The notes below the pieces were generated by a model that saw only the letters and a list, made by a program, of their open reading frames with translations, was not told where the DNA came from and did no database searches. Made by a program: the position numbers and the translations under genes. DNA of 40,688 nt from Mesorhizobium sp. J18 (lineage in GTDB: Bacteria; Pseudomonadota; Alphaproteobacteria; Rhizobiales; Rhizobiaceae), in assembly GCF_007829525.1 (NCBI RefSeq), contig NZ_VLJP01000026.1, positions 1-40,688 of the forward strand, given 5' to 3'. Each line of letters begins with the position of its first letter. Position 1 is the stretch's first letter. Positions 1 to 40,688 of this stretch are shown piece after piece.

Positions 1-275
1 GGGCAAGGATAGCGCAGGTTAGGAAGGCGGGGATGAAATGGTGAATGGGGATCGGTGAATGGTGAAGGGCGACAATGGCTTGGCGCGGAGAGGGCGGCGG
101 ATTTATCCCCGCGCGTGTTCCTTCCGCACAGCCGGGCGGAGAGGGGGAGACAGAATCGGCAAAATCAGCCGCCGGGACCGAGAGGCGGGTTCGTCCCTCC
201 GCCGGCGCGCCCGTCATCCAGGTCCCGACGGTTCATGTCACCACGCAGAAGCCGGCTAATGATTAATGGCTCGGC
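1..275. other. Gap without a supported gene
   Basis: No gene is supported here. Three overlapping plus-strand frames stay open, but they have no ribosome binding site and encode arginine/proline-rich sequence typical of GC-rich noncoding DNA. The only local structure is a short GGTGAATGG motif repeated near positions 40-65. The region lies downstream of the CoxG-like gene, and no clear terminator hairpin is seen. Confidence 0.5.
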
Positions 276-731
276 CTAACCGCTATTGCTGACGGTCTCA
301 TTGAAATCGGAGAAGAACTGGCCTGCAAGCTTCTTGGATGAGGACTGGATCAGACGGCTGCCGAGCTGCGCCATCTTGCCGCCGACATCAGCCGACGCCT
401 TGTAGATGAGAATGGTGGTGTCCGGTCCGTCCTCGGCAAGCGTCACCTCGGCACTGCCCTTGGCGAAGCCGGCCACGCCGCCCTTGCCTTCGCCCGCGAT
501 CGTATAGGAATGCGGCGGATTGAGATTCTTCAACTCCACCGCGCCGTTGAACTTCGCCTTGATCGGGCCGATCTTGAGGGAGACCGTCGCCTCGAATTCG
601 GTGTCGGACTTCTTCTCCAGACTTTCGCAGCCGGGGATGCAGGTCTTCAGCACGTCCGGATCATTCAGCGCCAGCCACACTTTTTCTACCGGCGCCTCGA
701 TGCGCTCCTCACCTTCGATGATCATGGCCAT
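276..731 (-). CDS. CoxG-family SRPBCC protein
   Basis: A 151-residue protein of the SRPBCC (START-like) fold, CoxG / carbon-monoxide-dehydrogenase subunit G type. It opens with the family hallmark MIIEGEERIEAPVEKVW, has the KIGPIKAKFNG strand in the middle and ends in the long C-terminal helix (LGSRLIQSSSKKL) that closes the hydrophobic pocket. CoxG proteins help recruit or mature molybdenum hydroxylases at the membrane; many stand-alone copies have no known role. The ATG at 731 is chosen over the upstream ATG at 758 because AGGAGGG sits 5 nt before it (737-743 on the plus strand). No hydroxylase genes adjoin it, since iorAB lies 30 kb away, so a link to molybdenum enzymes is only inferred. 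It shares its strand with the DUF4112 gene 81 nt upstream. Confidence 0.85.
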   Translation of the reverse strand: MAMIIEGEERIEAPVEKVWLALNDPDVLKTCIPGCESLEKKSDTEFEATVSLKIGPIKAKFNGAVELKNLNPPHSYTIAGEGKGGVAGFAKGSAEVTLAEDGPDTTILIYKASADVGGKMAQLGSRLIQSSSKKLAGQFFSDFNETVSNSG

Positions 732-812
732 GTGAACCCTCCTGATATGCGGATGCAAATGGCTAACCCAGCCGGAACGGCTTGTCCATCCGCCAGACGG
801 CGGAGAAGGAGG

Positions 813-1229
813 TCAGGGCTTTCGGCGCGGGGCTCCGGAAGCACGCTTCTCCTCCAGATGACGCTTCAGGAGACGCACATTGCGCGTATTGGCCCTGTAG
901 AAGACGTCGCCGATATCGCCCGCCAGCGGCACCAGCCCGATCAGATAGTCCAGGCCTGCATGGGCGATCATGCGCGCCTTCAGATGGTTCGGCGCTCCGG
1001 CCTTGTGCGCCTCCCAGATGATCCAGGCCGAAAGCGCGGTCGTCAGCGTGTCGCCGAGGACCGGGATGAGCCCGGCGAGCGAATCCCAGCCGAAGCGGAA
1101 ACCGGCCAATGAGAATTGACGGTCGAGCAGCTTCTCCAGCGCGACCATTCTTCGCAGCCGACGCTCGTTCTCTTCGTCTAGGGCAAGATCCTCCGTGGTC
1201 AGAATTTCGCCTTCGAGCGGCTCCGGCAT
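813..1229 (-). CDS. DUF4112 family small membrane-associated protein
   Basis: A 138-residue protein recognised as DUF4112. A charged N-terminal part (acidic residues 4-20, then ERRLRRMVALEKLLD) is followed by two similar hydrophobic segments, GLIPVLGDTLTTALSAW and GLVPLAGDIGDVFYRA. These repeat the GL-P--GD motif that defines the family and suggest a membrane-inserted or membrane-associated helical pair. The C-terminus is basic (KRHLEEKRASGAPRRKP). The biochemical function of DUF4112 is not known. The gene lies 74 nt downstream of the MocR regulator on the same strand and 81 nt upstream of the CoxG-like gene, so the three may be co-transcribed. Confidence 0.82.
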   Translation of the reverse strand: MPEPLEGEILTTEDLALDEENERRLRRMVALEKLLDRQFSLAGFRFGWDSLAGLIPVLGDTLTTALSAWIIWEAHKAGAPNHLKARMIAHAGLDYLIGLVPLAGDIGDVFYRANTRNVRLLKRHLEEKRASGAPRRKP

Positions 1230-1303
1230 GACCGTTCAGGCTCCCCGGATAGAGCTTCGGAGAAACCCGGAAGGCGGGTGGAGGTTCTGCTGCATGGCTC
1301 TCG

Positions 1304-2800
1304 TCAGGCGGCGACGGAGCGCCGCCGCGCGGCCGCCGCCAGCTCGCGGATACCCGGCTCGATGTTCTGCACCGCAATGGAGGAGATGCCGAGCCGCATG
1401 AAGCGCGATCTGCGCTCGCCGCCATGGAAGAAGCGGGCGCCCGGCTCGATGAGCACGCTGCGTGTGGCGGCGGCCTCGGCCAGGAACTGGGTGTCGATTC
1501 CCGGCGGCCCCTCCATCCAGACGGAAGTGCCGCCGGCAACATCCGTGGCCTTCCAGTCGGGCATGAAATCGGCAACCGCCTCGGTGAGCTTTTGCCGCCT
1601 CTCCTCGAAGGCCGCCGAAAGCCGCCGGATGAGCGCATCGTGATGGCCGAGCGACAGGAACAGCGCCACCGCCCGCTGGTTGTTGGCCGGCGGATGGCGC
1701 AGCATGAAGCGCCTGAGCGCCCGCAGCTCTGCGATCAGTTCGGCCGGAGCCACCACATAGCCGAGGCGCAGGCCCGGTGCGAGCGTCTTCGACATGGAGC
1801 CGACATAGATGACCCGGCCTGTGTCATCTATCCCCTTCAGCGCCTCCTGCGGCGTCTCGTCGGCCAACTGGCTGTCATAATCGTCCTCGATGATGATGCG
1901 GTCGTGCCTTTCGGCACCCTTCAACAAGGCTTCGCGGCGCGGCCGGCTAAGCTGAACCATGGACGGACAATGATGGGCCGGCGTCGTGAAGACGAAACTG
2001 CAATCTTCGGGGATGGCATCGACATTCATGCCTTCTTCGTCGACCGGAACGGGGATGATCTCGGCCCCGGCAAGGCGGAAGATGCTGCGGGCATCGGGAT
2101 AGCCTGGATCCTCCATCGCGACGCGCGCGCCTTTCCGCATGAGGAGCGTGGCCAGCATATAGAGTGCATGCTGGGCGCCGAGCGTCACGATGATCTCGTC
2201 CGGATTGGCGAAGATGCCGCGCCGCGGCAGGAGACGCGCCTGGATCTGCTCGATCAGGAGAGGGTCGTCGCGGTCGACCATGTCGGCCGCCCAATTGCGG
2301 ATTTCCAGGACGGCGAGCGCCATACGGTTGCATTCGCGCCATTCGGCGGTCGGAAACAGGCCGGGATCGAACTGCCCGTAGACGAAGGGATAGGAGGACT
2401 TGATCCAGTTCTCGTTTTTCGGTCCTTCCGAAAGCTCGCTGGCGAAGACCTGCCGGCGCGCGCTCCAGTCGATGGAGCGGCTGTTCTTTTCGGCCTTGCG
2501 CGCCGGTTGCCGAGGCGGCGAGGCCAGCACCTCCGGATTGACGAAGTGCCCGCGCCGCTCGCGCGCCACGAGAAATCCCTGATCCACGAGCTGCTGGAAG
2601 GCAAGCACCACCGTGCCCCGCGCCACGCCGAGCTTTTCCGCCAGGATGCGGCAGGACGGCAGAGGCATGGTCGGCGCGATCTGGCGGTCAAGGATGGCGG
2701 CGACGATCGCCTGGCGGATTTGCGCCTGCAGCGTTTGGCCGGATTCGGGCGATATCTTGAACAGGCCGGACCAGATGGCCGTGTCGTTTCTTGCGGGCAT
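1304..2800 (-). CDS. MocR/PdxR-type transcriptional regulator (GntR-aminotransferase fusion)
   Basis: A 498-residue regulator. Residues about 10-85 form a GntR winged helix (LQAQIRQAIVAAILDRQI, then GVARGTVVLAFQQLVDQGFL). Residues about 120-490 form a fold-type I aminotransferase domain that binds PLP as effector or cofactor. The PLP lysine is Lys338 in VGSMSKTLAPGLRLGY, and the upstream Asp motif EDDYDSQ is present. The length is normal for MocR proteins. PdxR members control vitamin B6 synthesis; others (TauR, GabR) control amine or amino-acid catabolism, and the target here is not evident. It is divergent from pgi across a 188-nt gap that carries repeated TGGTCYAAT motifs resembling MocR operators, so autoregulation is likely. 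A biosynthetic aminotransferase is less likely because the N-terminal helix-turn-helix is intact. Confidence 0.93.
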   Translation of the reverse strand: MPARNDTAIWSGLFKISPESGQTLQAQIRQAIVAAILDRQIAPTMPLPSCRILAEKLGVARGTVVLAFQQLVDQGFLVARERRGHFVNPEVLASPPRQPARKAEKNSRSIDWSARRQVFASELSEGPKNENWIKSSYPFVYGQFDPGLFPTAEWRECNRMALAVLEIRNWAADMVDRDDPLLIEQIQARLLPRRGIFANPDEIIVTLGAQHALYMLATLLMRKGARVAMEDPGYPDARSIFRLAGAEIIPVPVDEEGMNVDAIPEDCSFVFTTPAHHCPSMVQLSRPRREALLKGAERHDRIIIEDDYDSQLADETPQEALKGIDDTGRVIYVGSMSKTLAPGLRLGYVVAPAELIAELRALRRFMLRHPPANNQRAVALFLSLGHHDALIRRLSAAFEERRQKLTEAVADFMPDWKATDVAGGTSVWMEGPPGIDTQFLAEAAATRSVLIEPGARFFHGGERRSRFMRLGISSIAVQNIEPGIRELAAAARRRSVAA

Positions 2801-2850
2801 GGCGTTTCTCTCCGGCGCAGAGCCTATAGGCGGTCGGCTGCGCTATCAAG

Positions 2851-2955
2851 TCTGGTCCAATGAATTACGCCAAAGTTTTGCTGATCTTTTCATTAGACGG
2901 TAACGCCGCCCCAAAAAGGGAAGGCGTCTGTTATGGTCGCCCCGGATGGTCTAAT
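2851..2955. promoter_or_regulatory. Putative MocR operator repeats in the MocR-pgi intergenic region
   Basis: TGGTCCAAT at 2853-2861 and TGGTCTAAT at 2947-2955 are direct repeats. A third inverted copy, ATTAGAC (GTCTAAT on the minus strand), lies at 2892-2898. Published PdxR/TauR-type operators are direct repeats with a TGGWCY core, so these fit autoregulation of the divergent MocR gene. This is a pattern match only. Confidence 0.4.
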
Positions 2956-2988
2956 CCGGTTCCATAAGTTCAGGACGGAGTGTGAAGA

Positions 2989-4628
<1,640 letters not shown>

Positions 4629-4632
<4 letters not shown>

Positions 4633-5345
4633 AATCGGCGCGGGCCATCAGGGGCATCCTGTTCGACAAGGACGGCACCCTCGTCGATTTCCACAAGACC
4701 TGGTTCGCGATCGGCGCGCATATGGCATTGCTTGCCGCTGATGGCGACCGCGAACGGGCCGATGAACTCATGAACATTGCCGGCTATGATGCGGTGACCG
4801 GCGGATTCCGCGCCGACTCCGTCTTCGCGGCCGGCACCAATGCCGATATCGTGGCGCTCTGGTATCCGCATCTGTCGGCCGCCGGTCGTCTGGAGCGCGT
4901 CTCGGCGTTCGACCAGATAACGGCGGAAGAAGCAGCCGCGACTGCGGTGGCCGTGGACCGCTGCAAGGAAACGATCACGGAATTGCATCGTCGGGGATTT
5001 CGCCTTGGACTGGCGACCAACGATTCCACGAGCGGCGCCGAGCGCACGCTTCTGGCGCTCGGAATCGCGCAGATGTTCGATGCCGCTTTCGGCTATGACG
5101 CGGTGGCCAATCCGAAGCCGGCCCCGGACGTCATCCACGCCTTCGCCGACATGACCGGGCTACGGCCGTCCGAGATCGCGATGGTGGGCGATAATCGCCA
5201 CGACCTCGACACCGGCAAGGCTGCAGGCGCCGGTTTGATCGTCGGTGTGCTCAGCGGCACCGGCACGCGCGAGACGCTGGCGGGTGCCGATGTGCTGCTC
5301 AATTCGATCGCTGACCTGCCGGCGCTTCTCAGTCCGGAGGAATGA
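4629..5345 (+). CDS. HAD-superfamily phosphatase, phosphoglycolate phosphatase-like
   Basis: A 238-residue HAD hydrolase. Motif I is [12 protein letters not shown] (nucleophile and acid/base aspartates), motif II LATNDST, motif III lysine in NPKPAPDV and motif [18 protein letters not shown]. The helical cap lies between residues about 20 and 100, as in subfamily IA (Gph-like) enzymes. It should dephosphorylate a small sugar phosphate or phosphoglycolate; the true substrate cannot be read from sequence. The ATG at 4629 overlaps the pgi stop in an ATGA arrangement, implying translational coupling with pgi and perhaps a housekeeping role in sugar-phosphate metabolism. It converges on fadD with only 16 nt between the stop codons. 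Confidence 0.9.
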
Positions 5346-5361
5346 GGCCGCCGACCCGGCT

Positions 5362-7242
5362 TCAACGCAATTCGCGTCTCAGGATCTTGCCCACATTGGT
5401 CTTCGGCAGTTCCGAACGGAACTCGACTTTTCTCGGCCGCTTGTAACCCGTCAGCTTGTCCCGGCAGAAGTCGAGTATATCCTTTTCGGTCAGCGACTGG
5501 TCCTTCTTCACGACAAAGAGTTTCGGCACCTCGCCGGAATGCTCGTCCGGTACGCCGATGGCCGCAACTTCGAGCACGCCCGGATGCTGCGAGACGACCT
5601 CCTCGATCTCGTTCGGATAGACGTTGAAGCCGGAGACGAGGATCATGTCCTTCTTGCGGTCGACGATCTTCACATAGCCGCGCTCGTCCATGAAGCCCAT
5701 GTCGCCGGAGCGGAAGAAGCCGTCCTTCGTCATGACCTTGGCCGTCTCGTCGGGCCGGTTCCAGTAGCCGGTCATGACCTGTGGCCCGCGAATGCATATC
5801 TCGCCGACCTCACCGAGCGGAACGTCCTTGCCGTGCTCGTCGCGGATGGCGATTTCCGTCGAGGGAATGGGCAGGCCGATCGTCCCGGTGAACTCGTCGC
5901 TGTCGAACCGGTTGGTGGTGGCGACGGGCGACGTCTCCGAAAGGCCGTAGCCTTCCGCGATCGTATTGCCGGTCAGCCGCTTCCAGCGATCCGCCACCGA
6001 CCGCTGCACGGCCATGCCGCCGCCGAAGGTCAGGATCAGCGGCTTGAAATCCAGCTTGTGGAAATCCTCGTTGTTCAGCAGCGCGTTGAAGAGCGTGTTG
6101 AGGCCCGGGAAGACGTGGAACGGCTTTCTGGAGAGCTCCTTCACAAAGGCGGGAATGTCACGCGGGTTGGGGATCAAAAGGTTCTCGGCCCCCTGCTGCA
6201 CGCCCATGAGCGCGTTCACCGTCAGCGCATAGATGTGATAGAGCGGCAAGGCGCAGACATAGACCAGGCGCTCCGGCCGGGGATGCTTCCTGAAGGCCGC
6301 TTCCACCCATGCAGCGTTCTGCGCCACATTGGCGAGCACGTTTCGATGGGTAAGCGTGGCGCCTTTCGAAATGCCGGTCGTCCCGCCCGTATATTGCAGG
6401 AAGGCGATGTCGTCCTGGGTGAGTTCCGGCGGGTGGAAGGTCTTGGCCTTGCCCTGGCTCAGAGCGGCTTTGAAGGGGACATTGCCGGGCAGGGACCAGG
6501 ACGGAACCATCTTCTTCACCCGGCGTACGACGAAATTGACGATGAGCCCCTTGAGGCCGAGGAGATCGCCCATCGTCGCTACGACGACGTGCTTGACCGG
6601 CGTCCTGGCGATCACCGTCTCCAGCGTCTTGGCGAAATTCTCCAGGATGACGATCGCTTCTGCGCCCGAATCCTTGAGCTGGTGCTCGAGTTCACGAGGC
6701 GTATAGAGCGGATTGACGTTGACGACGACAAGGCCGGCCTGCAGCACCGCCATCATCGCGACGGGATATTGCAGCACATTCGGCATCATGAGGGCGACGC
6801 GCGCACCCTTCTGCAGTCCCAGAGACTGGAGATAGGCGGCGAAGGCGGTGGACTGCTGCTCCAGTTCGCGGAAGGTCAGCGTCTTGCCCATGCAGGTGAA
6901 GGCAGGCCTGTCGGCATATTTGCGACAGGCTTCCACCATCAAGTCGCCGATGGAGTTGTATGTGATCGGCCCGATCTCCGCCGGGATGCCCTCCGGATAG
7001 CTTTTCAGCCAGGGCTTCGGGTCGAGCGAAGCCTTCGCGCTTGCCTTCGGGGCGCGTTTGGCCTTGGGGGCCGGTGCTTTCGCCTTCGGCTTCGGCTTGC
7101 CCGCAGAGGTTTTGCTCCCTGCCGCCTTTTCAAGCGAGGATTTCGGGGCAGCCTTGGCCGTAGCGGATTTCGCTTCGGCCTCGTCCTTGGAGGCCCTCGC
7201 TTTTTGTCGGGGTTTCCGCGTAGCGGTTGCTTGCTTGACCAT
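5362..7242 (-). CDS. fadD: Long-chain fatty acid-CoA ligase with basic N-terminal tail
   Basis: Activates fatty acids to acyl-CoA through an acyl-AMP intermediate, feeding beta-oxidation. It has 626 residues; the catalytic part from about residue 73 (DPKPWLKSYPEGIP) has the normal FadD length. Visible motifs are the AMP-binding P-loop YTGGTTGISKGATLTH, the GYGLSETSP adenine motif, the hinge RSGDMGFMDERGY with DRKKDMILVSGFN, and the terminal catalytic Lys in LPKTNVGKILRRELR. Residues 1-72 are an added low-complexity segment rich in Lys, Ala, Pro and Ser, like histone-H1-type tails. GAGG precedes the ATG (GCGAGGGAGGCAGC). In Sinorhizobium meliloti fadD also lies beside pgi and affects surface motility, which supports the assignment (from memory, unchecked). 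Confidence 0.95.
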   Translation of the reverse strand: MVKQATATRKPRQKARASKDEAEAKSATAKAAPKSSLEKAAGSKTSAGKPKPKAKAPAPKAKRAPKASAKASLDPKPWLKSYPEGIPAEIGPITYNSIGDLMVEACRKYADRPAFTCMGKTLTFRELEQQSTAFAAYLQSLGLQKGARVALMMPNVLQYPVAMMAVLQAGLVVVNVNPLYTPRELEHQLKDSGAEAIVILENFAKTLETVIARTPVKHVVVATMGDLLGLKGLIVNFVVRRVKKMVPSWSLPGNVPFKAALSQGKAKTFHPPELTQDDIAFLQYTGGTTGISKGATLTHRNVLANVAQNAAWVEAAFRKHPRPERLVYVCALPLYHIYALTVNALMGVQQGAENLLIPNPRDIPAFVKELSRKPFHVFPGLNTLFNALLNNEDFHKLDFKPLILTFGGGMAVQRSVADRWKRLTGNTIAEGYGLSETSPVATTNRFDSDEFTGTIGLPIPSTEIAIRDEHGKDVPLGEVGEICIRGPQVMTGYWNRPDETAKVMTKDGFFRSGDMGFMDERGYVKIVDRKKDMILVSGFNVYPNEIEEVVSQHPGVLEVAAIGVPDEHSGEVPKLFVVKKDQSLTEKDILDFCRDKLTGYKRPRKVEFRSELPKTNVGKILRRELR

Positions 7243-7285
7243 GCTGCCTCCCTCGCAAATTTCTTTGCGGAATTTTATTTGTCCT

Positions 7286-7364
7286 ATGCCGCAACAATCC
7301 GTTCACGGCATGTTTCACAGGCTCCTGGCGCCAACCTAACTATTGCGTGATGGATGGTTGGCGC
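7286..7364. promoter_or_regulatory. Inverted repeats upstream of fadD
   Basis: Two inverted repeats occupy the DUF924-fadD gap. ATGCCG (7286-7291) pairs with CGGCAT (7306-7311). GCGCCAACC (7328-7336) pairs with GGTTGGCGC (7356-7364) across a 19-nt loop. They could be operators for fadD on the minus strand or a weak terminator after the DUF924 gene. No T-run follows either repeat. Confidence 0.3.
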
Positions 7365-7393
7365 AAGTATGCCAGATTCCGGCAAATATCCGG

Positions 7394-7945
7394 CTATTGG
7401 CCAAAACCTTCATGGCCTTCCAGGAACGACAATTCCTCCTCGGTGCTTTTGCGTTGGAGCGCCTTGTTCCTGTGCGGAAAGCGGCCGAAGCGCGCGATGA
7501 TGTCGCGATGTTCGACGGCGTAGCGAATGCCTTCCTCGTCGCCGATCGCCTCGAAGAGCTGCACCGAGCGTTCCTGGTCCCCGAGTTCTTCGGAATGCTG
7601 GAACGGCAGGCAGAGGAACTGCCTTTCCTCGGGCGAAAGATCCTTGTCGAGCCCATTTTCCACAGCATTCCTGGCCAGTTTGAGAGCGAGAGAATCGGTG
7701 CTGAAGGCTTGCGGCGTGCGGCGGAACATGTTGCGCGGAAACTGGTCAAAGACGATGATGGCGGCAAGGGCCGTGCGCGGGTCCGTCATGGCCTCTTCCG
7801 GAAAATTCCGCTGTAAATCCGAATGCAGCGGAAGAAAACGCTCACGGATGGCCTTGTCGGTGGCATCCTTCTGCTGGAACCAATCTTCCGGTGTAAGTTC
7901 CCCGAACCAGAAGTTCAGCACGTCGTCTACCCATCCCTCGTGCAT
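7394..7945 (-). CDS. DUF924 family protein
   Basis: A 183-residue protein of the DUF924 family, which folds as a TPR-like helical bundle of unknown function. Hallmarks are the N-terminal VLNFWFGELTPEDWFQQKD, the central IIVFDQFPRNMFR and the FLCLPFQHSEEL segment. Length is normal. ATG 7945 is selected because the family motif begins six residues later and an AAGGA-type ribosome binding site precedes it; the longer upstream reading frame has no family similarity. It is divergent from dppA across a 188-nt gap and lies 151 nt upstream of fadD on the same strand. Nothing in the context points to a specific role. Confidence 0.9.
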   Translation of the reverse strand: MHEGWVDDVLNFWFGELTPEDWFQQKDATDKAIRERFLPLHSDLQRNFPEEAMTDPRTALAAIIVFDQFPRNMFRRTPQAFSTDSLALKLARNAVENGLDKDLSPEERQFLCLPFQHSEELGDQERSVQLFEAIGDEEGIRYAVEHRDIIARFGRFPHRNKALQRKSTEEELSFLEGHEGFGQ

Positions 7946-8133
7946 GATGTTTTCCTTTCCGTCCCGCAAATATGTCTGCCGACAGGCATTCCTTCCTGTG
8001 TATCCTATAGCAACACTTCTGCAGCTTGACCGTAGGGCAACACTGACGGGTGTTTCCTCGCCATTGGAACTTTGCTTATATGGCGCTTCCAGAGCCGATG
8101 GGAGTGGCTCGCATGATCTCAGGGGAGACCTCG

Positions 8134-9729
8134 ATGAAAACCAAGACCATTTTCGCGGCGGCGCTACTCGCTGCCACGATGCTGAGCGGCGCGGCAAGCG
8201 CGAAGACCTTCGTCTATTGTTCGGAAGGATCGCCGGAAGGCTTCGATCCCGGCCTTTACACCGCCGGCACAACCTTCGACGCCGCTGCCCATACCGTCTA
8301 CAACCGCCTTCTCGAATTCAAGCCGGGCACCACTGAAACAGAACCGGGCCTGGCGGAAAGCTGGGAGGTTTCCGATGACGGCCTGGAATACACCTTCAAG
8401 ATCCGCTCCGGCGTGAAGTTCCAGACCACCGACTTCTTCACGCCGACCCGCGAACTGAACGCCGACGACATCATCTTCTCCTTCGAGCGTCAGTTGAAGG
8501 AGGACAATCCGTGGCACCAGTATGTCGCCGGCGCCGCGTGGGAATATTTCAGCGGTATGGGTTTCCCGGATCTCATCAAGTCGATCGAGAAGGTCGACGA
8601 CATGACGGTGAAATTCGTGCTGAATCAGCCCGAGGCACCCTTCCTCGCCAATCTGGCGATGCCCTTCGCCTCGATCATGTCGAAGGAATATGCCGACAAG
8701 CTCGAAGCCGACGGCAATATGAACCAGCTCAACCAGCAGCCGCTCGGAACCGGGCCATTCGCCTTTGTCGCTTATCAGCCGGATGCGGTGATCCGCTACA
8801 AGGCGAATCCGGACTATTGGGGCGGGGCGCAGAAGATCGATGATCTCGTCTTCGCCATCACGCCGGACGCGTCGGTACGCTACCAGAAGCTGAAGGCTGG
8901 CGAATGCCATCTGATGCCGTTCCCGAACGCGGCCGATATCGAGTCGATGAAGGCCGATCCGAACCTCAAGGTGATGGAGCAGGAGGGCCTCAACATCGCC
9001 TATCTGGCCTACAACACCACGCAGGAGCCTTTCGACGATCCGAAGGTGCGCAAGGCGCTCAACATGGCGATCAACAAGGAAGCGATCGTGGAGGCCGTGT
9101 TCCAGGGCTTCGCAACGCCCGCCAAGAACCCAATCCCGCCGACCATGTGGTCCTACAACGACGCCGTCGAGGACGATTCCTATGATCCCGAGGCGGCGAA
9201 GAAGATGCTGGAAGAGGCAGGCGTGACGGATCTTTCCATGAAGGTCTGGGCGATGCCAGTCTCGCGTCCCTACATGTTGAATGCGCGCCGCGCAGCCGAA
9301 CTCATCCAGTCGGACTTTGCCAAGATCGGGGTCAATGTCGAGATCGTGACCTATGAATGGGCCGAATATCTGGAGCGTTCCTCGGCAAAGGACCGCGACG
9401 GAGCGGTCCTCCTCGGCTGGACCGGCGACAATGGCGACCCGGACAACTTCCTGCACACTCTGCTCGGCTGTGATGCCGTCGGCGGCAACAACCGCGCCCA
9501 GTGGTGCAACGAGGAGTTCAACAAGCTGGTGACGGACGCCAAGCGCACCACCGACCAGGCGGAGCGCACCAGGCTCTACGAAGAGGCGCAGGTCGTCTTC
9601 AAGCGCGAGGCGCCCTGGGCCACGATCGACCACTCCTTGTCCGTCGTGCCGATGCGCAAGGAAGTCGAGGGCTTCGTCCAGAGCCCGCTGGGCGACTTTG
9701 CCTTCGACGGTGTAGACCTCGTCGAATAG
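8134..9729 (+). CDS. dppA: Dipeptide ABC transporter periplasmic binding protein
   Basis: A 531-residue family 5 extracellular solute-binding protein, close to the usual DppA length. A Sec signal peptide spans residues 1-24 (KTKTIFAAALLAATMLSGA, cleavage after ASA). Recognisable DppA segments are VYCSEGSPEGFDPGLYTAGT at the mature N-terminus, LAYNTTQEPFDDPKVRKAL in the middle, and GWTGDNGDPDNFLHTLLGC with NRAQWCNEEFN near the C-terminus. The latter two are typical of true dipeptide (and haem-binding) DppA proteins rather than long-oligopeptide OppA. ATG 8134 follows AGGGGAG and begins the signal peptide; upstream in-frame ATGs would spoil it. It is the first gene of dppABCDF. The 188-nt gap upstream probably holds the operon promoter, but no convincing -35/-10 pair was found. 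Confidence 0.95.
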   Translation: MKTKTIFAAALLAATMLSGAASAKTFVYCSEGSPEGFDPGLYTAGTTFDAAAHTVYNRLLEFKPGTTETEPGLAESWEVSDDGLEYTFKIRSGVKFQTTDFFTPTRELNADDIIFSFERQLKEDNPWHQYVAGAAWEYFSGMGFPDLIKSIEKVDDMTVKFVLNQPEAPFLANLAMPFASIMSKEYADKLEADGNMNQLNQQPLGTGPFAFVAYQPDAVIRYKANPDYWGGAQKIDDLVFAITPDASVRYQKLKAGECHLMPFPNAADIESMKADPNLKVMEQEGLNIAYLAYNTTQEPFDDPKVRKALNMAINKEAIVEAVFQGFATPAKNPIPPTMWSYNDAVEDDSYDPEAAKKMLEEAGVTDLSMKVWAMPVSRPYMLNARRAAELIQSDFAKIGVNVEIVTYEWAEYLERSSAKDRDGAVLLGWTGDNGDPDNFLHTLLGCDAVGGNNRAQWCNEEFNKLVTDAKRTTDQAERTRLYEEAQVVFKREAPWATIDHSLSVVPMRKEVEGFVQSPLGDFAFDGVDLVE

Positions 9730-9833
9730 TCGTCAAGAACCAGATACTGGAGGCGCGCCGGGCGACCGGCGCGCCCCATTTGCATGATGGTTGTAGATGG
9801 GGTCTGCTTCCAGCCGCCGGAGATCGAACCGCC

Positions 9834-10838
9834 ATGTTTCGATTCATTCTGGGACGGCTTGCCGTCCTGATTCCTACTTTCATAGGGGTTTCCATCATTG
9901 CCTTTGCCTTCATCCGCGTCCTGCCGGGAGATCCGGTGATGCTGATGTCCGGCGAACGGGTGATGTCGCAGGAGCGCTATGAGCAGATCAGCCATGCACT
10001 CGGCTATGATCGCCCGCTCTTCGTCCAGTATTTCGACTATCTCGGCGGAATACTGACAGGCGATTTCGGCAATTCGATCGTTACCCGCAGGCCCGTGCTC
10101 GATGACTTTATGGCGCTCTTTCCCGCCACGCTCGAACTTTCGTTCTGCGCCATGTTCATCGCCGTTCTGATCGGCGTTCCGGCCGGCGTTTTCGCGGCCA
10201 TCAAGCGCGGCTCCTTCTTCGATCAGACGATCATGAGCACCGCGCTTGTCGGCTATTCCATGCCGATCTTCTGGTGGGGCCTCCTGCTCATCATCGTCTT
10301 TTCCGGCATGCTCGGCTGGACGCCTGTATCGGGCCGCATATCGCTGCTCTACTATTTCCCGCCGGTGACCGGCTTCATGCTGATCGACTCGCTCCTGTCC
10401 GGCCAGGAGGGAGCCTTCGCCTCGGCGGCAAGCCATCTCATCCTGCCGTCTATCGTTCTGGCGACGATCCCGCTTGCCGTCATCGCCCGGCAGACGCGGT
10501 CAGCCATGCTGGAGGTGCTCGGCGAGGATTATGTCCGCACCGCACGTGCCAAGGGCCTCTCGCCCTTCCGCGTCGTCGGCATTCACGCATTGCGCAACGC
10601 GCTCATCCCGGTGATCACGACCATCGGCCTCCAGATTGGCGTCATGCTGGCGGGCGCGATCCTGACCGAAACCATCTTTTCCTGGCCCGGCATCGGCAAA
10701 TGGATGGTCGATTCGGTTTTCAGGCGTGACTATCCCGTGATCCAAAGCGGTCTGCTGATCATCGCCGGCATCATCATGCTGGTGAATCTGTTGGTCGACC
10801 TGCTCTACGGTCTCATCAATCCGCGCATCAGGCATTGA
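9834..10838 (+). CDS. dppB: Dipeptide ABC transporter permease DppB
   Basis: A 334-residue inner-membrane permease of the binding-protein-dependent family. It has the typical DppB start (MFRFILGRLAVLIPTFIGVS) with helix 1, a periplasmic loop carrying LPGDPVMLMSGE, and about six membrane helices. The EAA loop that contacts the ATPases is EDYVRTARAKGLSPFRVVG (about residues 226-244). The gene starts 104 nt after dppA. That gap is noncoding and could reduce downstream expression relative to the binding protein. DppC follows after 6 nt. Confidence 0.95.
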   Translation: MFRFILGRLAVLIPTFIGVSIIAFAFIRVLPGDPVMLMSGERVMSQERYEQISHALGYDRPLFVQYFDYLGGILTGDFGNSIVTRRPVLDDFMALFPATLELSFCAMFIAVLIGVPAGVFAAIKRGSFFDQTIMSTALVGYSMPIFWWGLLLIIVFSGMLGWTPVSGRISLLYYFPPVTGFMLIDSLLSGQEGAFASAASHLILPSIVLATIPLAVIARQTRSAMLEVLGEDYVRTARAKGLSPFRVVGIHALRNALIPVITTIGLQIGVMLAGAILTETIFSWPGIGKWMVDSVFRRDYPVIQSGLLIIAGIIMLVNLLVDLLYGLINPRIRH

Positions 10839-10844
10839 GGTAGG

Positions 10845-11756
10845 ATGATGACGGACACGTCTGCAACCTCTGCCAGAATGCAGGATTCGTCGCGCCGCCG
10901 CAGGCTGGTGGAGTTCTGGTTCTACTTTTCCGAAAACCGCGGCGCCGTCATCGGGCTCGTCGTCTTCCTTCTCCTCGTCGTGGTGGCGATCGCCGCGCCG
11001 CTGCTGGCGCCGCATGCGCCCAATGCCCAATATCGCGACGCGATCCTGGTCCCGCCATTCTGGGAGGATGGCGGCCGCGCCGCCTTCCCGCTCGGCACCG
11101 ACGCCGTCGGCCGCGACATGCTCTCGCGGCTCCTCTATGGCGCGCGGTTCTCGCTCTTCATCGGTGTCGCCGTCACCGCGCTGGCGCTGACGGTCGGCGT
11201 GCTGATCGGCGTTGTCGCAGGCTATTTCCGGGGCTGGATCGATACCGTGATCATGCGGCTGATGGATATCATCCTCGCCTTCCCCTCGCTGCTTCTGGCG
11301 CTCGTTCTGGTGGCGGTGCTCGGGCCAGGTCTTGGCAACGCCATGATCGCCATCGCGCTCGTCCTGCAGCCGCATTTCGTCCGTCTGACCCGCGCGGCGG
11401 TTATGGGGGAGAAGGGACGCGAATATGTCATCGCCGCCCGGGTCGCCGGCGCCAGCAATCTCAGGCTGATGTTCAAGACGATCCTGCCCAATTGCACGGC
11501 GCCGCTGATCGTCCAGGCGACGCTGTCGGTCTCGACCGCCATCCTCGATGCTGCCGCTCTCGGCTTCCTCGGAATGGGTGCGCAGCCGCCGACGCCGGAA
11601 TGGGGCACCATGCTGGCCGAGGCGCGTGAATTCATCCTGCGCGCCTGGTGGGTGGTGACTTTCCCGGGCCTTGCCATCCTCATCGCCGTGCTCGCTATCA
11701 ATCTCATGGGCGACGGCCTGCGCGACGCGCTCGATCCCAAGCTGAAGAGGTCGTGA
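10845..11756 (+). CDS. dppC: Dipeptide ABC transporter permease DppC
   Basis: A 303-residue partner permease. The cytosolic N-terminus (to about residue 30) precedes helix 1 (VIGLVVFLLLVVVAIAAPLL). The DppC signature FPLGTDAVGRDMLSRLLYGAR follows it, and the EAA loop EYVIAARVAGASNLRLMFK lies at about residues 192-210. The C-terminal NLMGDGLRDALDPKLK is family-typical. Tandem ATG codons at 10845 and 10848 follow GAGGTAGG; the second has slightly better spacing. The stop is separated from dppD by 2 nt, indicating one transcript. Confidence 0.95.
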   Translation: MMTDTSATSARMQDSSRRRRLVEFWFYFSENRGAVIGLVVFLLLVVVAIAAPLLAPHAPNAQYRDAILVPPFWEDGGRAAFPLGTDAVGRDMLSRLLYGARFSLFIGVAVTALALTVGVLIGVVAGYFRGWIDTVIMRLMDIILAFPSLLLALVLVAVLGPGLGNAMIAIALVLQPHFVRLTRAAVMGEKGREYVIAARVAGASNLRLMFKTILPNCTAPLIVQATLSVSTAILDAAALGFLGMGAQPPTPEWGTMLAEAREFILRAWWVVTFPGLAILIAVLAINLMGDGLRDALDPKLKRS

Positions 11757-11758
11757 CC

Positions 11759-12616
11759 ATGGCGCTTCTGGAAATCGAAAACCTCGTGGTCGAATTCGCG
11801 ACTGCATCCGGGCCATTCCGCGCGGTTGACGGCATATCGCTTTCGGTCAATGAGGGCGAGGTGCTGGCGATCGTGGGAGAATCCGGCTCGGGCAAGTCCG
11901 TGTCGATGCTGGCGGTCATGGGGCTGTTGCCCTGGACGGCCAAGGTGACGGCAGACCGCATGGCCTTCCGGGGCCGGGACCTGATGAAGCTTTCCTCCCC
12001 GGACCGGCGCAAGATCATCGGCAAGGACATTGCCATGATCTTTCAGGAGCCGATCGCCAGCCTCAATCCGTGCTTCACGGTCGGCTTTCAGATCGAGGAG
12101 GTTCTGCGCGAGCATCTGGGCCTCGACGGCAAGGCAAGGCGCCGACGCGCCATAGAACTTCTGAAAGCCGTCGGCATTCCCGATCCGGAGGAGCGCCTCG
12201 GCGCATTTCCGCACCAGATGTCCGGCGGCCAGTGCCAGCGCGTCATGATCGCCATCGCCATTGCCTGCAATCCGAAACTCCTGATCGCCGACGAACCGAC
12301 GACCGCGCTCGACGTGACGATCCAGAAGCAGATACTGGATCTGCTCATGCGGCTTCAGACCGAGCACGGCATGGGCATGATCATGATCACCCACAATATG
12401 GGCGTTGTGGCCGAGACGGCCGATCGCGTGGTCGTGCAGTATCGCGGCCGCAAGATGGAGGAGGCCGACGTGCTCTCGCTCTTCGAGGCGCCGAAGCATG
12501 CCTATACGAAGGCGCTTCTGTCGGCTTTGCCGGAAAACGCCGTCGGCGATCGTCTTCCGACCATGCCGGATTTCGCGACGCTTGAGGCAAGTCAGGATTT
12601 GGGGACGTTGCGATGA
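11759..12616 (+). CDS. dppD: Dipeptide ABC transporter ATPase DppD
   Basis: A 285-residue ABC ATPase. Walker A is GESGSGKS (about residue 40), the Q-loop QEPIASLNP, the signature MSGGQCQR, Walker [13 protein letters not shown] and the H-loop MITHNMGVV. It is shorter than Escherichia coli DppD (about 327) because it stops just after [13 protein letters not shown] and lacks the cysteine-rich oligopeptide C-terminal extension. The partner DppF is short in the same way, so this looks like a subfamily trait rather than truncation. The stop overlaps the dppF ATG (ATGA), showing translational coupling. Confidence 0.95.
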
Positions 12617-13440
12617 ACCGCATCATCCTGGAAACGCGCAACATCGTCCGCGACTATCACATCGGCGGCAGCCTCTTCCGCAAGCCGAAGACGGTCCATG
12701 CCGTCAAGGGGGTGAGCCTGAAGGTGGAAGAAGGCAAGACGCTGGCTATTGTCGGGGAGAGTGGCTGCGGCAAGTCCACGCTGGCGCGTATGATCACCAT
12801 GATCGACCCGCCGACCGCCGGCGAACTCCTGATCGAAGGCGAGAAGGTAGACATAGCACATCAGAAGCTGGCGCCCGAGCTGCGCCGCAAGGTGCAGATC
12901 GTCTTCCAGAACCCCTATGGCTCGCTCAACCCGCGCCAGAAGATCGGCGATGTGCTGATGGAGCCGCTGATCATCAATACCGACATTCCCGCCGGTGAGC
13001 GGCGTGAACGGGCCATGCAGATGCTGACCAAGGTCGGGCTCGACGAAAAGCATTTCAACCGCTACCCGCACATGTTCTCCGGCGGCCAGCGCCAGCGCAT
13101 CGCGATCGCCCGCGCGCTGATGCTCAATCCGAAACTTCTGGTGCTGGACGAACCGGTCTCCGCGCTCGATCTTTCGGTGCAGGCGCAGGTCCTGAACCTG
13201 CTTGGCGATCTGCAGGACGAGTTCGGGCTGACCTATGTCTTCATCAGCCATGACCTGTCCGTGGTCCGCTACATCGCCGACGACGTCATGGTGATGTATT
13301 TCGGCGAAGCGGTGGAATATGGCAGCCGCGACGAGGTATTCTCGTCGCCGAAGCACGACTACACAAAGACGCTTTTCGCCGCGACGCCGCGAGCCGACGT
13401 GGAGAGCATCCGGGCGCGGCTTGCCCGCAAGGCTGCATGA
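12613..13440 (+). CDS. dppF: Dipeptide ABC transporter ATPase DppF
   Basis: A 275-residue ABC ATPase, second nucleotide-binding subunit of the Dpp transporter. Walker A is GESGCGKST, the Q-loop QNPYGSLNP, the signature FSGGQRQR, Walker B LLVLDEPVSALD and the H-loop ISHDLSVV. An N-terminal insertion (IGGSLFRKPKTVHAVKG) is typical of DppF/OppF. It ends soon after HDYTKTLFAATP without the cysteine-rich C-terminal region. It is the last gene of dppABCDF and is followed by an imperfect GC-rich hairpin. Confidence 0.95.
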   Translation: MNRIILETRNIVRDYHIGGSLFRKPKTVHAVKGVSLKVEEGKTLAIVGESGCGKSTLARMITMIDPPTAGELLIEGEKVDIAHQKLAPELRRKVQIVFQNPYGSLNPRQKIGDVLMEPLIINTDIPAGERRERAMQMLTKVGLDEKHFNRYPHMFSGGQRQRIAIARALMLNPKLLVLDEPVSALDLSVQAQVLNLLGDLQDEFGLTYVFISHDLSVVRYIADDVMVMYFGEAVEYGSRDEVFSSPKHDYTKTLFAATPRADVESIRARLARKAA

Positions 13441-13452
13441 CTTTTCCTGGCA

Positions 13453-13479
13453 GGCCGGAGGCGATGATCGGCCTCGGCC
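13453..13479 (+). terminator. Possible terminator after dppF
   Basis: GGCCGGAGGC and GCCTCGGCC can pair as a nine-base-pair stem with one bulge around GATGATCG. It lies 12 nt after the dppF stop. No T-run follows, so if it terminates transcription it may be Rho-assisted. Confidence 0.3.
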
Positions 13480-13631
13480 AGCCTTCCTGGCCCGATAATG
13501 GCTTCGCCTGCCGAATCGAGGCAGCGATGCAACACTTTTGAAAGAAAACGAAAAGGGCAGGCCCGGTATGCTTGACCGGCGGTGCATGGCCGCCATGAAT
13601 GACAGCTGGAACAAATAAAGAAGGGTGCGTG

Positions 13632-14255
13632 GTGGTCGGGACGGATGTTGTGGGTGCTGCCGGTAAAGCGAACCGCTTTGGGATCGCGCGCCGGGAGTTG
13701 GTGTTGGGCTGCCTGGCACTGATGGTTTCCGGTTGCGCTTCGCGGCGGAAGGTCGTTGAGGCGCCGTCGCCGCCGCCTCCCTTTCAACTGGCTCCTGAAC
13801 TCAGGCGACAGCGTGTCGCCTATTATGGGACGGAGGAGCCGGGGACGATCGTCGTCAATGTATCGGAGCGTTTCCTGTATTTCGTCGAGGAGGACGGCAT
13901 GGCGACGCGCTATGGTGTCGCCGTTGGCGAGGAGGGGCTGACCTTCAAGGGCAGGGCCAAGATCGGCCGCAAGGCCGAGTGGCCGTCATGGACGCCGACC
14001 GCAAACATGATCAAGCGCAAGCCGCATCTGGCAAAATATGCGGCAGGAGTTCCAGGCGGAGAAAACAATCCGCTTGGTGCTCGCGCGCTCTATCTCTATC
14101 GTAACGGGCGCGATACCATGTTTCGGATCCATGGCACCAACGAGCCTTGGCTGATAGGCACTGCAGTGTCGAATGGATGCATTCGCCTGACCAACGAAGA
14201 CATCATAGATTTGTATGAGCGTACCCCGACGGGCGCGCCGGTACTGGTCATCTGA
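13632..14255 (+). CDS. L,D-transpeptidase lipoprotein (YkuD/ErfK family)
   Basis: A peptidoglycan-modifying enzyme expected to form or exchange 3-3 cross-links, or to attach proteins to peptidoglycan, in the periplasm. About 207 residues. After a basic N-region (RFGIARRE) a hydrophobic stretch ends in the lipobox VSGC, predicting a lipid-anchored protein; a proline-rich linker (EAPSPPPP) follows. The YkuD domain runs from TIVVNVSERFLYFVEEDG to the end, with the catalytic signature HGTNEPWLIGTAVSNGCIRL; the nucleophilic Cys codon is 14178-14180. GTG 13632 is preferred because AGAAGGG lies 6 nt upstream. GTG 13629 and ATG 13599 are in-frame alternatives. It is probably a single-gene unit, separated from dppF by 191 nt. 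Confidence 0.9.
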   Translation: MVGTDVVGAAGKANRFGIARRELVLGCLALMVSGCASRRKVVEAPSPPPPFQLAPELRRQRVAYYGTEEPGTIVVNVSERFLYFVEEDGMATRYGVAVGEEGLTFKGRAKIGRKAEWPSWTPTANMIKRKPHLAKYAAGVPGGENNPLGARALYLYRNGRDTMFRIHGTNEPWLIGTAVSNGCIRLTNEDIIDLYERTPTGAPVLVI

Positions 14256-14381
14256 TCCGGCCTGATAAAGTACGGATAGCCTCCTTTTTCCAGCAGCAGC
14301 CCGTCAACTTGTCCGCGGCTCCGGCATAGAGTTTCTCCGTTAACCAGCAAACCAACTGTGTCTTTCCTGCACTAGGCTTCT

Positions 14382-14437
14382 GTAACGAATGCCGTTACCT
14401 TCCCGTCCATTGGGGGGTCGTTGCGTAGATAATCTAC
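14382..14437. promoter_or_regulatory. Two short dyads upstream of the small lipoprotein gene
   Basis: GTAACG (14382-14387) and CGTTAC (14393-14398) form a six-base-pair dyad with a 5-nt centre. GTAGAT-A-ATCTAC (14425-14437) forms a second one 27 nt before the gene start. Both could be operators or part of the promoter region. No known regulator is recognised. Confidence 0.25.
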
Positions 14438-14464
14438 TCCACTTACGGGGAAAGGATTTGCCCG

Positions 14465-14608
14465 ATGGTCAGAATACTAGTTCCAGTGGTTCTTCTGTTC
14501 GCTGTCGCCGGCCTTAGCGCCTGCGGAACGATCGGAAAAGGCAAGGGGAAAGCCCCGCCTCCGGTTGTTGAGCCGGCTCCGGTGGCTGAGGAAATCATCA
14601 CCAAGTAA
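14465..14608 (+). CDS. Small lipoprotein, 47 residues
   Basis: A very short gene read directly from the sequence. The start MVRILVPVVLLFAVAGLSAC is a textbook lipoprotein signal with lipobox LSAC (Cys20), leaving a mature peptide of only 28 residues: GTIGKGKGKAP, then proline/valine-rich PPPVVEPAPVAEE, ending IITK. It resembles the tiny Lys/Pro-rich entericidin-like or unnamed lipoproteins common in rhizobia, but no family is recognised. GGGGAAAGGA lies 5-14 nt upstream of the ATG as ribosome binding site. A 36-bp perfect palindrome begins 14 nt after the stop. It sits between two other predicted lipoprotein genes. Its role is unknown; a membrane or peptidoglycan contact is an inference from the anchor. 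Confidence 0.75.
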   Translation: MVRILVPVVLLFAVAGLSACGTIGKGKGKAPPPVVEPAPVAEEIITK

Positions 14609-14622
14609 CCCATACTTGGGCT

Positions 14623-14658
14623 TTGATGGGAAAGTGCCGGCCGGCACTTTCCCATCAA
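14623..14658 (+). terminator. 36-bp perfect palindrome, probable terminator
   Basis: Two 18-base arms meet without a spacer: TTGATGGGAAAGTGCCGG and its exact complement CCGGCACTTTCCCATCAA. As RNA it forms a long hairpin directly after the small lipoprotein gene. The T-run that should follow is poor (ATTACT), so it may act as an mRNA 3' stabiliser or a dyad protein site as well as a terminator. Confidence 0.6.
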
Positions 14659-14725
14659 TTACTGGCCTGAACCCGCTCTTGGCGGCGGGGCGGGCATGTA
14701 GTTCCATGCAATTTTGAGGTTCCGG

Positions 14726-15400
14726 ATGGGGATGACGCCTGTCTGTGCTCGTCTGGTGCTTGCGGCGCTACTCGCTCTCATGGCGGCCGCGTGTCAAACG
14801 GACGATTTGCCTCCTCAGCCGCGTTTCATTTCCTTTGCACCGGATGACGGAATAGCCGTGCCGATGTCGACGGCCGCGGCGCAAAGTGCTCCGGCAGCGC
14901 CGGCTCGAAACAGCGAACGGCAGTATTTCATAGAATTCCGCTCCCGTTATGCCTTGAGCTACGGCCACTCCTATGTGGTTTTCGGCCGCGCGACCGAGAC
15001 AGGGGAGATGATCAATCCCGAAGTAGCGGGCCTTCACCCGGCCTCGAACAGCCCGGTCCCCTACGTACTGGGGCATATCATCCCGGTACCGGCCGAAACC
15101 GGCTGGAGTGACGGAGATCTGGAAGAAGAATACAGGTCGGCGAGTTGGCGAGTGATGCTCAATGAAGACGAGTATAACAAGGTCGTCGCATATATCCGGA
15201 AGTTGCAGTCCAGTTCCGTTACCTGGAATGCGACGGTCTACAACTGCAACGCTTTCGTCGGAAGCATCGCGCGCTTCATGGGCTACAGGACACCTTCCAA
15301 GTGGCTCCGGTCCCAGCAGTTCATCACCAAGCTTCGGGAGATGAACACGGACGACAACACGACCCTTTCCTCGGCAGCAGCCGGGTTTCGAAGGGAATAG
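14726..15400 (+). CDS. Lipoprotein with possible permuted NlpC/P60-like (DUF4105-like) domain
   Basis: A 224-residue predicted lipoprotein. The signal peptide ends at Cys23 (ALLALMAAAC), followed by a low-complexity linker rich in Ala, Pro and Ser (to about residue 65). The globular part contains EFRSRYALSYGHSYVVFGR with His81 and, 93 residues later, TVYNCNAFVGSIARFMG with Cys174. A His followed much later by an NC motif that starts a helix is the order seen in circularly permuted papain-like enzymes (DUF4105, LRAT, YiiX types), so a cell-wall or acyl hydrolase is possible. This is my inference; the exact family is not recognised. ATG 14726 is chosen because GAGG precedes it by 6 nt; ATG 14732 is an alternative. 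It follows the 36-bp palindrome and probably has its own promoter. Confidence 0.7.
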   Translation: MGMTPVCARLVLAALLALMAAACQTDDLPPQPRFISFAPDDGIAVPMSTAAAQSAPAAPARNSERQYFIEFRSRYALSYGHSYVVFGRATETGEMINPEVAGLHPASNSPVPYVLGHIIPVPAETGWSDGDLEEEYRSASWRVMLNEDEYNKVVAYIRKLQSSSVTWNATVYNCNAFVGSIARFMGYRTPSKWLRSQQFITKLREMNTDDNTTLSSAAAGFRRE

Positions 15401-15418
15401 CGTCGCAAACACAGACGT

Positions 15419-15440
15419 CCCGGTCAGCCGGGCCTATAAT
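15419..15440 (+). promoter_or_regulatory. Hairpin followed by perfect -10-like TATAAT
   Basis: CCCGG-TCAG-CCGGG (15419-15432) lies just after the lipoprotein gene. It is followed at 15435-15440 by TATAAT, identical to the sigma-70 -10 consensus. No good -35 hexamer sits 17 bp upstream. It could be a weak terminator, or a start site for the ICMT/acyltransferase pair with a leader of about 140 nt. Confidence 0.25.
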
Positions 15441-15583
15441 GGCAGGCGATTCGCTGGCCTGTCGGATACGGTTCGGCTGATGCCTGCATGGACCTGCGCC
15501 GAAGCCTTCGGCCCGTGTTCCGAATTCCCGTTGGCAGAACGTTCGATCATACTAATAGGTCCCGACCGGCGAGAGGCTCTGGA

Positions 15584-16177
15584 GTGAAGATAGGCGTGGC
15601 TACCATTGGGGAGATCGTCTGGGTCCTCGGCATAATTGCCTGGTATATCATACGATATCCCTTCGAACGGCGGGCCAGACGCCGGAGAGTGGTGACCGAC
15701 CGCAGTTCTCCGGCTGATGGCATCGGCCTTGCCTCGGCGCTCTTCGGCATGGCGATCCTTCCTGGATTCTACGTTGCAAGCGGCATTCCGAAGGTTGCCG
15801 ACCATCCGGTCAACGCCTGGGCCGTTGCCTTCGGAACGATCATTTTTGCCGCCGCGCTGTGGGTTTTTCGCAAATCCCACAAGGAACTCGGCCGAAACTG
15901 GTCCATCACGCTGGAGATTCGGGAAAGCCACAAGCTGGTCGATACGGGGCTTTACGCCAGAATTCGCCATCCCATGTACACCTCGTTTCTGCTCATGGCG
16001 GTCGGACAGGCCTTTCTCCTGGCGAACTGGGTCGCGGGCCTGGCCGGCCTGGTCGGCTTTGCGGTTCTTTTTTTTCTGCGGGTGGGTAAGGAAGAGCGTA
16101 TGATGCTGGAGATTTTCGGTGCGGAGTACCGCGCCTATATGGAAAGGACCAAGAGAATAGTTCCTTATATTTATTGA
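15584..16177 (+). CDS. Isoprenylcysteine carboxyl methyltransferase-type membrane methyltransferase
   Basis: A 197-residue integral membrane protein of the ICMT/PEMT methyltransferase family. About five hydrophobic segments are visible (for example GEIVWVLGIIAWYIIRYPF, WAVAFGTIIFAAALWVF, FLLANWVAGLAGLVGFAVLF). The C-terminal SAM-binding signature is ARIRHPMYTSFLL followed by EERMMLEIFGAEYRAYMERT. Bacteria lack prenylated CaaX proteins, so the acceptor is probably a lipid or small amphipathic molecule; it is unknown here. GTG 15584 is the likely start, with GAGAGG upstream; the longer frame from 15488 adds unrelated arginine-rich residues. The stop is 9 nt before the acyltransferase-like gene, so the two probably form an operon. 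Confidence 0.85.
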   Translation: MKIGVATIGEIVWVLGIIAWYIIRYPFERRARRRRVVTDRSSPADGIGLASALFGMAILPGFYVASGIPKVADHPVNAWAVAFGTIIFAAALWVFRKSHKELGRNWSITLEIRESHKLVDTGLYARIRHPMYTSFLLMAVGQAFLLANWVAGLAGLVGFAVLFFLRVGKEERMMLEIFGAEYRAYMERTKRIVPYIY

Positions 16178-16186
16178 GGTCCTGTG

Positions 16187-16963
16187 ATGAGAGGCCGAGT
16201 CATCAAGCTTTCGGCGTCCCGACGTCTGGTCGGCGACCTGATGCGGTTTTCGATCAGAGTGCCGCGGGTCACGGTGCAGCGGCGCATGAACCTCGCTCCC
16301 CTCATGAAGGCGAGGATGAGCCAAACGCCCAGACCCTCCTGGACCGTGATCTTTCTGAAGGGATATGCGCTTCTTGCCCGCGAGGTGCCCGAATTGCGGC
16401 GCGCCTATGTGAAGCTGCCCCGGCCGCAACTCTACGAGTATCCCGTTAGCGTGGCCTCGATCGCCTATGAGCGCGAATATGAAGGCGAGCGGGCCGTGCT
16501 ATTGAGCAGCATAAAGGCCCCGGAACGGTTCTCGGTCGCCGAACTCGATGAAATGATTCAGAGGGTGCGGTCGCGCCCGGTTCTCGAGGTCAAGGATTTT
16601 CAACGCGCCCTGAAACTCGCCCGTGCGCCGGCGCCGATCAGATGGCTGCTGATGTGGCTGGGGCTCAATATCGCCCGGCAGAGGGCAAACTATTTCGGCA
16701 CCTTTCAGCTATCCGTCTATTCCGGGCTTGGGGCCGAATCCTTCAATCCGCTCACCCCTTTGACCACGCTTCTCAACTACGGCACGATCGACAAGGACGG
16801 ATTCGTCAATGTCCGGATCCTCTACGACCATCGGGTCATGGATGGAGCCAATGTCGCACGGGCACTGGAAATGTTCGAGACGATCCTGAACGGTGCCGTC
16901 GCCGAGGAAATGTCTCCGGCCGATGCCGATGAGAGCGGCGCGCGCAGAGCGGCGCGCGCGTAA
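16187..16963 (+). CDS. Free-standing E2-type (CAT-like) acyltransferase domain protein
   Basis: A 258-residue protein resembling the catalytic domain of 2-oxoacid dehydrogenase E2 acyltransferases and chloramphenicol acetyltransferase. The diagnostic motif ILYDHRVMDGANVARAL carries the catalytic His215 and Asp219-Gly220, as in DHRxxDG of E2 enzymes. The region SVYSGLGAESFNPLTPLTTLL corresponds to the core strands. There is no lipoyl domain or E1/E3-binding domain, so it cannot work as a standard pyruvate dehydrogenase subunit. The N-terminus is strongly basic (GRVIKLSASRRL, RVTVQRRMN). ATG 16187 is preferred over GTG 16184, with TGAGGT upstream. It follows the ICMT-type gene at 9 nt; together they could modify a small molecule or lipid by methylation and acylation (inference). 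Confidence 0.75.
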   Translation: MRGRVIKLSASRRLVGDLMRFSIRVPRVTVQRRMNLAPLMKARMSQTPRPSWTVIFLKGYALLAREVPELRRAYVKLPRPQLYEYPVSVASIAYEREYEGERAVLLSSIKAPERFSVAELDEMIQRVRSRPVLEVKDFQRALKLARAPAPIRWLLMWLGLNIARQRANYFGTFQLSVYSGLGAESFNPLTPLTTLLNYGTIDKDGFVNVRILYDHRVMDGANVARALEMFETILNGAVAEEMSPADADESGARRAARA

Positions 16964-17003
16964 TTGCAAGGCCGATTTCCCGCCCGATCACAGCCGCATC
17001 AGA

Positions 17004-17031
17004 GGGCCAGCGCCGCTTCCTGTTCTGGCCC
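17004..17031. terminator. Possible bidirectional terminator
   Basis: GGGCCAG (17004-17010) and CTGGCCC (17025-17031) form a perfect seven-base-pair stem with a 14-nt loop between the convergent acyltransferase-like and SRPBCC genes. There is no T-run on either side. Confidence 0.3.
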
Positions 17032-17060
17032 CTGCCGTCTCGGCTGAATTTGCTCTCTGG

Positions 17061-17504
17061 CTATTGATTGATCTCAGGCTCGACGAGCCTTGCCAGATTT
17101 CGCAACGACTCCTGCCACCCGAGATAACAGGCCTCGGGAGGGATGAGATCCGGGATGCCGGCCTGCACGATATCGAGTTCGGTACCGACCGATACTTGCT
17201 TCAAGGTCACGGTCACCTGCATCTCGCCAGGCAGGTTCGGATCGTCGAATTTGTCCGTGTAGCGCAAGCGCTCACCGGGCACGAGTTCGACATATTCGCC
17301 GCCAAATGCGTGGCTTTGGCCCGTTGTGAAGTTGCGGAACGACATCCTGAAGGTGCCGCCGACCTTCGGCTCCAGATGGTGGACGGTACAGGCGAAGCCG
17401 TTTGGCGGAAGCCATTTTGCGAGCGCGTCCGCTTCGAGGAACGCGCGGTAGACTTTCTCCGGGCTGGTTGCCAGAACGCGGTGCAGGCTTACGGTGCTGG
17501 GCAT
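17061..17504 (-). CDS. AHSA1/SRPBCC family protein
   Basis: A 147-residue START-like protein of the activator-of-Hsp90-homologue (AHSA1, CalC-type) family. Hallmarks are the N-terminal VSLHRVLATSPEKVYRAFLE with ALAKWLPP, the central GGTFRMSFRNF, GERLRYTDKFDD and the C-terminal CYLGWQESLRNLARLVE helix. Such proteins bind hydrophobic ligands or act in stress responses, and the ligand is unknown. It is a single-gene unit on the minus strand, convergent with the acyltransferase-like gene and divergent from the LysR gene. It is not related in operon structure to the CoxG-like SRPBCC protein at the start of the window. Confidence 0.88.
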   Translation of the reverse strand: MPSTVSLHRVLATSPEKVYRAFLEADALAKWLPPNGFACTVHHLEPKVGGTFRMSFRNFTTGQSHAFGGEYVELVPGERLRYTDKFDDPNLPGEMQVTVTLKQVSVGTELDIVQAGIPDLIPPEACYLGWQESLRNLARLVEPEINQ

Positions 17505-17724
17505 GTGGTCTATCCTTGTGAGTTTGACGGATGGCTCCCATGAATCGCCAATCCACGCATCAAGGACGAACGAGGATTTGCCAGTCCGACACGGGATCTC
17601 ACATTTCTAGCGCGCCGCCAGTTGACCTCCAGGACGGGCGAGGGAGACTGAGACAGGAAAACATGGAAAATCCGACAGGACCTGTGTCGAAACTCAACCT
17701 TGCCGCGAAGGACCGGTATCTCCA

Positions 17725-18636
17725 TTGAAGACATTGAACCTCCTGCATTATGCAGCATTTCGCGCCGTCATGCTGACCGGCACGGTGAGCGGGGCTGCGG
17801 AACTTCTCGGGCGGAGCCAGCCGGCCGTTAGCCGGCTCCTCGACAAGCTTGAATATGAGCTTGGTGTTTCCCTCTTCGAGCGGCGCAGGGGCCAGATCAC
17901 GCCGACGTCTGTCGCGCATCTTCTGCTCGACGAGATCGAACGGGCCTATGTTTCGCTGGAAGCGCTGAGCAGCTTTGCCTCTCGGCTGGCAAGCGGCGAG
18001 GGTGGCGAGATCAGCCTCGCTGTCATGCCGGCGCTGGGCATCAATTTCGTGCCGCGTCTGCTGGCCGAGTTCAGGCGGGACTGGCCGAAGACCAAAGTTA
18101 CCCTGAATGTCCGCATGTCGGTCAAGATCGAGGAATGGGCTGCCGCGCAGCAAATCGATTTCGGCCTGGCGGAGACGCCCTTCAGGCGCTCCGGATTCCG
18201 TACGTCGATCTTCAGCAACGCACCATATATCGCGGTCGTGCCGCGCCATCACCCGCTTGCAGACCGGAGCCGACTCGGCCCGGGCGATCTCCGTGAAGGT
18301 CCGTTTATCTCATGGACCTCTTTCGTGTCGGCGCGGCATCTCCTTGACCAGGCGCTGCAGTCCAGCAGCGTCAAGGTGGATGCCGCCTATGAGACGACTT
18401 TTTCGATCTCGGCATATGAAATGGTCAAGCAGGGCATAGGCATCGCGATCATCGATCCCTACACGGCGGTTGAGCAGCTTGACGATCGGGTGAGGCTCAT
18501 TCCCTTCGCACCGCAGATTCCATTCAACGTCGCCTTGCTGAGGCCGGAGTCGCGGGCGGCGAACCCTGCCGCAGATGCCTTGCTGGAAGTGATGGCGGAA
18601 AAACGTGACCGGCTGCTGGCGCAACTGCCACGATGA
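17725..18636 (+). CDS. LysR-family transcriptional regulator
   Basis: A 303-residue LysR regulator. The N-terminal winged helix is NLLHYAAFRAVMLTGTVSGAAELLGRSQPAVSRLLDKLE, written here in its parts: LLHYAAFRAVM, TGTVSGAAELLG, and recognition helix SQPAVSRLLDKLE with GVSLFERRRGQITPT. An effector-binding domain runs from about residue 95. The HTH resembles regulators of opine and amino-acid catabolism (OccR/NocR type), but that is only a resemblance. No ATG exists near the domain start; TTG 17725 (or TTG 17734) is the likely start, since the next ATG (17770) would remove the first helix. It lies 103 nt upstream of, and in the same direction as, the FAD oxidoreductase/ABC transporter operon that it probably controls. 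Confidence 0.9.
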   Translation: MKTLNLLHYAAFRAVMLTGTVSGAAELLGRSQPAVSRLLDKLEYELGVSLFERRRGQITPTSVAHLLLDEIERAYVSLEALSSFASRLASGEGGEISLAVMPALGINFVPRLLAEFRRDWPKTKVTLNVRMSVKIEEWAAAQQIDFGLAETPFRRSGFRTSIFSNAPYIAVVPRHHPLADRSRLGPGDLREGPFISWTSFVSARHLLDQALQSSSVKVDAAYETTFSISAYEMVKQGIGIAIIDPYTAVEQLDDRVRLIPFAPQIPFNVALLRPESRAANPAADALLEVMAEKRDRLLAQLPR

Positions 18637-18739
18637 CTAGGTATGCATTACGCACATATCAATCCACGATAATTCTATTTTGAACATTGCTCTTTCCTCG
18701 CTTTATTGGCGTGGTGATCATCCAGGGAACGGGCCGCCG

Positions 18740-20323
18740 ATGCCGCCGAAGCTTACCGAGATGCAGGGCAGAGATTACGACGTTGTTGTGATCGGTGCCG
18801 GCATCAACGGGGCAAGTGCGGCGCGTGAACTGGCTATGGCCGGTTACAAAGTGCTGTTGGCCGAAAAGCGTGATTTCGCCGCTGGCGCTTCCAGCCGCTC
18901 CTCACGCATTCTGCATTGCGGCCTTCGCTATTTCGAAACGCCCAATCCCATTCGCAGCTTTGCGCTTCATCCGCGACGCTTTGCCGGCGCCGTGCGCATG
19001 GCACGGGCCGGAATGGAAGCGCGAGCGGAACTGGTGAAGCGCGAGCCAGGGCGCTGCAAGCTCTTCACCATGTGCTTTCCCGTCTATCCGGAGAGCCCGG
19101 TCCGCCGTTGGCACCTGGATCTCGGCTTTCGCATCCTGCGGCATCTCGGGCCGCCGGAACCGCCGCTTGCCTACCGCCGGCTGACGAAGGATTTCAAAAG
19201 CCATCTGCCGTTCGCAGGCCATATGCGTGACCTGCATCGGCTGCAGTCCATCGCCACTTACCGCGAATATGTCATGGACTGGCCGGACCGGCTTTGCGTG
19301 GATGCGGCCCTCGACGCGGAGGAGAATGGAGCGGAAATACGTCTCTTCTGCGAGGCCGAGATCGTGAGGAAGGAGCAGGGCAGGTGGGTTGTCCAACTCA
19401 CGGACCATGACCGTGGCGAGGCTACCGAAATTCGCGCCGCCCTCGTGCTGAACATGGCTGGAACCTGGATAGACAAGGTGAATGCCGTTGCCGCGACTGG
19501 CGCCGCCCCCCGACTTATTCGCGGCACGAAGGGCGCCCATATCGCAGTTCGGCTGCCGGATTCCTATCAAGGCTACGGCATTGCCACGATCAACCGGAGC
19601 GGCATGCCGTTCTATTGCCTGCCATCCCATGACGACTGCTTCTATTTCGGGCCGACGGAATCGCCTTTCGACGGCGACGCGACCGATGTCGCAGCCAGTG
19701 ACGAAGACATCGATTTCCTGCTTGCTGAGGCCAACCATATGCTTCCCGGGCTGGGGCTGACCCGCCGCCATGTCGAGTTTACCTGGGCCGGAGTGCGCCC
19801 GCTCACCTTCGATGAGCAGCAGCCCATGGGCCGACGCACACGCGAGGTCCATGACCTTGCCAGCGCCGGAAGGGCGGGCATTTTCGCCATGACTGCCGGG
19901 CCGGTTATGACCCATCTGAGCGCGGGGCGCGAGATGAGGCGGGTTGTCGAGAAGCATTTCAGGCCGACACGCGGTCTCACCGAAAGGCAGGTTTCGGCCG
20001 CACGAGTTGGCGGTTTCGGTATTTCGTGCCCGATTGCCGGGGGCAGGCAGGCTGCCTTCCGCAGGGCGGTGTTGGCGGAGTATGCGCGGGATCTGAAGGG
20101 CATCCTTTATACCAGGACAGGTCTCGCCTGGCGCGGCCATCTGGATCGAGGTGAAGTGGAAGAGGCCGCAAGCTACGTCGCCGATCTCGTCGGCTGGTCG
20201 AAGGAGAGAACCGCCCGGGAGGTCGATAAATTCATCCAATATCAGAAGACGGTGTTCCGCACCGCATCAGACCCGATTCAATCAAGAGCAACGACATCAA
20301 CAATGGGAGATGTTCAAGCATGA
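18740..20323 (+). CDS. GlpD-like FAD-dependent oxidoreductase
   Basis: A 527-residue FAD oxidoreductase related to glycerol-3-phosphate dehydrogenase (GlpD). The dinucleotide-binding motif is DVVVIGAGINGASAAREL (about residue 14). It is followed by the GlpD-like DFAAGASSRSSRILHCGLRYFE, where AsSRSSrilHgGLRYle is the usual GlpD pattern, and by RLCVDAALDAEENGAEI and the C-terminal ARDLKGILYTRTGLAW. Position in an amino-acid ABC transporter operon argues against plain glycerol phosphate as substrate; an amine, N-alkyl amino acid or hydroxyacid is more likely (inference). The start is uncertain: ATG 18740 is used, with ATG 18761 and TTG 18680 as alternatives. Its stop overlaps the ATG of the binding-protein gene (ATGA), so oxidation and uptake are coupled. 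Confidence 0.85.
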   Translation: MPPKLTEMQGRDYDVVVIGAGINGASAARELAMAGYKVLLAEKRDFAAGASSRSSRILHCGLRYFETPNPIRSFALHPRRFAGAVRMARAGMEARAELVKREPGRCKLFTMCFPVYPESPVRRWHLDLGFRILRHLGPPEPPLAYRRLTKDFKSHLPFAGHMRDLHRLQSIATYREYVMDWPDRLCVDAALDAEENGAEIRLFCEAEIVRKEQGRWVVQLTDHDRGEATEIRAALVLNMAGTWIDKVNAVAATGAAPRLIRGTKGAHIAVRLPDSYQGYGIATINRSGMPFYCLPSHDDCFYFGPTESPFDGDATDVAASDEDIDFLLAEANHMLPGLGLTRRHVEFTWAGVRPLTFDEQQPMGRRTREVHDLASAGRAGIFAMTAGPVMTHLSAGREMRRVVEKHFRPTRGLTERQVSAARVGGFGISCPIAGGRQAAFRRAVLAEYARDLKGILYTRTGLAWRGHLDRGEVEEAASYVADLVGWSKERTAREVDKFIQYQKTVFRTASDPIQSRATTSTMGDVQA

Positions 20324-21180
20324 AACGCAGATCTGCATTGAAAACCATTGCCGCCCTCGCCATCACGCTGGCGGCGGGTACGGTACTCTCTGCCAACGGA
20401 GCGCAGGCAGCCGATTCGCGGCTGACGGAAATCATTGAGCGCGGAGTGGTGCGTGTCGGCGTGCTGGGGGCCTTCAAGCCCTGGTCCTTCCCTGCTCCCG
20501 ATGGCTCCATGCAAGGCATAGAGGTCGATCTGGCCCAGTCAGTCGCCGATGCACTCGGCGTCGAACTTGAGACCGTTGTCGTCACCTCCGCTAACCGCAT
20601 GCAGTTCCTTCAGCAGGGCAAGATCGACGTCATCATCGGCGGCATGTACGATACCACTGACCGTCGTAAGGTGATCGGCATCATCGAACCGGCCTACTGG
20701 ACCTCCGGTCCGACCTTGCTGGCCAAGGAAGGAGTGATCAAGGATTGGAAGGATATCGCCGGCAAGCCCGTCTGCGGCAAGCAGGGTGTCCATTACAACA
20801 AGGCGATCGAGACGGAATACAAGGCCAACATCGTCGCTTTCACGGGCAATACGGAAGGCAAGGAGGCCTTGCGCTCGGGAAAGTGCATTGCTTGGGTCTA
20901 TGACGATGCAAGCATCATGGCCGACCTCGCCTCCGGTGAGTGGGAAGGCTATGAAATGCCGGTATCTGTCCTTTACAACAATCCCTGGGCTGCCGCGGTG
21001 TCCCTGGAGGAACTGGACGAGGCATGGGGCGTGTTCATGTCAGGCATGGCCTATCGCTGGCAAGCTTCCGGTCAACTGATCGAACTTGAGAAGAAATGGA
21101 AGGTAAAGCCGTCCGACTGGATTGCCGAACAGCACGAAAAGCACAAGTGGGACATGAGCTATCTGGAAGGCAGCAACTAA
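20320..21180 (+). CDS. Amino-acid ABC transporter binding protein (family 3)
   Basis: A 286-residue periplasmic binding protein of the polar amino-acid family (SBP_bac_3). The signal peptide covers about residues 1-30 (KRRSALKTIAALAITLAAG, cleavage after AQA). The mature start LTEIIERGVVRVGVLGAFKPW and PDGSMQGIEVDLAQSVADALG are typical, as is QFLQQGKIDVIIGGMYDTTDR. It captures an amino-acid-like solute for the two permeases downstream. Family members bind glutamate, cystine, histidine, octopine and similar compounds; specificity cannot be deduced. It is coupled to the FAD oxidoreductase by a 4-nt overlap. Confidence 0.93.
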   Translation: MKRRSALKTIAALAITLAAGTVLSANGAQAADSRLTEIIERGVVRVGVLGAFKPWSFPAPDGSMQGIEVDLAQSVADALGVELETVVVTSANRMQFLQQGKIDVIIGGMYDTTDRRKVIGIIEPAYWTSGPTLLAKEGVIKDWKDIAGKPVCGKQGVHYNKAIETEYKANIVAFTGNTEGKEALRSGKCIAWVYDDASIMADLASGEWEGYEMPVSVLYNNPWAAAVSLEELDEAWGVFMSGMAYRWQASGQLIELEKKWKVKPSDWIAEQHEKHKWDMSYLEGSN

Positions 21181-21228
21181 GCCGAAGTTCGACGGAACGT
21201 TGATCAATGACCGGTTGCCAGAGCTGAC

Positions 21229-21975
21229 ATGTTCCAGTTGATCGCGCCATTCTTCCAGGATCTCTATAATCGCACAGGCCTGAACTTCATCGTTTTCTAC
21301 GACAGCTACGAATATGAGCGGTTCCTGTCCGGCATCAGCATATCGCTGCAACTGATACTCTGGTCGATCGTCCTGTCGCTGGTGATCGGCATATTGGGAG
21401 CCTGGGCGCAGAGCGCCCGGTCTCCCGTGCTGCGTGGCCTGATGGATGCCTATATCCAGGCATTCCGCAATACCCCGCCGATGATCCAACTCCTCTTCTT
21501 CTACTTCGCTCTCGGCACATTCACGCCACAAGTCGACATGGGAGGCTACTATCAGCCGCTGATTTCGTCCTTCATGTGGGCGATCATTTCGCTGGGCATT
21601 TTCGGTGGCGCCTTCAATGTCGAAATCTTTCGCGCCGGCCTGGAGGCCGTGCCGGAATCGACGAAGGAAGCTGCTGAGAGCCTGTGCATGACCAAATGGC
21701 AGACATACATGCATGTCACGCTGCCATTGGCATTCCGCATCAGCCTTCCCGCGCTTACCAACAATCTCGTCAGCCTCGCCAAGACGACGTCGCTTGCCTA
21801 TGTCATTTCCGTCCCGGAGATGACCTACACGCTCAACCAGGTGTGGTCGGACAATGTGAACGTTCCGGAGATGATGCTGATTCTGTTTCTCTTCTACGTG
21901 CTCGTGGTGTCGCTACTGGCTGCCGGGCTTCATTTTCTGGAGCGCAGGCTAGCCCTGCCTGGATACGGCCAATGA
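21229..21975 (+). CDS. Amino-acid ABC transporter permease (first)
   Basis: A 248-residue HisM/GlnP-type inner-membrane permease. Membrane segments include SLQLILWSIVLSLVIGILGA and a C-terminal LILFLFYVLVVSLLAAGL. FRNTPPMIQLLFFYFAL is the family motif, and the EAA loop is GLEAVPESTKEAAESLCM (about residue 140). It starts 48 nt after the binding-protein gene, and its stop overlaps the ATG of the second permease by 4 nt. The two permeases are expected to form the heterodimeric channel. Confidence 0.93.
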   Translation: MFQLIAPFFQDLYNRTGLNFIVFYDSYEYERFLSGISISLQLILWSIVLSLVIGILGAWAQSARSPVLRGLMDAYIQAFRNTPPMIQLLFFYFALGTFTPQVDMGGYYQPLISSFMWAIISLGIFGGAFNVEIFRAGLEAVPESTKEAAESLCMTKWQTYMHVTLPLAFRISLPALTNNLVSLAKTTSLAYVISVPEMTYTLNQVWSDNVNVPEMMLILFLFYVLVVSLLAAGLHFLERRLALPGYGQ

Positions 21976-22811
21976 GCGGCATGGCGTTTCGCATCGAAGC
22001 CCGCCGCTTTGGCGGAGGCAGCTTCTGTTCACATGTCCACTGGCGGCATGGCCTTTGGCTGGGACTGGCCTTTTTCGGCTCGCTTGTCTTCGCCTATGCG
22101 CAATCAGAACCCGGGCAGCAGGTGCCGTCGGCCATCAGCACGCTGATCCTGTGGCTGCCTTTCATCCTCAAAGGCTTCGGTCTCAATCTCCTGATGAGCT
22201 TCATCGCAATGGCCGCCGCGACTGTTCTTGGGATCGGACTGGGACTGTTGCAAATCAGCAAACTGCCGCTTCTGCGGTGGCCTGCCTGGTTCGTTACGCA
22301 TCTGTTCCGAAATTCGCCGTGGCTGGTGATCCTGTTCATGGTCATGTTCCTGGTGCCGTTCGAGATGTATCTGCCCGGCGGAGAGAGAGTCATGCTACCG
22401 GACTGGATCAAGGCAACATTCGCCTTTTCGCTGCCGGTGATGGCCAATATCAGCGAGATCCTGCGCGGTGCCATCAATTCCATCCCGAAGGGGCAGTGGG
22501 AGTCTGCCGAAAGCCTCGCCTTCACGCGAGGGCAGACATTGCGCTGGATCATCTTGCCTCAATGCGTCAGGCGCGCCATCCCGCCATGGATGAACTGGTA
22601 TGCGCTGCTGGCGCTGGCGACGCCTATGGCCTCGATCCTCGGCGTGCGTGAGGCAGTAAGCAATACCCAGGCCGCCATGGAGGCGTCAGGCGCGCGGCCG
22701 GAATTTCTCATTCCATTCTATCTTTTCCTGCTGTGCCTGTTCTTCGCCTACATCTACCCGATCGCAATCTGGACGCGGAAGCTTGAGCGAAAATATGCCG
22801 TTGCAAACTAA
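21972..22811 (+). CDS. Amino-acid ABC transporter permease (second)
   Basis: A 279-residue HisQ/GlnP-type permease. The N-terminal cytosolic segment (about 35 residues) precedes the helix WLGLAFFGSLVFAYAQ. LFRNSPWLVILFMVMFLVPF is the family motif, and the EAA loop is GAINSIPKGQWESAESLAF. ATG 21972 overlaps the previous stop (ATGA); the longer open frame upstream lies inside the first permease gene. Its end overlaps the start of the ATPase gene by 17 nt. Confidence 0.92.
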   Translation: MSGMAFRIEARRFGGGSFCSHVHWRHGLWLGLAFFGSLVFAYAQSEPGQQVPSAISTLILWLPFILKGFGLNLLMSFIAMAAATVLGIGLGLLQISKLPLLRWPAWFVTHLFRNSPWLVILFMVMFLVPFEMYLPGGERVMLPDWIKATFAFSLPVMANISEILRGAINSIPKGQWESAESLAFTRGQTLRWIILPQCVRRAIPPWMNWYALLALATPMASILGVREAVSNTQAAMEASGARPEFLIPFYLFLLCLFFAYIYPIAIWTRKLERKYAVAN

Positions 22812-23586
22812 TTCGAACGCCCGTGGCGCGAACCCGCAACCGAACTGGGCGCCCGACATGCCGATCATATCGCTGCGGGACGTGCACAAATCCTTTGGCG
22901 CCGTCGAGGTGTTGAAAGGCATCAGTTTCGACGTTCGCAAGGGTGAGGTGGTCTGCATCATCGGCCCGTCGGGCTCCGGCAAGTCGACGCTGATCCGCTG
23001 CATCAACGGTCTCAACAATATCCAAAAGGGCTCGATCAAGGTCGAAGGGCAGGAAGTGAACGACCCGAAGCTCGATCTGCTGTCCCTGCGCAAAAAGGTC
23101 GGCATCGTCTTTCAGCAGTACAATCTCTTCCCGCACAAGACGGCCCTACAGAACGTCATGATGGCGCCGGTTCTGGTGCTAAGGGAGCCGAAGAGGGAGG
23201 TCGAGGAAAGGGCCCGCGCGCTGATCGCCAAGGTCCGTCTTCAAGGCAAGGAGGATGCTTATCCGGGTGAATTGTCGGGCGGTCAGCAGCAGCGTGTCGC
23301 CATCGCTCGCAGCCTCGCCATGCGGCCGGATATCATGTTGTTCGACGAGGTGACCGCCGCACTCGACCCCGAGACGGTGAAGGAGGTTCTGCTGACGATC
23401 AGGGAACTCGCGGCCGAGGGCATGACATGCATCCTCGTCACGCATGAGATGGGCTTTGCACGGGAGGTCGCGGACCATGTCTATTTCACCGATCGAGGCG
23501 TGATCGTGGAGCACGGTCCGCCGGATCAGTTCTTCACCAAAGCAAATGACCCGAGAACGAGGCAGTTCCTTAGCCAGGTTCTTTAG
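22795..23586 (+). CDS. Amino-acid ABC transporter ATPase (GlnQ/HisP type)
   Basis: A 263-residue ATPase energising the two permeases. Walker A is GPSGSGKST, the Q-loop QQYNLFPHKT, the signature LSGGQQQR, Walker B IMLFDEVTAALDPE and the H-loop VTHEMGFA. An extra N-terminal segment of about 20 polar residues precedes the domain start MPIISLRDVHKSFG. ATG 22795 overlaps the permease end; ATG 22858 would give a protein of the exact usual size (242), so the start is uncertain. The flavin oxidoreductase follows 137 nt later in the same direction. Confidence 0.93.
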   Translation: MPLQTNSNARGANPQPNWAPDMPIISLRDVHKSFGAVEVLKGISFDVRKGEVVCIIGPSGSGKSTLIRCINGLNNIQKGSIKVEGQEVNDPKLDLLSLRKKVGIVFQQYNLFPHKTALQNVMMAPVLVLREPKREVEERARALIAKVRLQGKEDAYPGELSGGQQQRVAIARSLAMRPDIMLFDEVTAALDPETVKEVLLTIRELAAEGMTCILVTHEMGFAREVADHVYFTDRGVIVEHGPPDQFFTKANDPRTRQFLSQVL

Positions 23587-23723
23587 GATCGAAGGAGTTT
23601 CGGCCCGAAGCTTTCGAGCTATCGGCCAAGAAAGTTGAACCAGACAGGCCGGCGACGGCGGCGCGCAGACGGACCCATCTACGCGGACGATCGTGCTTGG
23701 CCAAAATTCGGCAGGAGAATGAA

Positions 23724-25769
23724 ATGAACGGGCCGGAAGCCAGGACCATTACCAAAGATCCGCTGCTGCAGCCATTGACCATCAAGAAACTGACATTGCG
23801 CAACCGCATCATGAGCACCAGCCATGCCTGCGGGCTGGAAGTCGGCGGCATGCCGGAAGAGGCATATCAGCGCTATCACGAGGAGAAGGCGCGGGGCGGG
23901 CTGGCGCTTTCCATGTTCGGCGGCTCGTCCAATGTGGATCGCGATTCGCCCAACATCTTCCGCCAGCTCAATGTCGGCACGGATGCCATCATCCCGCATC
24001 TCCAGCAGTTCAGCACGCGCATGCATGCGCAAGGTGCGGCCCTGATGTGCCAGATCACGCATCTCGGCCGCCGCGGCGATCCCTACGCGGGCGACCGGCT
24101 TTCCACCATCGGCCCCTCGCCGGTGCGCGAAACCCTTCATCGCAGCATCCCGAAGGAGATGGATGATCACGACATCGACCGCGTTGTGAAGGCTTATGCG
24201 CAAGCTGCCCTGCGCTGCAAGGAGGGTGGCCTCGACGGGATCGAGACGCTGGCGGGCGGCCATCTGATCGGTCAGTTCCTGTCGCCGGTGACCAACCGCA
24301 GAACTGATCGTTTCGGCGGCTCGCTGGAAAGCCGCCTGCGTTTCGGTCTCATGGTGCATGAAGCCATCCGCAACGCGGTCGGGGATGATTTCTTAGTCGG
24401 CATGCGCTTCGTGGTGGATGAAGGCCCGGACGGCGGATTGGGCTTCGAGGAATGCGTGAAGGCGGCCTTGATACTCAAACAGGCCGGCGCGATCGACTTC
24501 TTCAACGCCATTTACGGAACGATGGATACGACCCGCGCACTGGCCGAAGAGAACATGCCGGGCATGGGCTCGCCGCTGGCGCCCTGGGTCAAGCCGGTCG
24601 GCGCTTTCCGGCACGAGGTCGGACTGCCGGTCTTTCATGCCGCGCGCATTGCCGACGTGGCATCCGCCCGCTTTGCGGTGGCGGAAGGCATGCTGGACAT
24701 GGCGGGCATGACGCGGGCGCAGATCGCCGATCCGCATCTGGTGGAGAAGCTCGCCGGCGGACGCGAAACCGAGATACGCCCTTGCGTCGGGGCAACGCAT
24801 TGCCAGTCGCCTTACCGGCCCTCCTGCCTTCACAATGCCGCGACGGGCCGCGAACTGACGCTGCGCCATGTCATCGAGAAGGCCGAAGGAGGCGCGCGCA
24901 AGGTGGTCGTCGTCGGCGGCGGTCCGGCCGGCCTGGAAGCAGCGCGCGTCAGCGCGGAACGCGGCCATGCCGTCTCGCTCTACGAGGCGGGCAGCGACCT
25001 TGGCGGACAGATCCGCATCGGCGCGACCGGCTCCTGGCGGCGTGATCTCATGGGCATTGTCGAATGGCGCGAGGCCGAACTGCAGCGCCTCGGCGTTTCG
25101 GTGCACACCAACAGCTATATGGAAAGCGCCGACATCGCCGCCCTGGAGCCGGATGTCGTCATCCTCGCCACGGGCGGCCTGCCGAATATCGACCTTCAGG
25201 AGGGGGCGGAATTGTGCCTCAACACCTGGGACGTGCTGACGGGGCAGGTTCCGCTGCATGGCGAGGTTCTGATCTATGACGGAACCGGCCGGCATCCCGG
25301 CCCGCTTGCTGCTGAACAGGCGCGCGAGGCGGGCGCCGAGGTGACCTATGTGTCCATTGACGCCCAGCTTTCGGAAGAACTGACCTATGCGGAGCGGCTG
25401 CGCTGGAAGAAACGCTTCCTGCAGCTCGACGTGAAGCCGGTCTTCGAGAGCCGGCTTTTCGCCGTCCGTCGCAAGGACAACCGGCTCGAAGCGAGCTTCC
25501 TGAACGAGATCTCGCGCGAGGTGACAAGCGTTCTCGTGGATCAGGTCATCGTGGAGCAGGGGAGCATCCCGATGGACGAGGTCTATTTCGAACTGCGTGG
25601 GCAGTCGGCAAATGACGGCGTGACCGACCTCGACGCGATGGTGAAAGCGGCGCCGCAGCCGCGCCTGCGGGAGGACGGCTTCGAACTGCACCGCATCGGC
25701 GATGCCGTCTCGAGCCGGAATATCCACGCCGCCGTGCTGGATGCCTTGCGGATATGCAGCGCGCTCTGA
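23724..25769 (+). CDS. NADH:flavin oxidoreductase, N-methylproline demethylase (StcD)-like
   Basis: A 681-residue two-part flavoenzyme of the 2,4-dienoyl-CoA reductase / trimethylamine dehydrogenase family. Residues 1-340 form an Old Yellow Enzyme-type FMN barrel (LTLRNRIMSTSHACGLEVGG, FGGSLESRLRFG). Residues about 395-680 form an FAD/NAD domain (KVVVVGGGPAGLEAARVSAERG). The link region normally binds a 4Fe-4S cluster; here it reads CVGATHCQSPYRPSC, with Cys354, Cys360 and Cys368 but Ala357 where the second ligand normally stands. The closest remembered relatives are rhizobial N-methylproline (stachydrine) demethylases, so oxidative N-demethylation is the best guess. AGGAG precedes ATG 23724. 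It probably belongs to the upstream transporter operon and converges on the OrdL-type gene with 20 nt between stops. Confidence 0.88.
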   Translation: MNGPEARTITKDPLLQPLTIKKLTLRNRIMSTSHACGLEVGGMPEEAYQRYHEEKARGGLALSMFGGSSNVDRDSPNIFRQLNVGTDAIIPHLQQFSTRMHAQGAALMCQITHLGRRGDPYAGDRLSTIGPSPVRETLHRSIPKEMDDHDIDRVVKAYAQAALRCKEGGLDGIETLAGGHLIGQFLSPVTNRRTDRFGGSLESRLRFGLMVHEAIRNAVGDDFLVGMRFVVDEGPDGGLGFEECVKAALILKQAGAIDFFNAIYGTMDTTRALAEENMPGMGSPLAPWVKPVGAFRHEVGLPVFHAARIADVASARFAVAEGMLDMAGMTRAQIADPHLVEKLAGGRETEIRPCVGATHCQSPYRPSCLHNAATGRELTLRHVIEKAEGGARKVVVVGGGPAGLEAARVSAERGHAVSLYEAGSDLGGQIRIGATGSWRRDLMGIVEWREAELQRLGVSVHTNSYMESADIAALEPDVVILATGGLPNIDLQEGAELCLNTWDVLTGQVPLHGEVLIYDGTGRHPGPLAAEQAREAGAEVTYVSIDAQLSEELTYAERLRWKKRFLQLDVKPVFESRLFAVRRKDNRLEASFLNEISREVTSVLVDQVIVEQGSIPMDEVYFELRGQSANDGVTDLDAMVKAAPQPRLREDGFELHRIGDAVSSRNIHAAVLDALRICSAL

Positions 25770-25789
25770 CAATGCGCCTGCCGGCGGCG

Positions 25790-27085
25790 TCAGCGGCCGA
25801 TGCGGTCGAGGAACTGATACCAGCCCGCCACGAAGCGGACCGCCGGCTCGCGCAGAAAGTAAAAAGGGATGGGCTTCGGCCCGTCCCGTTCCATCAGGCC
25901 GAGATCAGGCTTGTCTCCCTGTATCAGATCGACGGCGCGGCGGCCCATGAGGCTCGACATGGCAACGCCGGCGCCGTTGTAGCCGAGCGCGAAGCCGGTC
26001 CGCTCGTCGAGCATGCCGACCTGCGGAAGGCTGTCCATGGTCATGGCCACGAGCCCGGACCAGCGATGGGTGATCGCGGTTCCGGCAAGCTGGGGGAACA
26101 TCTCCTTCAGCGCCCGTTCGAGCTCCTGGAAGGCGGAAGCGGAATCCTCGCGACCGAAGGCGCCGCGCCCGCCGAACAGCATGCGGTCGCCGGCAGGACG
26201 GAACCAGCGCATCATGCGCCGCGTCTCGCTATAGCTGCGACCATGCGGCATGAGGGTGGCGCGAAGGTTCGGACCGAGCGGTTCGGTGGCGATCATGGCG
26301 CTGCGGAATGGAATGACGGTCCCGCGCACCGGCGCCGTGGCGGCGGTGATGTCAGAATAGCCGTTGGTGGCGATCAGGACATGCCGGGCGGCGACCTCGC
26401 CCTGCGCTGTTGTCAGGACGGTTCGGTCGCCGTTTCCCTTGCGCGCCAGAACCGCCGAATGTTCGAAGATTTCGCCGCCGCCCGCCCGCACCGCGGCGGC
26501 AAGCGCGCGCGCATAGTTCAGCGGGTGGATGACGCCGGCATGGGTGGACAGCACGCCGCCGACGAAATCACCGGAGCCTGTTTCCTCCCGCACCTGATCG
26601 GCGTCGAGTATGGTCAGGCTAGTGTCGCCAAACATGTCGCGCGCGGTCTCTGCCTCTGCCACGAGCCTCGCCTGGGCGAGATCGTTATGGGCACAGCGCA
26701 GGTTGCCGGTGCGGGCAAAGCCGGCATCCGTAATGCCAAGTCCTTCGACATTCCGTTCGACGCAATCCATCGCATCATGGCCGATGCGGTGCATGCGCCG
26801 GGCGGTTTCAAGACCGTGGTGTTTGGCGATGTCGCTTAGGGAGACGCGGAATTTCGTAGAGACCACGCCGCCATTGCGGCCGGAAGCGCCCCAGCCGATC
26901 TCGACCGCTTCCAGAACAACCGGATGCAGGCCACGTTCGATGGCGCGCAAGGCGGCGTTAAGACCGGTATACCCGCCGCCAATGATGGCGATATCGGCCT
27001 TGACCGCCTTGGTGAGCACGACTGGAGCCGGCGTCAGCGGGGCTGTTTCCCGCCAGAGCGAACGCGGATGCTCGGTCGCGTTCAT
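25790..27085 (-). CDS. FAD-dependent amine/amino-acid oxidase (OrdL/PuuB type)
   Basis: A 431-residue DAO-superfamily oxidoreductase. The FAD-binding motif DIAIIGGGYTGLNAALRAIERG begins at about residue 28, followed by the OrdL/PuuB hallmark EIGWGASGRNGGVVS. The C-terminal FALGYNGAGVAMSSLMGR is the second FAD contact. Relatives oxidise secondary amines such as gamma-glutamylputrescine or N-alkyl amino acids. There is no covalent-flavin Cys evident. ATG 27085 is used; the frame remains open upstream into the HAD gene, where no better start is seen. It lies 25 nt downstream of the HAD gene on the same strand, a likely two-gene operon. Confidence 0.9.
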   Translation of the reverse strand: MNATEHPRSLWRETAPLTPAPVVLTKAVKADIAIIGGGYTGLNAALRAIERGLHPVVLEAVEIGWGASGRNGGVVSTKFRVSLSDIAKHHGLETARRMHRIGHDAMDCVERNVEGLGITDAGFARTGNLRCAHNDLAQARLVAEAETARDMFGDTSLTILDADQVREETGSGDFVGGVLSTHAGVIHPLNYARALAAAVRAGGGEIFEHSAVLARKGNGDRTVLTTAQGEVAARHVLIATNGYSDITAATAPVRGTVIPFRSAMIATEPLGPNLRATLMPHGRSYSETRRMMRWFRPAGDRMLFGGRGAFGREDSASAFQELERALKEMFPQLAGTAITHRWSGLVAMTMDSLPQVGMLDERTGFALGYNGAGVAMSSLMGRRAVDLIQGDKPDLGLMERDGPKPIPFYFLREPAVRFVAGWYQFLDRIGR

Positions 27086-27110
27086 CGTGCCATGGCCCGC
27101 TGCATGCCCG

Positions 27111-27818
27111 TCAGGCGCCGAATTCCGCTTCCACCGCGTCGGCGAACTCGGCGAGCGTGGCAAAATGGTAATCCGGCTTCGTCACCTCGCCGGGATGCGG
27201 CGTGCCGCCATAGCCCTCCTGGTGCATCCGCCGCTCGATCCAGCAGACTTTGTAACCGAGAGCGCGAGCGACGCCGATATCATGGTACTGGCTCTGCGCA
27301 ACGTGCAATATGTCTTCCTGGCGATAGCCGAAGGCGGATTGCCGCCCGAGATTATGCGAGAAGAAGCGCGGATCGGGCTTGGCACATTTGGCGTCATCCA
27401 TCGTGACGGCGTCATGAAAGGGGTTGCCCAGCCGGTGCGCGTAGGCGCTGAAGGCGACGCGGTCAGCATTCGTCATCGCCACGAGGCGAAAATGCCGGCG
27501 CAGCCTTTTAAGCGCCTCGGCGGAATCCTCGAATGCCGGCCAGCGCAGCACGGCGAGCTGGAAGGCGTCGGCAGAACCTTCGTCGGCGGGCAGGCTCAGC
27601 TTGCGCGCCACATGGAGATAGACATCCGCCATGACCTGGCTGGAACGGCCGGGATGCTCGACGCGCCCATCGAGATAGGGGGCGAAGAGATCATCATCGC
27701 TCAGTCCCTCGGCAGCCTTTCCGCCGATCGAACGGAACGCGTCGAGAATACCTTTCTCGAAATCGATGAGCGTTCCGACCACGTCGAATGTCAGAACCTT
27801 GAACTGCTTGAAGGACAT
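27111..27818 (-). CDS. HAD-superfamily type II hydrolase (haloacid dehalogenase-like)
   Basis: A 235-residue HAD hydrolase of the L-2-haloacid dehalogenase (type II) group. Motif I is LTFDVVGTLIDFEKG (Asp11 nucleophile). Unlike phosphatases it lacks the second motif-I Asp (DVVGT rather than DxDGT), which fits C-halogen or other carbon-centred hydrolysis. Motif II is AMTNADR, motif III Lys in KCAKPDPRFF, and HVAQSQYHDIGVARALGY is the family-typical C-terminal motif. Real dehalogenase activity is not established for most such genes; coupling to an amine oxidase suggests another role. ATG 27818 is chosen because the domain starts there. It is divergent from the LysR gene. Confidence 0.88.
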   Translation of the reverse strand: MSFKQFKVLTFDVVGTLIDFEKGILDAFRSIGGKAAEGLSDDDLFAPYLDGRVEHPGRSSQVMADVYLHVARKLSLPADEGSADAFQLAVLRWPAFEDSAEALKRLRRHFRLVAMTNADRVAFSAYAHRLGNPFHDAVTMDDAKCAKPDPRFFSHNLGRQSAFGYRQEDILHVAQSQYHDIGVARALGYKVCWIERRMHQEGYGGTPHPGEVTKPDYHFATLAEFADAVEAEFGA

Positions 27819-27915
27819 CCGGTCTGCCTCTTGTCTTTCATTGATCCGGCTCCCGAACCGCGGAAGCTTCGGCTCAATGAACAGGAGCCAGCGGACCGCC
27901 GCAATTCCACAAATG

Positions 27916-27932
27916 GTAACCTGGGAGGTTAC
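27916..27932. promoter_or_regulatory. Palindromic LysR-type operator candidate
   Basis: GTAACCT-GGG-AGGTTAC is a perfect 7-bp dyad. It is 8 nt before the start of the divergent LysR gene and 98 nt before the HAD gene start, a classic position for an autoregulated LysR site that also controls the divergent operon. Confidence 0.5.
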
Positions 27933-27940
27933 ATTTTGTA

Positions 27941-28903
27941 ATGGCACGGCTTCGCCACCTGCTTCCCTCGCTCAACGCGCTCGTCACCTTCGAGGCGGCG
28001 GTGCGCTGCGGCACCTTTGCACGCGCTGCGAACGAGCTCTGCGTTACCGGTCCGGCCGTCAGCCGGACGATCGGACGGCTGGAGGCGCACCTCGGTGTCG
28101 CCCTGTTCCATCGCACGAGCGCCGGCGCCGTCCTGACGGAGGAAGGAAGCGCACTCTTCTCCGGAATTTCGGCCAGTTTCGACGAGATCGAAAAGACATT
28201 GCTGAGGGTGCAGCAGGCGCGGCGCTCCGGCGTCCAGACTGTCGTATTGTCGGCTTCCTCGGCCTTCGCGACCCATTGGTTCATGCCACGGCTTGCCGAC
28301 TTCCAGGAACGATTCCCGAAGGTCGATATCCGCTTTCAGTTGATCAGCGGACCGCTCGGCGGATCCGTCAACGGCGTCGATATCGCCATGCGCTTCGACC
28401 ACGGCAGCGGCGTGCGCCATGTGGCGCGACCGCTCATGCCGGAACTGCTGGTGCCGATCCGCGCTCCGCATTTCCGCGGCGCGGAAGCGCCGGCCGGGGC
28501 CTTCATGCCCGCCGTCGACCGCATAATCAATCTCAGCAATGCGGAGCCTGACTGGTCCGGACTTTTCTCTGACGACACGCCCGATGGGAAGGCCGGAGGC
28601 CTGCAGTTTTCAGATTACACCGTCGTGGTCCAGGCGGCGCTGCTCGGGCAGGGGGTCGCGCTCGGCTGGCTGAACGTCGTCTCACACCTGCTGGCGCGCG
28701 GCGATCTGGTGCCCGTCGGGTCGATCATGAAGACAGGCCGGACATGCGAACTGGTTACGGCACGCAATCCGGAGCTGCCGGTCATTGTCGAGATCTGCGA
28801 TTGGATCGCGGCGGAATTCGCTGCCGATATGGAGCGCATCGCGGCATTGTATCCGGAACTCGGCATGCCTGAACCTCCACCTCAAGCAAACGCGCCGATC
28901 TGA
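27941..28903 (+). CDS. LysR-family regulator (GcvA-like)
   Basis: A 320-residue LysR regulator with the GcvA-type opening LRHLLPSLNALVTFEAAVR. The helix-turn-helix is FARAANELCVTGPAVSRTIG followed by RLEAHLGVALFHRTSAG. The effector domain begins near residue 95, and the C-terminal WIAAEFAADMERIA helix is also GcvA-like. It is divergent from the HAD/OrdL pair with a perfect palindrome in the shared 122-nt gap, and it is followed 13 nt later by the enolase-superfamily gene. It may therefore regulate both. GcvA-type proteins often respond to amino acids; the effector here is unknown. Confidence 0.92.
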   Translation: MARLRHLLPSLNALVTFEAAVRCGTFARAANELCVTGPAVSRTIGRLEAHLGVALFHRTSAGAVLTEEGSALFSGISASFDEIEKTLLRVQQARRSGVQTVVLSASSAFATHWFMPRLADFQERFPKVDIRFQLISGPLGGSVNGVDIAMRFDHGSGVRHVARPLMPELLVPIRAPHFRGAEAPAGAFMPAVDRIINLSNAEPDWSGLFSDDTPDGKAGGLQFSDYTVVVQAALLGQGVALGWLNVVSHLLARGDLVPVGSIMKTGRTCELVTARNPELPVIVEICDWIAAEFAADMERIAALYPELGMPEPPPQANAPI

Positions 28904-28916
28904 AACGAGGATGCCC

Positions 28917-30083
28917 ATGAGATTGAAGACTGCCAATGTCTATGTCGTCGAGAGTGGTGGCATCCGCCCGATACTGCTCGAGCTGGTGACCGATGAGGGC
29001 GTGATCGGACTGGGCGAGGCGGGTCTGGCCTACGGGCTCGGCGGATTGGCCGCCGCCGGTATGCTCAAGGAGATGATCGAGCGTTACCTTGTGGATGGCT
29101 GCGACCCCTTCCGGGTGGAGCGCCTGTGGACGGAAATCTACGATCACAGCTTCTGGACGAAAGGCGGCGGTCCTGTCCTCTTTTCAGCGATGAGCGCCAT
29201 TGAGCAAGCGCTGATCGATATCAAGGCCCGCGCACTCGGGGTTCCCGTCTATGAGCTGCTTGGCGGCCGGATGCGCGACGGTCTGCGCACTTACGCAAAC
29301 GGCTGGTATTTTGGCTGCATGTCCGATGGCGATTTGCCGAGGGCCGCGGAAGCCGCCGTGGCTGATGGGTATAAAGCCCTGAAATTCTATCCTTTTGCCA
29401 CCATCATGCCGGATGGCCGGTTGCGTCATCCAGCGCTGCGCGCCGCAAGCGAGCCGGAGCTTCTACGACGGGCCGTCGCGCGCGTTGCTGCAGTTCGTCA
29501 AGCAGCGGGACCGGATATCGAACTGATGCTCGATCTGTCCGCCGGGACCACTCCAGACGACACGATACGGTTTTGCCATGCGGTCGAGAAGTACGACATA
29601 ACCTATATCGAGGAACCGGCCGATCCGGGTGACATCGGGTCGCTTGTAAAGGTCGCCAGCGCCGTCTCCCAGAGGGTGGCCGTTGGCGAGCGCGTCTATA
29701 CCCGGTATGGCTTCCGCGACATTCTGGAAACGCGCGCCGTTGACATTCTTCAACCGGATATCAGCAATACCGGCGGCCTTCTGGAGGCCTGCAAGATCGC
29801 GGCCATGGCGGAAGCCTACAGCCTCAAGGTGCAGCCGCATATCTGCGCCAGCGCATTGTCTACGGCAGTCGGCATGCATTTCAGCGCCTCGATTCCAAAC
29901 TTCTATATCCAGGAGCATTTCCCTTATTGGGACCGCATTCCCGGTCACAGGGAAATTCTCGAAGATCCGATCGAGCCTACCGTGAAGAACGGCGTCATAC
30001 CTATCCGTGATAGTCCCGGCTTCGGAGTGATGCTCAGAAAAGAAGCTCTGCAAGACAGCCTATATGCTGCAACCGAGCTTTGA
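28917..30083 (+). CDS. Enolase-superfamily dehydratase/racemase (mandelate racemase type)
   Basis: A 388-residue enolase-superfamily enzyme. The N-terminal capping domain (residues 1-125) is followed by a barrel with Mg2+ ligands Asp206 (ELMLDLSAG), Glu232 (YIEEP) and Glu258 (AVGERVYTR), general base His308 (KVQPHIC) and Lys156 (ALKFYPF). The C-terminal GMHFSASIPNFYIQEHFPYW resembles galactonate/sugar-acid dehydratases. It abstracts the alpha-proton of a carboxylate; the substrate could be a sugar acid or an amino-acid-derived acid. The lysine bases of the betaine-epimerase branch are not obvious. ATG 28917 has GAGG at ideal spacing; ATG 28911 is an alternative. It is probably co-transcribed with the LysR gene. 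Confidence 0.9.
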   Translation: MRLKTANVYVVESGGIRPILLELVTDEGVIGLGEAGLAYGLGGLAAAGMLKEMIERYLVDGCDPFRVERLWTEIYDHSFWTKGGGPVLFSAMSAIEQALIDIKARALGVPVYELLGGRMRDGLRTYANGWYFGCMSDGDLPRAAEAAVADGYKALKFYPFATIMPDGRLRHPALRAASEPELLRRAVARVAAVRQAAGPDIELMLDLSAGTTPDDTIRFCHAVEKYDITYIEEPADPGDIGSLVKVASAVSQRVAVGERVYTRYGFRDILETRAVDILQPDISNTGGLLEACKIAAMAEAYSLKVQPHICASALSTAVGMHFSASIPNFYIQEHFPYWDRIPGHREILEDPIEPTVKNGVIPIRDSPGFGVMLRKEALQDSLYAATEL

Positions 30084-30109
30084 ATGCTGCTTCAGCAGCG
30101 TCTGCACCC

Positions 30110-30147
30110 AAAAAAGAGACGGCCGCGATGAGGATCGCGGCCGTCTC
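30110..30147 (-). terminator. Strong intrinsic terminator of iorAB
   Basis: GAGACGGCCGCGAT and ATCGCGGCCGTCTC (30116-30147) are perfect 14-base arms around a GAGG loop. On the minus strand the stem is followed by six T residues (30115-30110), the textbook Rho-independent form, 17 nt after the iorB stop. It probably also serves the convergent enolase-superfamily gene as a hairpin without a T-run. Confidence 0.88.
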
Positions 30148-30163
30148 GTGTGATGTCTGCTGA

Positions 30164-32362
30164 TCAGGCTGACAGATTCGTGGTGATTGGCAGCTTCCGG
30201 ACCGTCTTGCCGGTCGCAGCGCGTAGCGCATTGGCGACGGCCGGGCCGATCGGCGGAACGCCCGGCTCACCGACGCCCGTGGGCGGTTCCTGCGACGGCA
30301 CGATATGGACCTCGACTTGCGGCATCTGGTCGATCCGAAGCGGCGTGTAGGTATCGTAGTTCTCCTGGTCCACGACCCCTTCCGTGAGGGTGAGCTCCTC
30401 CTGCAGGATAGCGCCGAGACCAAAGCCTATGCCGCCTTCCATCTGGGCGCGGATCTGATCGGGGTTGATCGCGGTGCCGCAATCCACGGCGCATACGACC
30501 CGATCGACCTTGAAGTCGTTGTCGCCATTATAGGTGATCTCGACCACCTCGGCGACATAGGTCGAGAAGCTTTCATGCAGGGCCACGCCGCGGAAACGGC
30601 CTTCAGGCAGGGGCGTTCCCCAGCCGGCCTTCTCGGCCGCCAGCCGCAGGACCCCCGCGTGACGCGGATGGTCGCCGAGCATTGAAAGGCGGAACTCGAC
30701 CGGATCACGGTTTGCGGCTGCCGCCAGTTCGTCGATCAAGGTTTCCATGACATAGGCCGTGTGGGTAGAGCCCACCGAACGCCACCACAGAACAGGGATC
30801 TTCACATCCGTCGTCGTCAGATCGACTTTCAGGTTCGGGATCGCGTAAGGCAGGTTCGCCGCACCTTCCACGGAAGTCGGGTCGATGCCGTCCTTGATCA
30901 TCGCGGCCATGGCGGAGCCTGCCATGATCGACTGGCCTACGATGTGGTCATACAGGCCGACGATATTGCCATCCTTGTCGAGGCCGGCCTTCACCGCATG
31001 CACATAGGCGGGACGGTAGCGCCCGCCGCGCATGTCGTTCTCGCGGGTCCATTGCACCTTTACCGGCTTGCCGGGGCCGAGCGCGCGCGCCGCCGCCACG
31101 GCTTCGACAATGAGGTCGGCATCCGAAACCGCGCGGCGGCCGAAGCTGCCGCCGGTCTTCATCACATGCAGCCTGACCTTGTCCGGCGTCGTGCCGCCGA
31201 CCTCGGCGGCGACCATCTGATAGAGATCGGGCATCTGGTGTCCGCCCCAGACATCGATCGTGCCGTCCTCGTTGATGCGGGCGGCCGCATTGAGCGGTTC
31301 TATGGAGGCGTGAGCGAGATAGGGAAACTCGTAATGGCCCTCGATTATTTTTTCCGCATTGGCGAGCGCGCCGGCGGCATCTCCGTCATTGCGCGCCGTG
31401 GCGGCAGCCGGTCCGTCGGCAATCCTGTTGTACTCGGCCATGATCTCGGCCGAGCCGCGCTTTTCAGCCTTGTCCTCGTTCCATGTCACTTCCACAAGGT
31501 CGCGGCCCTTGAGCGCGGTCCACATGTCCTTGCCGATCACGGCAATGCCGCGGGGCGTCTGGACGACGTCCACAATCCCGTCGAGCGCCTTCGCCTTGTC
31601 GGCGTCGAAGCTTGCCACCTCGGCGCCGAATTTCGGCGGATGGATCATCACGGCAGTGCTGAGCCCGTCCATCTTGAGGTCGATCGTGTAGGCCTGCGTA
31701 CCGTTCGTCTTGCCGGACGAATCGTAACGCTTCAACGAGTCCGAGCCGATCTGGGTCCACTCGTCGCGTGGCTTCAGCGGCACGTCCCCGGGCACCGGCA
31801 TTCCTGCCGCGGCCTCGGCGAGATCGCCGAAGGCAGCGCTTTGGCCGGATGGATGCGAAACGACGCCCTTGGCCACGGTGATCTCGGCTTCCGGCACGTC
31901 CCACGTCCTGGCGGCCGCGGCTATCAGCATCGCGCGGGCCGCCGCACCCGCCTTGCGGTAGCGCTCCCAGGAGGAGGTCATGGAGGTGGAGCCGCCGGTT
32001 CCCTGCATGGCGCCGCCCCAGGCGAGGTTGCCGTAAAGGGCGGTATTGCCGGAGGCGCCGATCACATCGACCTGCGCCCAATCACCGTCGAGCTCCTCCA
32101 TGACCAGGGTGGCGATGCCGAAATAGGAGCCCTGGCCCATTTCGAATTGCGATGAATGGACCAATATCCGGTTGTCCGGTGTGATCTCGACATAGGCCTG
32201 GAACGGGTTGGCGGCGTCCTTCTGGTCCGACTGGGCATGCGCCGGAGCCATCGGAAGCATGGTATAGCCGACTACGAGGCCCGCGGCCGTGGCGGCCGTG
32301 CCGAGGAGAAACTGGCGCCGCGTGGGCTGCAAGGTGCTTTCCTTGAAACGAAATAGCAGCAT
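30164..32362 (-). CDS. iorB: Molybdenum hydroxylase large subunit, isoquinoline 1-oxidoreductase beta type
   Basis: A 732-residue molybdopterin-binding subunit of the xanthine dehydrogenase family, IorB subgroup. A Tat-type signal is present (PTRRQFLLGTAATAAGL, then APAHAQ), so the enzyme is exported folded with its cofactor. The domain GHYEFPYLAHASIEPLNAA is the family substrate-channel motif. GVGEPGVPPIGPAVANAL near the C-terminus carries the catalytic Glu699. It hydroxylates an N-heterocycle or aldehyde-like substrate at a carbon next to the heteroatom; the actual substrate is unknown. It follows the Fe-S subunit gene after 3 nt. No cytochrome, XdhC-like chaperone or FAD subunit gene adjoins, so partners must be encoded elsewhere. 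Confidence 0.94.
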   Translation of the reverse strand: MLLFRFKESTLQPTRRQFLLGTAATAAGLVVGYTMLPMAPAHAQSDQKDAANPFQAYVEITPDNRILVHSSQFEMGQGSYFGIATLVMEELDGDWAQVDVIGASGNTALYGNLAWGGAMQGTGGSTSMTSSWERYRKAGAAARAMLIAAAARTWDVPEAEITVAKGVVSHPSGQSAAFGDLAEAAAGMPVPGDVPLKPRDEWTQIGSDSLKRYDSSGKTNGTQAYTIDLKMDGLSTAVMIHPPKFGAEVASFDADKAKALDGIVDVVQTPRGIAVIGKDMWTALKGRDLVEVTWNEDKAEKRGSAEIMAEYNRIADGPAAATARNDGDAAGALANAEKIIEGHYEFPYLAHASIEPLNAAARINEDGTIDVWGGHQMPDLYQMVAAEVGGTTPDKVRLHVMKTGGSFGRRAVSDADLIVEAVAAARALGPGKPVKVQWTRENDMRGGRYRPAYVHAVKAGLDKDGNIVGLYDHIVGQSIMAGSAMAAMIKDGIDPTSVEGAANLPYAIPNLKVDLTTTDVKIPVLWWRSVGSTHTAYVMETLIDELAAAANRDPVEFRLSMLGDHPRHAGVLRLAAEKAGWGTPLPEGRFRGVALHESFSTYVAEVVEITYNGDNDFKVDRVVCAVDCGTAINPDQIRAQMEGGIGFGLGAILQEELTLTEGVVDQENYDTYTPLRIDQMPQVEVHIVPSQEPPTGVGEPGVPPIGPAVANALRAATGKTVRKLPITTNLSA

Positions 32363-32365
32363 GGC

Positions 32366-32824
32366 TCAGATCTCCAGCTGGTGGGCGGCCTCGTGGATAG
32401 CCGCGCGGATGCGATGATAGGTTGCGCAGCGGCACAGATTGCCGCTCATGGCCGCATCGATGTCTTCGTCCGTTGGCTTCGGCGTCTCCGTCAGAAGGGC
32501 CACGGCCGACATGATCTGTCCCGACTGGCAATAGCCGCACTGGGGAACGTCCAAATCCGCCCATACGGCCTGCACCGTTTCTCCGACCTTGCCGGAAACG
32601 CCCTCGATCGTGGTCACAGAGGCGCCTTCGATGTCGCCTATTGCGGTCTGGCACGAGCGCGTCGCAATGCCGTCCACATGAACGGTGCAGGCGCCGCATT
32701 GGGCGAGCCCGCAGCCGAACTTCGTTCCGGTAAGCCCGATGACGTCGCGGAGCGCCCAGAGCAGCGGCATCTCCGGATCGACATCGAGCGTTCGCGCTTC
32801 GCCATTGAGGGTGAAAGCGACCAT
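32366..32824 (-). CDS. iorA: 2Fe-2S subunit of molybdenum hydroxylase
   Basis: A 152-residue electron-transfer subunit. The N-terminal plant-type 2Fe-2S domain has [20 protein letters not shown] with a later Cys (ATRSC). The C-terminal helical domain binds the second cluster through [12 protein letters not shown] and [15 protein letters not shown]. It has no signal peptide, as usual; it is carried across the membrane with the Tat-tagged IorB. ATG 32824 follows AAGGAG and starts the conserved sequence ([12 protein letters not shown]); the frame continues upstream without similarity. It is the first gene of the two-gene operon. Confidence 0.94.
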
Positions 32825-32909
32825 GGCTTGCTCTCCTTGTCTTGAGCTGGCTATAGCGTTGCGCCTCCTCCGGCGGGGTGCCGGAGTCTTTGTCGAACGC
32901 AGCAGACGC

Positions 32910-32938
32910 AGATTAGGGGCGCCTCGCCTGGGCAACAA
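32910..32938 (-). promoter_or_regulatory. Candidate promoter of iorAB
   Basis: On the minus strand TTGTTG (32938-32933) is followed after 17 nt by TAATCT (32915-32910), a moderate sigma-70 match 86 nt upstream of the iorA start. The rest of the 358-nt gap (32825-33182) contains no gene but holds the structured element at 33014-33176. Confidence 0.3.
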
Positions 32939-33013
32939 CCGGATAGACGGCAAATCGCGAGATCGTGAAGTGGAGCGGCGATGATGAGAGCGCTTTTAGC
33001 AGCAGCGCCGTTC

Positions 33014-33176
33014 TTTGGGGCGAGATGATCCCGTCTGAGTTCATCTCGCCTCAAAACAAGCTCTTCAGGGGCTTGCGAGTGCCGAGGCCAGGTGTGCAGT
33101 ACCGATGGGTGGCTTTCGCTCCAACGGAACCGAAGGCCGGTCCCATCGGCAGAAACAATAGGATTCCCCGAAGGGG
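33014..33176. ncRNA. Highly structured intergenic element, candidate sRNA or palindromic repeat
   Basis: Four hairpins follow one another. H1 (33014-33055) has a 15-bp stem (one G-U) built on GGCGAGATGA / TCATCTCGCC. H2 (33057-33075) is CAAGC/GCTTG. H3 (33102-33149) has CCGATGGG/CCCATCGG outside GGCTTTCG/CGAAGGCC with an asymmetric internal loop, 16 pairs in total. H4 (33166-33176) is CCCC-GAA-GGGG, which on the minus strand has a TTCG-type loop. The strand is undetermined. It could be a trans-acting sRNA, the 3' end structure of the upstream minus-strand operon, or a rhizobial palindromic intergenic repeat (RIME-like). I cannot match it to a named family. Confidence 0.4.
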
Positions 33177-33182
33177 CACCGC

Positions 33183-34112
33183 TCAGGCGGCGGCAGCTTT
33201 CCGAAGGATGCGAGCCTTGGCGGCGAGCTCCTTGGTCGCGTCCACCGTTTCCTGGGCGGCATACCAGTAGCGCGGCTTGAGTTCGATATTGAAGAGAACG
33301 CCTTCGGGAAACTCGCATTCGGCCATCAGCGTGTCCCAGGGAATATCGCCCCAGCCGACCGGCAGGTGCAAGTCGCCATGGCCGTAGGCGACGCGCTCGC
33401 CGTCCGTGAACATCCAGATGTCGTCCTGCCGGCCGAAGCTGTCATGGACATGCAGATGGCGTGAGTACGGAGCCAGCGCCTTGACCTCCTGGACGAAATC
33501 GTCGCGGCGGCCGTCGAAGTCGAGCTTCTGATAGGCATGGCTGAAATCCAGCGTTGCTACCACGTTCGGATGCGCGATGGCGGCAAGCTCGGCGGCGAGC
33601 CGCGTCGGGGACGAGGCATGGACCGCACCCTTGTAGCCACCGAACAGGGTTTCGACGCAAAGGAAGAGATTCAGCTGCTTTGCGACATCCCCGGCCTTCG
33701 AAAGCCATTCGCGCTGCCGGTCATAGGCTGCCTCGATGCCGTCACCCTGCTGAACGGGGATCAGACCGGAATGGATAACGTAATTCTCGGCGCCGACCTC
33801 CGCCGCCACTTCAAGCGAGGCGGCCAGCACCTCCATATGGCGCGGCAGGCGGTAGGCTTCATCCATGAAATTGATGGCGAGCGGTCCGTGGACCGAATAG
33901 ATCACGTTACGCCCGGTACAGGCCCTCTTCAGCGCCTCGAGTTGCGGACGGCGGATTTTCCCGCCGACGACGATGTCCATGTCGTAGGTCGGCAGTTCGA
34001 TCGCTTCGACGCCGAGTTCCTGGATCATGTCGAGTTCCTCGGCGAAATCGCTGAGATCGTCCTTCCGCTTGTGGGCGGAGATGCCGGTTCCTGCGGCGCC
34101 ATTGGGGAGCAT
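33183..34112 (-). CDS. Sugar-phosphate isomerase/epimerase-like TIM-barrel protein
   Basis: A 309-residue xylose-isomerase-like TIM barrel (AP_endonuc_2 family). Metal-binding residues fall at the expected strand ends: YSVHGPLA, YVIHSGLI, CVETLFGG, LDFSHAY, HLHVHDSFG, GHGDLHLPVGWGDI and FNIELKPRY. Members isomerise, epimerise or otherwise process sugars, inositols and sugar phosphates, and the fold is shared with endonuclease IV, which cuts phosphodiesters. It is the last gene of the Opp-type operon, 30 nt after the permease gene, so it probably acts on the imported compound. The ATG at 34112 follows AAAGGACC. The substrate is unknown; the Pho box upstream of the operon hints at a phosphorus-containing compound (inference). 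Confidence 0.88.
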   Translation of the reverse strand: MLPNGAAGTGISAHKRKDDLSDFAEELDMIQELGVEAIELPTYDMDIVVGGKIRRPQLEALKRACTGRNVIYSVHGPLAINFMDEAYRLPRHMEVLAASLEVAAEVGAENYVIHSGLIPVQQGDGIEAAYDRQREWLSKAGDVAKQLNLFLCVETLFGGYKGAVHASSPTRLAAELAAIAHPNVVATLDFSHAYQKLDFDGRRDDFVQEVKALAPYSRHLHVHDSFGRQDDIWMFTDGERVAYGHGDLHLPVGWGDIPWDTLMAECEFPEGVLFNIELKPRYWYAAQETVDATKELAAKARILRKAAAA

Positions 34113-34142
34113 GTCGTGGTCCTTTCTGAGTTTGGTATCGTG

Positions 34143-35015
34143 TCAGGTCAGCGTCGGGTCGAGCCGGTCGCGCAGCCAGTCGCCCACTACGCTGACCGCC
34201 AGCGTGGTGAACATGATGACGAAGGCCGGCGCGAGCATGATCCATGGGGCGTTGGTCAGGTATTCGCGGCCATAGCCGACCATATTGCCGAGGCTTGTCA
34301 TCGGTGGCTGTACGCCGAGCCCGAGGAAGGAGAGGCTGCTTTCCAGGAGAATGATCTCGGGAAAGACAAGCGTCATGGAGACGATCAGGGTCGAGGCGAT
34401 GTTCGGTAATATATGCTTGAGATAGATGCGTGCGGGGCTCGCTCCGATCTGCGCCACCGCCGCTGCATAGCCCTGCGCGCTGGCAGAAATCGCCAGGCCG
34501 CGCGCTATGCGGGCATAGCGCTCCCAGCCATAGAAGCCCATGAGGCACACCAGCAACAGAAGCGAATTGCCGAAGAAGGCGAGGACCGCCAGAGAAAGGA
34601 TCAGGAACGGCAAAGCCGCCTGAAAGTCCGCCAGCATGAGCACCAGTTGTTCGACGAATCCGCGGAAATGGGCGGCCAGGAAGCCCAGCAGAGTCCCGAA
34701 GAACGCTGAAATCAACGACGCGCCGAAAGCGATCAGGAGCGAGACGCGGATCGATTCGATCAGCCGCGAAAGAACATCCCTGCCGAGTTCGTCGGTGCCG
34801 AGCAAGTGCGCGGGGTTGCCGATCCGGGCAAGCCTGTTGCCGAGATCCATGGAGGTGATGCCGTAGGGCCGGATCACATCCGCGAAAATAGCGATGCCAA
34901 CCATCGCCACGAGCCAGAAGATGGCAATATAGACGGAGACGGGAATGCCCTTGCCGCCGCTTCCATCTTCCCGGGAGCGAACCGCCTTCTCGGCGGGAAG
35001 CGTGGCGTCCGTCAT
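34143..35015 (-). CDS. Opp/Dpp-type ABC permease, C subunit
   Basis: A 290-residue inner-membrane permease of the OppC/DppC type. After a short cytosolic N-terminus, helix 1 is SVYIAIFWLVAMVGIAIFA. The signature HLLGTDELGRDVLSRLIES follows, and the EAA loop is QGYAAAVAQIGASPARIYLK. The C-terminus SVVGDWLRDRLDPTLT is family-typical. Its ATG overlaps the stop of the B-type permease (35012-35015). It shares the operon with two ATPases, a binding protein and the TIM-barrel gene. Confidence 0.94.
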   Translation of the reverse strand: MTDATLPAEKAVRSREDGSGGKGIPVSVYIAIFWLVAMVGIAIFADVIRPYGITSMDLGNRLARIGNPAHLLGTDELGRDVLSRLIESIRVSLLIAFGASLISAFFGTLLGFLAAHFRGFVEQLVLMLADFQAALPFLILSLAVLAFFGNSLLLLVCLMGFYGWERYARIARGLAISASAQGYAAAVAQIGASPARIYLKHILPNIASTLIVSMTLVFPEIILLESSLSFLGLGVQPPMTSLGNMVGYGREYLTNAPWIMLAPAFVIMFTTLAVSVVGDWLRDRLDPTLT

Positions 35016-35941
35016 GTATGCCCCCCTGTCCGCAGCCGCGGGTCGAGATAACCGTAAAGAATATCAACGGTAAGGTTCGAAACGACCATGGTGATCGAGA
35101 CCAGGAGCAGGATGCACTGAACGACGGCCAGATCCCGGTTGGCCACGGAAGAAACGAGCAGGCGGCCCACGCCGGGCCAGGCAAACAGGGATTCGACCAC
35201 CACTGCGCCCGCGAAGAGCGAGCCCACCATGAAGCCGACAATAGTGACCACGGGGATCGAGGCATTGGGGAAGGCGTGGCCGCGCACGACCCGCGCCCAC
35301 GGCACGCCCTTGGCGCTGGCGGTCCGGATATAGGGCTGGCCAAGAACTTCCAGCATGGCGCTGCGCGTGAAGCGCGCGAGGATCGCCGCACCTCCCACGC
35401 CAAGAGTCAGCACCGGCAGGATGGCATGCATCCATGTATCCTGGCCGCCGGAAGGAAACCAGCCGAGGATCACGGCGAAGATGAGGACAAGCAGCAATCC
35501 GAGCACGAAGCTTGGCATGGTGAAGCCCACAATCGCGCCGATCATCACGATGCGGTCGATCGCACTGTTGCGGTGGAGCGCTGCATAGATGCCGGCCGGA
35601 ATGCCGAGCCCGATCTTGATCAGCAGTGCGGGAATCGTGAGCTGCAGCGTTGCCGGAATGCGTTCGGCGACAAGCATGATGGCAGACTGGCCATCGCGCA
35701 TCGACACACCGAGATCGCCCCTGATGATCGCCAGGAAATAGCGCAGATATTGCTGCCAGATGGGATCATCCAGTCCCCACGATTTGCGGAAGGCGGCGAT
35801 CGCCTCGGGGGGAGAGTCCGGGCTCAGTATGATCAATGCAGGGTCGCCGGACAGGCGCAGAACGATGAATGCGAATGTGACGACCAGGGCCACGGTGATG
35901 CATGCCCGTGCAACGCGCAGTGCCAGAAAGCGGAGCATCAC
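35012..35941 (-). CDS. Opp/Dpp-type ABC permease, B subunit
   Basis: A 309-residue OppB/DppB-type permease. It opens MLRFLALRVARACITVALVV, followed by LRLSGDPALIILSPDSPPEA in the periplasmic loop. The EAA loop is QPYIRTASAKGVPWARVVRG (about residue 197), and a C-terminal membrane segment ends in NLTVDILYGYLDPRLR. Starts and stops overlap by 4 nt with both neighbours (ATPase F upstream, permease C downstream), indicating tight translational coupling. Confidence 0.94.
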   Translation of the reverse strand: MMLRFLALRVARACITVALVVTFAFIVLRLSGDPALIILSPDSPPEAIAAFRKSWGLDDPIWQQYLRYFLAIIRGDLGVSMRDGQSAIMLVAERIPATLQLTIPALLIKIGLGIPAGIYAALHRNSAIDRIVMIGAIVGFTMPSFVLGLLLVLIFAVILGWFPSGGQDTWMHAILPVLTLGVGGAAILARFTRSAMLEVLGQPYIRTASAKGVPWARVVRGHAFPNASIPVVTIVGFMVGSLFAGAVVVESLFAWPGVGRLLVSSVANRDLAVVQCILLLVSITMVVSNLTVDILYGYLDPRLRTGGHT

Positions 35942-36936
35942 ACGACTCCTTCGAGGGAGGGCTGTGCGGTGGAGACCGCCACCAGATGGCAGGCCACCGA
36001 GCGATCGTCTGTCGTCTGCTTGAGTGCAGGCGTCTCGCTCCGGCAGCGTGCCGTTGCAAATCTGCAGCGCGGATGGAAGGCGCAGCCGGACGGGCGGTTT
36101 GCCGGATTCGGGGGCTCTCCCTGAAGGATGATGCGTTCCTTCAGCGGCGTTCCCGGCTGGGGGACGCTCGACACGAGCGCCTGCGTATATGGATGAAGCG
36201 GCTCGCGGAAAATGTCCTCGGAAGAACCTTCCTCGACGATGCGGCCCAGATACATCACCGCTACGCGGTCGCTGATATTCCGAACGACTTTCAGGTCGTG
36301 GCTGATGAACAGCATGGCGATGCTGAATCGCTCCTGGAGGTCAGTCAGGAGATTGACGACCTGCGCCTGTATCGAGACGTCCAGCGCCGAAACGGGTTCA
36401 TCGCAGACGAGAAATTCCGGGCGTGAGGCCAGGGCCCGGGCCAGAACGGCGCGCTGGCGCTGGCCGCCCGACAGTTCATGAGGGTAACTTCTGCCATGAT
36501 CCGGCCTGAGGCCCACGGCGGCGAGCAATTCATGCACCCGCTCGCGGCGCTCGGCAGCATCTCCGATGTTGTGCACATCAAGCGGCTCGCGCACCTGATC
36601 GGCGATCGTCAGGCGCCGGTCCAGGGCGGCCAGGGGGTCCTGATAGATGAGTTGCATCCGTGCGCGCAGGCGTCGCCATTCAGAAGTCCCTGCGGCCGGT
36701 ATGGGGCGCCCGTCAAACGAGATGCTGCCTTTCGATGACGGCTCGATGCCAAGCAGCAGGCGACCGGTGGTCGATTTGCCTGAACCGGATTCGCCGACAA
36801 TACCAAGTGTGCTTGCCCGCTCGACGGACAGGGAGACGCCGTCCACGGCACGCACTGTCGTCGGCGGCGCAAACATGCCGCGCCGTGAGGCATAGTCCTT
36901 GACCAGACCCTGAGCGGTGATGATGTCCGCGCTCAT
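35938..36936 (-). CDS. Opp-type ABC ATPase, F subunit
   Basis: A 332-residue ATPase. Walker A is [10 protein letters not shown], the Q-loop QDPLAALDRR (the usual Ser-Leu-Asn-Pro pattern is changed here), the signature LSGGQRQR, Walker B FLVCDEPVSALD and the H-loop ISHDLKVV. The C-terminal oligopeptide extension is complete, with the cysteine pattern SGCAFHPRCRFATARC. ATG 36936 overlaps the D-subunit stop (ATGA); the upstream reading frame lies within that gene. It is a full-length member, unlike DppD/DppF elsewhere in the window. Confidence 0.94.
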   Translation of the reverse strand: MSADIITAQGLVKDYASRRGMFAPPTTVRAVDGVSLSVERASTLGIVGESGSGKSTTGRLLLGIEPSSKGSISFDGRPIPAAGTSEWRRLRARMQLIYQDPLAALDRRLTIADQVREPLDVHNIGDAAERRERVHELLAAVGLRPDHGRSYPHELSGGQRQRAVLARALASRPEFLVCDEPVSALDVSIQAQVVNLLTDLQERFSIAMLFISHDLKVVRNISDRVAVMYLGRIVEEGSSEDIFREPLHPYTQALVSSVPQPGTPLKERIILQGEPPNPANRPSGCAFHPRCRFATARCRSETPALKQTTDDRSVACHLVAVSTAQPSLEGVV

Positions 36937-37922
36937 GCGACTGCGAAATCCCGCTGCCGTTCCGAGGCCGGAGAGTCCGATAACGGATGCAGGCAGGCGA
37001 TTTGCCGGGTTCCTGACAGGGTGGCCAATGCCGGCTGTGTGTGATGGCAGTTTTCCCGGGCCGACCTGCATCTGGGTGAAAATGCGCAGCCGGCCGGCAT
37101 ATGGCGCGGATCCGGGACGGTTCCCTCGATGGGAACGAACCGGCGCCGTGGCCCGTCGAGGCGCGGCAATGCCTCGAACAGGCCATTGGTGTAGGGATGA
37201 CGCGGCTGCCTGAAGAGTTCCGCTGTCGGGCCGCTTTCGATGATGCGGCCGGCATACATCACGCAGGCTCTCTCGCAGACCTGCGAGACCGCGCCGAGAT
37301 CATGGCTGATGAAGACCAGTGCCAGTCCTGTTTCGTTGCGCAGCCTGACAATGAGATCGAGTATCTGCGCCTGGATCGTGGCGTCCAGTGCAGTTGTCGG
37401 CTCGTCAGCGACCAGGAGATCCGGGTTGCCGGCCAGGGCCATCGCGATCATTACGCGTTGGTTCTGCCCGCCGGAAAATTCGTGCGGATAGTTGTCGAGC
37501 CTGCGGGAGGCGTCGGGAATGCCGACGAGATCCAGAAGGCGCTTGGCCTCTGCGCGTACGGAGGCCCCGGTGAGACCGCGATGGAGAGCGATCGCCTCCT
37601 CGATTTGCCGGCCGACGCGGATGATGGGATTGAGCGCACTGGACGGATCCTGGAAGATCATGGCGATCCGTGCGCCGCGCACTTTCTCGATTTCGGACCG
37701 CGGCATGGTCAGAAGGTCTGCTCCCTCCATCATGACGCGGCCGCCGATTCGGGCTTTCTGGGGCAAGAGGCCGAGCGCGGCAAGCCAGGTGACCGACTTC
37801 CCGCAGCCCGATTCCCCTACAAGGCCTACGGCCTCGCCTTTCCCGATCGTCAGATCGATGCCGTGAAGGACACGCACACCGTCAAATGCAACCGTCAGTC
37901 CGGTGATTTCCACCAGCGACAT
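36933..37922 (-). CDS. Opp-type ABC ATPase, D subunit
   Basis: A 329-residue ATPase. Walker A is GESGCGKSVT, the Q-loop QDPSSALNP, the signature FSGGQNQR, Walker [13 protein letters not shown] and the H-loop ISHDLGAV. The C-terminal extension has the cysteine motif AGCAFSPRCRSARENC. It begins 23 nt after the binding-protein stop and has no separate promoter or attenuator hairpin in that gap. The ATPases precede the permeases in this operon, the opposite of the dpp operon in this window. Confidence 0.94.
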   Translation of the reverse strand: MSLVEITGLTVAFDGVRVLHGIDLTIGKGEAVGLVGESGCGKSVTWLAALGLLPQKARIGGRVMMEGADLLTMPRSEIEKVRGARIAMIFQDPSSALNPIIRVGRQIEEAIALHRGLTGASVRAEAKRLLDLVGIPDASRRLDNYPHEFSGGQNQRVMIAMALAGNPDLLVADEPTTALDATIQAQILDLIVRLRNETGLALVFISHDLGAVSQVCERACVMYAGRIIESGPTAELFRQPRHPYTNGLFEALPRLDGPRRRFVPIEGTVPDPRHMPAGCAFSPRCRSARENCHHTQPALATLSGTRQIACLHPLSDSPASERQRDFAVA

Positions 37923-37945
37923 GTGCCTTCTCCCGGTACGCTGCC

Positions 37946-39589
37946 TCAGTTCATTCCACCCCAGTTGCCGGGGCGGAAGTCCATCGCAAAGGCGGACGCC
38001 GCCTTCCATTTGATCGACTTCGGCTTGGCGGTGAAGACCGCGTTCTGATGCAGGACGGTGTAGGCCGGATCCTCGCGCTCGCAGATTTCGAGCATCCGCT
38101 TGAACGCCTCGCGGCGGCGGGCGCGGTCGGTGCTTGTCTCAAGCTCGACCGACAGGCGGTTCGCCTCTTCATTCGTCCACTCGCCGACCTGTTGCTGCTG
38201 GCCATTCGGACCGTGCTGGGCGACGATGGAGGAGACAGGGTCATTGAAGGGCGCGGAGTTCGACCAGTCGCGAACGGCGCGTCCCGGAGTCTTCTCGAGA
38301 ATCTGCTGCCAGTTCTCCTTCATTTCGATCTGCACGTTCAGGCCGACCTGATTCCACATTTCGGCCAGGATCTGACCGGTTGCGGTCTGGTTGGTGTAGT
38401 AGTTGTTGAGAAGACGATAGGGTATCGGATCGCCCTTGTAGCCAGCCTGCTTGAGAAGGTCGCGGGCCAGTTCGGGATTGTATTCGGGAACCGACCAGTC
38501 CTTGATGAACATGTCGCCGTAATATTCCCACTGCAGACCGGCAGGCACGCGCGTGCGGCCGGCCCACAGCGAATCCACGATCGCCTGGCGGTCGATCGCA
38601 TGGGTGAAGGCCCGGCGCACGAGCGGGTTCTGAAGCTGCTCGTGATTCTTGTCGAATACCGTCAGGCGGTGATTGAGGACGGTGCCGCCCTGGACCTCGA
38701 AGGCCTCGTTGCTCTCGATGCCGGCAATCTGGTCCGGCGGGACATCGCAGGCGAACTGGTATTCACCCGAAAGCAGGCCGTTGATGCGGGAGGCGACTTC
38801 GGGCACTTCGACGAAGCGAATCTCCTTGAGCGGCGGACGGCCACCCCAATATTCGTCATGGGCGGCGAGAAGAAGATAGTTGTCCGGCTTGAATTCGACG
38901 ACCTTGTAGGGACCGGTGGTCACCGGGCCACGGGACCAGTCGACATAGCTCTTGGCTTCAGCCCAGCCGCGCCGGCTCGTGATTTCACTGCCATAGCGCG
39001 AAATGCGTCCCTCGATCGTGACGTCCGGCGTACCGTTGACGAAGCGGACGGTGTATTTGTCGACCACCTCGACGCCGAGCAGGGCGGGCCAGGAACGGCG
39101 CGCCACGGCTGGAACCTCGATGGGAAGTTCCTTGTCGGCGCGGCCGGTGATATTCTGCTCGGTGGTGTAGATCGTCTTCCCTGCCACCGGCTCCGTATCG
39201 CCGAACATGCGTTCGCGGCCGAAGGTAAAGGCGACATCCTCGGCGGTCAGTTCGTCGCCATTATGGAATTTCACGCCCTCGCGCAGCTTCAGCTCGACGG
39301 TCTTGTCGTCCACACGTTTCCATTCGGTGGCGAGCAGGGGAACGGAATCAAGCTGGCCAAGCCAGTTCCGGCCGATCAGACCTTCCCAAAGCGAGGAGAA
39401 GAAAATGCGCTCGCCGACATTGGACTGCTCGCGCATGACGTCGAGCGTGTTCGTGTTCGAAATCTTCTGCACCGCGATCGTGATGGAGGGACGATTGTCC
39501 GCCTGCGCAATGGCGAAACGGGGCAAGATGAAAGAGCCGGCTGTACCGGCTGCCGCTCCAAGCACGGATCGGCGCGTCAGTTGAACCAT
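37946..39589 (-). CDS. Opp-type ABC transporter binding protein with Tat-like signal
   Basis: A 547-residue family 5 solute-binding protein (SBP_bac_5). The signal peptide LTRRSVLGAAAGTAGSFILP with twin arginines, ending AIAQA, suggests Tat export, which is unusual but known in rhizobia. Family segments are VELKLREGVKFHNGDELTAE, RRAFTHAIDRQAIVDSLWAG and LLKQAGYKGDPIPYRL. It captures a peptide-, opine- or glycan-like solute. It differs clearly from DppA of this window and lacks its GDNGDPDN motif. ATG 39589 starts the signal peptide; the longer frame to 39694 has no role I can see. It is the first gene of the operon and lies 143 nt or so downstream of a Pho-box promoter. Confidence 0.93.
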   Translation of the reverse strand: MVQLTRRSVLGAAAGTAGSFILPRFAIAQADNRPSITIAVQKISNTNTLDVMREQSNVGERIFFSSLWEGLIGRNWLGQLDSVPLLATEWKRVDDKTVELKLREGVKFHNGDELTAEDVAFTFGRERMFGDTEPVAGKTIYTTEQNITGRADKELPIEVPAVARRSWPALLGVEVVDKYTVRFVNGTPDVTIEGRISRYGSEITSRRGWAEAKSYVDWSRGPVTTGPYKVVEFKPDNYLLLAAHDEYWGGRPPLKEIRFVEVPEVASRINGLLSGEYQFACDVPPDQIAGIESNEAFEVQGGTVLNHRLTVFDKNHEQLQNPLVRRAFTHAIDRQAIVDSLWAGRTRVPAGLQWEYYGDMFIKDWSVPEYNPELARDLLKQAGYKGDPIPYRLLNNYYTNQTATGQILAEMWNQVGLNVQIEMKENWQQILEKTPGRAVRDWSNSAPFNDPVSSIVAQHGPNGQQQQVGEWTNEEANRLSVELETSTDRARRREAFKRMLEICEREDPAYTVLHQNAVFTAKPKSIKWKAASAFAMDFRPGNWGGMN

Positions 39590-39738
39590 CGTAGATCTCT
39601 CCAGAACTGATAAATCGGATGCGGGCGCGGGCCGCCGGGAAGTACAACGCGGGCGAACGAACTGCACCGCGTCGCCATGAACAAAAAAGGACAAGTCGCT
39701 TCGAACGAGGCAGTGCGTCTCGCATCGGGCTGAGAGCG

Positions 39739-39794
39739 GTAATAGGACAGGCGGATGACAGCCCGATGAATCCCGGATGACAGCTATTTGACGG
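39739..39794 (-). promoter_or_regulatory. PhoB box array and -10 element of the Opp-type operon
   Basis: Read on the minus strand, four 7-base units recur at an exact 11-bp period: CCGTCAA (39794-39788), CTGTCAT (39783-39777), GATTCAT (39772-39766) and CTGTCAT (39761-39755). PhoB binds CTGTCAT-N4-CTGTCAT repeats that replace the -35 element. After 10 bp comes TATTAC (39744-39739) as -10, the same spacing as in well-studied pst promoters. A weaker fifth unit (TATTCAC, 39805-39799) keeps the period. Transcription would start near 39732, giving a leader of about 143 nt. Confidence 0.8.
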
Positions 39795-39805
39795 TACTGT
39801 GAATA

Positions 39806-40048
39806 GCGTGGACGGGCGCTCTTTTGACCAAGGGCAGCCTTCGCCGCGAATGCCGGCTAATCATGCAGAGGCATGGGGGAGATGCTTGGCGCGAATTTCG
39901 GCCGTCCGCGCCGATGGTTCGCGCTGTACGATCTATATCCGAGAGTAACAGAAGAGCCCGATCAGGGATTCACCACTCTGCCGGAAGCCATCAATCACGG
40001 CAAAGCCGAGATGAACGACAGCTCTTTCCAGCATATCGGCGGGATGTG
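39806..40048. other. Gap between Pho promoter and LprI-type gene, no supported gene
   Basis: Together with the promoter and leader this makes a 459-nt stretch without a confident gene. A 76-codon plus-strand frame (39873-40103) runs into the end of the LprI-type gene, lacks a good ribosome binding site and matches nothing known to me. No hairpin terminator for the LprI-type gene is evident. Confidence 0.5.
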
Positions 40049-40459
40049 TCAGTTGGCGGACGGAACGGGGCAGCCCATGTCCCCTTCCTCGCAATTCAGA
40101 TAGCCTTCGAGGTCCTGGATGCGGGATTGTGTCAGGTGGGTCATGCATTGTGCAACGAGCATCGGCATCATGCTTCCTCCGGCCGCCTGGGCAGTCCGGA
40201 AATCGCATTCCGCATCGCGGAACCTGACCCAATCCCGCTGTGCCTGAACAAGAAGCTTCTTGGTATCCGCATCGTCCCGCAGGCGGATTTCGATCTGCCT
40301 GTAAAGCTCATTGAGCTTCTCGTCGGACTTCTTGAACGCAGCGTCAGCACATTTGTTCAGAGCGGCCTGATCCTGAGCCTTGTCGTAGCAATTGTCCTGG
40401 GCAAAGGCGAAAGCCGGCATGGTCGCAATCACGATAGCAATCAGTATGGCCATTCTCAT
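40049..40459 (-). CDS. LprI/DUF1311-family secreted protein
   Basis: A 136-residue periplasmic protein of the lysozyme-inhibitor LprI N-terminal domain family (DUF1311). The signal peptide is RMAILIAIVIATMPAFAFA (residues 1-20, cleavage before QDNCYD). The mature part has the family pattern CYDKAQDQAALNKCADAAFK, then LNELYRQIEIRL, LVQAQRDWVRFRDAECDF, and a C-terminal CMTHLTQSRIQDLEGY. Conserved cysteines probably form disulfides. A few members inhibit lysozymes; most are uncharacterised, so lysozyme inhibition is only possible. ATG 40459 is chosen for the signal peptide, with AAAGG 10 nt upstream. It is a single-gene unit on the minus strand. Confidence 0.88.
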   Translation of the reverse strand: MRMAILIAIVIATMPAFAFAQDNCYDKAQDQAALNKCADAAFKKSDEKLNELYRQIEIRLRDDADTKKLLVQAQRDWVRFRDAECDFRTAQAAGGSMMPMLVAQCMTHLTQSRIQDLEGYLNCEEGDMGCPVPSAN

Positions 40460-40688
40460 CTTCGTGCCTTTCGGTCCCGGCAAGCTCTTGAGTGGCTTGG
40501 CCCTTGCCGGGAACTTATCCGCATGCCGGCACAACGGTAATCCTGTTCACCCGGCCTCGCACCATTTCGACCAGATCAACAGGTCGTGACCCTGGCCGGT
40601 GATCAGCCCCACTTGAGTGGTCCATTTTAAAAGTTAGTGCATCGCCGGTCTTTGGTCCATCGGAAGGATGGTTTCCGGGGCTGGCGGG
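40460..40688. other. Right-hand end of window, no gene seen
   Basis: 229 nt without a supported gene. The tail differs in base composition (ATTTTAAAAGTTAG at about 40623) and contains the dyad CCACTTGAGTGG (40609-40620) followed by TCCATTTT. Sequence of this kind occurs at the ends of some IS21-like elements, but the window stops before anything can be confirmed. The promoter of the LprI-type gene should also lie here. Confidence 0.35.

Follow-up and report, generated by a model that had tools for sequence, protein, structure and literature searches.

The closest described relatives of the system analysed here come from several fields. Promoters activated by PhoB carry a -10 element about 10 bp downstream of the Pho box and have no -35 element; in the E. 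coli pst promoter, which belongs to this class, the units are phased at 11 bp, with 10 bp to the -10 element and again no -35. Phosphodiester import under Pho-type control is known from Ugp (ugpBAEC, ugpQ), an importer of glycerophosphodiesters and glycerol-3-phosphate. The Pho box consensus itself has been given as direct repeats of CTGTCAT with a 4-nt spacer called A/T rich (PMC3131613). A review describes the acc operon of Agrobacterium as activated by phosphate limitation, and the agrocinopine operon is thus a precedent for Pho control (PMC4086400). In AccA, its agrocinopine-binding protein, N54 and S419 touch the pyranose as well as the phosphate, the phosphate oxygens are held by Y375 and Y376, and other residues bind the pyranose or gate it (El Sahili 2015, PMC4526662). 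Finally, the solved proteins 2vqr and 2w8s are phosphonate monoester hydrolases (PMH, PehA) of Rhizobium leguminosarum and Burkholderia caryophylli (PMC5066984), which have become model enzymes of catalytic promiscuity (PMC5488252).

The window, that is, the whole stretch of DNA analysed here, comprises 40,688 nucleotides from Mesorhizobium sp. J18. Its minus strand carries an array of Pho box units upstream of six genes which, judging from their orientation and their small or overlapping gaps, form a putative operon with a TIM barrel gene (TIM-A) in last place. The site is, with good probability, a PhoB-activated promoter of a phosphodiester importer that is a sister of the agrocinopine system and whose phosphodiester (or phosphomonoester) cargo would be cut by TIM-A. 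The features, with the evidence for each, are as follows.

39744..39805, minus strand: Pho box array of five TCA-bearing 7-mers plus CTGTCCT, period 11 bp (direct reading, genome rank, shuffles)
39739..39744, minus strand: -10 element TATTAC, 10 bp past the fifth Pho unit, without -35 consensus (direct reading)
37946..39589, minus strand: substrate-binding protein, SBP_bac_5 family, AccA-like (family profile, nearest solved sequences, pocket residues)
36933..37922, minus strand: ABC transporter ATPase 1, OppD/DppD-like (profiles)
35938..36936, minus strand: ABC transporter ATPase 2, OppF/DppF-like (profiles; the start is the ATG overlapping the preceding stop)
35012..35941, minus strand: permease 1, BPD_transp_1 (profiles)
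34143..35015, minus strand: permease 2, BPD_transp_1 (profiles)
33183..34112, minus strand: TIM-A, a TIM barrel of the AP_endonuc_2 family (PF01261), candidate EndoIV/CbiR-like phosphodiesterase (profiles, alignment, neighbourhoods)

On the minus strand from 39805, the units run TATTCAC (39805-39799), CCGTCAA (39794-39788), CTGTCAT (39783-39777), GATTCAT (39772-39766) and CTGTCAT (39761-39755), separated in order by AGTA, ATAG, CCGG and CGGG and followed by CCGC-CTGTCC-TATTAC, with the last hexamer at 39744-39739. Direct minus-strand reading of 39805-39739 bears out the pattern that had drawn attention to the site in a sequence-only reading: each of the five units contains TCA, CTGTCAT appears in exact form twice, successive units start exactly 11 bp apart, and exactly 10 bp lie between the fifth unit and TATTAC. 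That reading had counted four to five units; five TCA-bearing units are indeed present, and a sixth, CTGTCCT (39750-39744), which overlaps the first T of the -10 element, had been overlooked. CTGTCAT direct repeats with 4-nt separation are thus found in the array, although its spacers are mostly G/C, in contrast to the A/T-rich spacer of the stated consensus (PMC3131613). With a -10 element at 10 bp and no -35, the promoter has the PhoB-activated layout; the distance from the end of the -10 element to the ATG at 39589 is 149 bp, and neither a sigma-70-like promoter pair nor a terminator-like site was found between 39590 and 40060. An LprI-domain protein is encoded on the minus strand at window 40049-40534, 244 bp upstream of the array. 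The array was scored with weights of our own, set from the CTGTCAT consensus after the site had been seen; when the 401-bp upstream region was dinucleotide-shuffled 2000 times, no shuffle reached the scores for three, four or five units and one reached that for two. The earlier judgement that a chance origin is very unlikely agrees with the absence of any shuffle matching three or more units.

The rank of the site within its own 4.26-Mb genome was assessed with the pattern CTGTCAT-N4-CTGTCAT, which gave 248 matches with at most three mismatches, compared with 89 for a reversed control pattern. Perfect matches do not occur in the genome, the only one-mismatch match is the window site, and 21 matches have two mismatches; the window array holds the two-unit Pho box with the fewest mismatches in the genome by this CTGTCAT consensus pattern, which is not a rhizobial matrix. 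One of the 21 two-mismatch matches lies in the same array and one at a phosphonate-type binding protein; because the remaining 19 lack a Pho gene assignment (from ORFs only), a match with two mismatches is weak evidence by itself. Three places in the genome have four phased TCA without mismatch: the window array, an 11-bp tandem repeat at C45:8388-8456 and a single match on C17. The tandem repeat has TCA in every 11-bp unit, and its remaining bases are unlike a Pho box.

The genome encodes PhoB at C2:201949, above the family cut-off (336 vs 296.2 bits), and a pstS-type gene about 5 kb away (C2:196505) has a Pho-type pair upstream with three mismatches. A phosphonate-type (phnD-like) binding-protein gene has a four-unit Pho array with two mismatches directly upstream (C12:42591-42676, locus L161) and is likely, on this sequence, another Pho regulon member of the same genome, while the ugpB-like gene at C4:43723-45030 has an upstream Pho-type pair with three mismatches. 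The window site, with one mismatch, has fewer than the sites at the pstS-type (3), phosphonate-type (2) and ugpB-like (3) genes. No convincing array was found at two other phosphonate-type binding proteins (L159, L160), at the PstS-like L157 or at phoB itself (L148), and at a third PBP_like_2 protein (L158) there is nothing beyond a pair, which lies 587 bp ahead of the matched start.

Conservation of the box in orthologous loci was then a matter of where the operon begins. Directly upstream of the binding-protein gene, a four-unit score of at least 24 was reached in 0 of the best 80 of 589 confirmed orthologous loci, and the median score over these loci (7.2) was below the shuffle mean (9.3); the scores are low because TIM-B, another PF01261 TIM barrel, or PehA is the first gene in most of them. 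The scan was redone at the operon head, with first genes assigned by tblastn, on 92 promoters (79 of the best 80 of 589 loci, 12 further loci and the window; L039 and L138 were left out for want of enough upstream sequence, and L144 was re-read at its binding-protein promoter). Arrays at p ≤ 0.01 against mononucleotide shuffles were found at 75 of the 92, namely 13 of 19 with the binding protein first, 13 of 17 with PehA first and 49 of 56 with TIM-B first; the 17 that missed this threshold include the 66% identical relatives L043, L044 and L045. Because the Bradyrhizobium loci are not independent, a non-redundant set of 33 promoters, window included, was drawn up. Scores of at least 18 were obtained for 20 of these 33, compared with 19 of 1,793 random windows and 1 of 478 regions upstream of other ORFs, most of the latter being coding sequence or shadow frames. 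The -10 element played no part in locating the arrays; a TA nonetheless lies exactly 10 bp past the best three-unit array in 14 of the 33 (window included) and one unit later (+21) in 5, any other offset occurring at most 3 times, and among control windows 25 of 1,793 have TA at +10. The bases of the units vary among relatives while the -10 distance stays fixed. The loss of the repeats from relatives with the operon, which the sequence-only reading had named as refuting, was accordingly not observed: 75 of the 92 promoters retain an array at this threshold, also where a different gene comes first.

Five further plasmid loci, chosen from 109 records, gave arrays in S. meliloti, R. tumorigenes and Pseudoroseomonas, while the R. 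etli and A. larrymoorei promoters, both with a divergent regulator, missed p ≤ 0.01. More distant AccA-like homologues (29-39% identity) have arrays at p ≤ 0.005 in 5 of 16 cases (L052, L053, L056, L057 and L066, that of L056 falling at a guessed start codon); L061 reached p 0.03, and none was found in the remaining 10. Taken together, the genome rank, the presence of PhoB, the arrays of relatives and the -10 geometry support, at the level of sequence, the proposal that the operon belongs to the phosphate-starvation regulon.

The sequence-only reading had taken the operon for an apparent peptide/opine transporter. Opp/Dpp/Nik family profiles do match the transporter parts, but the binding protein misses the curated equivalog cut-offs by far (NikA-type 144 of 600, DppA 79 of 1005 and OppA 40 of 947 bits), and a peptide or nickel transporter was judged unlikely on these scores. 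The operon probably does not encode a peptide transporter; the sequence points to an importer of AccA type (agrocinopine-like), whose cargo is most likely a phosphodiester. Among solved sequences, the binding protein is nearest to AccA (E 8e-81): the E-values of the seven nearest distinct ones run from 8e-81 to 9e-73. Six of the seven bear the name agrocinopine/AccA, the other is called only a substrate-binding protein, and the next sequence follows at 4e-32. In the printed alignment, N54, Y375, Y376 and S419 of AccA correspond to N57, Y397, Y398 and S443 of the window protein. All four phosphate contacts are kept in 109 of 109 homologues examined, none having been dropped (84 at ≥74% identity, 9 at 55-73% and 16 at <45%), whereas between 0 and 2 of them are found in each of the seven paralogues from the own genome. 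N284 is kept in 93 of 93 homologues at ≥55% identity and in 8 of the 16 at <45%. The pyranose and gate contacts of AccA, on the other hand, are changed in the window protein (W178 to Y, W423 to P, E434 to Q and E510 to F). We read this as a phosphate grip kept and a sugar grip changed relative to AccA; since the phosphate-holding part is kept and the pyranose part is changed, the importer most likely takes a phosphodiester (or phosphomonoester) other than agrocinopine. With E510, W423, W178 and E434 not kept, the ligand cannot be read off, and we infer only its class, because AccA is stated not to recognise phosphate alone (PMC4526662).

The window encodes a second family 5 binding protein (8326-9651, plus strand), 27% identical to the first. 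At L080 (8986-13917), L141 (8989-12335) and L144 (8956-12276), two to three tandem AccA-like binding-protein genes precede one ATPase/permease set, as if several fed one transporter. About 230 bp downstream of the window operon lies a two-subunit molybdenum hydroxylase (window 30164-32953, minus strand), composed of a 2Fe-2S subunit and a molybdopterin subunit with a Tat-like signal; an XdhA-like gene is likewise found downstream in L144, on the other strand.

Enzyme genes beside orthologous transporters were counted by tblastn of the flanks of the best 80 of 589 confirmed loci. PehA/PMH lies directly upstream of the transporter in 17 of these 80, TIM-B upstream on the same strand in 56 and a GDPD downstream in 5; one has TIM-A without PehA, and one (L087) has none of these enzymes. 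A recognised phosphodiesterase family (PehA or GDPD) is hence present in 22 of the best 80 of 589 and only a TIM barrel with EndoIV-like ligands in 57, so that, of the 79 loci where an enzyme gene adjoins the transporter, 57 depend on PF01261, a family that also contains epimerases. Families were profile-checked on single representatives (L082 for GDPD, L069 for PehA, L092 and L144 for TIM-B), the others being assigned by tblastn identity. With 988 bits, the L069 protein exceeds the PehA cut-off of 900; its scores are 1195 bits with 2w8s and 1051 bits with 2vqr. In R. johnstonii 3841, plasmid pRL9 carries an annotated PehA gene whose end lies 33 bp ahead of the binding-protein gene; the PehA protein (pRL90232) aligns end to end with 2vqr, one residue differing. 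Neither PehA nor GDPD was found in the window; the best PehA match of the own genome has 33% identity and lies on another contig. Plasmids of S. meliloti Ak57 and A. larrymoorei carry a divergent sugar-binding regulator, five transporter genes and then a GDPD and a TIM barrel gene, while R. etli IE4803 has a DeoR-type regulator and a GDPD, R. tumorigenes a GDPD and Pseudoroseomonas PehA.

Several observations were made in passing at these loci. At L164, L165 and L166, a divergent DeoR/SorC-type sugar-binding regulator (profile-checked at L164 only) lies upstream of the binding-protein gene, which suggests substrate control beside or in place of phosphate control. A type I phosphodiesterase/nucleotide pyrophosphatase-like gene follows TIM-A at L141:17085-18563, adding a further family with phosphodiesterases to this setting. 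The operon of L081 (titled Bacillus subtilis SK6B4) closely resembles Pseudochrobactrum/Bradyrhizobium operons, as does that of L134 (titled Frankia sp. RB7); both records probably carry a wrong label or contain contaminating sequence.

TIM-A, the putative last gene product of the operon, has EndoIV-type metal ligands and is most likely the enzyme that hydrolyses the imported phosphodiester in the cell. H75, H114, E154, D189, H192, H219, D247 and H249 are invariant in eight of eight sequences (TIM-A, the S. meliloti and A. larrymoorei TIM barrels, and TIM-B), positions which we take to correspond to the EndoIV metal-ligand set of nine; E277 occurs in each type but is two columns off in TIM-B, so it does not form one column. 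In profile matches, MJ1311 is best (2e-24), ahead of epimerases (6e-10 and weaker) and EndoIV (3e-6), and the curated EndoIV and CbiR profiles match weakly, far below their cut-offs. The predicted structure (mean pLDDT 68.5, pTM 0.76) has ketose 3-epimerases as its best fold matches (Z 22.8), with EndoIV absent among the 50 matches listed; Foldseek likewise places epimerases first, the best EndoIV match appearing at rank 41 (E 2.5e-7). As epimerases outrank EndoIV in the fold search, the fold alone does not decide.

Relatives of TIM-A at 1e-40 or better occur in 37 of 297 genomes of the order (own included). In close relatives, TIM-A had been expected after the transporter; the closest five other genomes (69-83% identity) instead show a ugpB-like gene divergent from TIM-A in 5 of 5 stretches, and no AccA-like binding protein was found in these stretches of 12.5-13 kb. 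All five TIM-A/ugpB-like intergenic regions reach p ≤ 0.01 for an array on one strand or both, the limits at L200 and L201 being set by analogy with L199 and not from listed ORFs. The neighbours at L199 match Ugp profiles best, with UgpB (337 of 411) and UgpA (281 of 335) below and UgpE (305 of 297) above the cut-off. In one genome, the strand opposite TIM-A carries a phnM-type gene of the C-P lyase pathway (L203:680-1816), some 560 bp past TIM-A.

Among the alternatives, the most serious concerns this enzyme. It is possible, though clearly less probable than hydrolysis, that TIM-A is an epimerase or isomerase for the sugar part of the cargo and that another enzyme hydrolyses it: the fold search favours ketose 3-epimerases, PF01261 contains both kinds, and in S. 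meliloti and A. larrymoorei the TIM barrel follows a GDPD, where both may act in turn. Yet the extra EndoIV-type ligands H114, D247 and H249 are invariant in eight diverse members, the printed epimerase alignment has no His opposite H114, the TIM barrel stands without PehA or GDPD in 57 of the best 80 of 589 loci, and the close TIM-A relatives adjoin a ugpB-like gene. Much less probable is a chance or non-regulatory origin of the repeats, which we regard as highly improbable even with an unrelated 11-bp TCA tandem repeat in the same genome (C45), given that the shuffles never reached three or more units and that the arrays of relatives differ in their bases around a fixed -10 distance.

Two further readings accept the promoter and question the cargo. 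Pho control might be real and the cargo a peptide or another compound without phosphorus, the operon having been recruited for carbon or nitrogen balance; the Opp/Dpp/Nik matches and the divergent sugar-binding regulator of the S. meliloti relative would fit, but this is unlikely in view of the equivalog cut-offs missed by NikA-type and DppA, the AccA phosphate residues kept throughout the homologues, and the PehA or GDPD gene adjoining the transporter in 22 of the best 80 of 589 loci. Slightly less likely still is direct membership in the acc system, with agrocinopines as the cargo. AccA is the closest solved relative and several relatives have GDPD genes; against this, the sugar and gate residues differ, and no GDPD was detected by tblastn in the searched flanks of 75 of the best 80 of 589 loci, nor in the window. 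Direct membership was rejected on the pocket residues.

The preferred reading, a phosphate-controlled phosphodiester importer with an intracellular hydrolase, can be put as a sequence of steps. Phosphate shortage would activate PhoR/PhoB; phosphorylated PhoB, as we infer from the geometry, would bind the phased repeats, replace the missing -35 and recruit RNA polymerase to TATTAC. The promoter would then drive the putative six-gene operon, consisting of the AccA-like binding protein, two ATPases, two permeases and the TIM barrel. The importer would carry a phosphodiester into the cytoplasm, where the TIM barrel, or its stand-in, would cleave it and make its phosphorus usable. No phosphatase for the product is present in the operon.

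A Pho box by itself would make this an ordinary regulon member. What lends the locus wider interest is that, from its sequence features, a family whose annotation reads peptide transport or simply ABC transporter seems to import phosphodiesters and to be controlled by phosphate. Its gene neighbours also provide PehA/PMH, whose natural substrate is, to our knowledge, not known, with a concrete biological setting, and TIM barrels that carry the annotation 'sugar phosphate isomerase/epimerase' or 'TIM barrel protein' become candidates for a new Pho-regulon phosphodiesterase. It seems reasonably likely that these loci represent a widespread alphaproteobacterial phosphorus-scavenging module, in which a PhoB-controlled AccA-like importer of a sugar-type phosphodiester is combined with an exchangeable intracellular phosphodiesterase (PehA/PMH, GDPD or either of two EndoIV-like TIM barrels); such a module would give phosphonate monoester hydrolases a physiological role and make the Ti-plasmid agrocinopine system one specialised branch.

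Among the titles and abstract openings listed in the literature searched, with subscription journals mostly outside its scope, as was the large Pho-box survey cited in PMC3131613, no paper was found naming the operon as Pho-controlled or tying PehA to an AccA-like importer, and no mention of pRL90227 to pRL90231 was found in this literature. A rhizosphere phenotype of pRL90234 (PMC4495286) belongs, judging from the numbering (pRL90232 being PehA), to a neighbouring sugar-transporter permease and not to this operon; the same paper did not confirm it after transduction. XanT/XanP of Xanthomonas are a TonB-dependent transporter and a 2H phosphoesterase, and so belong to other families (PMC12807533).

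Compared with known systems, the locus stands closest to acc/AccA of Agrobacterium Ti plasmids, with which it has in common an Opp-type ABC importer, an AccA-type binding protein and the phosphate contacts N54, Y375, Y376 and S419. It differs in its changed sugar contacts and in a TIM barrel of another family in place of AccF; no AccR-type regulator was noticed on inspection of the genes adjoining the window operon, and the window type is widespread outside Ti plasmids. PMH/PehA adjoins the orthologous transporter upstream in the 17 of the best 80 of 589 loci noted above, but not the window operon. Ugp is linked through the close TIM-A relatives, which are divergent from a ugpB-like gene, although its binding protein belongs to a different family (SBP_bac_8, vs SBP_bac_5 in the window). 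As for endonuclease IV, CbiR and MJ1311, eight of nine metal-ligand positions expected for this type are invariant in the eight TIM barrel sequences, with the ninth shifted in TIM-B; overall identity is low, and the fold score does not separate TIM-A from epimerases. Relative to the E. coli pst promoter, the window promoter has the same phasing and -10 spacing, but GC-rich spacers and more units. The promoter class and the importer's sister are known; the enzyme set is another one, and the ligand is likely to differ.
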